This document shows positions 1 to 64,000 of a DNA stretch of 64,000 bases, in pieces. Where the stretch lies: contig OU342633.1 of the NCBI GenBank assembly GCA_910589415.1, forward strand, positions 39,128,210 to 39,192,209, written 5' to 3'. The notes beneath the pieces are model-generated. The model did not search any database and was not told the DNA's origin. It worked only from the letters and a program-made list of their open reading frames with translations. How positions within the stretch are numbered: the stretch's first letter is position 1; every line of letters starts with the position of its first letter. Made by a program: the position numbers and the translations under genes. Source of the stretch: Malachius bipustulatus (Eukaryota > Arthropoda > Insecta > Coleoptera > Melyridae).

Positions 1-49
1 ATAAATAAATAAATAAATAAGTGACAATAATGAATAAAATCGCACAAAC

Positions 50-270
50 CTCTGGTACTTCAACTGTTGCATTTGCTGATGTTGGCATACTAAAAACTGG
101 TTTATATTCATTGACGTTTAAAACTTGAACGTTGACGATAGCTCTATCGTAAAGTTGACCGTGTCCAGCACCATCCCTTGCTTCTACCACCAAACGGAAA
201 TCGTGGGTGTGGCCTAATAAAGATTTATGAGGGTAGAGAATACCGGTGTCCATTCCAATTAAGAATGCAT
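50..270 (-). CDS. Cad87A: Cad87A exon: end of repeat 11, start of repeat 12
   Basis: Acceptor TTATAG. Encodes AFLIGMDTGILYPHKSLLG through VQVLNVNEYKPVF to ATVEVPE. A GTTTG donor at 49 leads to exons outside the window. Confidence 0.85.
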
Positions 271-3200
271 CTATAAAATTATATTTGAAGAGAATTGGAT
301 AAAACAATTAAAATAAAAATTTACCATTATCGTTCCCTTCAACAATACTGTAATGAATATTTCCATTAAGTCCGCTATCCAAATCACTGGCGTTTACTTG
401 CAAAATTGGCACTGGAGGATTTAATCTAATATTTTCCATAACAGTTACATTGTAGCTGCTTTGATTAAAAACAGGAGCATTATCGTTGATATCGTTTATC
501 TTAATATTGATTGGGACTGAAACGCTTCGTTTATTATTGCCCTTCCCTCCGTCACTTGCCACGACTTGTATGATCGTTCTGTTCAGTACTTCATGATCCA
601 AAAAATTCGAATTTCCAACGAATATATCACCAGTTGTGGGTGATATTACAAAATTCTCGCTGTGTTCACCAGTTAGACTGTAAGTAACCTCACCGAACTC
701 ACCCGAGTCCAAATCTTTTGCGAAAACACCAATAATTAACGTGCCGTTAGGTGCATTTTCATCTATACTTGTATTGTAAACGTCGTTACTAAATATCGGG
801 GAATTATCGTTAAGATTTACTACTTCAATGTTCACAGTTGCAGAAACATTCAATTGCGGAACTCCCGAATCGAAAGCGATCAAGATAAAACTTAGCTCCT
901 TTGTTTGCTCGTAATCGATCTGCTGCCTTATTTGTACGATACCGGTACCATGATTGACCGTGAAGTACGGATTTTCTGGTTCAATGATGTAGCTGCTGAT
1001 ATCGGAATCTTCATCTATCGCCTTGTAGGTGGCGACAATTGTACCAACGGGTTGCTCTTCTTTTAATTGAAGATAATAGTTCTGGTTGTCCGGAGTCCAG
1101 GGTGGCAGAAATATGGGCGGTGAATCGTTCACATCATTTATTGTAATCACCAGAAGACCTGAAAATTAATAAGGATTATGTTAAATCTGTAAAAATATTT
1201 CTTCTTTTTGGTTGTTGTCTCTTTTGTGATCTTGACACGATTTTAGGAGTCACCTAATTTTGTTGTACTTATTAGTTTTTAATAGTTTGGTTTTCTCTGT
1301 GATGTATGAAGGTCTGTTTTAATTAAAAGATCACAACGTAGGGGCAGACGATGTTCAGTTTAGTAGACAATAAATGTAATAAATAAAATAAAAATAGCAC
1401 GGTGGGTTCGGCTTTCGCCATAGGATGCAACCCCAGGCAGCTAAAACGCATGCCAACAACTGAGTGCAGTGCCTCCCGGTGTGCGTAAAGGTATGAAAGG
1501 CCTACTTCCAAAGTTTAACAAAAAGATGAACGACATATCGTAAAACGATACGTCATTCATTGATTTCATGCTGTGAGTCAGGGGTGGAAATTGTAGACAC
1601 GTGTTTCGTCCTAATTGGGACTCTTCAGTACAATGTATCTTGCTAACACACAGCACAATCTTAGTCACTTAATAGTGAGAAAAATGATAAAAATAAATAA
1701 AATAAAAATAGCACGGTGGGTTCGGCTTTCGCCATAGGATGCAACCCCAGGCAGCTAAAACGCATGCCAACAACTGAGTGCAGTGCCTCCCGGTGTGCGT
1801 AAAGGTAGGAAAGGCCTACTTCCAAAGTTTAACAAAAAGATGAACGACATATCGTAAAACGATACGTCATTCATTGATTTCATGCTGTGAGTCAGGGGTG
1901 GAAATTGTAGACACGTGTTTCGTCCTAATTGGGACTCTTCAGTACAATGTATCTTGCTAACACACAGCACAATCTTAGTCACTTAATAGTGAGAAAAATG
2001 ATAAAAATAAATAAAATAAAAATAGCACGGTGGGTTCGGCTTTCGCCATAGGATGCAACCCCAGGCAGCTAAAACGCATGCCAACAACTGAGTGCAGTGC
2101 CTCCCGGTGTGCGTAAAGGTAGGAAAGGCCTACTTCCAAAGTTTAACAAAAAGATGAACGACATATCGTAAAACGATACGTCATTCATTGATTTCATGCT
2201 GTGAGTCAGGGGTGGAAATTGTAGACACGTGTTTCGTCCTAATTGGGACTCTTCAGTACAATGTATCTTGCTAACACACAGCACAATCTTAGTCACTTAA
2301 TAGTGAGAAAAATGATAAAAATAAATAAAATAAAAATAGCACGGTGGGTTCGGCTTTCGCCATAGGATGCAACCCCAGGCAGCTAAAACGCATGCCAACA
2401 ACTGAGTGCAGTGCCTCCCGGTGTGCGTAAAGGTAGGAAAGGCCTACTTCCAAAGTTTAACAAAAAGATGAACGACATATCGTAAAACGATACGTCATTC
2501 ATTGATTTCATGCTGTGAGTCAGGGGTGGAAATTGTAGACACGTGTTTCGTCCTAATTGGGACTCTTCAGTACAATGTATCTTGCTAACACACAGCACAA
2601 TCTTAGTCACTTAGTTGTGCACTGCACTCAGTTGTTGGCATGCGTTTTAGCTGCCTGGGGTTGCATCCTATGGCGAAAGCCGAACCCACCGTGCTATTTT
2701 TATTTTATTTATTTTTATCATTTTTCTCACTATTAAGTGACTAAGATTGTGCTGTGTGTTAGCAAGATACATTGTACTGAAGAGTCCCAATTAGGACGAA
2801 ACACGTGTCTACAATTTCCACCCCTGACTCACAGCATGAAATCAATGAATGACGTATCGTTTTACGATATGTCGTTCATCTTTTTGTTAAACTTTGGAAG
2901 TAGGCCTTTCCTACCTTTACGCACACCGGGAGGCACTGCACTCAGTTGTTGGCATGCGTTTTAGCTGCCTGGGGTTGCATCCTATGGCGAAAGCCGAACC
3001 CACCGTGCTATTTTTATTTTATTTATTTTTATCATTTTTCTCACTATTAAGTGACTAAGATTGTGCTGTGTGTTAGCAAGATACATTGTACTGAAGAGTC
3101 CCAATTAGGACGAAACACGTGTCTACAATTTCCACCCCTGACTCACAGCATGAAATCAATGAATGACGTATCGTTTTACGATATGTCGTTCATCTTTTTG

Positions 3201-6200
3201 TTAAACTTTGGAAGTAGGCCTTTCCTACCTTTACGCACACCGGGAGGCACTGCACTCAGTTGTTGGCATGCGTTTTAGCTGCCTGGGGTTGCATCCTATG
3301 GCGAAAGCCGAACCCACCGTGCTATTTTTATTTTATTTATTTTTATCATTTTTCTCACTATTAAGTGACTAAGATTGTGCTGTGTGTTAGCAAGATACAT
3401 TGTACTGAAGAGTCCCAATTAGGACGAAACACGTGTCTACAATTTCCACCCCTGACTCACAGCATGAAATCAATGAATGACGTATCGTTTTACGATATGT
3501 CGTTCATCTTTTTGTTAAACTTTGGAAGTAGGCCTTTCCTACCTTTACGCACACCGGGAGGCACTGCACTCAGTTGTTGGCATGCGTTTTAGCTGCCTGG
3601 GGTTGCATCCTATGGCGAAAGCCGAACCCACCGTGCTATTTTTATTTTATTTATTTTTATCATTTTTCTCACTATTAAGTGACTAAGATTGTGCTGTGTG
3701 TTAGCAAGATACATTGTACTGAAGAGTCCCAATTAGGACGAAACACGTGTCTACAATTTCCACCCCTGACTCACAGCATGAAATCAATGAATGACGTATC
3801 GTTTTACGATATGTCGTTCATCTTTTTGTTAAACTTTGGAAGTAGGCCTTTCCTACCTTTACGCACACCGGGAGGCACTGCACTCAGTTGTTGGCATGCG
3901 TTTTAGCTGCCTGGGGTTGCATCCTATGGCGAAAGCCGAACCCACCGTGCTATTTTTATTTTATTTATTTTTATCATTTTTCTCACTATTAAGTGACTAA
4001 GATTGTGCTGTGTGTTAGCAAGATACATTGTACTGAAGAGTCCCAATTAGGACGAAACACGTGTCTACAATTTCCACCCCTGACTCACAGCATGAAATCA
4101 ATGAATGACGTATCGTTTTACGATATGTCGTTCATCTTTTTGTTAAACTTTGGAAGTAGGCCTTTCCTACCTTTACGCACACCGGGAGGCACTGCACTCA
4201 GTTGTTGGCATGCGTTTTAGCTGCCTGGGGTTGCATCCTATGGCGAAAGCCGAACCCACCGTGCTATTTTTATTTTATTTATTTTTATCATTTTTCTCAC
4301 TATTAAGTGACTAAGATTGTGCTGTGTGTTAGCAAGATACATTGTACTGAAGAGTCCCAATTAGGACGAAACACGTGTCTACAATTTCCACCCCTGACTC
4401 ACAGCATGAAATCAATGAATGACGTATCGTTTTACGATATGTCGTTCATCTTTTTGTTAAACTTTGGAAGTAGGCCTTTCCTACCTTTACGCACACCGGG
4501 AGGCACTGCACTCAGTTGTTGGCATGCGTTTTAGCTGCCTGGGGTTGCATCCTATGGCGAAAGCCGAACCCACCGTGCTATTTTTATTTTATTTATTTTT
4601 ATCATTTTTCTCACTATTAAGTGACTAAGATTGTGCTGTGTGTTAGCAAGATACATTGTACTGAAGAGTCCCAATTAGGACGAAACACGTGTCTACAATT
4701 TCCACCCCTGACTCACAGCATGAAATCAATGAATGACGTATCGTTTTACGATATGTCGTTCATCTTTTTGTTAAACTTTGGAAGTAGGCCTTTCCTACCT
4801 TTACGCACACCGGGAGGCACTGCACTCAGTTGTTGGCATGCGTTTTAGCTGCCTGGGGTTGCATCCTATGGCGAAAGCCGAACCCACCGTGCTATTTTTA
4901 TTTTATTTATTTTTATCATTTTTCTCACTATTAAGTGACTAAGATTGTGCTGTGTGTTAGCAAGATACATTGTACTGAAGAGTCCCAATTAGGACGAAAC
5001 ACGTGTCTACAATTTCCACCCCTGACTCACAGCATGAAATCAATGAATGACGTATCGTTTTACGATATGTCGTTCATCTTTTTGTTAAACTTTGGAAGTA
5101 GGCCTTTCCTACCTTTACGCACACCGGGAGGCACTGCACTCAGTTGTTGGCATGCGTTTTAGCTGCCTGGGGTTGCATCCTATGGCGAAAGCCGAACCCA
5201 CCGTGCTATTTTTATTTTATTTATTTTTATCATTTTTCTCACTATTAAGTGACTAAGATTGTGCTGTGTGTTAGCAAGATACATTGTACTGAAGAGTCCC
5301 AATTAGGACGAAACACGTGTCTACAATTTCCACCCCTGACTCACAGCATGAAATCAATGAATGACGTATCGTTTTACGATATGTCGTTCATCTTTTTGTT
5401 AAACTTTGGAAGTAGGCCTTTCCTACCTTTACGCACACCGGGAGGCACTGCACTCAGTTGTTGGCATGCGTTTTAGCTGCCTGGGGTTGCATCCTATGGC
5501 GAAAGCCGAACCCACCGTGCTATTTTTATTTTATTTATTTTTATCATTTTTCTCACTATTAAGTGACTAAGATTGTGCTGTGTGTTAGCAAGATACATTG
5601 TACTGAAGAGTCCCAATTAGGACGAAACACGTGTCTACAATTTCCACCCCTGACTCACAGCATGAAATCAATGAATGACGTATCGTTTTACGATATGTCG
5701 TTCATCTTTTTGTTAAACTTTGGAAGTAGGCCTTTCCTACCTTTACGCACACCGGGAGGCACTGCACTCAGTTGTTGGCATGCGTTTTAGCTGCCTGGGG
5801 TTGCATCCTATGGCGAAAGCCGAACCCACCGTGCTATTTTTATTTTATTTATTTTTATCATTTTTCTCACTATTAAGTGACTAAGATTGTGCTGTGTGTT
5901 AGCAAGATACATTGTACTGAAGAGTCCCAATTAGGACGAAACACGTGTCTACAATTTCCACCCCTGACTCACAGCATGAAATCAATGAATGACGTATCGT
6001 TTTACGATATGTCGTTCATCTTTTTGTTAAACTTTGGAAGTAGGCCTTTCCTACCTTTACGCACACCGGGAGGCACTGCACTCAGTTGTTGGCATGCGTT
6101 TTAGCTGCCTGGGGTTGCATCCTATGGCGAAAGCCGAACCCACCGTGCTATTTTTATTTTATTTATTTTTATCATTTTTCTCACTATTAAGTGACTAAGA

Positions 6201-9200
6201 TTGTGCTGTGTGTTAGCAAGATACATTGTACTGAAGAGTCCCAATTAGGACGAAACACGTGTCTACAATTTCCACCCCTGACTCACAGCATGAAATCAAT
6301 GAATGACGTATCGTTTTACGATATGTCGTTCATCTTTTTGTTAAACTTTGGAAGTAGGCCTTTCCTACCTTTACGCACACCGGGAGGCACTGCACTCAGT
6401 TGTTGGCATGCGTTTTAGCTGCCTGGGGTTGCATCCTATGGCGAAAGCCGAACCCACCGTGCTATTTTTATTTTATTTATTTTTATCATTTTTCTCACTA
6501 TTAAGTGACTAAGATTGTGCTGTGTGTTAGCAAGATACATTGTACTGAAGAGTCCCAATTAGGACGAAACACGTGTCTACAATTTCCACCCCTGACTCAC
6601 AGCATGAAATCAATGAATGACGTATCGTTTTACGATATGTCGTTCATCTTTTTGTTAAACTTTGGAAGTAGGCCTTTCCTACCTTTACGCACACCGGGAG
6701 GCACTGCACTCAGTTGTTGGCATGCGTTTTAGCTGCCTGGGGTTGCATCCTATGGCGAAAGCCGAACCCACCGTGCTATTTTTATTTTATTTATTTTTAT
6801 CATTTTTCTCACTATTAAGTGACTAAGATTGTGCTGTGTGTTAGCAAGATACATTGTACTGAAGAGTCCCAATTAGGACGAAACACGTGTCTACAATTTC
6901 CACCCCTGACTCACAGCATGAAATCAATGAATGACGTATCGTTTTACGATATGTCGTTCATCTTTTTGTTAAACTTTGGAAGTAGGCCTTTCCTACCTTT
7001 ACGCACACCGGGAGGCACTGCACTCAGTTGTTGGCATGCGTTTTAGCTGCCTGGGGTTGCATCCTATGGCGAAAGCCGAACCCACCGTGCTATTTTTATT
7101 TTATTTATTTTTATCATTTTTCTCACTATTAAGTGACTAAGATTGTGCTGTGTGTTAGCAAGATACATTGTACTGAAGAGTCCCAATTAGGACGAAACAC
7201 GTGTCTACAATTTCCACCCCTGACTCACAGCATGAAATCAATGAATGACGTATCGTTTTACGATATGTCGTTCATCTTTTTGTTAAACTTTGGAAGTAGG
7301 CCTTTCCTACCTTTACGCACACCGGGAGGCACTGCACTCAGTTGTTGGCATGCGTTTTAGCTGCCTGGGGTTGCATCCTATGGCGAAAGCCGAACCCACC
7401 GTGCTATTTTTATTTTATTTATTTTTATCATTTTTCTCACTATTAAGTGACTAAGATTGTGCTGTGTGTTAGCAAGATACATTGTACTGAAGAGTCCCAA
7501 TTAGGACGAAACACGTGTCTACAATTTCCACCCCTGACTCACAGCATGAAATCAATGAATGACGTATCGTTTTACGATATGTCGTTCATCTTTTTGTTAA
7601 ACTTTGGAAGTAGGCCTTTCCTACCTTTACGCACACCGGGAGGCACTGCACTCAGTTGTTGGCATGCGTTTTAGCTGCCTGGGGTTGCATCCTATGGCGA
7701 AAGCCGAACCCACCGTGCTATTTTTATTTTATTTATTTTTATCATTTTTCTCACTATTAAGTGACTAAGATTGTGCTGTGTGTTAGCAAGATACATTGTA
7801 CTGAAGAGTCCCAATTAGGACGAAACACGTGTCTACAATTTCCACCCCTGACTCACAGCATGAAATCAATGAATGACGTATCGTTTTACGATATGTCGTT
7901 CATCTTTTTGTTAAACTTTGGAAGTAGGCCTTTCCTACCTTTACGCACACCGGGAGGCACTGCACTCAGTTGTTGGCATGCGTTTTAGCTGCCTGGGGTT
8001 GCATCCTATGGCGAAAGCCGAACCCACCGTGCTATTTTTATTTTATTTATTTTTATCATTTTTCTCACTATTAACCCACACAGCAAAATCACGTTCCATA
8101 GACATATCAGATATATCTCGATTGAGAGATGGTATATCTCAGAAATATCTACAAATATACTTGAGACATAAATGAGATGTTTCAGAGATATCTTAATGTC
8201 CGCCTTTTAAACGTCTTTGAGACATTTTGTTGAGAGATCTCAGATATGTCTCAGATTATCTCCAAGATGTCTCAGCAACCTAACTTAAAGATCACAGAGA
8301 TATAAATATTTTTAGATGTCGCATCTCACATAATATAATCTGTGATGCAAATCGTAAAAAAGTGGAGAAGTATTTAAAGAATCACATCACTTGGGAATAA
8401 TAATAGGTAATAAAAATTTAAAATAATTTTTTTATGAAATTATTATAATTGAAATTAAAAAACATAAGATTTTTTATAGAATTATTAAAAAATTATAAAA
8501 AAAATTCTCATAATATAATATAATCTGCAGGTTTACCACTACATCAAAGCTATTTCTTGATCTTTTCCGTCTGTCCCGATTGGTCCATTTACTCTTTCTA
8601 ACCTCAATTTTGCCAGTCGAGCCAGTTCTTGTCGCCACTTCAGAAATTTCCAGATCAGTTGCCATTTCCTGACCTTTTTTACTATGACTGAATCTAAAAA
8701 AGATATAATAGATAAGATATATACTTAATAAAAGTACCTAGTTGACTCTTCCCTAAATATTCAAAAAAAGGCTAAATTTTGAAATTGAGGCCACGTGTGT
8801 AGCCAAAATTGTCGGTTAGGTTACCACGTTATCTAGAACACAAATTTGTAAACAAAATAAAAAATATACCTACTTGTTAAAAATAACACACTTACCTGTT
8901 TCCACAAAAGAATTTTTAATAATATAAATGTTAATTGTTTTAATAATATTAAAAGTGCTCACAACACAACACACAATAATGCACATTCCAAACACGCTTT
9001 GAGTCTTTTTGAGTCGAGAGCTTCCGCTTTGTTTCGACGACGACGGACGGATCAACGGAGACGAGCAATGAAATGAGTTGAGTAGTGGAATAGAAAGAGA
9101 AATAAAGTGGATGTGAGAAGCTACACATGCGCACAAATAAGACTCTTGCTTCTTCTCTTCCAAGAAGTTCTTTATTTTCGCATTGCGCATGCAGAAGTCT

Positions 9201-12200
9201 CTGATATATCTCTGAGACATTAAACCGCGCACTAATTAAACATTATAAATAAAATAATATTCCGCAAACATCTATAGAAGTATCAGATAATTTTTGAATA
9301 ATTTGGTAAAATTAGGTAATCTCTCAGAATATCTCAAAAACGCCGCAAAAGTTACGAGAATTTTATGCAAAATTTTATAAATCTCAGAGACATCTCAGGA
9401 ATATCTCAAAATAGATGAGATATTGTGATCAATATGAGACCTTTTTGAGATATATCTGAGATATTTGGTGTTGTGTGGGAAGTGACTAAGATTGTGCTGT
9501 GTGTTAGCAAGATACATTGTACTGAAGAGTCCCAATTAGGACGAAACACGTGTCTACAATTTCCACCCCTGACTCACAGCATGAAATCAATGAATGACGT
9601 ATCGTTTTACGATATGTCGTTCATCTTTTTGTTAATAAATGTAATACCAAATTTATAATTCTACCCTCTACTTATTACTTGTGATCAGAAATTTGTGCCA
9701 TTTTGCAGGGGGTATATTAAGTCATTTGCACTTTTTCATTCTGGTTTGGTTGCTAAACGAATCTGCAGACACCCGGATTGGAGCTAGAGAAAATAGAAAC
9801 CCTTTTTTTCATCGAATAGGAAAGTAGAGGTAACATCAGATGCAAATGATATTTGATCCAGGGATAGTTAATTGGATTAGAATTAGGGATTGAGGAGTTT
9901 TCACCCTATACGTAAGTGAAAAAACCCTTGACGCGAAAAACCACCCCTAGACAGGACTTGGTTACGGTTATTCTTATTTTACTTCTAATTCGTCATTCCC
10001 ACAAAACTTTTTCTTCTACTCCTCTCCCCTCTAGGAGAGCTGTTTGCCCTCACCCTATGGGTAACTAAGCCAGTTCATCCCAGAAAACTTCTACTCCTAT
10101 GAAGTATTCCAGGACAAAATATAATTTGTAGGTTTAAAAGGAATTTCCTAGAAAAAAGTCTACTTAGTGTGGACTATTATTACCAAGTTAAAAGTATTTA
10201 TTTTCATGTGTCTTTATATTTGGCTAACATTTAATTTGAATAAACTGTTCCAAGTCAAACATCCTTACTTGCAAAGTGTTTTCAAGTGTTTCAATATTAC
10301 TTGCACAAGTACCACATATTGAGTAGCCGGCTCTTACAATAATTATTAACTTATTAACGTATTAATGACGATTAAAATTAATCACCGTTAAGTAATATAG
10401 TTGTCAACTGATCTTGAAGTTCGAAAATATTAATTTGTCGAGTTAAAATGACTCACCTTTTCCTTGTTGTATTGTAGAGGCAGTAATATCAGTAACTACC
10501 ACAGTAATTCTTAACAATGCGGCTAAATCTCTTTCCAACGGTTTAACCAACGTAACTTTTCCGGTGTGTTTATCAATTTCAAACCATTCTTTATAAATAT
10601 CTGTGTGAAGCACCTGATTCCCGTTCTTATCTAGAGCTGTCACGGGATCGCTAGCCTCAAAATTGAGCGCCTCTGATGAATTAACATCGGGATCTAAAGC
10701 AACGAGTGTATGAACTACCGTACCTACTGGTGCATCTTCAAAAATCTAAAAAAAAATATTCATTCATATTACACCCTGTAGAATCCTGTTCGATAATATC
10801 CTTGACTTAAGTAAAATAAAAAAGTGATTATTTCATCAAAGCGCCGTGTCAAGCAAACTTACCTCAGTATTTTGTGTGGTAGGTGCAAAGTAAGGCAATT
10901 TATCATTAACGTTGACAACGTTAACAGTGAGAGTAGAAGTACCGGTTAGAGAAGGTTCACCATGATCTACCGCTACAACTTCAATGTTGTAAGTGTTACG
11001 TTTATCAAAATCCAATTTTTTTGCTACACTAATAATGCCGCTATTCTCTTCTATAGCGAAATCTTCATACGCTCCTTTCTGAATGCCATAAGACAAAAGA
11101 GAATTATTTCCAATATCCATATCAGTAGCTTGAAGCTGCACAATACTCGAACCTAAAAGAGGAACGTATTAACTAACAGATTACAGAAGAATATCAAAAG
11201 CATTAATTGATTTTATTATTGATTAGGTAACTTTTCTAATAATCCAATACTTACCTATATCGATATCTTCTGGCACTGAAACCACATAATTCTGGCGAGT
11301 AAAAGCTGGAACGTTATTATTAACGTCTTTAATTGTGATATTCACACTCGCCGTGGAAGTATATTTATTATCACTGGCCTAAAATATGATAAAAATTAAT
11401 CAAATTATCAATAACACTTCAATAATCTCACCATAACAGTCAGAACAATCGAATCGATAGTGCCATTACCGACACCCAATCCTGAATTATTTATAATCCT
11501 CAATTTTCCAGTGTTAGCGTCAATGGTAAATAATCCTTTATCGTTCCCGGCTATGATGGAGTAAGTTAAATGGGATGTTATGTCAGCATCTTTAGCGTCA
11601 ATTATTACGTCCGGTTCGAATCTAACCGCTCCTTCGTTAACTGACACACTGTACACGGGTTTTTTGAATACAGGAGGATTGTCGTTATTATCTGTCAGGG
11701 TTATATGTAACGGTACCATGGTAGTTTGACCTTTATCATTATCATCTGTCGCCTGGAATACAACATTTCTTAATCCTTAAAAGATCAGGTAGGTAATGAC
11801 ATAATACATCACAGATTGGTATTGTCTGTCATATTTTTCTTATACCAAAAGGGAACATGAATATATTCTATTAATATAATTTTTTTTTTTTTTTTTATAA
11901 ATAAATGATTAGGGAAAGTTTGTAGACCTTTTCATCTGTTGTAATTCAGATCATTTAACTGTAATTCAGAGAGTATAACATGTAATTGAGTCTTTTTGAG
12001 TCACACTTTCTGAATTACAATTGACTAATCTGAACTACACTGCTTTGTGAATTTCAATTCAATAATTTGAATTAGGTACAAGTTATATTATCTCAATTAC
12101 ATTTTTGTACGTTCTCAATTAAAACTGGAAAAGGTGTAGTTATTAACAAATTTATTTTAAGATAAATTTTACAATCCTGGTATGCATAATCTACCTTTTA

Positions 12201-15200
12201 CTCATCGATTTAATTTAATGATGAATAATAATTCAACTTAATTTAAACATTGTAAGAATTTTTTTTAAACTGGCCTTCGCAACGGTTAGTTACTTTGTAC
12301 CTATTACCCTTATTTTATTTTACTGTCCTTTGATGGAGACAAACGTAAATTATGTATATTATAACACCCTCTTTCTGAGTCTTAATAATCGATTTTTCAT
12401 AACTTGTGGCTGTGATTCCCCTAGCTGTGAACCTAATCATCTTTATTTTATAGTGTATTATAGTGGAGCCATTTCCAATTTTCATCATGTGGAGTTTTAG
12501 TTTAAGTCTGCCCTATTATTGGGATGTGTCCTCCCAATCCCTTATTAGTTATTTTTCGAATATGCTAATTAATTATTAATGGTTTCCCAGGATTTACATG
12601 AAATTTATCCGAATATGAGGGTACCAATTTTTTTTGGTTTTTGTTTATTTTTTATTGTTTTAATTGACTGTTTTTATATGTTTGTTACAGTCTCTCCGTA
12701 ACACGTGTTGCATATATAAATAATCTATCAAAGAAATTTTTTATTCCAAAATAACAATAACTTTGTTGTTAATAAAAGTAATAAATAAATTAAGCAATAA
12801 ACATAGAAATTCAGCCTTTTATTCAATTATTGGCTGTCACTATTTACTTACATCCTCTCACAAATTTAAATGTGGACTTCGTAATACTTATGCGTAAGTA
12901 AAATAATTAGAGATTATAACTTACAATAAATTGAAGATGAAACTCGGGCTTTGTCTCATAATCCAGGCATTCATGTTGAATCGATTCTTCACATTCAGCT
13001 ACAGTGATTGTACCAGTTCTATTATTGACGACAAAGCTTTCAGCTCCATTCCCCGAGAGCCTGTAAATTCGAATGCAATTAAATTATTTCAAGTGCTAAA
13101 AAGATGGCTGAAGCATTACCGACTTTTAAACCCTTCAACAAGTATTACAAAATGTCTACCTATATATGTCCTGAATTTAGTTATACATATATAGAAACTA
13201 AAAAAAATTACGCATGTACCTCGTTTCATAGGTAAGTATCATATTGAATTTTTCCAAATGTTCCAAATGTGTTCAAATCTATCTCCAGGAAGAAGTTTTT
13301 TTCAATTAAGAGAAGAGGTGAATAATATGTTGAATGTGACAAAACTTTTTAGTGTAAAGTGAAATAAATTTTTTTTTTCAAGGAGTATTGTATTGTTTTA
13401 ATTGGGGATGTATCTCCACTGACCTAGAAGAAGACAGCGGGGTCTTTTTTGTTGTACTGCAAGGCACTCGACCAGGAGATGCACTGAGGTTTCGTCCCCT
13501 TCCATGCAGAAGCTATAGATTTGGTCATTTTGTAGACCAATCTTGCTAGAGTCCAAGTCTGCAATGCCATTTGAGAAAACCTGTTAGTATTGTCAAACTG
13601 TTTTTGTTGAGTTTGATGCAGGTTTCGATCTTTGTTGGTTGTAGTTCCCAGAGAGACTTAATCCTGGGAGGTTTTTTCAGAAGTTTCCTCTTTGTTTCCT
13701 TTTCTTTCTTTCTTTTGTCTTTGAGAAAATTCTCTCTAAATTCTCTCTCGTATTCCGCAATAAGGTTCCGGCCCTGAGCGGCGTTCTTGCTCCTTGCCTA
13801 GCTAGGTTGTCAGCTTCTTCATTCCCACACCATTTTTGAACTGATCATGTATGAATTGACTGCTTTAATGACAGCTTGGCTATCCATTAAGATAGCGATT
13901 TCTTGTTTTTTATAATAAACCCTGTCTATATTAAATTGAGCGCATCTTTCGATAACGTGAATGTCCGTTTGAAATATGTTGGTGTACTTTCCCATAGGCT
14001 CAAATTTTGGCCAAGGTCCAAACCATCTGTTCCTTCGATGGTTTTTGATTAGTCTGCGTACCATTTTATGGCACGCTGTTTGAGATTGTACTTGTTGGAG
14101 TCATTTGTCCATTCTTTTATGTTACTGAACTGTGTTACAAAATTCTTCTCAAAGTTGTATTTCCTAGTGGTTCAAAGTGTTTCTCATTAGGTAGGTAGTG
14201 TCGTTCCCCTCTCTCAATGGATAATTCTGTTGCTCTAGCCATTATATGATAAGCTCTTTTTGCAACAATCAGAACCACTAGTAGGTGTAGTGCATGGTGC
14301 CAGGTTTAAAATTACCTCTGTTGTCGCTGTGGGGCATGTTCTCATAGCTCCTGTTATGCATACACATGCAAGTCTCTGTATTTATGCAAGGGTATTCACC
14401 TTGAAGTCTTCTTCATAGTACGGTCAGCCCAAGCCACAGCTCCGTGTTTTGTTTTCAGTCAAAGATTTCTTTTCCAGGTAGGTAAATGCTATGACAGTGG
14501 TCTTTGCTGGCTTAATGTTCAGACTGACAAGTACATCTTCTTACGATTTTTAGTTCTCTTATTCTGGCTTTTATGACTATGTCATCAGCATAGCCTTGGC
14601 AATCGATGTCATGGCTCGATAGAAGAGCTTAATCTACCACTAGGCTCCACATCAGAGGTAATAGTCCTCCTCCTTGTGGGCAACCTTTAATTGTGCTGAT
14701 CTGGATGACGTTTTGTCCCATTTTTGTTTCAGCTGGTCTTGTTCTTAATATTTCACATATCCATTTGGACATTGTGTTGTTTGTTCCTCTTTTAAATAGG
14801 GAGCTTTTGACCAGGTAGTATTCAGTTTAATTCATGTTAAGTCATGTTAAGCAAACATCAGTTAGTTTCCATTGATGTTGGGAACGTTAAAGATTCTCAC
14901 CACTGACAAAACAAGATAACTCTAATTAGAAAAAATTTCTACAAGATTGAGGTGAAGAATTCTCCTAAGTGATATCTAAGAATCCCCCCAAGTTATTATA
15001 GATTGTGAAGACTGACATGCTTTTATTGGACATCAATTTTTCCATGTTATGACTAAACATGAACAAGTTTGACAAACAAGTGTTCATCTGCTCATCAGTC
15101 CAAAAAAAATTATGTCATTTACTGGTTTCGGACATCCAGTTATCTTCCACATTTAAAAAAATGTTTCAGATTCAATTTTTGTAGTCTGGAAACTCATCTT

Positions 15201-18200
15201 GCAAGCATGAAATAATGCCCTCTTACCTTCCTTCCAGGGAAGAAAAGTTGGAGAGTTTGCTTGTATTTTTCCAGTACAATATCTGTATATACGCGACTAT
15301 AACAATCACACAATATAAAATGGTGGTATGTTACTCCAGGAACAAGGAAAGTAATGACTGCCATTACTCAAGGGGATAAAATTTGCAGACATGTACCAAA
15401 GAAGAGTCTTCAAATGACAAATGAGTAATGGTTATTACTGTAAGTATAACATTGTGTAGAACTAATAGATGAGGTTACACTATACATACACACACTATAT
15501 TATAGATACATAGATATAAAGAGATAAAACAGATATATCCTAACAGAAAAACGATAACTATTAAAGGATTCATATTGTGTAACACTTGTTTTTTTAAAAC
15601 AACCAATAAATAATAATTATAAAGTCCTTTACCTGTATATTATGCCATTTTCTCCAAATGTTCCACTATCTCTATCTTCCGCTACAATGGTAGTGACCAA
15701 AGTCCTGGGTATAGCAATTTCTGATATTGTTGCAGAGTACGAATCATGTTCGAAAGTAGGAGCGTTATCGTTTATATCTGTCACCGAAACTGTTATAGTG
15801 GCCATCGATGAATACTTTTCTTTAGTGTACAACTCTTCCGCGATTACTGTCAAAATGAATTTTCTCTCGTTCAAGTCTTCATAATCCAGAGAATTATTAC
15901 TAGCGACTCTTACTGTAACTTGTTGAGAACCGAAAGCTTTTTCAGGCTCTATAATAAAAGCGCTTGAAATATCAATAAGTCTTAGAGAGAATGCGGAATT
16001 GTTTCCCTAAAAAAATAAATATTTTCATAACCAATAAGTTATCGATGTAATCTATAAAAACTTACTTCATCCGGATCTGAGATTATCATATCTAAATCCG
16101 GCAAAGCGGTACCTTCGGGAATATTCTCAGGAATTTCAACGAAATATTCCTTTTTATTGAATTTCGGTTTCTCATCATTGACGTCTTTGACCAGTATGAC
16201 AGCTTCCGTCGTTGCAACTGTCAATGGGTCATTGATTTTGACACCGTCGACCAATTCGTTCGCCTAGAGACTTTGATGTTGAAAATATTCTGAATTTTAG
16301 TGATAATACTTACAGTAATTGTTAATTTTATGGTATTATCTGGATTATCTATGGCTTCTCGATCCAGAGGTTTGGCTATTCGTAATTCTCCCGTAACCGC
16401 ATCCAGCAGGAAATAATTCATGGGATCTGAAATTAAAAAAATATTAAATACCTTCCATATGATAGACTCGTAAGAAAGTCAAATTCTTACTATTGACAAG
16501 TTGATAGGCGATTTTCCTTGGCACTCCTCTGTCACCATCTTCAGCGTAAACGGTCAATATGAGTGTATTAATTGGAGCATCTTCCGATATTTCCGCATTG
16601 AAATTTCCAATAAAAATTGGTGGAGTATCTTGGATATCACCCACATTCACTGTTACGTTTGTAGTGGTTGTCAAATCTCCATCCTTAAGAAAAGTAACAA
16701 TAATACTTCAATTATTTAATTAGAAAAAGATTTCGGTGGGTATATTTATTTTATTATACGAAGATATCAGATAAGAGAGACTTTTTATTGAGGAGCAACC
16801 GCATATCACTGTACGTTGATCACAATGTAAATTGATTATCCTTTCTCCTCCTGTGAATAAGGGAAATGACAAAATTTCAGCGTCCAAAGAACTTATACTG
16901 GAGGTGCTAGACCTAGTTCTTTGACCAAGTCATTGAAATAAAAATAAATTTGCTACTTAATCTTAAAACAAAGAACATGTGCCTAGAAATAATTCAATCT
17001 AGGTAGATAGGGGTGTCCCAAAAAGGGTGTAAAATATAAATTTTCAATAAAACACACGTCTCCTCAAATTTTCTAATTATTATTCTCTTCACAGGTGGAT
17101 GCACTTGGATCATTCTGTTCACCAAAAATTGAACACAATTTGCCAATCGTGGCACTCAAACTTATAAAAACGTGATCAATTTTATATAGTAACGGATTAT
17201 CTACTATTGAACTGGGTTTGACTGACATAGCAGAACAAAAAAAGGTCTAATTTGATTTTTTAATCTTATTGCGACATCTTTACATATTTAGACCAAGCAA
17301 ATACTTAGAGGTTTTTGCTTTTTCTTGACAAAAAAGTAATGGAATAGCCCCCAAATCCTAACTGCACAGTTTTCTACTGGAGTTTATATTTTTTTCGTTA
17401 TTGACCATTTAGTGCAAAAAATCGTTTTTTTTTTCTTATATTAAAAAAAAAACACTGACGATGCAATGTAAATGGTCCCAATGGACGAATTGTAGACAAA
17501 AGATGAGAGCTGAAACAACCCGATCGGTTCATTATCAAGGGAGAGAAAAGTAGAAAGTGCTCAGCTATAAAACGTCAATCTTCATTTTCCATTTAAATGA
17601 TGAAAAATAGGTAAAAATTGGGCGCAAAAATGAGCGAAAACGGCCGAGAGTACGTCATTGGTTATAGGGGTAGAAATGCAAGTATTATGCTTTCCTCTCA
17701 ACTGCTGTTCTACCCCCACTCTCGGGCGCTCAGCCGAAAACGAAGATTGACGTTTTATAGCTGAACACTTCTACTTTTCAAATCCATTTGATAAGTTCGA
17801 ATTGGACGACCTCCAGAGCATCCAGCTTCGCTGTAAAATATGGTGTGAAGAACTTCTGATTGCAATTACGCGACAGAGCCTGGGTTTTGCACACAGGAAG
17901 TGCCTATCAAAATCGATTATCTCGCAAAAGCATGCACCATAACTCAAAAAATGGCGAAGTTACGAATTTTTGAAAAAACCCAATTTTTTTTCAACCATTG
18001 GAACCATTTTCATTGCTTCAATAATTTTTCTTTTATCAGCAAATAACAAAAAATGCGATTTTTTGCACTAAAGTGTATAAAAAAAGATAAACACGAGTAG
18101 AATGCAGCTAGGATTTGGGGGCTTTTCCACGTGTGATGGTACCGGCGGTATTTCGTTACCGTTTTTGTTAGAATCTGGTGATTTTAGAGCTCTGTTGCTT

Positions 18201-19101
18201 GGTCTAATAATTACATATGACAGGATCTTATATGAGAAAAAACACATAAGTTGTACATAATAATGATAGTGATAATAATAAAGTTCCCTATCATTTTACT
18301 AGTCTTTGGTATACCAAATAAACCACATTTTGTTTTTTGGAAAATAGATTATGTTTACTAACCGAAGCCTTGAGAATAAACTCATATCTGTTCTTGGCAG
18401 CATAATTAAGTTTTCTGTTTAAGCTAAGGGATCCTTGAAAGGTACTCTGAGTAGAAATTACAGGGATTATGGTGAATATATCACAGGCATCTTGATACTC
18501 AGCTAAATTGATGCATTCCACCTCGATATTTTGGCCGGTAGAATCACGATCCATTACACTAATATTCGAAAATACTGTACTCGATACAGCGGCATCTTCA
18601 AAAACTAAAATCTCATAAGGAGCCTGGAACAAAAATGAAAGTTTAAAATTATAGTTATTACTTTTTTTTCATTCGAGTATTCACTTACATTTTGAAATTG
18701 TGGAGCGTTATCGTTCTCATCTAAAATGATAACAGCTACTGGCACTTTAACTACATTATTTCTATCTCCACCTGTTACTTCATCCTCTATACTAACAATC
18801 ACATTTAAAGTATCATTAACCTGAAAAAAAATTAGAGGGAAATTATAATAATAATTTTTCTGAAGCAGAATTGAATTACTTAATCAACTTACCTCGTAAT
18901 CGAGTGGCTTGACTACAGTAACTTCCCCCGTATCTGGATCAACTCTCAACACGTCGGTACCTTCCAGACCGAAATGCACAGGACTGTTTTCTGGATCGCT
19001 ACCCGCCAGACTGTAGATGACGGTGCCCACTTTGGTTTTTTCCGATATCGCCAGATTGTTCATGTCCATTTCGAACACTGGTGGTAAGTTGCACAGGCAT
19101 T
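50..19101 (-). CDS. Cad87A: Cadherin-87A-like gene, 14 exons, partial at both ends
   Basis: This is a calcium-dependent adhesion protein of the cell surface; the part in the window is all extracellular. Exons, 5' to 3' on the minus strand: 19101-18893, 18820-18689, 18623-18363, 16683-16491, 16426-16314, 16263-16066, 16006-15633, 13060-12925, 11752-11432, 11378-11255, 11152-10863, 10745-10457, 1158-325, 270-50. All joins keep frame and use GT/AG, giving about 1,230 residues. Seen: eleven cadherin repeats plus the start of a twelfth, with recurring calcium motifs (DENDNAPQF, DVNDEKPKF, DINDNAPTF, DVNDSPPIF), PEN/EDAP starts and LDYE/LDRE motifs. The N-terminal NLPPVFEMDMNNLA, the CLDYE...ATDDN stretch and the repeat order match my memory of insect Cad87A (about 1,975 aa in Drosophila). 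The signal-peptide exon, membrane segment and cytoplasmic tail lie outside. Introns carry a LINE relic, a MITE and a giant ribozyme-repeat insertion. Another large insect cadherin is possible but less likely. Confidence 0.88.
325..1158 (-). CDS. Cad87A: Cad87A exon: end of repeat 8, repeats 9 and 10, start of repeat 11
   Basis: The longest exon, 834 nt. It begins LLVITINDVNDSPPIF, then repeat 9 (LKEEQPVGTIVATYKAIDED to VVNLNDNSPIF), repeat 10 (SIDENAPNGTLIIGVFAKDL to INDINDNAPVF) and the start of repeat 11 to SIVEGNDN. Donor GTAAAT at 324. Confidence 0.9.
1369..1381. repeat. Left target-site duplication of the ribozyme array
   Basis: AATAAATGTAATA, identical to 9634-9646 on the far side of the array. 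The last few bases could be shared with the A/T-rich unit end, so the true length may be 9 to 13 bp. Confidence 0.8.
1570..1654 (-). ncRNA. Hammerhead ribozyme, left-arm copy 4 (sense to Cad87A)
   Basis: Outermost left copy; predicted cut on the 3' side of 1596. The T at 1494 lies outside the ribozyme. Confidence 0.92.
1884..1968 (-). ncRNA. Hammerhead ribozyme, left-arm copy 3 (sense to Cad87A)
   Basis: Predicted cut on the 3' side of 1910. Confidence 0.92.
2198..2282 (-). ncRNA. Hammerhead ribozyme, left-arm copy 2 (sense to Cad87A)
   Basis: Predicted cut on the 3' side of 2224. Confidence 0.92.
2512..2596 (-). ncRNA. Hammerhead ribozyme, left-arm copy 1 (sense to Cad87A)
   Basis: Minus-strand copy nearest the inversion junction; predicted cut on the 3' side of 2538. 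It lies in the Cad87A pre-mRNA in active orientation. Confidence 0.92.
2614..2618. other. Inversion junction of the array
   Basis: Five bases (GTTGT) fit neither flanking unit. Left of them a minus unit starts at TAAGTGACTAAG; right of them a plus unit starts at GCACTGCACTCAG. Both arms therefore begin at different, non-terminal places in the unit, as a joining of two cDNA ends would give. Confidence 0.75.
2751..2835 (+). ncRNA. Type I hammerhead ribozyme, right-arm copy 1 (reference description)
   Basis: All conserved parts are present in order. Outer stem I: GCUGUGUGUUAG (2751-2762) pairs with CUGACUCACAGC (2824-2835) in 11 of 12 positions. An 8x8 internal loop follows (2763-2770 and 2816-2823). 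Inner stem I is AUUGUA/UACAAU. The core box is CUGAAGA (2777-2783). Stem II is GUCC/GGAC with loop CAAUUA (2784-2797). GAAA is at 2798-2801. Stem III is minimal and self-complementary (ACACGUGU, 2801-2808). The cleavage triplet is GUC, so the cut falls after 2809. Position 7 is A rather than the commoner U, which the family tolerates. The weak stem III suggests cleavage as a dimer in tandem RNAs. Confidence 0.93.
3065..3149 (+). ncRNA. Hammerhead ribozyme, right-arm copy 2
   Basis: Predicted cut after 3123. Confidence 0.92.
3379..3463 (+). ncRNA. Hammerhead ribozyme, right-arm copy 3
   Basis: Predicted cut after 3437. Confidence 0.92.
3693..3777 (+). ncRNA. Hammerhead ribozyme, right-arm copy 4
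   Basis: Predicted cut after 3751. Confidence 0.92.
4007..4091 (+). ncRNA. Hammerhead ribozyme, right-arm copy 5
   Basis: Predicted cut after 4065. Confidence 0.92.
4321..4405 (+). ncRNA. Hammerhead ribozyme, right-arm copy 6
   Basis: Predicted cut after 4379. Confidence 0.92.
4635..4719 (+). ncRNA. Hammerhead ribozyme, right-arm copy 7
   Basis: Predicted cut after 4693. Confidence 0.92.
4949..5033 (+). ncRNA. Hammerhead ribozyme, right-arm copy 8
   Basis: Predicted cut after 5007. Confidence 0.92.
5263..5347 (+). ncRNA. Hammerhead ribozyme, right-arm copy 9
   Basis: Predicted cut after 5321. Confidence 0.92.
5577..5661 (+). ncRNA. Hammerhead ribozyme, right-arm copy 10
   Basis: Predicted cut after 5635. 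Confidence 0.92.
5891..5975 (+). ncRNA. Hammerhead ribozyme, right-arm copy 11
   Basis: Predicted cut after 5949. Confidence 0.92.
6205..6289 (+). ncRNA. Hammerhead ribozyme, right-arm copy 12
   Basis: Predicted cut after 6263. Confidence 0.92.
6519..6603 (+). ncRNA. Hammerhead ribozyme, right-arm copy 13
   Basis: Predicted cut after 6577. Confidence 0.92.
6833..6917 (+). ncRNA. Hammerhead ribozyme, right-arm copy 14
   Basis: Predicted cut after 6891. Confidence 0.92.
7147..7231 (+). ncRNA. Hammerhead ribozyme, right-arm copy 15
   Basis: Predicted cut after 7205. Confidence 0.92.
7461..7545 (+). ncRNA. Hammerhead ribozyme, right-arm copy 16
   Basis: Predicted cut after 7519. Confidence 0.92.
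7775..7859 (+). ncRNA. Hammerhead ribozyme, right-arm copy 17
   Basis: Predicted cut after 7833. Confidence 0.92.
8074..9479. mobile_element. Non-autonomous DNA transposon with CCCACACA inverted ends, nested in the array
   Basis: It splits one 314-bp unit exactly. The left end reads CCCACACAGCAAAAT and the reversed right end CCCACACAACACCAAAT. Flanking AA on both sides is a possible 2-bp target duplication. Both subterminal regions are full of short palindromic runs such as GAGATATCTCAGA. The interior holds what looks like the start of a split gene on the minus strand. No transposase domain is visible, so it is probably an internally deleted copy. The superfamily is not assigned. Confidence 0.75.
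8520..9235 (-). pseudogene. Possible 5' remnant of the transposon's own gene (two exons, minus strand)
   Basis: A candidate leader exon (about 9235-8894) ends at a strong donor, CAG|GTAAGTGTG. Further 3', an open frame from the ATG at 8665 encodes MATDLEISEVATRTGSTG, then a basic stretch (KSKWTNRDRRKRSRN) and SFDV, and meets another possible donor (GTAAAC) near 8533. This looks like the N-terminus of a deleted transposase or of a captured host gene. I do not recognise the protein, and the exon assignment is inference. Confidence 0.35.
9480..9633 (+). repeat. Last, partial 314-bp unit of the right arm
   Basis: Continues the unit broken at 8073 by the nested transposon, carries the eighteenth plus-strand ribozyme, and stops at unit base 79. 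Confidence 0.9.
9496..9580 (+). ncRNA. Hammerhead ribozyme, right-arm copy 18
   Basis: Intact copy on the far side of the nested DNA transposon; predicted cut after 9554. Confidence 0.9.
9634..9646. repeat. Right target-site duplication of the ribozyme array
   Basis: AATAAATGTAATA directly after the broken-off last unit (unit base 79, ending CTTTTTGTT). Confidence 0.8.
9647..10456. other. Rest of the Cad87A intron right of the array
   Basis: 810 bp. I see no exon, RNA gene or element in it. Confidence 0.6.
10457..10745 (-). CDS. Cad87A: Cad87A exon: cadherin repeat 8
   Basis: Encodes IFEDAPVGTVVHTLVALDPD to TASTIQQGKG. It ends in phase 1 at GTGAG. The intron that follows holds the ribozyme-repeat insertion. 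Confidence 0.88.
10863..11152 (-). CDS. Cad87A: Cad87A exon: cadherin repeat 7
   Basis: Encodes SSIVQLQATDMDIGNNSLLS, LDFDKRNTYNIEVVAVDHGE and the linker VVNVNDKLPYF, ending PTTQNTE before GTAAG. Confidence 0.88.
11255..11378 (-). CDS. Cad87A: Cad87A exon: end of repeat 6, start of repeat 7
   Basis: Encodes ASDNKYTSTASVNITIKDVN, then NNVPAF and the repeat-7 start VVSVPEDIDI. It ends in phase 1 at GTAAG. Confidence 0.87.
11432..11752 (-). CDS. Cad87A: Cad87A exon: repeat 5/6
   Basis: 107 codons from ATDDNDKGQTTMV through the linker LTDNNDNPPVF, then most of repeat 6 (VSVNEGAVRFEP, IIAGNDKGLFTID) to VLTVM. Acceptor TTCCAG, donor GTGAG. Confidence 0.88.
11753..12924. other. Cad87A intron with short GTAATTCAGA-type repeats
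   Basis: Contains a run of about 17 T (from 11880) and, at 11935-12110, several direct and inverted copies of a GTAATTCAGA-like word. No coding content was seen. Confidence 0.5.
12925..13060 (-). CDS. Cad87A: Cad87A exon: middle of cadherin repeat 5
   Basis: A short exon with no long open frame of its own. The acceptor TTTACAG is followed by one base that completes the split codon left at 15633. It then encodes LSGNGAESFVVNNRTGTITV, AECEESIQHE and CLDYETKPEFHLQFI before a GTAAG donor. The frame then enters ATDDNDKGQ in the next exon. Phases match on both sides, and the CLDYE motif is what Cad87A has at this point. The stretch between AEC and CLDYE is only a few residues here; as I recall it, the fly protein has a long acidic insert there. 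Confidence 0.85.
13378..14825 (-). mobile_element. Decayed non-LTR retrotransposon (RT plus RNase H), minus strand
   Basis: Lies in the Cad87A intron between 13060 and 15633, in the same sense as the gene. Conceptual pieces with stops and frame breaks: an RT segment with KGCPQGGGLLPLMW and GYADDIVI (about 14580-14700), then an RNase H segment with FQTDIHVIERCA and ILMDSQAVIKAVN (14064-13819), then a cysteine-rich tail, FCMEGDETSVHLLVECLA (about 13540-13430). The 3' side ends in an A-rich run on the minus strand near 13370. RT followed by RNase H suggests the R1/Loa/I group. It is truncated at the 5' end and dead. Confidence 0.8.
14826..15632. other. Rest of the Cad87A intron upstream of the LINE relic
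   Basis: No exon or recognisable element seen. Confidence 0.5.
15633..16006 (-). CDS. Cad87A: Cad87A exon: repeat 4 and start of repeat 5
   Basis: Begins GNNSAFSLRLIDISSAF, runs through SLDYEDLNERKFILTV and the linker VTDINDNAPTF, and ends EDRDSGTFGENGIIY plus two bases of the next codon. The donor is GTAAAG, so a phase-matched exon must follow; it is at 13060. Confidence 0.87.
16066..16263 (-). CDS. Cad87A: Cad87A exon: end of repeat 3, start of repeat 4
   Basis: 66 codons beginning ANELVDGVKINDPL. It includes the linker VKDVNDEKPKF and the repeat-4 opening VEIPENIPEGTALP, and ends ISDPDE before a GTAAG donor. Confidence 0.88.
16314..16426 (-). CDS. Cad87A: Cad87A exon: middle of cadherin repeat 3
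   Basis: Encodes PMNYFLLDAVTGELRIAKPL, then DREAIDNPDN and TIKLTIT. The acceptor TTTCAG joins phase 1 to the previous exon; it ends in phase 0 at GTAAGT. Confidence 0.88.
16491..16683 (-). CDS. Cad87A: Cad87A exon: repeat 2/3 boundary
   Basis: Encodes DGDLTTTTNVTVNVGD, the linker IQDTPPIF, then the start of repeat 3 (AEISEDAPINTLILTV) to YQLVN. It ends in phase 1 at a GTAAG donor. Confidence 0.88.
17288..18207. mobile_element. Foldback element (about 0.9 kb) in a Cad87A intron
   Basis: The outer arms share TAGACCAAGCAA (17289-17300, inverted at 18195-18206) and AGCCCCCAAATCCTA (about 17347, inverted near 18110). An inner pair, GCTCAGCTATAAAACGTCAA (about 17560) and its complement (about 17747), surrounds 17580-17745. 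No protein is encoded. It is either one foldback or a MITE nested in a second one. Confidence 0.65.
18363..18623 (-). CDS. Cad87A: Cad87A exon: body of cadherin repeat 2
   Basis: 87 codons from APYEILVFEDAAV to YEFILKAS. Two cysteines (VECINL, DACDIF) sit in the middle of the repeat. Acceptor TTCCAG, donor GTTAGT at 18362. The frame continues in the next exon as DGDLTTTT. Confidence 0.88.
18689..18820 (-). CDS. Cad87A: Cad87A exon: end of cadherin repeat 1
   Basis: 44 codons, phase 0 at both ends. It encodes VNDTLNVIVSIEDEV through the calcium motif LDENDNAPQFQN. Donor GTAAGT at 18688. Confidence 0.88.
18893..19101 (-). CDS. Cad87A: Cad87A exon: start of cadherin repeat 1
   Basis: The first recognisable exon. 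The acceptor TTACAG ends at 19102 and the donor GTAAG begins at 18892. Two leading bases complete a codon from an unseen upstream exon. It opens CLCNLPPVFEMDMNNLA, as expected just after a signal peptide, and ends VVKPLDYE. No convincing signal-peptide exon was found just upstream. Confidence 0.88.
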
Positions 19102-19762
19102 CTGTAATAAAAAGGGAGGTCCTATTAATGCATACAAGAAAAGCAGCACAATTTAGCTAAAACTAATTAATCTTCCAAAAAAATTAGTCTAATTAATTCT
19201 CTAAACAAGCAATATAATTTTTTAGCAACAAGGAACTTCTATAAGTCATCCACACCACTCACAAGGGTCTTTAAGGATCTCACAAAAATATAAACCTCTT
19301 TGGTTTCAAATGCAATAATGCAAACGGGCCATTATCCGCCCACAATCATAAGAAAACGGACTCGTATCCTCACGAAATTTCACTTACACCCTTTCCACGT
19401 CTTTCAGAATTGAATACAGAACACCCCCACCCACACCCTTGGAAAGACCTTTGAAAAAAAATGAAAAAAGTTTCATTTAGTCTCGGTAATTCACGAAACT
19501 TCGAGCAGAATCTCTCCACGTCTCGCAGAGTCGCGACTACCCTAAAACTAGCAAAAGGTTTCCCAAAAGTAACAAATAAGCAACTCTCCAAAAGATTTTG
19601 TTTAAATATTACGACATAGCAGGCGGGTGTTTGACAACAAAAGAAAAAAAATTGCAACAAAAAAAATACAGGCAGGAGGATGTTATAAAATTTGAAAATA
19701 ATTATCTCATAGCGCGGCCTTACCGTTCAAGATAAAAAAAAAAAAAAATTGTATGGTTTGGG
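19102..19762. other. Sequence upstream of the first visible Cad87A exon
   Basis: I see no signal-peptide exon with the required phase-1 end here. Nothing else is recognisable. Confidence 0.45.
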
Positions 19763-20524
19763 AAGACCTATAACCTAAAATTAGTTTCAGCTATACAGGA
19801 TGGCCCAGTATATCGCTGTACGCCATAAAACTTTGTTATATTAAATAAGACACACGTATATCATTAAATTTTCAGATTGTCTGAGAAAATTGAGTAAGAG
19901 TCGTTTTCACAGTTGGAGTTTAAATTGTTGTATGTTATGAGTTATAAACTTATGAAAATCGCCGTTTTGTATTTTCGAAGCATCATACGTTGGAAACGAA
20001 TATCTGAACATATCGATTGATTATGAATAAAACACTTTTAGTAAAACTAGTGTTTTATTCATAATCAATAAATATGCAGAGATTCTACGAAGTAAGGGTT
20101 GAAAACATAAATTTTCTGAACATATCGGTTTACATGTCCCTATTTCAACTTTTTATGTACTCTCCTATGATGTAGATGAAATTTTCATACAGGGTGATGA
20201 AAAATCTGATAATTTTCATCACCCTGTATAAACATTTACTCCACACAATAGGATACCGTGTTAAAAGTTAACATAGGGACATGTTAGCCGTTTTCCGATA
20301 TCTTGAGTCGTTTTCAAATAAACTGCTTTTTGAAAATTGAAAATCGCGATTTTCATTTATTTATAACTCATAAATTGCTCATTACAAACTTTAAAAACCA
20401 TTCTTATTGAATTTTCTCAAATAATCTGAAAATGCAATAAAATAATATACAGGGTGTTGTATTTAAAATAACAAAGTTATGGGCCACTTGTAATATAGCC
20501 GAAAATAATTTTAGGTTATATGGT
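19763..20524. mobile_element. Foldback element, about 0.76 kb
   Basis: Left arm words (ATAACCTAAAATTA, CTTTGTTAT, ATTTTCAGATT) recur inverted in the right arm up to 20520. At its centre lies a near-perfect palindrome, TACAGGGTGATGAAAA with its complement (20193-20231). Non-coding. Confidence 0.6.
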
Positions 20525-22089
20525 CCGGGGATTCCCCTGTTACCACAATTTTTGCCGGCTTCCTGCAATATATCAAACTGATATAAAAAATGCGGCGTTC
20601 TGCTCACTGAGCTAAATTCTTAAGAAATGCATTATATGGTAGAGTAAGCGCAGCGCACAGCCATGTCAATGATATTAATATAAAATGAATGCATTTCCGA
20701 GTTCCAAACGTCTTATATCTTCCTAGATAGGTATACGATAATATGAGCAAAACGATCAAAGAATGCTTCATATATGAATTTGTTTAAAGCATATCTTTCT
20801 CAAAGCATTCTTTTCCCAAATGGAATGTTCAATTTCCATCTACATTGACGATCTTTGGTAGGTATGCCTGGACTTATTTTTCAAAGTGCCCTTTTATCCG
20901 AGCAAGACCGTCTACATTCCCCCTATATTTACAAAATTTTATATTACAACAATTCCGTTACTACTTATGTACCTACCAGTACCACTAACCGCAAAGTGGC
21001 AGGTACTTTACACCTGCATACCTAAGTTAAAATCCCTTCAAGTCATTGCTTTAATAATAATTAGAAATCATTTTATGGGAAAATTATTATCGCAGTTTTC
21101 ACGTGACACGGTTAATTATGTGTTACATGGGTATGGTTTTCTCAGCTCAGCTGGCCATGACGTCATGAACGTGTGATGATATGATTTGAGGTGGTAAGCA
21201 CGAGCGATGTAGTCGAATTAATTTGCATGAAAATAATTAATTGTCAAATTATGACTTTCAACAATATTTGTGTTTATATACAGGGAAATTTCTAGTCATA
21301 ATCCGAAAATTCCGGTATAAGTGGATTAGGAGATATTGTGTTTTTTTGATTAATTGTGTAATTGTATTTTGATTAATTTATTACCTGACCGAACCTCTAA
21401 ACTTGTAATTTTTTTTGGTTTTTTGATTTTGGCTTGTTTTTTAGCCAGCTCATTACAAACCTTTAAACTGATCATCCCGCCTTGAAAGATGACAGTCTTT
21501 CAGTTTTATTGTAAATGAGGTCCATATTCATGGACCATAAGCATAAATGGGTAAATATCAAGGTTTTTCAGATTTTGAGCCGACTTTACCTGTTTTCGTG
21601 TTGAAATTTGAACAAAGGACAAGCTCATCTATGTAATTGCATAACACATTTTGTTTCTCGATTCTTGAAATTAATTGGAGCCCTATGTTTCCGGACCACA
21701 AACAGCTATTTTTGAGGATTCTACTCTACTAGGTTTAGTATTACTTTTTGGAATTTATAGCAAAGTGCTTTGTTCCCCGTTGCAAGTATTGGTGTAATGT
21801 AAAAAGGTAGTTTCCCCCTTCCATTATGCTTGTCAGCACTTGGGATATGCCCCAGTTTCTTATAGCTTGTTGGATTTGGACTAGTTGTTGAAATACGAAC
21901 CTCTCTACCTCTGCTTGTCGTGTCGTAAATTTAGTGCGCTAAGGGATGAAAACAGACAATTTCCATTTCTAGCGATTAGAGTTATCGTATCGCGTATGGA
22001 CTCTACTATTTACAGTTGGGGAAAGCTTCCGTTCAAACTTCTCTTTCTCGAGAGAGATAAAACTCAACAAAAATTAAAGATTATTATAC
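20525..22089. other. No gene recognised; one dispersed repeat copy at 21090-21270
   Basis: 21130-21270 (CTGGCCATGACGTCATGA, then GTGATGAT...TTTGAGGTGGTAA) resembles 59060-59240. The rest is unassigned. Confidence 0.45.
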
Positions 22090-22350
22090 AGGATAGTCTC
22101 TTTATATCAGAGCTCACTATATGAGTATCTCGTAAACGCTAAGAGATACAGGGTTGGTTAAATTAGAGACAAGATGTCCTATTTTGTGGTCATCTCGAAT
22201 CCGTGAAGACAAAAATTATTTATTAATTTCAAAAGATAAAAAAAAATATGACAAAAATAAGAAATCTCGATTTTTTTGTTTTTTCAGGATATTTCAGGAA
22301 AGATATCTTGTATGTCCACTGCGCACGCGTGGATTTGGATTCTGAGAAAT
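22090..22350. mobile_element. Fragment of the 33-34 kb foldback family
   Basis: Shares AACGCTAAGAGATACAG, a GGTTAAATTAGA-like stretch and the TTTTTTCAGGATATTTCAGG word with 33150-33350. One arm only, so a partial copy. Confidence 0.6.
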
Positions 22351-25300
22351 GTTCTTCTTCTTCTATTTTTATGGATTGGACAGCCTTGTGCATACAGCCA
22401 CTATTTATTCTGAGAAATGTCAGTAGGTAATCGTTCCTATTTACACCTTTTGATTGGTCCACGAGCGGGTATTATTATGAATTTCTAGTAGCTATGATTG
22501 GACAAGAGCCGGGTATTATGAACTATAATTCAATACCTACGAAAATAACCTTCATAATTCATTCAAAAAGCTCTAATAATTGGAATATATACAATAAGAG
22601 TATATAGGTACAAAAAATATATTTTTGAGCATGCGCTTAAAAAATAATTATAAGTAGGTAAGTACCTATAGGTATTACACATGTAGAGTTTCTATTGTAA
22701 GCTACAAAGGGATTCTCAATTGCAATAATTAGGATCAAGATAAATAATTACTGCATTTAATCACAATGTAATTATTTACAAACATACGCCTCTATTTGTA
22801 CAAGCTGCCGCATTTGGTGTAGGTTTGTGTTTGAAATTATTTAACAACCTCCCTATGCATCACCTAAACATCGGTTTATGTAAACGATGGTGAGGATGGA
22901 AAACTATTCACTCTCCCGGTACAAACATAATTAACACTGAATATTTTGCCCCATTTTCGAAAGCTCGGTTCAATATGTTCTATTTTTATTAAAATTCCCA
23001 TATTTTCAAATGAAGTACTTACCATTAAGCACCTCATCATAAGTACATCAAACCTATTATACGTTTTTAATAATCGAAAAACAGTGAAGAGTGTGACAAT
23101 TTTTTTTTTCTGAAAAATATGGCATCCCATTCTGAATTAATAAAAAAGCAAACCAAAACATGGTGGGTAAGGGTTTCTCGAGTGAAAACAGAATACATCC
23201 GCCAAAGCAAGGACTTTTCCTATCGGCTTAGCTCGCCTGATAGTAAAGAGGGGGCAGGGATTCCAATCAACACTCGAGTCATTTCTGATCACCGCCCAGT
23301 GCCGCACTGACTTGACGGACTGACAGCCGACCTTTTATAGCGGACTCGTCGACTAAATAAGGCGTCGACTTTGTAAGAAAATGGTATGATCTGTTTCCCT
23401 GTCTCCTAAGTGCTGATCACTGTTGCAGGTTACCCTTCTCTGGGGCTCAGTGATAATGACTCGAGCCCTACCTTCTTCGAATTTGTTTGTTTAACAAACC
23501 TCTTTTGTTGCGTATACGACTTACTGCCAAGAACTCAATTATTGTTCTATTTGTATAGTAAGTCACGCGGTTTGGAATTTTGATTAATTATTCGAAGGAC
23601 CAGCGGGAAAATAATTAGGGGAGCAATTAAGGGGTATAATTTCTAGGATGATAATTATGCACCTACCTTAAATATCCCATGTAGACAGCTTAGTGAGCTT
23701 TTCATTTGGCGACAAGGGCCGAAGATACTATCGCGTCGCATAGCACTTGTGGATTGCAATGTAAACACTCTTCTTATGTATACACAGACATGGACCGAAC
23801 GCGACGACGGTTCATCTCATTATCATGGGTGAAGTGGTAGGCGCACCCTTTGGCTGTATGCCCATAGGACATGGTCTCGCGCACCATCTTGTCACGTTCC
23901 TCTCCCCCCGTGCATAATTCAAAATAAGGAGGGAATTATATGGATAAAAGGGAAACATGGGAACGGAACATCTTTAATGATCTCGACCGTGATCCTTGAT
24001 AATTAATTTCACATGGATAGTTGGGTGCTGGAGCTGGAGTCGATGTGATTACATTTATCCAATCATATCGCTACTCCCTCGGGTGTCACATCGAGACTCA
24101 TTGGATGCCGGGTAACCTTTATTTTTACGACGTTCTAATATAAGCATGAAAGAGTATCATATAGGGAAGATTGACAAAAAATATGCCCACATACTGGGCA
24201 ATGGTTATTGTAAGTGGGATGGCGATGGTCGAGAAGAGAGCGGAGTCGTGGGAGACCAGCGGTGACGAGAGGACGTCTATTATGATGCGAATAGTCGACG
24301 GATTGCCTTGTCAGTTATACTTGGAGCTCGCAGTATCGACCATAGTATAAAATTCGAGACTTATATTTGTAAATAACCCAGTTTGCATTTATCTATGCCC
24401 TTTCAGAAGAGGCGTTTTCAGCGACAGAATGTATAAATTCAAAATCTAGTGATGATCTAATAAAAGTCTTTATTTAATATCAGACGCAGGAGACAGACCT
24501 CAATAACAAATGTCTATCTCATCTGGCTAACATTGTGAAGATGTTTCGATTGAGCAGCGAGATCGTTGAAGGAGAGCTCTCTTTTAAGAGCGATGAATCT
24601 AATGTCCCTCTAGATAAGGCGTCTCTCAACGTCCCGCTTCTGAAAGCGTGATGGATATTCGTAATTAGCCTTCGAATGTTAACAATGCTGTTCTTTTCTA
24701 AACTAAATGCCTCTGCATTGCAAGGACTTTAACTGTAGTAATTGCGCGTATTAAACATGGTATAGGACTAGCTTAAAAATAATAATTTCAATTGTTCAGA
24801 CGAAAATTTGGTTATGAATGAAGCAAAGTTAATGAATTAGACATCAGTTTCGGTTGTGAATTGTTTTTACGAAATTGAAAGTAGATCTGCAAAAAATAGC
24901 TAGTAAAATTACGTCGCGTTGGGGAATTACCTACCTATAAAGCGGCCGCCGAGGGTAATCTGAAACTCAAATTACGGTTCTCAAGTTATGACCGAAATCC
25001 TCTTTGTGAAAAAGCAATAACGCCGCATAACCAGAAATTTCCGTGTAGAAAAAGTCGTGGCTTGAAATAATAAAAGAGGTTACGGATATACCTACTTAGG
25101 ATTACCTAAGTTACTTGCTTTGAAGTCTGTATTTCTGAAGATGTGCTCCGGACAATCGCACATAACTGTCGAGCAAAGTCCGATGAAATTAATGTTCAGT
25201 CATCCCTTTTTAGTATGAGAAGCTTATGCGTTGCATAATATTCGGTAAAGTCCGGTTAAATTGTTTTAGGGCACCATTACCCTTAAATCATGGGTCTGTT

Positions 25301-28105
25301 ATGTTATGTACATACACGATGGTTTTGTATGGAGTAAGTTCAACGCAGGGATGCAACGTCAGCATCCATAACTTGCCGGATTCTAAGCAGGCAAAGTCGG
25401 CATTGCTAAATCTCTGTGGACAAAGCTGCGCTAGTTATTGCTTCCTATTATTTTAGTTTTCTTCCAACTGCGATAAAACAAAAGCGCGAGGGGAATTAAT
25501 TTGCTTATACTAAATTTCTGTAGATTTTTTTGTGTTATTAATTGTGTAAAAATTATCTCACATCATACATAATATTTATTATCGTCTTATAAAAGAAACA
25601 AAAAATGGCCCTACGTTGTGATTTTTTTGTCAAAGTTACAATGGATGGATCTATTAATCTATTCAATAAAATAAAATAAATAATTTTAGAAAATGTGAAA
25701 ATTATTTGCTTCATTCTTGGTTCGTTTTTAAGAATTTTAGAATATTTCAAAACTCACTGTGATGGTTTCAAAGGCAAACTTCTAAAATTCCTGGAAATAA
25801 GTAACTCATTATCGTCTTCATTTTAACATTTTACTGTTTTTATTAAAATGATATTAATTACAGTCTAGAGGGTTTAATTTGGAAACTCAAATTAGAGGTA
25901 GTACTACTGGTTTAGGAGTGTAATGAAAAACTAACACAACGTACATTTTTTACACTTTATACACAACGTAGAACGGTTTAATTTCAGCTAAGAATTATTA
26001 GACAACTGGGAGAGCAATTAATTGAGAGCTGCTGGTTTTGATATGGAAATTCTATACTTATACATTTTTTATTTCGCTGTGAATATGAAATAAAACTTGG
26101 GGCTTTTACACATCGACAAAAAGTTAACAAGTGAAAAATCACAAAAAAATCTCACAAAAACGTTCCTCATCACTGAACGAAATTAAAAATTAGACACCAA
26201 ACAAGTCATGGCAGACATTTTTTTCTGGAGAACCTTTGCAATTAAAATATTATTTATAAATTACATTTTAAGCTTTGTGAAAACCTACCTTTGAGAGTAT
26301 TTTAAACATGACCAACATTTCCATGGTTAACTTTGAAGAACACTTTTGACTCACATATCATGCGGTAGAGTAACGAATACAAACAAGAATAATTTCTGTT
26401 TATAAATACAAAATTACAAAATATAACTTTCTCAAAATACTCTGTTTTGTTTAGAACCGTTAATTCTAATGAGTTCACCCTAACGAGTAAATTATCAGCC
26501 TGGGGGTCGCTGACCGGTTCCGAATCTGCCTGGAAACATTTACCTTTCCATTAGTTTCCAGAGCTACAGCCTGGAAGAGAAAGAACGTCCCACACCTCCT
26601 ATGTGGAAACTAATGCAGATGCCGTTTGCAATCTGGTCCCAAGACCTACTCAGTTTCTATTATGCTTCAGTAATTACTATATGTAGTTACAGTGGGAATA
26701 ATACGTATACCTAAAGCGGATTCGTGAAGTTAAACCAGTATTTACTCAAGTTTTGATGACGATTTTCCTCATCTCCCTTATTTTTGAAACTCCAACTGCT
26801 AAAAAATTTAAAATTTTGCGTTATAGACTTCGAGATAGGAAAATGTTTCAAAAATAAGCATTTCCCCTTTATTTCAGCAATTATGGTAAAATATAAATTT
26901 TCATGAAATTAACGTTCTTAGAGATACGCATGTTGTTCAGGAAAACTAATGAAAAACTTTTTTTTCTGAAATCCCTGAAAATTATGTTAAAACAAACATT
27001 GCTACTTCGTGAACTTCACTCCAACTTGTGAATTGGAGAGCTCAGCCTCAGGAGAAAGGTCTGAAACTTCGACATCTAATTACTTCATGATTATAAATCA
27101 ATGAAGTTTACGGTTCTAACTGAAAATTAGGAGGAAAGAAAAATAATTGTTGTTCTTGACGGGTTCCACCTGATTCTCATAATAGCCTTCGCTTGTAGTT
27201 TCTACCATGGTCGAAAGTGTTCAGGCAGGTGACACGTCCTACTAGATTTTCTTTCAGGACTCTTTTTGTGTCATGTCATATTTGTTGTGTCATATTTGCT
27301 ATTGTCAATCCCTATTATACAATTATTGTTCTAGAATAGTCACATTCTTGTACAATTTTTAATTATGGAATGATGTCATTCTGTTACACTGTATCAGAAT
27401 TTACTTTACCTCCCTCTGAGTGAGGTAAAAGTAGACAGAATGAGAATGAAACGACTTGATTTCCTACCAACCATTTCCCATTAACAATGCCGAACTGTCC
27501 TTATTTATTGAATTTAAATTACGATGTGTCAAATAAATTTTATACTGATTTAAATTTTGGGTATAAGTAATTTTTTGGGGTATAAGTAATTGTCGCAATC
27601 GTAGAGAAAATATTGTCTGCAATAAGTTTGGAATGTGGCATATTTCAAACTTGATACGAAATATATTGATTATTAAATAAAAGGGTCATTATCTTGCAGG
27701 TTTCAATAAAATATTAACGCACAGACATTCCTCATGCGGTAAGATAATAGACGCACATTCACGCTGTCAAATCAATCACGCAGCTCAGCCGGTGAAATAA
27801 TAAAATAAAAATCACCAGTTGGAGCCAATCACAACTTCGCAGAGACAAGAAATCACCGCATCGAGCGCCTTCATAGCACTGCCAAAACGCATATAAGATG
27901 TTAGGTTAATTTGTTTTGTTTTAACTTAGGTTTAGTTAATACACTGACCGGGGAGCAAGCATCTAGTCAGAGCGCCAAAGCCCACAGCAACAGCACTAAC
28001 TGCAGAAAAAAAAAGGACACGGGTTCCTATGCCTAACAACATTAAATAATTCCCATAAAATTCATCCAGTAGTCATCCATGGTAATAATAAGAAGGTGAA
28101 GAAAA
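22351..28105. other. Long stretch with no supportable gene
   Basis: Open frames here are short and show no family motif. 23.2-24.7 kb is less AT-rich than its surroundings, with a palindromic GCGACGACGGTT-like area, but I cannot assign it. It may be intron 1 of Cad87A or intergenic DNA. Confidence 0.4.
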
Positions 28106-28855
28106 AATTTTGGAGTCAAATTTTGGAATGACTTTATTACGCACTACTTCAAGTACCCTACCGGTTTCGGTCTACTAGGCCATCTTCAGATGTAGCGGGG
28201 ACGGCATAACTGTATATATATAAGGACATACATAAGGACAAAGCTGGAAAAGAAACATTTAAATTAAAGTAACTTACAGAAAGCGGTGTTATACGTCCAG
28301 AAGAGTGTAAATAATGGTAAGGGAAAAAACAGGGAGAGAATCAAAACGAACGATGGGTATGCATATAGAGATTAAAATCAAAAGGACGAAATCGGAAGCT
28401 GTTCAAGCGGAAAAACACCAAAAAAGGGATGTATATACTCATGTGTGAATTCGGAAAGTCAGGGGGTCCAAGCTGGCCGGTATAAAAACACATAGGTGAC
28501 GGATGTGAAAATTTCCAAATCAATTACGGGAAAATGAAAAACAGAACTAGTTAACCTCCTGGGAGGCAACCATTTTCTAATTTTATTTGGGTCTGGTAGG
28601 GACAGAAACGTAATAGTGACATCTGTCGACATCATCATTCGTCAATTTTACACACACCCTTCTGGACGTATAACACCGCTTACTATAAGTTACTTTAATT
28701 AAATGTTACTTTTCCAGCTTTATTCTTTTACAGTTAAGGCGTTCTTTACCCCTAAAGATGGTCCAGTAGACCGAAACCGGTAGGATACTTGAAGTAGTGC
28801 GTAATGAAGTCATTCCAAAATTTGACTCCCAAAAATTTTCCTTAAGTATTAAATA
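28106..28855. mobile_element. Inverted-repeat element with a hammerhead-like motif in each arm
   Basis: Arms of about 215 bp (28106-28320 and 28630-28855, inverted) around a unique core. Each arm holds a CTGAAGATGG-like box, a short GGTC/GACC hairpin, CCGAAACCGGTAG and TACTTGAAGTAGTGCGTAA. That order follows a hammerhead core, with ACCGGU as a self-complementary stem III and GUA as the cleavage triplet. However, an extra U sits between the core box and stem II, and the right arm has CTAAAGA. I read it as a relic of a Penelope-like or hammerhead-bearing repeat, not an active ribozyme. Confidence 0.5.
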
Positions 28856-28891
28856 ATAATACCAGGTGTAACATAAGTACTGCGAAAGACT

Positions 28892-29720
28892 TCAGGGGGT
28901 GATTCCTGAGATCATTCTAAGAAAAAAAGTTCATATGAACATGGGTCCGAAAATGCTTACCCGCTGCGTTATAGCCCCTTAAAGTTGGGACCCTGAGGAA
29001 GGTTTTTATTTATTATCTTCGAAACCGTTCAACATAAGATGACGAAATTTACCACATCCACGAATGTTTTTATGCCTAATAAGATAGACTGTAGATCACT
29101 TTGAAATTTTCACCAAGGGTGAAAGTCATCTGGGGGGTGTGGGGTAAAAATTACCCCAACTTTTTTGTATCAATAGTTTTTCCAATTTTGATATGAAATT
29201 ATGGAATATCGAAGCTTTCTTCGTAAAAAAGTCACTCTTGTTCAACTTCGATAAGATGCACCATTTTCTAGAAAAATCCATTTCAAAATTTCATTGCATT
29301 GCTCTGAAATGTAAGTATTGCAGAACGCCAATTTCTGCCCCCATGTCATTGAAAGCAAATTCATTTTCGGTTCAAGATAAACAGTGCCTTTTTTACGCAG
29401 AAAGCTTCAACATTCCATAATTTCACATCAAAATTGAAAAAACTATTGATACAAAAAAGCTGGGGGTAATTTTTACCCCACACCCCCAGATTTAACCCAC
29501 CCTTGGTGAAATTTTCAAAGTGATCTACATACAGTCTATCTTATTAGGCATAAAAACATTGGTGGATGTGGTAAGTTTCGTCATCTTATGTTGAACGGTT
29601 TCGTAAAAACCTTCCTCAGGGTCCCAACTTTAAGGGGCTATAACTCAACTGGTAAGCATTTTCGTACCCGTGTTCATATGATTTTTTTTCTTAAAATGGA
29701 TTTCAGGAATCACCCCCTGA
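28892..29720. mobile_element. Foldback element with about 330-bp arms
   Basis: The left arm starts TCAGGGGGTGATTCCTGAG and the right arm ends with its near complement at 29720. Shared inner words are TTATAGCCCCTTAAAGTTGG, GGGTAAAAATTACCCC and TGAAATTATGGAAT. The unique core is about 29226-29389. No protein is encoded. A related end (GGGGGCGATTACTAGG) occurs near 46616. Confidence 0.75.
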
Positions 29721-31158
29721 ATCCGATGTATACCTATTTCCAGAATAATATCCATCATATTCTCCGCTCGTTGGAGATATACTATTTTCCATAATAAATC
29801 TCACAAAAATTGTAGGTGGAGATTTTTTATTTGGACACAATGTATGTATACTTATTACAAATATTTGAGAGTGTAACCAGGTGTAATTGGGAGTATTCTT
29901 GATTTACAGGTTTCTATTATAAGTAACATAAGAGTTCCCAAGGGTAACGACAACTTGGAGCTTGGAGGTCTTCCATAAATGATTTATTAGCAGTCCTAAT
30001 GGAATACTTTTTAAGTAAGTAAATAAAACAAGTCCAGAAAAAATAAAATTGTACGGTTTTCACGTTAAAAGTAAATTACCACTTGTGCGAAATCCTATAC
30101 AAGTTGTTTTTCGACTGGCGTAATTATAGCAAAAAGACAGGTTGAGAAATATCAACATTTTCCCAGCTTCTCCAGTCTGGAAACGCAAAAAAAAACACTC
30201 TTATTTTCTTGTCCAACATGTTTACCTTTTCCAAGGACTAAATGAATCTCACATCTCTCGGAGTTTATTATGAGGCAAAAATTAAAACCTGATCATAAAT
30301 AACCATAACGAGTGTATGAAAAATTAATGCCACATAACAATTAATACCTGCACCGTATAGATATGCGAGGGTATACAATATACAGGGTGATCATTTTATC
30401 TAAAGACATCAGTGAAATTTATAATTGGATCTAAAAAAGTGGTATGTAATGAAAGTTGGTCGTCTAGAAGAGGTACATCAAAAATGATACCACTCGACCC
30501 CTTTCCCTATAGAGGGTTAAAAATTTTGAAAAACTTTGAAATCTTCAAAGAAACCCAACTTTTTTTTATTACATTCAGATTTTACAACCAAAAATTGGAT
30601 TTGTCTGTAAAATTTCTTTATTCGTGATTCGTCATTCGAAATTTTTTTTTTCAATTTTTCTTATTACCGAAATTCATTCCACAAAATACATCAACACGGT
30701 ATGGACAACTAAGAGGAGATTTTCAGTCAATTTAAAAACCGAAAGAAAAAGGTCAAAATTCACGACGATCATAGATTGGAAATATTGACAGTTTTGATAT
30801 AGCGGGCTATATAATAAACTTCCATCTTCATGACCTAATCCATCCAAGCTCGAATCACTTCGAAGGTCTATGCATTATACAATTCGTAGTAAACCCTGTC
30901 CATATGATGTCTGAATCGATCGCAATCCCGAGTCGCCTCTTGTGTAACGTAATGAGTCTACAAGAGCACTCTACCCCCAGGGAAATGCATTGATTCCTCG
31001 GAGGTTTGGAGGTGTATTGAATCCCAAGGCTTGCGTATATAACACACACGGGTCATCGAGTCTTTATTTCTGGAGAACCAACGAAATGAGTCGACCTAGT
31101 CTGTAAGAATTCAAAATAATATTTTATTCTTATCATTGACCTGGCAAATTATAATTAT
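29721..31158. other. No gene recognised; ACAGGGTG element fragment near 30380
   Basis: 30380-30560 begins TACAGGGTGATCATTTTATC, the type of end seen in several elements in this window, but no partner end is visible. Confidence 0.4.
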
Positions 31159-31416
31159 TATACTTAAACTATACCTCAGTCGGCCAAAAGATATAGTAAT
31201 AAAAGTGCGCGGTAAGTTTACAATCCAGGTAGGCAGACCTTATACACAAGAATTATATACACAAACCTTAGAATGCCCTTCTCATTGGTTTACCGGAACC
31301 AGGTAATCAATAAATAAGGCACTATCTGCCCACCAGATGTGACTACTTGGACCTTAAAAGTTTGTGCGCAGTTTTATTACTTATCTGTTGGTCGACTGAG
31401 GTATAGTTTTAGTTTC
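31159..31416. mobile_element. MITE, about 0.25 kb
   Basis: Inverted ends AAACTATACCTCAGTCG (31166-31182) and its complement (31393-31409). The match continues inward through GGCCAAAAG and TAATAAAAGTGCGC with a few changes. Non-coding. Confidence 0.65.
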
Positions 31417-32419
31417 AACGAGCAAGGAGAAGGCGCCGTTGATACGCTTAAGTAGTATTACCTCCGAAAAAGCTCATCAGCATCCTGGCTTGATTCAGAA
31501 TATTCTGAGACATTGTTATTTGTTATTGTTTATAGTTTTGTCGTACAACCACAACCAGCGTGTCGATTGCCACGCCACCAACCGGTCAGATCAAGTACGA
31601 GTGCTGGCCCGAGCCCGAGACTGAATTATAAATACAAATAACCCCTTGACATAAGATCTCTGGAAGTGGCGGATTTTAACGTTTGAAATAAGGCCTAAAC
31701 TGAAGCTACTTCAGTTATGCTATTCGTTGATAGACCAATAATAGAGTGTTCCTGAATATCAGTTATTACATAGGTCCGTAACCGTTCTTTTTCGTTCTAC
31801 ATGGTGTTAAAAATTGAAGATTTTTTCTTTTTTTTTTCTTTATACCTAGCTCCTTGAGGAAACTTTAGTCAAATAGTTAGTCACAGAGGGTCATCACAGC
31901 TTTAATTTTAAACAGGCAGTGCCGACTAAACCGTCAAAATTAATGTAAATGAGAAATTATCAAAAAAAAAAGCCAGAGCCAGTTGAATTTCCTCCAACGA
32001 ATTAGAAGAAATAGTTTTTTCTTTTTTTCTTGATAACGGTTGCAGATGCAAAAAAAAAACTATAGGAGGTCAAAAAGTTTCTAAATAAAACAGAAAATCC
32101 AAATTGTATTTTAGAATCTGCCCGCGGCGCTTCGCAACAAAGTTCAGAGAGAGAAATGGGAGAAATTCAGGAAAAAATGGTTTAAAGAATCTACAGATTC
32201 TTACAACCATTTATCATGGACAATGATGTAAGCCCTACAGTGTATTAAAGCTAAAAAAAGTTTATATGAAGTTTTAGGCATAAAATTTTGAAAAAGTTGG
32301 ACCAAAGTTGGGAAAAAGTTGGGAAAAAAAGCCCACTAGAAGGAGAATGCAATGGCAGAAAGAGATTACAAAAATTATTGTTTATTTAAGATTTTAAAAA
32401 CTTAAATTTTCAATTTAAG

Positions 32420-32945
32420 TTTTTCTATAAAAACTGAAACATTTTCATTGCAGAAACCAAACCAACTTTATTTTTACTATGTCAGTTTTTTTAATCTGAC
32501 AATTAATATTTCCAGGGCCGGACTGCACTTCGTGTTTCTAAATACGGACCTGGATTTGTTTACTGCAAAAATTGAAAGGTATTTTAATTCTGAATTTAAT
32601 GATATGCCACCTTAATATGGGTCTGCACTCTTATAAAACTTCTTGGACTTGTATCACTCATCGTCATCACAATCCGAGAAGTTCAAGAAGTTAATACGAG
32701 TACAGATCCGTATTAAAGCGAAATTAAACTAATGATGTCAATAGCTATAATTGGAAACACGTTTGAACTACTAACTACTATAGTGTGACATATTCAATTT
32801 TTGAAATAGAAAATTCAGGTCCGTATTTAAAAAATCTAAGTTCAGTCCGGCCCTGCAAATATGACTCGTCAGATAAAGAAACTGACTTCGCAAAAATAAA
32901 GCTGGTCAATAACTGTAATAAAAATGTGTTTCAGTTTTTCCCCAA
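32420..32945. mobile_element. Foldback element split by a nested MITE
   Basis: Left arm words (AAAAACTGAAACA, CTTTATTTTT, GTCAGTTT...TCTGAC) recur inverted to the right of 32856. The centre is occupied by the element at 32513-32855. Confidence 0.55.
32513..32855. mobile_element. MITE with CAGGGCCGGACTG inverted ends (hAT-like)
   Basis: Both ends carry CAGGGCCGGACTG and, further in, TAAATACGGACCTG. The CAGGG start is typical of hAT-type MITEs. The flanking 8-mers (AATATTTC, CAAATATG) do not match, so no duplication supports the assignment. Confidence 0.65.
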
Positions 32946-33149
32946 TCTTCAATATTAGTCAATAAATAAGAAAATTTGATATTTTTTTTTCAAAATAATT
33001 CGAGAATAAAAAATAATTTTTGAAATATCCTTCAACGATTGCTTTATTATCGTTCTGCTTGTCTAATTTTTTCCCAATTTAACCAACACTGTATCTCCTA
33101 CCGTTTACGAGATCCCCATGCTGTTCATTCTTATCTTGGACACAGTGTA

Positions 33150-34155
33150 TACAGGGTGCACCATACCTATATCCTTCTCTATATTGCTATCTCCTGAACG
33201 CTAAGAGATACAGAGTCGGTTAAATTAGACAAAAGATGCTCAGTTTTGTGGCTATGTCGAATCCGTCAAGCCATGCAAGATATCTGTGATTGCTCCTGAA
33301 ATATCCTGAAAAAACTGAAAAATCGAGATTTCTTATTTTTGCCATATCTTTCTTATTATCAGAAATTAATAAATAATTTCTTGTAGGCTTACATAAGCCG
33401 TTAAGATCTATCCATCTGTCATTACAAAAATGTTCAAGGCCGACTAGAACCAAAAGTTTTCACAGTCAACTTTCGTTTTTCTTATGGCCGCCATATTATT
33501 TTTTTATGTCGTTCGATATGAAAAAAATAATGGAAACCAAAAATTAATAAACTTAAAAAAAAAAAAATCTAAAATTTTTATTCTTCTTTTTTCAAAGAAA
33601 AACCAAAAAAAAAATCATCGAAAAACGTCAACATTTGTAAAATACGCCGAAATAGTGCTTGCCTTATAGTTTTATAATTTATCTATGAAATTCGGTCTAA
33701 AAAGTTGTCTTTTTTTAAAGAAAAAAGAAGAACAAAACATTTTTTAATTTATTTTTTGAAGTTTAACAATTTTTAGTTTTTATGATTTTTTTTATACCGA
33801 ACAACATAAAAAACAATATGGTGGCCATGAAAAACGAAAGTTGACTATGAAAATCCTGGGATCTAGTCGGCTTTGAAAATTTTCGAAATGTCAGATGGGT
33901 AGATCTTGCCGACTTATGTAAGCCCACAAAAAATTATTAATTAATCTCCAATAATAAAAAAGATATGGCAAAAATAATAAATCTCGATTTTTCAGTTTCT
34001 TCAGGATATTTCAGGAGCAGTCACAGATATCTTGCATGGCTTGACGGATTCGACATAGCCACAAAACTGCGCATCTTTTCTCTAATTTAACCGACCCTGT
34101 ATCTCTTAGCGTACGGGAGATAGCAATATAGAGAAGGATACATGGTGCACCCTGT
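33150..34155. mobile_element. Foldback element, about 1.0 kb, TACAGGGTGCACCAT ends
   Basis: Arms of more than 400 bp: TACAGGGTGCACCAT at the left, its near complement at the right, AACGCTAAGAGATACAG, TCGAATCCGTCAAGCCATGC and TAGGCTTACATAAGCCG or close variants in both. The core is A/T-rich. Partial relatives lie at 22090-22350 and 60000-60165 and, more weakly, near 46370-46500. Transcripts would form a long hairpin. Confidence 0.75.
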
Positions 34156-37100
34156 ATTATCTACACCATTATTTATCCCATGCCCATAATATATTTTCAT
34201 TATTTGAAAAAGGTTTCCAACACAAACTTTAAAAGAAATTTTAACCCGCCTACCCGTTATGTTTAAAGCAAACAGGTTTGGGAAACCGATCATCTTGAGT
34301 GTTATATTATTAATGTCAAGTAGTAACCAGGTTTTTGTTCATCATAAAAAAAGGTATAAGATGCCGTGGACGTTGGCTAAAAAATAACATGATATATTTC
34401 ACTAGGTGCTATAAATTTTCTCCAGGGAAAAAGGGCCCATTCGGGGTAGATATAAGGTTGAAGAGGGTGGAAATATGATGTTAAAAATGTCTGACTATAT
34501 CAGTTCTGGCGTGGCAAGGGTTAGATTAAAAGTTGCCGTATTTTTCGCTTTTAGGGAGTTTCGCAGCGTTAACAAAAAATATTATTTACGTATAATAACC
34601 TCTTCATTTTATTTAAATTCCACTACTATGCGAGTTTATTTCTGCAAAAAGGAAAAAGATAGTTTTTTGTTTTTTTTTTATAAATAAAATGCTTCCTTAC
34701 AATTCCCGAATAATTTGAAGTCATCGCTTCTGAAGGTTACACTTACTTTTGTCGATTAAACGGTAAGGTCCATCTTTGATAAGAAGGAAAACTTATTGTT
34801 TATAAATCGGATCACAAGCTTTTGGAATTGTCAGAATTATAAAAATTTGAAAACCATATTCATTAAAAAATAAAGCTGTTTCACTTGAAGTAGCTGAATC
34901 TGCTTAAAAAAAATAAATCAAAGTTCAGTTTCACACAAGGAAAGGGAAAAAATTAATTTGGTGTATTGATAGTACGAGTGATACTTGGCTAAGATGATTT
35001 TTATGATAATATGAAACGTACAAATTGTAAAAGTTAAATGAGGTATGGCTAAGAAATGGGTTTAAGGTTCAAGTGAAGTTGAGTATTTTTCAAACAACCC
35101 GCATGAAACAACAAAGTTAGTTGCCAGTTGAAAATTTCAAATCATCTAAGTTTCAATTTCATTGCGAAGAACTTTTATAAAACATTTCCTTATTTTTCTC
35201 TAAAACAAATTTTCATATTTCCCCGACAATATCTTTCACGCAGGAACGGTTATCCCAAGTAAGAAAATTATCCACACTTGACTGCACCTTGAGAATCGCA
35301 TCGCGCTATCATTTCAGTGGGATCGCTTCAAAGGCGGGATATAGACAGATTATCAGAAGCGGGATGGGAGGAATCCCCCGATGGGTTCTTCGGACTTGCT
35401 CGGCATCCGAATAACTAACTATATACACACAGAATTGCGAATTTGCGAAGAGGCAATACAATACAGTGAAAGGCGACCGCTAACAAGCATACCATCACGA
35501 AGAGGAATCTATTAACGAGAGCTAGTTAGGTACCAGTTAATAACCCTGTTCCTCAATAAAACAGTTATTTGTTCTCTGCCTTTGGATATTATGGCAAAAG
35601 TGGGACAAAGGCTGAGTGTATCACAAGTGAGATAAGCGACGGGGATATTTATCACGAGTGAAAGAGATAGCGGGCGTAAGAGAGGAATAGACCTTCTGAG
35701 AGGGTGTCTTAATAGGGTTGTATGCAACGCTGGAGTTAATTGGCCTAAAGGTCTATCATTTCGGGATGTTAGAGGGATTATTTCCCCTGGGGTTTTGCTC
35801 TGTCGTGTTATTAAACTCTCGCTTCAATTTGTTAATTAGCAAGATACAAATTAGACTGCAACGTAATTCGTTACAATTAACTTTTAATATACTGTAATTT
35901 ACGCTCATAAACGTTCGGTATTATATCGTAAGAAGTATTTATGTTCGCATTGTAAAATCAATGTTCAGTAGATAAATCAAAAGAAACAATAATACCACCA
36001 CATGGAGGTTTATTTTACATTTTACCAGTCGCAGCTGCAAGATACAAAAAAATACCATTTTTCAAAAATCGTGAACATTTCAAATAATGTTTTATATGTT
36101 TAAAACCTTAATGTTGACTATCTTTTTTTTTTCTTTTTTTTTATTATTTCACCGAAAGGTGTAAGAGCGGAAGCGACCTAGCTTTTACAATTGCCGGACA
36201 GGAGTCATCCAACCAATTAAGTTTTCAAAATTCATGACTTGGCCTTTATCTGACACGTATAGGGTTTGAGGATTTGACAAGTCTCAAACCGTCTCAGAAA
36301 TTTACAACTAAGAGCACGCAGCTCCACGGCTGGCGGCTGATATTACACGTTGATGAGCCCGACACAGATGATCTTGTCTTCAGATTGATGGCTCTGTCAT
36401 GTGATAGCTTATCGTGGAGCTCGACGCAAACCCACTAATCGTTTGTTTGTACGTGAGACACTCTTTTTCAAGGGCTAAGGCAAATGCTTGGTAGATACAC
36501 ATTAACCTAGCCTACATATATTTTTTTAGTATACACTTAAGACTCTGTCTATGTCCAGAAATGTAGCAGAATCAACTCTGAGAGAGAAACGTCCCAACAC
36601 ATCACGTAAACCAACAACGAGGAGTGTTGTAGAATTCTTAAGACCAGGAAGGCGACGGAACTGAGTTATAGATAGAAAGTGCACCTTAGACGAATTTCAT
36701 AATGATATTTGATAGAAAATTCCCTCACATCATAAGTACATGACTAGGAAGATAATAAAAAAATATATAATTATATAATAAAAAATTGTCGAGACGTGTA
36801 TACTATCTACGATGCCATAATCTCCTATTATTACAGAAGAAGAACAGTAACACTTGAGAAAGTTGCAAAATGAATCTACTCTTTGTATGAAAAATATCGC
36901 GTTACATCATGGTGAAGTATTAGTTCTTAAAACATCTCTCACAATTCAGTTGGCTTACTTTTTCTTACTTCTTTCTTACTTTTTTTATTGTCTTAATTCA
37001 CATTAGCAGTCTGAACGGCAGTCCTGCCAGGAGCCCTGTCCTTTATTTTGACGAGATTAAATTTTTTACGGAACAAAAGGGCTCCCGCATTGTCAGCAGA

Positions 37101-39480
37101 TAAAACTGAGATTATTTTTTCTCTATTTTAGCAGCCCTGCAGGACACAAAAGGAGTTAATAGCGCGCCCAGGTAACCTTGCATGTTGCTCGGGCTTTCAT
37201 TATTACAAGGCGGGTGAGAGATCTGTGTCGAGTCAGCGAGATACAAAGACACGCCACCAGATTTGTCGCCTTCATTCTCGTCCATTCCGCTACGTGGAAA
37301 ATATTGCTCCATTGTTACCAACTCCTAAGTTTTCTCCTGTGGCATCCACACTGGAGACCGGCGTCGCTGACGGGAAAAAGTTCGAGACATTCTTCTTGGG
37401 GAGTTAAAAAGAATTAATTTTCAGCAATAAAATTTCTTGTGTTAGGTTGGTATGTGATTAACGACAAAGCCCACAGGATCACGTGAAGCTGCAAATGAGC
37501 AAATCGTCATTAAAATGCATGATAAATAAATAAATAAATATATATAAATATCGTATGGCCTGTGGTAAAGCCCAAGTATGCATGATAAAGAAATATATAA
37601 TGATTTGTCCTGCTTCTTTTCTGCTTAAGGCTTTCAGAATTATTGATTTTTTCTTGTCAATCAAGAATTGGAATATTGCTACTGATGGTGATATAATTCG
37701 ATACACGGAAAACATTATCAAGTCATCCAGATCATTTTTAGATCGGAAAATTCACGTGAATACTGCACCCAGTTAGAAAATTGTTTGATTTATAAAAGCG
37801 TCTAAGCTGGCTATACTCTCTATTGTTATAAATAATATGTGTGTGTGAGTAAAGTTGAACATTCATGTGCTTCAAATAATCGAGATGACGACTGCAGGTG
37901 TTAACGTGACAAAAGTCAGACGAGCATATTTAGAGAAAGGAAGGGAGATCGGAGGTTTTCAGCCCTGCAGCGATGAAATGAAGGAGTTCCAAGGACAGTC
38001 TACCTTTAGCCAGCAAATTGGACGGTAGAGCTCGAGAACGAAACGAGTACCTACGTAGGTATACTCGGTACTTATTGCGTTTCGGGATTTGCGTGGAAAT
38101 TAAGGTGAAGACCGACCGGAGTGTTGTGTACTATAGTCAAAGGAAATCAACCCTGAGCACAGCCAGGTTAAAGCAGTAAGCAATCACCATTAAAATAACT
38201 ACTAAATAATTAAAGATTATAATAAAACCCTTAAACTATTAAATAAAAGATTAAAACCTCATCTAATAATAATAACAATAATAAATTATAATAGTAATAA
38301 CTCCAAATAACTAAAACGAAAATCCTGATAATTAATAAATAAATTACGTTGTTATCGATACCATAATCCATAAAATAATAATATAACGATCTCCTTTGGA
38401 ATTTAGGCACGTGCGAAGAAAGAAGGTTTTAGTTAGGTATCTGGAAGCATGCTATTTTCTTTTATTAGCTATAAATTGTAGACGATTACTTGTTTGTTAT
38501 TAACAATTTTAATTGTTCTGATTGGAAATTTGATTTAATGAATAAATTAAGTTAAGTTGTCGGGTTTCGTTTGCTTTTGAATTAATATTGCCCATTAGCC
38601 CTGAATTTGAACACTTAAAGTTCATGAAAGAGTCTCTAGCCGAGGAAAGAATTCACAAAATTAGTAGAGTTAAAATTTGCACGAGTGCAATACCTACAGC
38701 TGAAGCAGTTTTATATTCAATTCCAAGCCTTTGTCAAAAAAAAATTATGGGAAGACGCAGTTAAAGGAAATTACTATTATAAATTGGGGAGAATGCATTT
38801 TCTTCAGAAATTGAATTTTTTTTAACATTTAATGAAATTTTTTGAACTAGGGAAATCACATGGAACAGCCTCTAGTTCGAGATGTCATTTACAATTAATA
38901 AACTCTTCTCAAAAAAAAAAAAACGCTGTACCTACATACATATTATAATTATGTCGAGAATTATGTTTTCCAATAATGTATAGCGAGCAATACATTCGTT
39001 GCCTTAGATACTTTTATGTAATTTTACTTGAGTCATGTAATTTTGGTTGGGTCTAGATAAGGAGCACGTGAATGATCAATAAATGAAGGATGACAAATTC
39101 ATAAAAGATCAAACAGATGTTGAGCTGTCCTCTCATGTTTCGTTACATCTCTGCCGCAGGAAATTTGGTTTTAGAGGCCAGCCAAAGAGGAACGGGTTTC
39201 TTGTTGATTTTCTATGTAAAAGAATAGAAGAAACAGATAATAATAAAATAAATAAAGTATTACACATTTTTCAAACAGGGAAATATAACATTTTTCTTCC
39301 TTCAGTCGAAGCTAAAATCGACATTGTCGTTATGTATTTGGGGATTAATCCACAAATTTGTGTTTATTCTGCTCATGTTACCATTTGGGATTAAGAAATT
39401 AATATCCTAATTTATTCAGCAATTATTGTTTTCATGTGACAATTTTCCGAAGAGCATTCAAATTATCCGTTTTGCCTTTT
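34156..39480. other. Long stretch with no supportable gene
   Basis: Only short open frames with no known motif, including one of 103 codons at 39083-39394 (plus) that I do not recognise. 36150-36500 is less AT-rich and looks like part of a dispersed repeat, but I cannot name it. Confidence 0.4.
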
Positions 39481-41206
39481 AGTGGGGTATAGATCTAGCG
39501 TGAAAAACCGTTTTCCGATATTTTACCTCTTCCTATAAAAAATCAATAAAAAAATAATACAAAAAAACAATTTTTTGTTTTGGCCGCCATTTGTTTTTGC
39601 CAATCCAAGAAAATTAGGCTTTTTTGCTTCACGATATTGTACATACAAAAACTGTGGGAGTTATGTCCGATTCCGTGTTTCCTTTCTCCCCATCACCCCT
39701 AAAACACCGATCCGCACAAACATTGACCGAAACCCTTGGGAAACACGAATTTATAGGAGTGAATTTTTTTGCCCCTGTAAACTCATTACTTCCTCTTATA
39801 CATGCCTTCAAGTCCGTCGTTACTCCCGCGGTGACTTTCGTTTTGACAAAAAAAAAAAAAAACTAAGAACCAAAACGATCTCGGTTTTTTACTCGATTTT
39901 TTTTTTGTCCGACGGCTAACCTAGGAGCAAAAAATCGTTTCCCCCCGTTTTATACCTGATTTTCTCCCCCCTCCCCACCTTCGAGACTTGCGCCAAATCG
40001 ACGACATAACAAGAGTATATTCCACTAAGTTGCCCGAAGAAAAAAAAAAAAATAAAAAAAAAACAAGTCGTTTTGAAATTTACATCCACCCCACTATTTT
40101 AATAAGTCTCAAATATATTCTTCGGAAATGTTAGACACTCAATCGCCTCTATGAAAATCCTCTCACATTATCAAGGCAAAAGCGTTTTCCGGTATATCAT
40201 TACAAATTTAATGGACCAAATTAAGGGTTATTATGATATTAGATTAACTTGCTTAATCAGCTTTCCTGGCTTGATATGGCACGGCCTGTTATTTCGAGGG
40301 TCAAACAATATCGAGGGAGTAAATTAAAGGCATTCAGGTGAATAGTTGCAGCCGATACGATATTAAGAACAACAAGGGGGCGCATAGAACTCTCATTCGT
40401 CACGAACCTTTGGAGGAAAAGCTGGGAGAAAAGAAATATTTCCGCCTTAATGGAGAACAGATGTATTCGACAGGCGAAGCAAATATCTGGGGCTTTCATC
40501 CAAAATCGCCCCGCTGTTTGCGCCTTGTTTTTCGGAGGTAATTAGAGGCAGGGTAAAAACACTACGTTGCTATGTAGGTATACAGCCTGATAAAGTCCAT
40601 ATTTGATACAAGTTAAATCGCGCTTTTTTTTAACTTAATTCTTCAGATTCCTCAAAAATATTTCAACAAAAACGTTTCAAGGTTTTTTCATTAATTTTGG
40701 GTATATCTATTATAGGTGGTGTCCAGAAGTCTGTAAGCGGTCAAAATCTCGAGCTATAAAATCTTGAAAGGGTACTCCAATTTTTTATTGCAGAAACTGA
40801 ATTTACGGCAAAAATGTTTGTCAGAGACGTTTTTTTCAATTTGTGACAGATGGCGCTGTAATCCCAAAATAAATTTCGTAATTTCTAAGAAATTCTACAG
40901 ATGCATGAATGAAAAATAATGAAGAACGAATTTATTAACTTGAAAACATTCATTTAATTGTAAAAGTTTATAATAAAAGCAGGATATTCCTTTATAATAC
41001 TACAAACGCCATCTCTCGTCAATGAAACCTACCTCCATCTTCCTGAGTGGTAGAAATGATAAACTGACTTCTATCAAGTCGTAATATTTTGGATATAGGT
41101 ACCTCTGTTACAGATTCTTATTTTGGTAGCGTTCGAACCCGAAAATAACTTAATATGATCAAGACCTTTATTAAATGCAAGTTTATATTTTCCGCTCCGC
41201 TGATTG
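39481..41206. other. Repeat-like, homopolymer-rich stretch, no gene
   Basis: Long A and T runs (39846-39865, 39896-39907, 40040-40064) and CCGTTTTCCGATATTTTACC-type words recall other elements in the window. No clean ends were found. Confidence 0.4.
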
Positions 41207-41214
41207 GTGGAAAT

Positions 41215-42690
41215 CTTAGACTATATTAATAAATATGGACCAAGACATAAACACTGAAAAAGTGTTCCGACATCCCTCTCTCTCCAAACAAGACTGTTCA
41301 AAACAATGAATGCCAGATCAATAATGAAATTGGCACTTACAATGAAAGAGCGCAACCTCTCCAGTGTTATTGGTGGGCAATAAACATCGATGGATCCCTT
41401 ATACCCGTTTTACTTTGCTACATCTGGCAACATGAATGTTTACATCCTGTCAGACCGTTTGTTTACATAAAACCATAATAAGAGTTCGTGTTTTTCAAAC
41501 AGTTGTAAGTTCCTTGTTATTTATATTTTCAGCTCTAGCTTTCACTCGTTTTAAGCTTTAATAATTAATTTTTCAATTAAGTTAAAAAAAGTGGCGAAAA
41601 CGTGTTCTGTTTTTGAGAAAACTTCGAAAGAAGGTAAGTCTATCAGTTTCCTACGTAAGCAACGCAAAGCCGTCAATCAAAACAAAGCATACATGGTCAT
41701 GGGCGTAGCGTAGTGTAAGTGTTTTATCTTTTAATTTGTGAAAACAATTATTGTTTGACAGTTTTTTTTTCATTTTCGAAAGCATACTGAATACCTACTG
41801 AATACTTTGAAAAATGCAACTTGGAACAATAAATTATTCCATTTAATAAATAAAAAATACTGACTTTTTGAAAGTATATTACCTATTATTATTGTCAACC
41901 TCTAATTTAAGATAATCAGAATATGGAGAGGGGGAATAATATTCAAACAATATCATCAAAGAATATGAAATAGAAGACTTTGACCCGGTTGCACGAACGT
42001 TAAAAAAATTTCAGATTATTACTAATTTTAAGGTGCAAATTTTTAAAATGTGGTGAACTTTTTCCATGATCTTTCATTTTTTATCGGAAATTAATTCTTC
42101 TAAAATTGAAGCGAATTCACTCCCAGCAATATCAGAACAAAACTTTAGTAATACATCAGGGCATTTTAAAATTAGTGATTAGGTATCTGACATATTTTCA
42201 ATTACGTTCGTTTAATTTATTTTTAGAATAAAATCAACTAAATATGTAGGAAATTGAAAAAATATTTTAGGTACCTACTGATGTATATTATTGCTTTCCG
42301 ACTTTCCTATCGATTTTTTATTTGCTAAATTGTTATTACCTTTTTGTACCTTTTATTTTGTATAGGTAGGTATAAGTATACCTATATATTATCTTAATTT
42401 AATATCTATTAGTATTCCCATAATTTATGTTTTTTTGTAACAAAAACTGCAAATAAAATAATAATATTATGAATATTATGATCATTATTATAATTTATGT
42501 AATTATTACATTTCCTATAACTGAACTCGAGCGCGCCACTGCCGTTGCGTTCTGTTTGTTTACGTTTTACGCCGTTCCCCTTACCCCGCCAGAAACAGCA
42601 TATGAGTGCGAGAGAGAATATCAACAAACCAAAACTGAGTTCAAGCTAAGATAGGGAAGGCGTGGTCCATATTTATTAATATAGTCAAAG
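41215..42690. mobile_element. Non-autonomous hAT-type transposon, 1,476 bp
   Basis: Flanked by GTGGAAAT at 41207-41214 and 42691-42698, an exact 8-bp target duplication as in hAT elements. The ends are CTTAGACTATATTAATAAAT at the left and, reversed, CTTTGACTATATTAATAAAT at the right, both continuing ATGGACCA. No transposase (no RNase H fold or dimerisation motif) can be read inside. Confidence 0.85.
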
Positions 42691-42698
42691 GTGGAAAT

Positions 42699-45037
42699 TC
42701 ATACCTACATTGCGGTAATTTTTTTTTTCGAGGAATCGTGCTGATATGCGCAGAAACCATTTTCTATTAGGTTTCTATACATTCTTGGATTATTTTACTT
42801 TGAAGAACAGTAGTACGCCTGTGCAGGAACTATCTTCCCTTCCTCGAAAACCAGTTATTCAATTGTGGGTAAGATTATTAATTTTCTTATAAACAACTTA
42901 TGTCCTAATTCCATTTTTTATTGTTCAATTTTTCAGCCCTACCTTGATAGTTGTAGGAATTATCTATAAATCGGCAAGACTACCTGAAAATTTATATCGA
43001 TATCTAACTTAACCTGTCTTGATACCTTGTCCATGTAAGTACCTAATCTATTTTTTTAGTGATCGTCTTATAATACTATCTCAAAAATCACACAGGCGGT
43101 CGATAAGAACGAATTTTTCAAAATTCAAATTCTCAAAAAAGGCTTGACGCAGCAAAGTTGATTTTCTTCATTGTGATTAAAGACAGTTGGTATATTATAC
43201 ATATATCTAAATTTTGATCCAAAGTGGATGCCTGAAGAGAGAGCAGAGGTCATTTGTTAATACGGTATTTGAAAGACTGCAGGTTCGAGTTCGATAGAAA
43301 AGCATGTGGGTGGCAGGCAGTTTCGGAGTTTATACATACAGACTTTCAGAATAAAAGTAGATCAAAGCGATCGGTTCTGGACGTAGGAAGCTGAACGATA
43401 TTGATGGGCCGCCTCGGTTTGACGTGTGGCTCTCTCTGCTGTCAGGCCTCGAGGGCTGGAAAATGATAAACGAAAACTTGGATGAACGCAGAATTCATTT
43501 TGAAGTACCTGGGTTGAAGTACAAAAGAGCGGGAAAGGTCGGCTACGACACCGATGTGATAATGAGCAATGTTTCTAATTTATTGGAAGCTGTTGATTTG
43601 ATACTTATTATACAGAGTGAGCTTGCACTTGATAATTTTGAAACTTTGGATACTAAATATTACTCTAAAAAATAATAAGAAATCTTAGGTTTTGAGCTTC
43701 ACTCGAAAAACCTTCATTTCACTTTTGGATGAACATTATCGGCGGAAAGTAAATTTTTGCGTCGCCCTGGTAAATAGAGAGACCGGATATGAAGCTTGAT
43801 AAATTTTACAAAACCAAAAAGAAACTCTTGTACATTTTTGAGGGTTCATCTCGTGGACGCAAAAGCAATCAAACGTACAATAATTTCCAAGTCAGCTTGC
43901 TTTATAATCTCCTTTCCGACGATCTACCTAAGGCTATCCGCTGGCGTTTTCCTGTCCGCGACCGACCTAGGAATCCGGGAGAAATGAAGGTGTCTGCTCG
44001 GTTGCCTAAGCATCCGAAACTGCTTAATTAAATACGTAGAGAAGCAGTAAATCGTGCACAGGCTCATCCTATCCCGGTGCTTTGCTCCCGTCTTCCTGTT
44101 GCCTGGCGGGAGCAAGATGATGATTTCCGAGCAGGGAAACACGCGTCACTGCTTCGCTCTGAAATTCCTACCGTGAAGTAACTAGTAAGCCGGTGCTTGT
44201 TTACTTGTTCCTTGTTTCCTTGCAAAGTAATTAGTACACTTCGTGCAAAAAAAGTGATGTTACATCAAGTGTTATCACCCCTTATACACGGGGAGTTGAA
44301 TCGAACACACGTACATAATATAGATAAATAGGGTAGTTACCATGGAAAATAACGCTTCTGCGAATTTTATTTTATTGCAAAACTAACGCCTAAGTAACAC
44401 TTCATAATTTATTAGGATAGACACATAATAATAAGTATGGCATCACATGAATACATTAACGGTACCATGTGTGGAAAAATTAATTCTGCGGAAACTGACG
44501 TATATAGGAACTATAGCTTCATCATGACAGATAATCTCCATGTGATTGATAATACCTCTCAGTAACTAGGTATATACACAGCACTCCACTTGTGTTTCAA
44601 TACTTCACGAGTATAATGATTAAAAGCGTCGATATTATTTTACAAGGCTCAAATATTGATATGCCAGTACGTACAGCAACAGTACAACGCGATTCAGCGC
44701 TACATTAATCTTTAGTATACTAATATACATATAGAATTGTTAGGGTTGGTAAGGACTCACCTATCAATAATATATCTCACCTATATCTCACCAATATATC
44801 AATATATCTCAAGGACTCACCTATAATATATTTATAAGGTAAGGAGTCACCTATCAAGCTCCAGCTCAAACCGTTTGACACAGAAAGTCGGGTTTCCGCA
44901 TACAGATCTATTTTACGGTATAGGCGATCGATAAAGAAGGATCTATTGTCGATAAGGAATGATACACGTGGGATTGTTTTATCTTTTTAGGAAGCAAGAG
45001 TAAGTTCAAGTCGTATTCCTGACAATTCACATACGTA
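42699..45037. other. No gene recognised
   Basis: Open frames at 43424-43675 and 43789-44031 (plus) have no recognisable domain. A simple ATATCTCACC-type repetition occurs at 44755-44850. Confidence 0.4.
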
Positions 45038-46195
45038 CTATGCAACAAGAAATTGTAAATTATATACTTTTATACCCAAATAATTGGGACTGATTTTGGC
45101 TATCTTGGTCTCAAATCGTATCTCCCGCAAAAGTGATTTTTGTCTGGTGTTCACCGAGTGATCTCCCACAAGGGACAATTGCTCATGTTTCCTAAAAACT
45201 AAAACACACAACTCAAACACAAACAAAGCCGGTACAGTCAATATTTTCAAGTCTTTAAAATGTGGTCTACATCCGCCCGCTGTTGACAACACACATAATC
45301 CTCAAAATCTTTTTCTGTGCCAAAAAAACTCTCGTGGAATAAGTGGACCAAACCTCGCCACTAAGAAGTCGCAGTGATCTTTAAAATTCAAACTACCATC
45401 CATATGCAGCTCAAGAAATTTCACACAAGTGACAACAGGCACCTCCGCCTCATCTAAAAACAAGTGAATATCCTAAACAGTCCTTTGAGGATGGTGAAAT
45501 TGCACCACCCTCGTCTTGCCCACATTAAAGTACAAACACTGTTGACAAAACTAGGAGCACACATCTCGCAATAACTCTTGCGCCCGTTGCTGTATGTTCT
45601 CTGATTGCCCAGGGGACAGAAGGATCACCGCATCTGTCTGCATACGTGGTCAAAAAAACATCATCCCTGGTGAAGCGATCAAGAGAACTGATTTACAGTA
45701 AAAAGAGTTTAGGGCCCAAAATGGAACCCTGCGGTACTCCCACCTCAATGTCAACGAGGTCCGAATTAGATCCATGCATCTCCTTCATATTAGGTATGGA
45801 CACAAATTGCCTCCTACCACTCAGAAAAGACTATCCAAACCAATGGTAAACCGTTCACACCACACTCTGATAACTTTTGAATCAATAGCGGGTGATTCAC
45901 GCAATCAAATGCCATAATGTGACCGCAAAAGATCCCAACAGGACACTCACCAGACTCCAAAGCACTAAGTACATTTTCATAGAAGAAGCCCAGAGCTGTG
46001 AACAATACTCTAGAATCTTGGAAAACACAGACGGTGTAGTGATTGGACGATAGTTTTCTATATGTTCATCGGGTGAGACCTCTTCAACACTGGGGTGACC
46101 CTTCCCACCTTTAAAGCATCCGGAAAACTCCCCGTACAAAAGGATAGATTCAGTAAATGCGTGAGTGGCTTAACAATTGCCTCTAACAAGAAGAA
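45038..46195 (-). mobile_element. Decayed non-LTR retrotransposon fragment, minus strand
   Basis: In broken frames, 5' to 3': an RT segment with FDCVNHPLLIQKLSECGVNG (about 45920-45860), a later VGKTRVVQFHH and LNFKDHCDFLVARFG (about 45530-45360), then a C-terminal region with HFKDLKILTVPALFVFELCV (45260-45200). Many stops. The wording fits the Jockey/CR1 group of insect LINEs. Confidence 0.7.
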
Positions 46196-49100
46196 AGAGT
46201 TCGTGCTTTACTGACAAGAAATTATGATTCTTCAATTGGTAAATTAAATTAAATTAATTGAAAGTTTTTAATTATTAAGATAAAATAAAAATAACCACAA
46301 TTTCGATTAAGGACAAATTTCTTTAGATAAAACCAAAACTTTTATTGAGATTAGTTCGTTTTATTAATCTCGATTTTCCAGTTTTTTCAGCATATTTCAG
46401 CAGCGACGAAAACTGTCTCAAATTCCTTTTCAGATTAAAAATCGGCATCAAATTCACTGCCACTTCGCCCATTTAAGCGACTGTATATCTCGCAAAATAA
46501 AAAAGCTGCCTGTATTCGAAGGAGATATTTTTTGGGAATCCTATACATATATCAGGGGCGTCCTTGCAAGAAGAGGTATAGCAGGGTTATCCCAAATAAG
46601 GACGAAACATTTTAAGGGGGCGATTACTAGGCTCATTCTAAGGAAACAAGTTTCCATTAACGTATATCCACGGAAATGCAGCGTTTTTGAGATTCAGAAC
46701 TCAGCTTTTGTACATGTCCTATATCGTTGATTTTCTCTACCTACCTTTTCAAAACTTAATTTTTTTCATGTTTTTTTTTGGCGGAGATATCAGGACTGAG
46801 CGAAATTTTTTGCCCTTCATTTTCCGACACATATATTTTAAAATATCCAAAGCGAGTTTTCTCAAAAACGGTTCACGTAAGCAATTATGACCACTCACTA
46901 GTATATTTTTTTGCGTAGAAAATACTGGCGGTTTAAAATGTTCTTTTAAAATGTCGATTTGCCCAGTGTCACAGATATATTAGGGGAAAAAACCTTACGC
47001 AACCCTAAAATCTCCGCCACTGACATATGAAAAAAAAGTTATATGGCATTAAAAAAGCAAGTAGCTAATATCAATGGTAAGATAAGTTAACTTCAATATT
47101 TTGAAGTTTTGACGACTTCAATATGGAGTCGTAACGTCCTTTGATGCGGCAACGCAGTCTTTTTTCGCTCTTCCGATTTAAATTTTTCTTCAATTTCACC
47201 TCAGCTGTATGTTTTTAGAATCAAAATCTAAAATAATTGAACAAAGCATTCACAAAAATAATGTTCCATTAGATCACTCTTCACTCTCATCGATTTTTTT
47301 ATTATCATTTGAAACTTGCAAAACGAAACTGAAGATAGGTAGGTACAAATATGCTAGAACTGTCTTATCCGATGGAAACTTTTTTTCAGGGATTGTTTAA
47401 AAAAATGAAAGGTAGCTCTACTTACAGGTACAGGTGAAGTTGTAGCAGTACACATGAATTTATCATTATTTGGCAAAAAGAAAAATGCTTACAGGAGATT
47501 ATGGCGGCAACTTAGTCGTTTCTCTTCCACGATATGAAAAATAGATATTACACTAATTATAATTAATGCTGTCGGGTGATGTGCTGACGTCATGGAAACA
47601 CTTGTCTTTATTTAGTCTTTAGAAGACGAAAGTTTCGCGGATTCTATTGCTTTATTCAATCGCGACCGGGGAATGGATCACATCGGAAGTTAATTCCAGA
47701 AACACATGAAATTAATTGCGTGTTTGTTGATTTAGATATCGCGATGCAACAATGACAATATGGCCGTCAATTTGCGAGAGTCTTGTTGGAGACGCAATTC
47801 GCGAAACGATGATAATAACTCGGTGTTTTCGTTCGCGGACGCGACTGTTGTTAAGATAATTATGTAGAAACAATTTTGTTTCTACATATGTAGATAAAGG
47901 TAGAAGATAATAGATAATTAAATTTAGGTAAGGTACAGGCGAGTCTTGCCCCGTTTGGCCCTCGTTCCATCGACGCGATCCTCTCACCTTGACAGCCTAG
48001 ACTCCCTTTTCGTTCTCGATCGCGGTCACTGACCGCGCGCTCTGGATGGTTCTTATGTCATTTCTACTTTTTCCCATTCACTACTTCTCGCGCGTCTGCC
48101 TTCCTCTCTTTCTAGTTACGCGTTTTAGGTATGTGGGAAGCCCGCTAGGTGATATCGTAGTCGTAGACTCGTGACTGACCTAAGGTCCGTGAATTTAAAC
48201 CCGCTGTTTCTCTTACAACATTATTTAAAAATTGATTTATAAAATAAATACAATATTTACATAGGCATCACTTCACAATATCATTCATGATCACTCAAAT
48301 TTGAAATATGTGGTTTTGTATACCTAATATATGATAATTTTCTATTTAAACGCTTCAATATAATATTAGATATTATTTATGAAATGCAATAATAATTATA
48401 AATATTTGAATATAATTTGAATTTCATATACCTAGTGAATTATGTATTACCATACCATAAACTGATTTCATAATACAATAATAGTTTTCTTTTTTTGAAA
48501 TCCCCTTTAATAAATATTACATAAACTCGAAGAATTATTCAGTAAAGATATTTTTGTCACTGATGGTGCCGGCTTTTCATGTCGAAGATTCGTTTGAAAC
48601 CAACAACTGAATTATTAAGCAGGAAAACTCCGACGCTTGTTTCAACTTTGAGTAAACGCTCTGCATTATTAACGAAACTCGAGAACTTAAAGATTAGTAA
48701 CTATGAAAAAAGACGAGCTCATATTCGTAATCGTAGTAGCTGGTAAAGATTAAAAGTTGAAGTAAATTACAGTTGGAATTTCTGATCTGCTTAGGCAGTA
48801 AAAACTCAAGAAACTTCCTTACATTTCTGTAACTGAGTATTTACTGTTTATTTCGCTCGAAGAGATTTACAAATTTCAGGTAAAGGGTAATAATTACCCA
48901 ACTATGTTTTATACGCGAATACTGGGAACAATTTGTTTATGACGATGAAATCAACTTTCATTCCATGAGGAATTCTTCTTTGTCATCCAAATCATCCAAT
49001 TTCTTTTGTGACAAATTTGTTTGGAAATTGAAACATTCTATATGAACGTGCATAACAAAAAACAGAACGCTATTCTACTGATCAATGATTGTTGCGATTT

Positions 49101-51652
49101 CTTGTACAATAAAGAGAGATATTATTATTATTTATTGGCAGACCGAGAAAGGAGGAAAAATTGTGCTTCTGTTATGGACGAGGGCTTCTTCCATAACTAT
49201 TATAGGGATGATACACAACAAACAAAAAAAAAAACAATGTTCTATTAACATTATCATAGGGAGGGGGGTACATTATCCTATGGGATTTTATAAATATTTT
49301 AAAATCCAATTGCGGGCAGTTATATCCAAACTGCCAGTAAAACGATCCTAAACAAACGAAACTTATCAACAGAAAATTCCTAACTATCAGAAGAGATTAC
49401 TGGCATCAACCTGTCTGGAAACGTTTTAAATTCCTCCACTCATCCCCTGCAATGCAACCAAACCCCAATAGCGTATACCTTTACAATCCTATCTTGACCG
49501 CAAGATTTCGTCGGATCTCAGGTATTCAATTCATCCCTTCCAATTATTAGGGGATGGCGTTGACCGCCAAATGATGGGATATGATCCTCCAACCCTTTCA
49601 GCCCTAATGGCTTTGGATTCAACCCTTACCTGAGTACTCTTTCCCTAGACATCAGTTCCGGGGCGATCATGCCAAAGCCCCGCTGGCTGGATTTCTCACC
49701 CTATGTTGGTCCACCAACGAGAGGTCGCAGCAGCAGGACTAATTTACAGTGGAGAGGAACAATCGGCACAAAGGGCGTGATGGATTAAACGGCTTTTAAT
49801 GGTAAATTGATGGAGTTACAAGGGCGTTTATTTTTTTTTACGAGAGTAACAGTTTAATTTAGGAAAATTATACAAACCAAAATTAAATGAAACCTTAAAT
49901 ATCAATAAAATATTTTTCTGATTTTGTTAGCAAAATATGTTTAGAGAAATGCCATTTAAAGGACGATTATTTAACGTGTTTCAATCAAAATGATTCACAA
50001 TCGCAAAGGAATCTTCCAATTACGCCATTAGAGGAGCTTTATTGCTTTTACTTTCCAGCTGCCAACATCAACTAAAACTTTCGTGATGTTTTTCTTACTC
50101 TGCGACACTAAAGAGATACTTGTCTTTCGAGAGGAGGAGAGAAACACTGTCATTAGTGTCAGTAGAGGTTTTTAAACACGATTTTACTTTTATCCACGAA
50201 TTCAAGTCATTCGGTACTTCCCGACTACTCTCTGGAAATTATTTCAGTCACCATTAAAATATTTGCATAACTACCATAAATAACTTAACTGATGAGTATC
50301 CACAAGCCACAAGTAATTCATTCACTGCCAAAATCACAAAATAGTATTTTCGAAGCTTACTTAACGTTCTTAAAACGATAAAAGGATCATGTTCACTTAA
50401 CTATAGGTACTTCTAACTTGTTACGTTGGAGTTAGTTGGAAAATTGAGATATTTCCACCGAAGCAATAATACTTCACAACATAAAACTTCTAATTGCTTG
50501 TTTTCAACTTAATATATAGGAAAACTTATTATTGTTTACAGGAGTTCAAGTACCCACTTCTAAATCAATTTCTCGAATTAGCACTATTATCAACTCATTT
50601 TACAAAATTAAAAAGAAGTTATGTTTTCCAGCCCACATTCCAAGCCGCGTGAGCTTGTGGCGCTCTAAGTATTAATATTTAAAAGTTTTACGCTTGGAAA
50701 AAATATTATTGGTTGGTAAATCGTTCAGGGAGGGGAAAGCAAAAGATAAACGCTAGTTACATTTTAGCTCGAATCCACATTCAAATGAAACCGGTCATGA
50801 GAGGGAGAATTATTCTACTCGTAAAAATAACAGTTCACTTGCTACCGTAGAGTCAGTTAGCGCCGATTCAAAGACATGAAAGCTTCGTACTTATTCGAAC
50901 TCATTGCAGATGATCATAATCTATCTAAAGCTACAAAGCAGCGAGATATTTTAAATTTTTGTACTTTAAATTCAAGCTGTAGTAAAAGTCTATATACTTC
51001 AACTGACCATTTCTGGGAAAGATCTTTTTCAAATGGACCTGTATCCAATTTTCCAGGACCAAAGTGGTTTTAGTAGAGAATTTGTTCTGGATAAATTTCT
51101 GAAAATGGATAAATTTGTTCAAAGACAGAGATGGGTACCAAAACTGGAGTGTATCATGAAGTGGACATCTACCACTCTGAAATTGATGCAATTAAGGGAA
51201 GTTAGGGGAGAATGTTAATAAAATGTATGAAGTAAGGGATATTTACAACAATTATTCATTGTTACAGGGGTTAGTTATTTATCGACATGTCAATTTTCTT
51301 TACAGTTATTGCAGTTTCCGAGGTATTATCAAATACCTTAAAATATTTTAGCGTATTTGGTATTACTTTATTTCATTTCAATCACTATTATAGGCAACCT
51401 TCCTTACACCCCTCGCACAATCGCAGACTTTTGATAGTCTACTATCAGAGAATGAGCGGGTGTTTAGGATCAACGTAAATTACCCCAATTTATACCTGTC
51501 TGCCAGCTCCAAGGTCCGTCAATGCCATTTACGTTTAAGGATTTCTCGACCTCTAGAATTGTCAATTAAACTTCTTTTCTTTTTAACTGGCGTCGGTACA
51601 AGTTCGCAATAGATTGCTGAAACTATTTTAAAAATAATTTTCTGACATGGCC
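46196..51652. other. Long stretch with no supportable gene
   Basis: Contains repeat fragments near 46370-46500 and 46600-46700 related to foldbacks elsewhere in the window. 47930-48190 is richer in G and C. No exon with a known domain was seen. Confidence 0.4.
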
Positions 51653-51823
51653 CGTATTCATCAATAAATATAACCCCTGGGGTTATATTTTGGAACATAT
51701 CATTGGTTTAGAATTCGTAGAATTCGTAGGGTTTGAGCATTAGACCAATCAGCTCTCAGCAGAAAATTCAAAATATAGCCCCGGAGTTATATTTTGAAGT
51801 TTGATGAATACGGACATATATCT
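51653..51823. mobile_element. Short MITE, about 170 bp
   Basis: CCGTATTCATCAA at the left and TTTGATGAATACGG at the right, with TATAACCCC(T/G)GGGGTTATATTTT-type inner inverted parts. Non-coding. Confidence 0.65.
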
Positions 51824-52181
51824 TATATCTCCCCTTTTAATCCGTTGGTAAGTATGATGATTATTAATACCTTTTTGAATATTGAGATATGTGAATTACT
51901 ATATTTTTCTATTAAATAAAATAATAGCCGCATAAATTATTTTCACTCGAGTCTGCATGTGTCTTTATACATATTCATTTTAATTATTATTATGTCAAGT
52001 TGTACTTTAAAATACCCGTGCAGAAACCGATTTGCTGCTTTTGATTCACTATGAACATTCAGTGATTAAGCCGTGATTTTATAGCCAACTTAGAGCACAC
52101 TTGAGCCGTATGCCAGATACCAGGAAAACAACATGGCAAAACTCAGAGACTCTTGACTTAAAAATCGCCTATAAGCTTGGG

Positions 52182-52195
52182 ATCTATAGAGAAGA
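52182..52195. repeat. Left target-site duplication of the second insertion
   Basis: ATCTATAGAGAAGA, identical to 54716-54729. Confidence 0.88.
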
Positions 52196-52292
52196 CAAAA
52201 GGTGAACGACATATCGCAAAACAATATGCCATTCATTGATGTCATGCTGTGAGTCAGGGGTGGAAATTGTAGACACGTGTTTCGTCCTAATT

Positions 52293-54204
52293 ATAATAAT
52301 AATAATAATAATAATAATTTTATTAATAGGACTTGCCTATAAAACCCTCATACAAAATAATACAACAAAAAATAAAATACAAAATATACCTGCCGTCACT
52401 ATAGCACAATATCATCCGGCAATTCTACGTCATACCATATACGATATATATCTACATTCGAAAACTACTCTAATACTCTCACCTAACCCCACAACAGGCA
52501 CACAGCCTCCCATCCCCTTGTATACCCGTATACAAAACTTACATCTAGATACATTAAATTATCCATCACATATTATCTGCTCTCAAGTAGCTGTTTACTT
52601 TCGCTCTAAAGAGTCGAATATTCTCTACGTTTTTAATGTTTTCAGGCAAAGCATTATAAAGTCTCACGCCCTCATAAAACAAGCTCTTCTGCAGAGAGGC
52701 AGTCCTAACATATCGAATACTAAGTTCCTGACCAGCTCTAATATTGTACCCGTGCATATCCGCTCGTTTTTGGAGAAAAACACGGAGATACACAGGCAGC
52801 TGTCCCCGTTCAATTTTAAAGATCAATTCCATGTTAGCCCTTACTATAATCTGTTCGACAGTTAGCCACCTCAATTCATTGAGCATCTCCTTTATGGGAG
52901 TATATCTGCTACAGTTTAAGATTATACGCATTGCTTTACTCTGCTGTACCTGAAGTTTTCCAATTTTTTCTTTGGTACAAGCTATTAGTAATGATGAACA
53001 ATAAATAAAATGAGGCAAGATAATAGTGTTATAAACCAACCTTCTAGACCAGACAGATAAGTTCCTCGAAACTCTGTTAAAGAACCCAATCTTTTTGGCC
53101 ACCTTTTTGCACAAATAATCAATATGATTCGAGAAACTCAACTGCGCGTCCACCACGACACCCAGGTATCTGATCTCCGGAACCAATTCAATAGCTGATC
53201 CATTTATTTCAATGGATAAACCAGCCTCTTTGAACCTATTACAATTTACTTTAGTTCCAAATACTATACATTTAGTTTTATCTACATTTAGTTTTAATTT
53301 ATTTTTACAGATCCAGTCATATAGTATTTTCAATTCTTCATTTAGAATATTAGTAACTTCCTCGAACCGATCCCCAGAGACCGACACCAAGGCGTCATCA
53401 GCAAAAAGACTAACAAAAGACCTTTCAAGTGCCACACTAATATCATTTATATACACAATAAATAAGAGGGGTCCCAAGATGCTCCCCTGCGGTACACCCC
53501 ATAGACTTTCCCTACTCGCCGACAATTTATCACCTATTTTAGTCCTATGGTATCTACACTGCATATAATCCTTCAACCATTTCAAGACCACCGAACCAAC
53601 ACCATACATCTCCAATTTTTCAATAAGTATCTCCCGGTCTATTGTCTCAAACGCACGCTTTAGGTCCACAAATACACTGAGCACCACTTTTTCTTCATTA
53701 ATGTCCTGCCTCCATTTTGCTACCGCATACTGTAGAGCCGATTCGGTCGAATGTGAACTTCTGAATCCCGATTGTCCAACGTAAAGCAGCTGATTATCCT
53801 CGAAATATCGTTTCAACTGATAACATACTATTTGCTCGATTAGTTTATCTATTACCGGCATCAAGTTAATTGGACGAAACTCTGAATAGCTTTTTGGTTT
53901 GGAAACCTTTGGGATTGGTACTATCACGCTGGTCTTCAATTCTTCTGGTATTCTTCCAGTTTTTAGAGACGTATTTATTAAGTAAAGGAGGGGGTATCCG
54001 ATTACATGAAATAACTTTTTGACCAAATTGACACTCAATATATAGTCGCTGGTGCTTCTTGATTTCAAGCGACTCACTACCTTTCCCAGTTCTGAAAGAC
54101 TTACTTCTGCAAAGTCAGTAAAGTGGACACGGTTCACCTGATTTAATTTACAATCCCACGGTCTCTTTTCGATGCTGTTTGTGATCTCATTCAAACTCTC
54201 AGCG
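52293..54204 (-). mobile_element. 5'-truncated non-LTR retrotransposon with ATT-repeat tail
   Basis: Inserted in the stem II loop of a ribozyme unit, with AATT on both sides (52289-52292, 54205-54208) as the likely target duplication. The 3' end is an (ATT)n tail at 52293-52318. About 1.9 kb remains; the endonuclease and any ORF1 are missing. The open RT frame without stops shows that it is recent. Confidence 0.88.
52566..54204 (-). CDS. Reverse transcriptase of the truncated LINE (partial, no own start)
   Basis: About 545 uninterrupted codons. Seen in order: PIPKVSKPKSYSEFRPINL near the N-terminal side, then GQSGFRSSHSTESAL, VFVDLKRAFETIDREIL, WGVPQGSILGPLLFIVYIND, the catalytic FADDALV, KLKLNVDKTK and YLGVVVDAQLSFSNHI. 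The C-terminus ends with RLYNALPENIKNVENIRLF. This is a complete finger/palm set with the FADD active site. It copies its own RNA at a nicked target in known relatives (CR1/Jockey superfamily). The N-terminal endonuclease is gone, so it is not autonomous. Upstream the frame happens to read on into the ribozyme unit. The stop is at 52566. Confidence 0.88.
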
Positions 54205-54445
54205 AATTGGGACTCTTCAGTACAATGTATCTTGCTAACCCACAGTACAACCTTAGTCACTTAATCGTGAGAAAAATTATGAATGAAAAATACACGGTGG
54301 GTTCGGCTTGCGCCATAGGATGCAACCCCAGGCAGCCAAAACGCATGCCAACCACTGCCTGGGGTTGCATCCTATGGCGCAAGCCGAACCCACCGTGTAT
54401 TTTTTCATTCATCATTTTTCTCACTATTAAGTGACTAACGTTGTA

Positions 54446-54528
54446 CTGTGGGTTAGCAAGATACATTGTACTGAAGAGTCCCAATTAAGACGAAACACGT
54501 GTCTACAATTTCCACCCCTGACTCACAG
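54446..54528 (+). ncRNA. Hammerhead ribozyme, diverged plus copy of the second locus
   Basis: Core CUGAAGA, GAAA, the self-complementary stem III and the GUC site are kept; the cut would fall after 54503. Outer stem I is now CUGUGGGUUAG/CUGACUCACAG, with a G-U pair where the array copies have a U-U mismatch. The innermost pair of stem II is lost (GUCC against AGAC), so activity may be reduced. Confidence 0.82.
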
Positions 54529-54715
54529 CATGACATCAATGAATGGCATATTGTTTTGCGATATGTCGTTCACCTTTTGTCAAATTTTGGATAGTAGGCC
54601 TTCTCCTACCTTCACACACACCGGGAGGCACTGCACCCCGTTGTTGGCATGCGTTTTGGCTGCCTGAGGTTGCATCCTATGGCGCAAGCCGAACCCACCG
54701 TGTATTTTTTCATTC

Positions 54716-54729
54716 ATCTATAGAGAAGA
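54716..54729. repeat. Right target-site duplication of the second insertion
   Basis: ATCTATAGAGAAGA, identical to 52182-52195. The first three bases could also belong to the unit (CATTCATC). Confidence 0.88.
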
Positions 54730-55585
54730 ACCAGTATGTAGACTGGTGAAGAAAAATACCGACTTTCATTAATATGATTAGTAAATTCTTACTTAAGAAA
54801 AAATAAAATTAAATGTTTACAAGTTATTACGAAACATTAAAAGTGACGTTGAAACCATTTATTAATTAATTAAATGTCAAAACATGATTAAGCATTTATG
54901 GAAGATCACTTCATTGTTTATTTTATCGATAAAACACACAAAAGCGTTTTATATGATGGCTCTCATCTCCTCATTGAGTATAAATTACCAATCCCTTCGA
55001 TACCGGAAATAGACCCAGCATCCGGCCAAAGCAGAGAGATATGCAATAATGCAAACATTCACCACGGCTCCCTCTAAATGACAGTCTCAAATGGAAACGT
55101 CAATGTTGACACACAAACGCCATAAATTGGCAGAGTTTGTTGATTCAGCACACGCCCAATGGTCAACAAAGGGTTTCGAAGCTTGCAGGGCGTTCCTTAC
55201 ACATTGTGTACTATCGTATATCAGGTATCTCCGGATAATTATTCATCCTTTGACGTGTCCTTTATCCGGAATTGGAATTCACAATTGAAAGAGATATTCA
55301 TGTTCAACATGTGTACCTAAACCCTAGCGATGTTTCCTTTGTAAGCAGTCCAGATATCTGATATCTCTAAATTACAAATTGAAACTTTACATAAAATTGT
55401 AATGTATTTCTGTAGTCGATTTTCGGGGAGCACTATCAAGATCATGAGATGCAAAAGTCAGTAGCATTCTCTTCCAAAAAGAATAAAATGTCCTTTTGAT
55501 AATAATTATTGTCTACGCCTGGAAAAACAAATATTTAACTAAACCAAAGTACTGAGTGAAAATTTAACAATAACTTGGAAATTTT
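54730..55585. other. No gene recognised
   Basis: I see nothing supportable here. Confidence 0.45.
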
Positions 55586-55589
55586 AAAT

Positions 55590-57000
55590 ATTAGGTTAAT
55601 AATGTTTTTACTGACGGTAGCTTTGTATTAGGAAGACTTTCTTCTGAATTATCATTACAAAGAATAAGAATCAAGGTTTCGCAAAACCTATAAAGATCCA
55701 ATAATAAATACCTAAAATATAATGCAGTTACAGGCGAAATAAGATCAACACAAAAAAGCACAGCAAGAAAAATATACAAGTTCAAGTAGAAACCTATCCT
55801 GGACCCTGACGGTGGACCAAACAGGACCTGCGTATTCAAGAATAGGCCTCACTTCGGGTATACTCTTGCGAAGTACGAAAAAGGTTTGATCTACTCGCTT
55901 GATTATAGACCTTACATGCTCAGACCGGTCAAGGTTTTGAGTGATCAATACTCCAAGGTGTCTGTGAGAGTGTACTGTTTTGAGTGCAAGACCGTCAAGT
56001 TGATACGCGTATCTCGAGTTATTGGTGCCCGTGTGAAGAACACAGCTTTGGGAGATGTTGATCGGCAAAAGTCACTCAACAACAAGATGGCTCAGAATTA
56101 TGTCACGCTTTGTTAGCGGGTTGCCGTACATTTTAAAGTCATCTGTAAGGAACGAAGAAGGTGACTGGAGGATCTGGGCAAGGTCAGATATATAAACTAT
56201 ATACAAAGAATATGACCAATAAAAAAATAATTCACTCAGGTGGCATTGCTCCACCAACGCGAACGTGGAAAGTTCTGTTGCTGAAAAAGCTTACGATCCA
56301 TTCAAGAAGTTTTCCTCTGAAGCCATAGAGTCCAAATTACATTCTATGGAACTACCTCTGTCAAGAAGTGACTAAAAGAGACCAGAAGATCTGTGAGCAC
56401 TGAGTAACCCGGGAGAAAGCCATGTTGATAAAAAAAACTTATTGGCCTGTAGTTGTCACTGTAATAAGGAGAATCAGGAGATGTCTTATTGCCGGACTAG
56501 TAACATATGCCTTGCTCCAGGAAGTTGGAATAGTTCCAGACCAAAAGGTTTTATTAAATATGGTGCTGATAGGATAGCAGGGTGTTTCGAAACAGTTTTT
56601 CAAATTACTAGCACCAAGATCGTTAAGACCAGGAGAGGAGGCTAGATCTAATTTTAGTAATAAATCCTTAACTTCAACAGGACTTGTAAGAACTGCGTTA
56701 AGGCTCTATCTGTTTCGTGGTATGGGCAGACGTTGAAGTGGGTCTGTGGGTTCGATTTTTTAAACACGAGCGCTGAAGATATCGGCAAATATATCCAGGT
56801 TCAGTCCGGGTGAGATCGATGGAGTCGCAGACCACCGGAGCTGAGACTCTTGAGCACAGATTTGACCTGATAAGCTGATGGAATTTTCTAGAACTTTCTG
56901 GCCTGGAAAGCTTCTCGGGATATTTCTTCTTGGAGTAGACAATGAATGGTGAGCTGCGTAGTCTGAGTGTCTGAATGAGTGGCTCAATGATCTCCGACAC
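55590..57000 (-). mobile_element. Decayed non-LTR retrotransposon, minus strand
   Basis: 5' to 3' in broken frames: NDLGASNLKNCFETPCYPIS and SGTIPTSWSKAYVTSP (about 56640-56480), YIVYISDLAQILQSPSSF, then TDDFKMYGNPLTKRDII (56230-56090), then YQLDGLALKTVHSHRHLGVL and PILEYAGPVWS (about 56005-55810). The YxDD-type box has drifted to TDDF. A different lineage from the element at 52.3-54.2 kb. Confidence 0.75.
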
Positions 57001-59050
57001 CAAAAGACCTCTTCAATCTAATCATGGAGAAAATTTTGTTAGTCAGCCGGTTTGAGCGTTTCGTCATAACTGTCAGTTGTGCCTAAGAACTTCTAATACG
57101 TTCACGTTTTGTTACTATACCCACATTTCTATTTAACGATTAAATTTCCATTTTACTTGAGAGATAAAGCCACGGCAGATATTGTATTGGATGGTCAGGA
57201 ACAATCCGAAAAGCGGACACAACAGTGTTAGGTGTAGAATAAGCTGGAGCGCTTCTATATGTCTTCAGGACGTTCACTTCAACGCGTATAAATCAAGCGA
57301 GGACAGGTAGGTACGATTAAGTTTTGGTTTTTGGAGCGATGGAGTAACTTTTGAGAATAAAATTTGAAACTGAAATAGTAGGCGATAGGAAAATACATAC
57401 GTTAAAATAATCTTAACAAAAGTACTTGAGACATAAGTTTTGTAAAAGGAGGAAGCAACTAGAGTTTTGAGATAGAAGTGAATTTAAGACTCTTTGGGAA
57501 GGAAACTCGTATTACTCCTATTCTGAATTATTCCGGGGCACTCTTTCCCGGTTAGGGTCGATGAAACAGCTCCCCTTTCGCAGCCCAGTATCGCATTACA
57601 ATTGACTAACAGTTTGAGATTTCAAAGATTATAGATTATCGGTAAAACTGGTGCAGAGGAAATCGTTAAAGAAAATCCTAATGCAACTAAATATTTTTTC
57701 GACGCAATAATGGTGTTCGACATGGCCGTAATAATGATCCTCACGCTTAACTATGATCCTATTTTTGTTCGCATAAAATCGGATATCCCTGTTCGCAATC
57801 TTCCGATTTGCGCTGTTTGAGAGGATTTACTAAGCACAAATACCTTCGATAGTGTGTTTGCGAAGGAAACACTCTGTTGCAGCTCTGAAAGCCCAACAAA
57901 TATTATTATTTAAAGGCTGGCGTGGGTCTTAACGGACTTTTCAAACAATCATCAGCTTAGCGAACGATAACGTTCTTTAGCCCCGCAGATCCGAGAGAGT
58001 TTTTAAATTTCAGCCACTGCAGGTTTTGCTTTAGAATATTCTCCGAGTAGGGATTCACAACACTAACTAACAACAAATAACAATAGCTGCTTGAATTTTC
58101 AAAAAGCACGTACCTAAATCTACATCGAAGTTCTCTTTGCTTTTTTTTCTTTTAATAAACTAACATTCCTATAGAGTACTGTTTATACATATAGAATTGG
58201 GAAAATTATAGACTTTTCATGCAAAAAATATTTTTAAAGCCCCTTCCCCTTCAGAAGTTACAGCCCCTTGAAATGGGGCAAAAATTCGCATTTATCGATT
58301 TTTTTTAAACGACTTTACAGTCTTTTTCTTTTGGTTTTCCTCTTTTCTCAATTGCCATTTCTCAATTTTCCTAGTATGTCAAATGAACTCATTGATTTAT
58401 CAATCAATTTCCTTTTATGCCAAATCAGTTTCACTTTCCAAAATTATCCAAAAAAAATCCAAAATTATTACCAACAAGCCTTCATATAGTATAATTTAGG
58501 ATTCACGTTTATTATTGGACTTTTTTGTCAAAAAATTGGCTGAGGTATAATATCCCAAAGTATGGAAACTACATTATTACCTATGTATTGAAATTTTGAT
58601 CAAAATGAAAATAATTTATGCAAGTTTCCTATGCTGATTTAATTTTTTTAATGAAAAAGCTTGAAGTTTGGGCGAATTTTTAAGACAAAAATAATTCTGA
58701 AGAAACACGGCGTCTGCAATATGAATGAACAAATATTAAGAAAAATGTTATTGTAAAAAAACTGTATGGGGTGGCATGAAACTAAGGGGTAGCATTCATA
58801 CCTTGCAGGAAAGCGGGGTGAAAATAATTATGGTACTGTGAAGGCTTTTTGGTGGTGGCTTTTGTTTATCAAAATGATTTATTTCAAGTTCTTTATAAAA
58901 AATTGATAAATGTGTTTTTTACCGCAGTTTAAGGGATTGTAACTTTTCAGGGAAGGCTTGAAAAATATTTTTAATCAATTTTTCAAATTTTAATCTGCCC
59001 GTTACATCTTGAACGAAATCAACTTTATGCCAAGCTAATTTACAAAAGCA
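57001..59050. other. No gene recognised
   Basis: Short open frames only. Confidence 0.4.
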
Positions 59051-59054
59051 CGTA

Positions 59055-59245
59055 CAGCTCTTAGCGTGTGATGATTTGAGCTGGTAATCCCGAGCGATGC
59101 AGTTAGTTTAATTCGAATGAAAATAACTGTCAAATTATCACTTTCAACAAAATTTATGATTGTCATTTCCTGAATAATTGATCCAGTCTTAATTATTATT
59201 ATCAATGACGTCATGGCCAGTTTAGCTGGAATGACCCATACCTAA
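59055..59245. mobile_element. Dispersed repeat, second copy of the 21.1-21.3 kb sequence
   Basis: Shares GTGATGATTTGAGCTGGTAA, AGCGATG, ATGAAAATAA and ACTTTCAACAA with 21170-21270. It also ends with ATGACGTCATGGCCAG, which sits at the opposite side of the other copy, so the two differ by an internal rearrangement or by inverted ends. Confidence 0.5.
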
Positions 59246-59999
59246 TACTCTAACTATAACTATAAATGATTCTATATCAGGGAACAATTTCATTCCAGGT
59301 CGTGAAACGTTTATTAAATTTAGGTATCTCCAACATTAATGAATAATAATTATTGTGAGCTGAATTCATATCTGTGTTTGGCTGCCATGTAGACCAATAA
59401 TAATTGATGGATGAAATACCGAAAGCAAATAGAGGTAGTAGTAGGTACATACCCATACCCTCCATGCAGTATGTTGTATGAATATCGCATTTCAAATTAA
59501 TTTCAGCATACCAGCTCTATTTCATAAGTTCAATTATTGCAAACAGAGTTCATATGAGATAGTTCCATTGTTTATCATAACTGTTTCGTAATAATAATTG
59601 TTAAAGCTATGTGGAAGGTTTGCTAATTTGACAGCGCTTTGTGCAATTTTGGAAAATATTATACCATTGAATTTCATTCGTTGCATCGTAATTTCTACAT
59701 AAAGCTCGCCGAAAAAAATATTTAATTTAGTCGTCTGGAAGAATATGAAGATCTAAATGTTGATTACATAAGCTCATACCGTTAAATATGAATAAAATAA
59801 AGTAAAAGAAGTAATCAGTTTTACATAACCCACCACCCACCATTCAACTACCCCTCTGAACAAATCGCCATGTACGCCGGGGCCATTACATTACCCTAAT
59901 AAAAACTAGACTAAGTAAAATTAGGGTACCTGTATTACCGACACTAACGCGACGGTGTCGGTAATGCAGTTTCCCTAAGTAAAATGTGTTAACAGCGAC

Positions 60000-60170
60000 A
60001 GTGTTAAAAATAAGAAATCTCGATTTTTCAGTTTTTTCAGGATACTTCAGGAACGGTCCTAGATATCTTGTATGTCTCGACGGATTCGAGATGGCCACAA
60101 AATAGAGTTTTCTCTAATTTAACGGACCCCGTATCTCTTAGCGTTTAGGCGATCCCAATGATTTCGTATA
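60000..60170. mobile_element. Fragment of the 33-34 kb foldback family
   Basis: Shares AATCTCGATTTTTCAGTTTT, GGATTCGAGATGGCCACAAA and CCGTATCTCTTAGCG words with the right arm of the 33150-34155 element. One arm only. Confidence 0.65.
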
Positions 60171-62879
60171 GACTGTGCTTGTCGAAAGACGTTTCCTTTC
60201 TGAGATATATAGGCCAAAAACTGAAATAGTGCCAAAATGCCAAAATTTGGGCGAAAAGTGTGAAAAACAAAAGCTCCGGGACAAATTTTTGCCTGCAAAC
60301 TTCAGATTCATGTGTAGTCATCCAAAGAACAAAGTGGGTGAAAAAATCGAAACTATAGCAAAATTTTCCTCTGAACCCCCGTTTTTTCCTAACTTATGCC
60401 TAGCCCAAAGCTGTAATTCGCCGCTTCAACTTATAAAAATGTGCAAAGCTATTAACTACGTTAAGAAATTTAGACTCAATTTTCGAGTTAATTATTGTCC
60501 TTGAACTAAATTTTGTAGATTTACGTGTTTAAAATTAAGGAATTTTGGGAGGAAAATGAAAATATTTCTAATTCTAGTTTACGCCCCTAAAATCCTTGCA
60601 CCCCTGGGCTATAGCTCTATTATCCCAATGGTTAAGACAATCCTGAATTCCGCATCAAAATTTAGGCAGTTGCAGATCAGTACTTTACTTACCAGGCAGT
60701 ACTAATAATTAATTCTATAGAACTCTTGAAAGAAAAGGGCCGTTTTTCACCGACTTCAGTTTGAAAAACTAAATCAGAAGTCATATAAAATTCTGTTTAA
60801 TATCCCAGTAACAGTCATAAATCATGCGGAAGACAATAAACGTACTATTGAATTATTTATTACAATTCCTTATAAAATCGATACGTGGGTAACGGGTGTT
60901 CTAAAAAGAGACCGTTTGGACTCATCCTACGAATGATAGAGTTTGTCCTGAATTCAGGTCTCTATTGTATATTTACAGCATAGGTACTATCATACAACAA
61001 GTTTATTGGAACCATGCTGAAATCTCGGTCTCTACGGAAATTTATTTGCTTCGTTGATAACCCGTTTAAATATTACAAGAGTAAAATTTGTAAACATATG
61101 GCTGCACCGGTAAAATACCGCGAAATCGGATTACCATTATACCCTTGGGCTCTCTATTTATACTTATTCCCCTCCCACATAAGGTGACGGTCATCAAGTT
61201 CCGAATCAATAGTTTTTCGGATCATTAGCCGTAACATTTTTTCAATTCAGAAATGTTTTCGTTCCTAGGTCGGTGTCTCATTTGCATATTATGTTTCCCT
61301 TGATGAAAACTATAAAAACCATTGAGGAAAATGCGGGAGATCTAGTTTCTGATTAAATTCTAATTTATGTGATTTTTAAGGCTTATATTTATTTATACAC
61401 AATGTAACGTTCGTTTCCCCGTTAATTATTAATTTAAATTCTTTTTTTTTTTTTGTTTCGTAAATCTAGCTTCAAAACAGAAAGGGAAATTATAGAATGA
61501 TTTTTTGTTTACTTTAAATTCAAGTCGAGAATCATAAAATATTTTCGTTGCTTTCCGGCTGAATTTTTTTTCAATAACTTCCTGCCAGGTGGTTCAGTTC
61601 CCTGTCATTGAACGGCCAGAGATTAGTCGAGTAAAATATCCGGCCCGTACATCCGTAGTTCGAGAGAATAATGCCAATAAATTCAGATACGCTGGGGAAG
61701 CGAGCTAGGTAAATATTCTGCTAATAATCAAATTGGCATCATAGTAGGTAGTAACCTCGGTGAGTACACAGAGAGAAGAAACTCGAGCACATCACGGGGA
61801 AGAAAACCAGCCGGTACGTGACGGATTAACTTCTTTCCTGTTTTCTTGAGTATTTTTTTTTAAATTTCAACAAATTCAAGTAATATGTGAATCAAAGTAC
61901 CCAGATTAAATTATTTGCAACCCTCAGCGTTGATGAGTGCAGGTACCAGTTAACACAGAGGTAAAGTTTTGCATTAATTATTTGCTGGAAGGCATAGTTC
62001 ATTTTCTGTTTTTTTAATAAGGTCCTGGGAATGGTTCTGTGAAATGGTCCTAAGAAATAGCTGTTAGGAAATTGTTTTTAAGAATGAGTTTTGTAAAATG
62101 ATGAGTTTGGCAATAAGTTTCCCTGAAGTCGATTATGTGAAGTCAAAGTAAAAAAATAAATCTTTTAGAACAAGATAAATTGTGTTTCACACACTTTGTA
62201 CTCATGTTAACAGAACGAGAATCCCCACGTTCACATCGGGACATTTATTGTAATACAGAAATGTTACAGGAAGATGAAACAGGAGGAGATTTGAAGTCAC
62301 AAGCAAAAGTAAATTGAGCGCCTTAAAATAGCTTATACGCGGGTACAGTAAAAAAAACCTCAAAAATAATAAAACGAGGCGGCCGACATCATCATGTTCA
62401 GGTTGAGATGAATGAAGGGATCTAAGAGAAAATTATTTCCTGGTTGATAAATGCCTTGTCTCCTGATTTTAAAACGTTTAAAAGTAATTGGGAACAGCCT
62501 GAATCAAGAAATCAACTTACAGGAAGAGAAAAGCTTAAAAGGCAGAAATTATTTCCGACTCGAACCTTCAGACAACATCGATTTGGGCCAGATTGTTTAT
62601 ACATATTATAATAATATGTCATATGTCACATGTAAAAGTTCGGAGTGTCCTATATTGACGCGTAGCGTAAAGCTTTTGCTGACTGTTATCATTTAATCTG
62701 ATGACCGATAGTCGAGCTCATAATGCGAGTTACATACGCCAGATATTCAAGGCCGATGCAAGCTCTGCAACTTTGAAGGTCTTCATAGGAATATTGTCTA
62801 GCTTATAAGAATAGTCCTATTGTTATCTAAATGTACCATTTCTATCATAAATATGAGTTATAAAATATTAATAAATCAC
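60171..62879. other. No gene recognised
   Basis: Holds short open frames (60175-60504, 62451-62696, plus) without known motifs. The second half may include the left part of the LTR of the element below, but I could not find its left edge. Confidence 0.4.
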
Positions 62880-62996
62880 TCTTAGTCTTGCCAGCACACG
62901 AAATAGACGCTAATTTTCTCTTTTGTAGAATTTAACGTTTCTTTTATAAAATAAATTAATTTTTAAAAAAGCTGCTGTTCGTCTTCGATTTATTTC
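62880..62996 (+). repeat. Right part of a probable 5' LTR
   Basis: Its right edge is set by the primer-binding-like site at 62997. It contains AATAAA-type poly(A) signals (about 62870 and 62950). The left edge and the matching 3' LTR are not visible, so the extent is uncertain. Confidence 0.45.
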
Positions 62997-63016
62997 TGGC
63001 GCAGTCACTAGTAGGA
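62997..63016 (+). promoter_or_regulatory. Probable tRNA primer-binding site of a Ty3-type element
   Basis: TGGCGCAGTCACTAGTAGGA. The TGGCGCAGTC start is the form I know from insect Ty3/gypsy elements primed by tRNA-Ser. An untranslated leader of about 420 bases follows before gag. Confidence 0.6.
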
Positions 63017-63439
63017 TTTGCACGGGTATCGGGAATAGACTTTTTCGCATTGTGTCGGTCAAGGATTATTTTCGAAATCCAGGTGTTTCAACATCGAAGT
63101 GCAAATTACGAACATTTTCGGGCTACCCTTCTGTGGACATCCCGTTGGTTTCCTATTCAAGGAGCAGACGACGTCAGCAAGCTGATCAAGTGCTGAGCAG
63201 CCCATCCAATCTTCGGCAAGGGTGTTCAACGAACAGACGAGAGTCGGGAAGAAACTGGTACGACGCGGGAGAAAACTGTAAGTGCCAAGTTCCTTTTGCC
63301 TTTCCTTTAACCCTATGGTAGGTTTCGAGGAGAGATAATTAAGAAATTTGAAAATAATGATTAAACATTGAATTTTAACATTTAACAAATAATTGTGAAA
63401 TACATAATTGAATAAATAATTTTTGTGAAACAATAATTA

Positions 63440-64000
63440 ATGAGCGAATTAGATAGCTTTCTTAAAGAGTTAATTTCATTAAATTTTGAATCAAGGGTGA
63501 ATTCTGATAGAGCTAATACTAGCACAATGACGCCGCCAACAACGCAACAAGTTGAAATCAACTGGCAACTTTTAAAAGCTAAAATAAGCAATATTAAACC
63601 ATTTGACGGTGATAGTAATACTTTAAGTAAATTTGTTTCTCAATGTGAAAAGTTGATAGATACATACAAAAATTATAATGACCAATCCTTACATAATCAC
63701 ATTTTTGAATGTATAAAAGAAAAATTGGTAGGTAAAGCAGAGGTTATGGTTGGAAATCGTATTGAACTTACTACTTGGAATACACTTAAAGCAGCATTAA
63801 TTCAGTGTTTTTCTGATCGAAGAAATCTTGATTGCTTAATTCAAGAATTGACTAGAACAAGGCCCTTTCGTAACGAAAACATGATAGATTTTGGTGCAAG
63901 ACTTCAATTGTTGAGAAGTACTGTAGTGCAGAGAATAAGTAATGATTTAAACTTAAATCAAAATGAAAAAATATGCGAAATTAATCATTGCGAAAAAACA
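63440..64000 (+). CDS. Gag-like protein of an LTR retrotransposon, 5' part
   Basis: Open from the ATG at 63440 to the window edge, 187 codons without a stop. Begins MSELDSFLKELISLNF. A PFDGDSNTLSKFVSQCEKL motif (about residues 60-78) and CLIQELTRTRPFRNENMIDF, then GARLQ (about residues 132-156) are typical of capsid regions of insect Ty3-type gag. Known role: packaging of the element's RNA in cytoplasmic particles. Together with the upstream primer site it marks a plus-strand element continuing to the right. Zinc knuckle, protease and polymerase would lie outside. The start fits because it is the first ATG of the frame after the leader. Confidence 0.75.
   Translation, partial: MSELDSFLKELISLNFESRVNSDRANTSTMTPPTTQQVEINWQLLKAKISNIKPFDGDSNTLSKFVSQCEKLIDTYKNYNDQSLHNHIFECIKEKLVGKAEVMVGNRIELTTWNTLKAALIQCFSDRRNLDCLIQELTRTRPFRNENMIDFGARLQLLRSTVVQRISNDLNLNQNEKICEINHCEKT

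Follow-up and report, generated by a model that had tools for sequence, protein, structure and literature searches.

The tandem hammerhead array at 1378-9635 of a 64,000-nt stretch of the Malachius bipustulatus genome (hereafter the window, taken at its full length) is one insertion with its own 13-bp target duplication. We demonstrate here its anatomy, the fixed internal starts of its arms at two sites (A and B), the pairing of one A with one B end, the target duplications, the similarity among the units of one array and a corresponding insertion grammar in the Penelope-like elements (PLEs) of the same genome. The element is best explained as a non-autonomous non-LTR retrozyme, whose RNA is probably copied, as a circle, by a PLE protein from both nicked strands. 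The insertion grammar, namely two fixed internal starts, A/B pairing and head-to-head arms, is the new part.

Rfam search with RF00163 (Hammerhead type I) revealed 23 window sites at or above the gathering score (34 bits), of which 22 lie inside 1382-9633 and score 53.5 bits each. The original prediction of 22 hammerheads with a 314-bp period in this span, for which this search had been proposed as a check, thus holds for count and period. It fails as a single direct array: the minus strand holds four ribozymes (1590-2576) and the plus strand the other 18, in two head-to-head arms that meet at ~2614-2618. The predicted boundaries were nearly right, the element-like sequence being 1378-9635; a nested DNA transposon before the last ribozyme (8075-9479) and the 23rd ribozyme had been omitted. 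The array is organized as follows.

1369-1381, unstranded: left target-site duplication, AATAAATGTAATA, of which the final 4 bases match the element too
1378-2613, minus strand: minus arm with 4 hammerheads in 3.9 laps of the unit; reverse transcription began at site A, unit position 218
2614-2618, unstranded: head-to-head junction of the arms with a filler of ~5 bases, by direct reading
2619-8074, plus strand: plus arm part 1, 17.4 identical laps with 17 hammerheads
~8075-9479, unstranded: nested DNA transposon of 1.4 kb with terminal inverted repeats CCCACACAGC...GTTGTGTGGG, by direct reading
9480-9635, plus strand: plus arm part 2 with the 22nd hammerhead; reverse transcription began at site B, unit position 81
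9634-9646, unstranded: right target-site duplication, AATAAATGTAATA

The two 13-bp duplications overlap the element ends by 4 and 2 bases; as a chance control, none of 15117 random pairs of 30-base window stretches had at least 12 bases in common. The 17 full units of the plus strand do not differ from one another, and the minus arm carries a single substitution at position 1494. The nested DNA transposon, with an apparent 2-bp AA duplication, is a later insertion separate from the retrozyme, and it divides the 18th plus-strand ribozyme (9516-9560) from the others. Given the head-to-head layout, no one transcript holds 22 sense ribozymes, and transcription through both arms would yield a long inverted repeat.

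A second insertion (52196-54715), with its own 14-bp target duplication, contains the 23rd ribozyme (54465-54509, 48.6 bits).

52182-52195, unstranded: left target-site duplication, ATCTATAGAGAAGA
52196-52292, minus strand: flank side of the minus arm, site B start
52293-54204, minus strand: 5'-truncated LINE with reverse transcriptase PF00078 and a (TAA)n tail, sitting in a ribozyme of this insertion
54205-54354, minus strand: head side of the minus arm
54355-54715, plus strand: plus arm of more than one lap that starts near site A and carries the hammerhead (54465-54509)
54716-54729, unstranded: right target-site duplication, ATCTATAGAGAAGA

Both window insertions are head-to-head, with starts in the same two RNA regions. 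A LINE-ribozyme chimera made by template switching at 54.2 kb was considered and rejected, because the matching ribozyme piece continues beyond the LINE (52196-52292) and the LINE lies within the ribozyme, with a 4-bp AATT repeat; the LINE is separate from the retrozyme.

The 314-bp unit of the window array has a GC content of 41.4%. As had been predicted from the letters, it combines the core motifs with stem II, a GUC^U cleavage site and the long two-part stem I. The compact circle that was also foreseen agrees with the predicted fold of the circular unit, at -82.2 kcal/mol compared to -64.3 +/- 4.6 for 100 shuffles. No open reading frame of 120 residues was found in the retrozyme units, the single one in the array span (8870-9232) belonging to the nested transposon, and none of the units has an open reading frame for a reverse transcriptase and GIY-YIG endonuclease. 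Without PLE coding capacity, the element is not itself a PLE, but would only be handled like one. Its canonical type I hammerhead, tandem unit in the range of ~170-400 bp, GC below 45%, target duplications above 4 bp and non-coding, non-autonomous nature are those of animal non-LTR retrozymes. These sequence features support assignment to that class, in line with the layout originally proposed. The class is further marked by self-cleavage and plentiful circular RNA in tissues; for the present element, self-cleavage and circularisation are predictions made from the letters.

The family is apparently undescribed in the literature, to which this comparison was limited, in agreement with the earlier impression. 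Exact pattern matches were absent from the viral and prokaryote contig collections, which says little about relatives, as records near this genome may be missing there. Matches to Rfam miRNA, Wolbachia sRNA and CRISPR-repeat models, several at inverted junctions, were all below the gathering score and were read as chance matches to long hairpins.

The genome contains 1238 exact ribozyme matches, and all 74 scored sites exceed the RF00163 cut-off. Every cluster among these 74 was surveyed, giving 56 further insertions chosen from high-scoring ribozymes, 41 of them on contig C1. In these copies, 70 of 80 arm starts fall at site A or B within +/-8 nt, compared to 10.7% expected if uniform, with the site limits fixed after data inspection and both sites first read at the two window loci. 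All 24 two-armed copies are head-to-head and none is tail-to-tail (26 and 0 with the window included). Their ends pair as 19 AB, one AA and no BB, with one end unlabelled in four, in a sample where only ribozyme-bearing copies are visible and AA copies are therefore disfavoured; with the window included, 20 of the 21 two-armed copies that have a label at each end show the AB pairing. Target duplications of at least 11 bp flank 32 of the 56 copies (20/24 two-armed and 12/32 one-armed), against 0/1000 in a mixed-flank control, and 26 of the 32 are 12 or 13 bp long. Counting the window, 22 two-armed insertions have such duplications; in the majority of them, the start of copying lies no more than a few bases from the same A or B position, at varied targets.

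These starts bear on the possibility that a LINE moves the retrozyme, the inverted arm being ordinary twin priming on a circular template. Twin priming by LINEs gives 5' inversions with target duplications, and LINEs are present here, one of them inside the second insertion. The main arm of a LINE twin-priming event begins at the 3' tail, the second at any point that can anneal, and LINEs prefer a TTTT/AA-like nick. By contrast, the retrozyme arms have fixed internal starts, one arm at A and the other at B. No TTTT/AA-like nick consensus was found on either primer strand at 22 aligned target sites, and no poly(A) tail was seen at the arm ends. Moreover, PLEs of the same genome have the same pairing, and one PLE family matches the duplication length. 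LINEs or PLEs are named as possible movers in the account of PMC7229834, which leaves the mover of animal retrozymes open with PLEs as a strong candidate; altogether, we consider movement by a LINE quite unlikely.

Copying by a PLE protein is instead suggested by the PLEs themselves. The genome gave 150 scored GIY-YIG matches, with open frames up to 921 residues, often in tandem at ~3327 bp. On contig C11, six minus-strand matches are followed by 18 plus-strand matches at ~3327-bp spacing, and among neighbours less than 10 kb apart 23 are head-to-head versus two of the opposite kind. Of 11 examined copies, the six in which both arm ends could be read pair one short with one "tail" arm, the other five being L066 and L068-L071. 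For the family of 841 residues (L065, L066, L076-L079), short and tail arms were assigned by direct reading of the arm ends; duplications could not be made out in this family or in L068-L071, where the ends lie in (TA)n or are damaged. Clear duplications were found in 3 of the 11 insertions, all of the family of 823 residues. In this family, 13-bp duplications flank all three insertions whose two ends were read; they were taken as the longest words common to both flanks and lie no more than a few bases from the arm ends. The arms of these insertions start at ~+55 nt (short) and ~+89 nt (tail) from the inferred ribozyme cut. The PLE hammerheads are presumably minimal forms, unlike that of the retrozyme. 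In the in vitro work on the PLE PAc (PMC11167929), both strands are cut and extended from two internal starts; the main one lies 85-92 nt past the ribozyme cut (computed here as 111-118 minus 26), at a site described as not homologous to the cut DNA.

Several observations count against a PLE mover. Among all 58 insertions (window included), 11 of 84 starts fall at neither A nor B and 32 copies are apparently one-armed. At least one base of overlap between target and element occurs at 36 of 44 junctions, which suggests some base pairing at the start, unlike PAc. The family of 841 residues targets (TA)n repeats, unlike the retrozyme, and the retrozyme shares only low-complexity matches with seven PLE loci, start sites included. 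The two starts are ~33 nt apart in the 823-residue family compared to ~140-150 nt (or ~170 round the other way) in the retrozyme.

Comparison of units within arrays bears on the template. In the window array, the 19 full units of both arms have no differing columns over 171 pairs, whereas the nearest other locus differs in 86; array L051 has at most 2 differing columns across both arms versus at least 10 to other loci. Arrays have periods of their own (313, 316, 319 and 320), and the units of arrays other than that of the window measure 312-320 bp. An invariant arm of 17.9 laps, together with array-specific variants and periods, fits a single circle copied repeatedly. A PLE protein might also work without any circle, on a long linear RNA transcribed through an existing array. 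In its favour, PAc insertion in vitro was unaffected by ribozyme mutants, and that system seemed to use mainly unprocessed RNA as its substrate (PMC11167929); a homogeneous source array would also weaken the argument for a circle, and arrays L010, L050 and L064 differ from another locus by at most 2 columns. Nevertheless, so long a linear template should be cut, given the canonical ribozyme in every unit, and we regard this alternative as unlikely.

The likeness of units within arrays could also reflect a small insertion later enlarged as satellite DNA, with unequal exchange homogenizing the units, and hammerhead repeats described as satellites are on record from newts, schistosomes and cave crickets. 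However, the head-to-head layout and target duplications recur at dispersed loci, very short ones included, and the window array and L051 carry the same variants on both arms. Unlike a local amplification lacking an insertion signature, the copies are dispersed, and 34 of 58 have duplications of at least 11 bp, the other 24 counting against the PLE mover. Enlargement as a satellite is thus very improbable.

We propose that a PLE protein copies the retrozyme RNA as a circle. For the retrozyme, we infer self-cleavage, circularisation and the identity of the mover as follows. Transcribed units would cut themselves at the hammerhead and close into a circle of ~314 nt. A PLE endonuclease/reverse-transcriptase complex would cut AT-rich DNA with a stagger of ~12-14 bp. 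Both of the resulting 3' ends would prime reverse transcription on the circle, one at site A (internal, unit position ~218-232) and the other at site B (internal, ~79-81 nt past the hammerhead cut and ~10 nt to the 3' side of a conserved hairpin). Copying would then proceed round the template for part of a lap to many laps, yielding two arms whose heads are joined. Each such event would leave a single insertion flanked by a target duplication, its arms head-to-head and its ends one A and one B.

The insertion grammar links the retrozyme to PLEs by several marks within one genome, and the findings bear on why PLEs keep hammerheads and form inverted tandem copies. To the question of the spreading enzyme that PMC7229834 left, two RNA start positions can now be named. 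There is an even chance that the PLE protein is a paired machine acting on hammerhead-made circles, with two subunits for two nicked strands and two fixed RNA sites. If so, retrozymes would stand to PLEs as SINEs do to LINEs, and hammerhead-made PLE circles would be the source of the tandem head-to-head PLE arrays, as on contig C11; such circles would explain the kept ribozyme and the pseudo-LTRs of PLEs.

Among known systems, the pDo500 satellite of Dolichopoda crickets (PMC2837043) likewise has a hammerhead in an insect tandem repeat, but is treated there as satellite DNA and is set beside the retrozyme by description only. Plant LTR retrozymes (PMC4918200; features as given in PMC7229834) also form a hammerhead-cut circular RNA copied by the enzyme of another element, but differ in carrying LTRs and type III hammerheads, in their circles of 600-800 nt, in 4-bp duplications and in a Gypsy mover. 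Animal non-LTR retrozymes, as reported by Cervera and de la Pena 2020 (PMC7229834), resemble the present element in the type I hammerhead, tandem non-coding unit of ~170-400 nt, GC below 45%, target duplications above 4 bp and predicted self-paired circle. They differ in that head-to-head arms, two fixed starts and A/B pairing are without description in the main text, where the term "inverted" does not occur. Endonuclease-bearing PLEs (PMC3846280, PMC11167929) differ in encoding a reverse transcriptase and GIY-YIG, in starts only ~30-40 nt apart and in having no sequence in common with the retrozyme. In the descriptions given there, they nevertheless share its mostly head-to-head arms, short target duplications (8-10 bp), two alternative internal starts, an extra "tail" on one arm and an upstream hammerhead.

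The original prediction had proposed an Rfam check of a tandem array of 22 hammerheads with a 314-bp period at 1382..9633, and the RF00163 model matched the window 22 times within 1382-9633, each match scoring 53.5 bits, and once more at 54465 (48.6 bits). The 314-bp period was likewise given by Tandem Repeats Finder, split over two blocks, but the single direction did not hold, since the plus strand has 18 of the ribozymes and the minus strand the other four. The full plus-strand units, 17 in number, are all identical, and the minus arm carries a sole substitution at position 1494. The array (array 1) and a second retrozyme insertion (locus 2) have the following features.

1369-1381 and 9634-9646: copies of the target duplication AATAAATGTAATA, bounding array 1 (1378-9635)
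8075-9479: DNA transposon interrupting array 1, with inverted ends CCCACACAGC...GTTGTGTGGG
52182-52195 and 54716-54729: copies of the target duplication ATCTATAGAGAAGA, bounding locus 2 (52196-54715)
52293-54204: LINE in the locus 2 ribozyme, 5'-truncated, with a (TAA)n tail and an open reverse transcriptase stretch of 546 aa

Array 1 and locus 2 are one insertion each; as a chance control for the duplications, none of 15117 random pairs of 30-base window stretches shared a word of at least 12 bases. Both are head-to-head, the RNA 5' sides meeting centrally and the 3' sides pointing toward the flanks. The transposon contains internal AGATATCTC-like repeats and has an apparent 2-bp AA duplication. 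Cadherin-repeat exons lie on both flanks of array 1 (308-1150 and 10443-11776, minus strand), so that the array apparently occupies a cadherin-gene intron. Its four ribozymes on the minus strand have the sense of this gene and could cut its pre-mRNA, where together with the plus arm they would form a long hairpin.

The 19 full units from both arms of array 1 have no differing column in 171 pairs, versus at least 86 against every other locus. Similarly, both arms of L051, another locus of this genome, differ internally at two columns at most and from others at 10 or more, and L010 and L026 are internally invariant. Other arrays are less uniform, with 5 differing columns in L012, 2-4 in L050 and 2-11 in L064 (8-11 arm versus arm), and for several arrays the period is particular to the array. 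For L010, L050 and L064, which are within two columns of some other locus, this comparison is not discriminating. Altogether, the within-array likeness fits repeated copying of one circle, most clearly in array 1 and L051. Over 231 aligned columns, locus 2 shows four differing positions and one indel between its arms, and each arm departs from the 314-nt unit by about 5-7% plus a gap of ~12 nt; thus a single template, from another subfamily, seems to lie behind both.

A profile search of the 544-Mb assembly yielded 74 scored ribozymes out of 73468 loose candidates; every cluster among the 74 was sampled, giving 56 loci (41 on contig C1), the majority from a ~320-nt subfamily with about 78% identity to the window unit. 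The exact 35-base ribozyme pattern occurs 1238 times in the genome, and the reversed pattern 0 times. With array 1 and locus 2, the insertions total 58, of which 26 are two-armed, every one head-to-head. The arms start mainly at two internal RNA sites, A (~218-232) and B (~79-81), assigned within ±8 nt: 20 two-armed insertions combine A and B, one has A twice, none B twice, and in the others B (four) or A (one) is paired with a start at neither site. The 32 one-armed insertions start, as far as BLAST resolves, at B (20), A (6) or elsewhere (6). Outside the window loci, A or B is the start in 70 of 80 cases; the other ten starts are at 2, 36, 37, 42, 45, 69, 121, 207, 306 and 320. Four of them group ~40 nt before B, near the tail spacing of Penelope-like elements (PLEs), and a third start site with this spacing is possible at unit positions 36-45, where L030, L031, L047 and L052 start.

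Duplications of at least 11 bp bound 34 of the 58 insertions (22/26 two-armed, 12/32 one-armed), with 6-10 bp in 11 and none of at least 6 bp in 13; mixed flanks from different loci reached 11 bp in 0/1000 and 9 bp in 6/1000. The duplications of at least 11 bp are 80% AT, compared to 64% in the window, and element and target overlap by at least one base at 36 of 44 junctions. Among the first 100 occurrences of the pattern (out of 1238), all on contig C1 and partly overlapping the 56 loci, 60 neighbouring pairs lie <2.5 kb apart: 27 plus-plus, 27 minus-minus, six head-to-head and none tail-to-tail.

Counting from the ribozyme cut, copying in array 1 starts at position 218 in the minus arm and at 81 in the plus arm; for locus 2 the starts are close to 78 and at roughly 218-223. 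Structure prediction for the window unit as a circle gives 94% unpaired for the last 12 bases up to A (rank 6/314) and 70% for the 12 at B (rank 26). Four related units also have a mostly open A in their predicted folds (72-87%), whereas B is just 53-58% unpaired there (ranks 69-107), so an open B is no general feature. A predicted 15-bp hairpin sits ~10 nt 5' of B; most of its pairs are retained across ten diverse copies, with both-sided changes in at least one copy at 4/15 pairs and a small covariation term (-0.7).

PLEs are also present in the same genome, with 150 scored GIY-YIG (PF01541) matches out of 775 candidates, often in tandem and in open frames of up to 921 aa; RVT_1 and GIY-YIG occur together in one protein, and all 11 organism-named entries among its 120 listed relatives are beetle proteins, so a beetle host is probable. 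Neighbouring matches <10 kb apart comprise 33 plus-plus, 14 minus-minus, 23 head-to-head and two opposite pairs. A motif scan revealed a hammerhead-like core close to the arm ends: L065-L068 and L071 have it in both arms, L069 and L070 on a single strand; the cores of L065 and L066 had no Rfam match at E up to 1. L065 512-1029 is a 518-bp near-perfect palindrome with the motif on either strand, which by its sequence resembles a very small, non-autonomous derivative of a PLE. Ends were readable in all but five of 11 PLE insertions examined. In three insertions of an 823-aa family for which both ends could be read, a short arm is paired with a tail arm and the target duplication measures 13 bp; the arms start at about +55 and +89 nt, counted from where the ribozyme is inferred to cut. 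An 841-aa family has a short and a tail arm in three insertions, with (TA)n targets. The 823-aa family is the best candidate mover of the retrozyme, given its AT-rich non-microsatellite targets and 13-bp duplications.

Retrozymes and PLEs as such are already known; no description of head-to-head retrozymes or fixed paired starts was found in the excerpts of the literature surveyed. The PLE PAc cuts and extends both strands in vitro, with two internal start sites (PMC11167929), and PLE copies are mostly head-to-head with short duplications (PMC3846280). Beyond low-complexity matches, no sequence common to the retrozyme and the seven PLE loci compared was found. We infer self-cleavage, the circles and the identity of the enzyme: because the retrozyme, which itself codes for nothing, follows the PLE insertion grammar, we propose a model in which a PLE protein would copy the RNA circle from both nicked strands. 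On contig C11, 3382-82839 holds 24 GIY-YIG matches with a ~3327-bp period (833-aa open frames around 21), the first six minus and the next 18 plus, the same layout as array 1, a minus arm then a plus arm.
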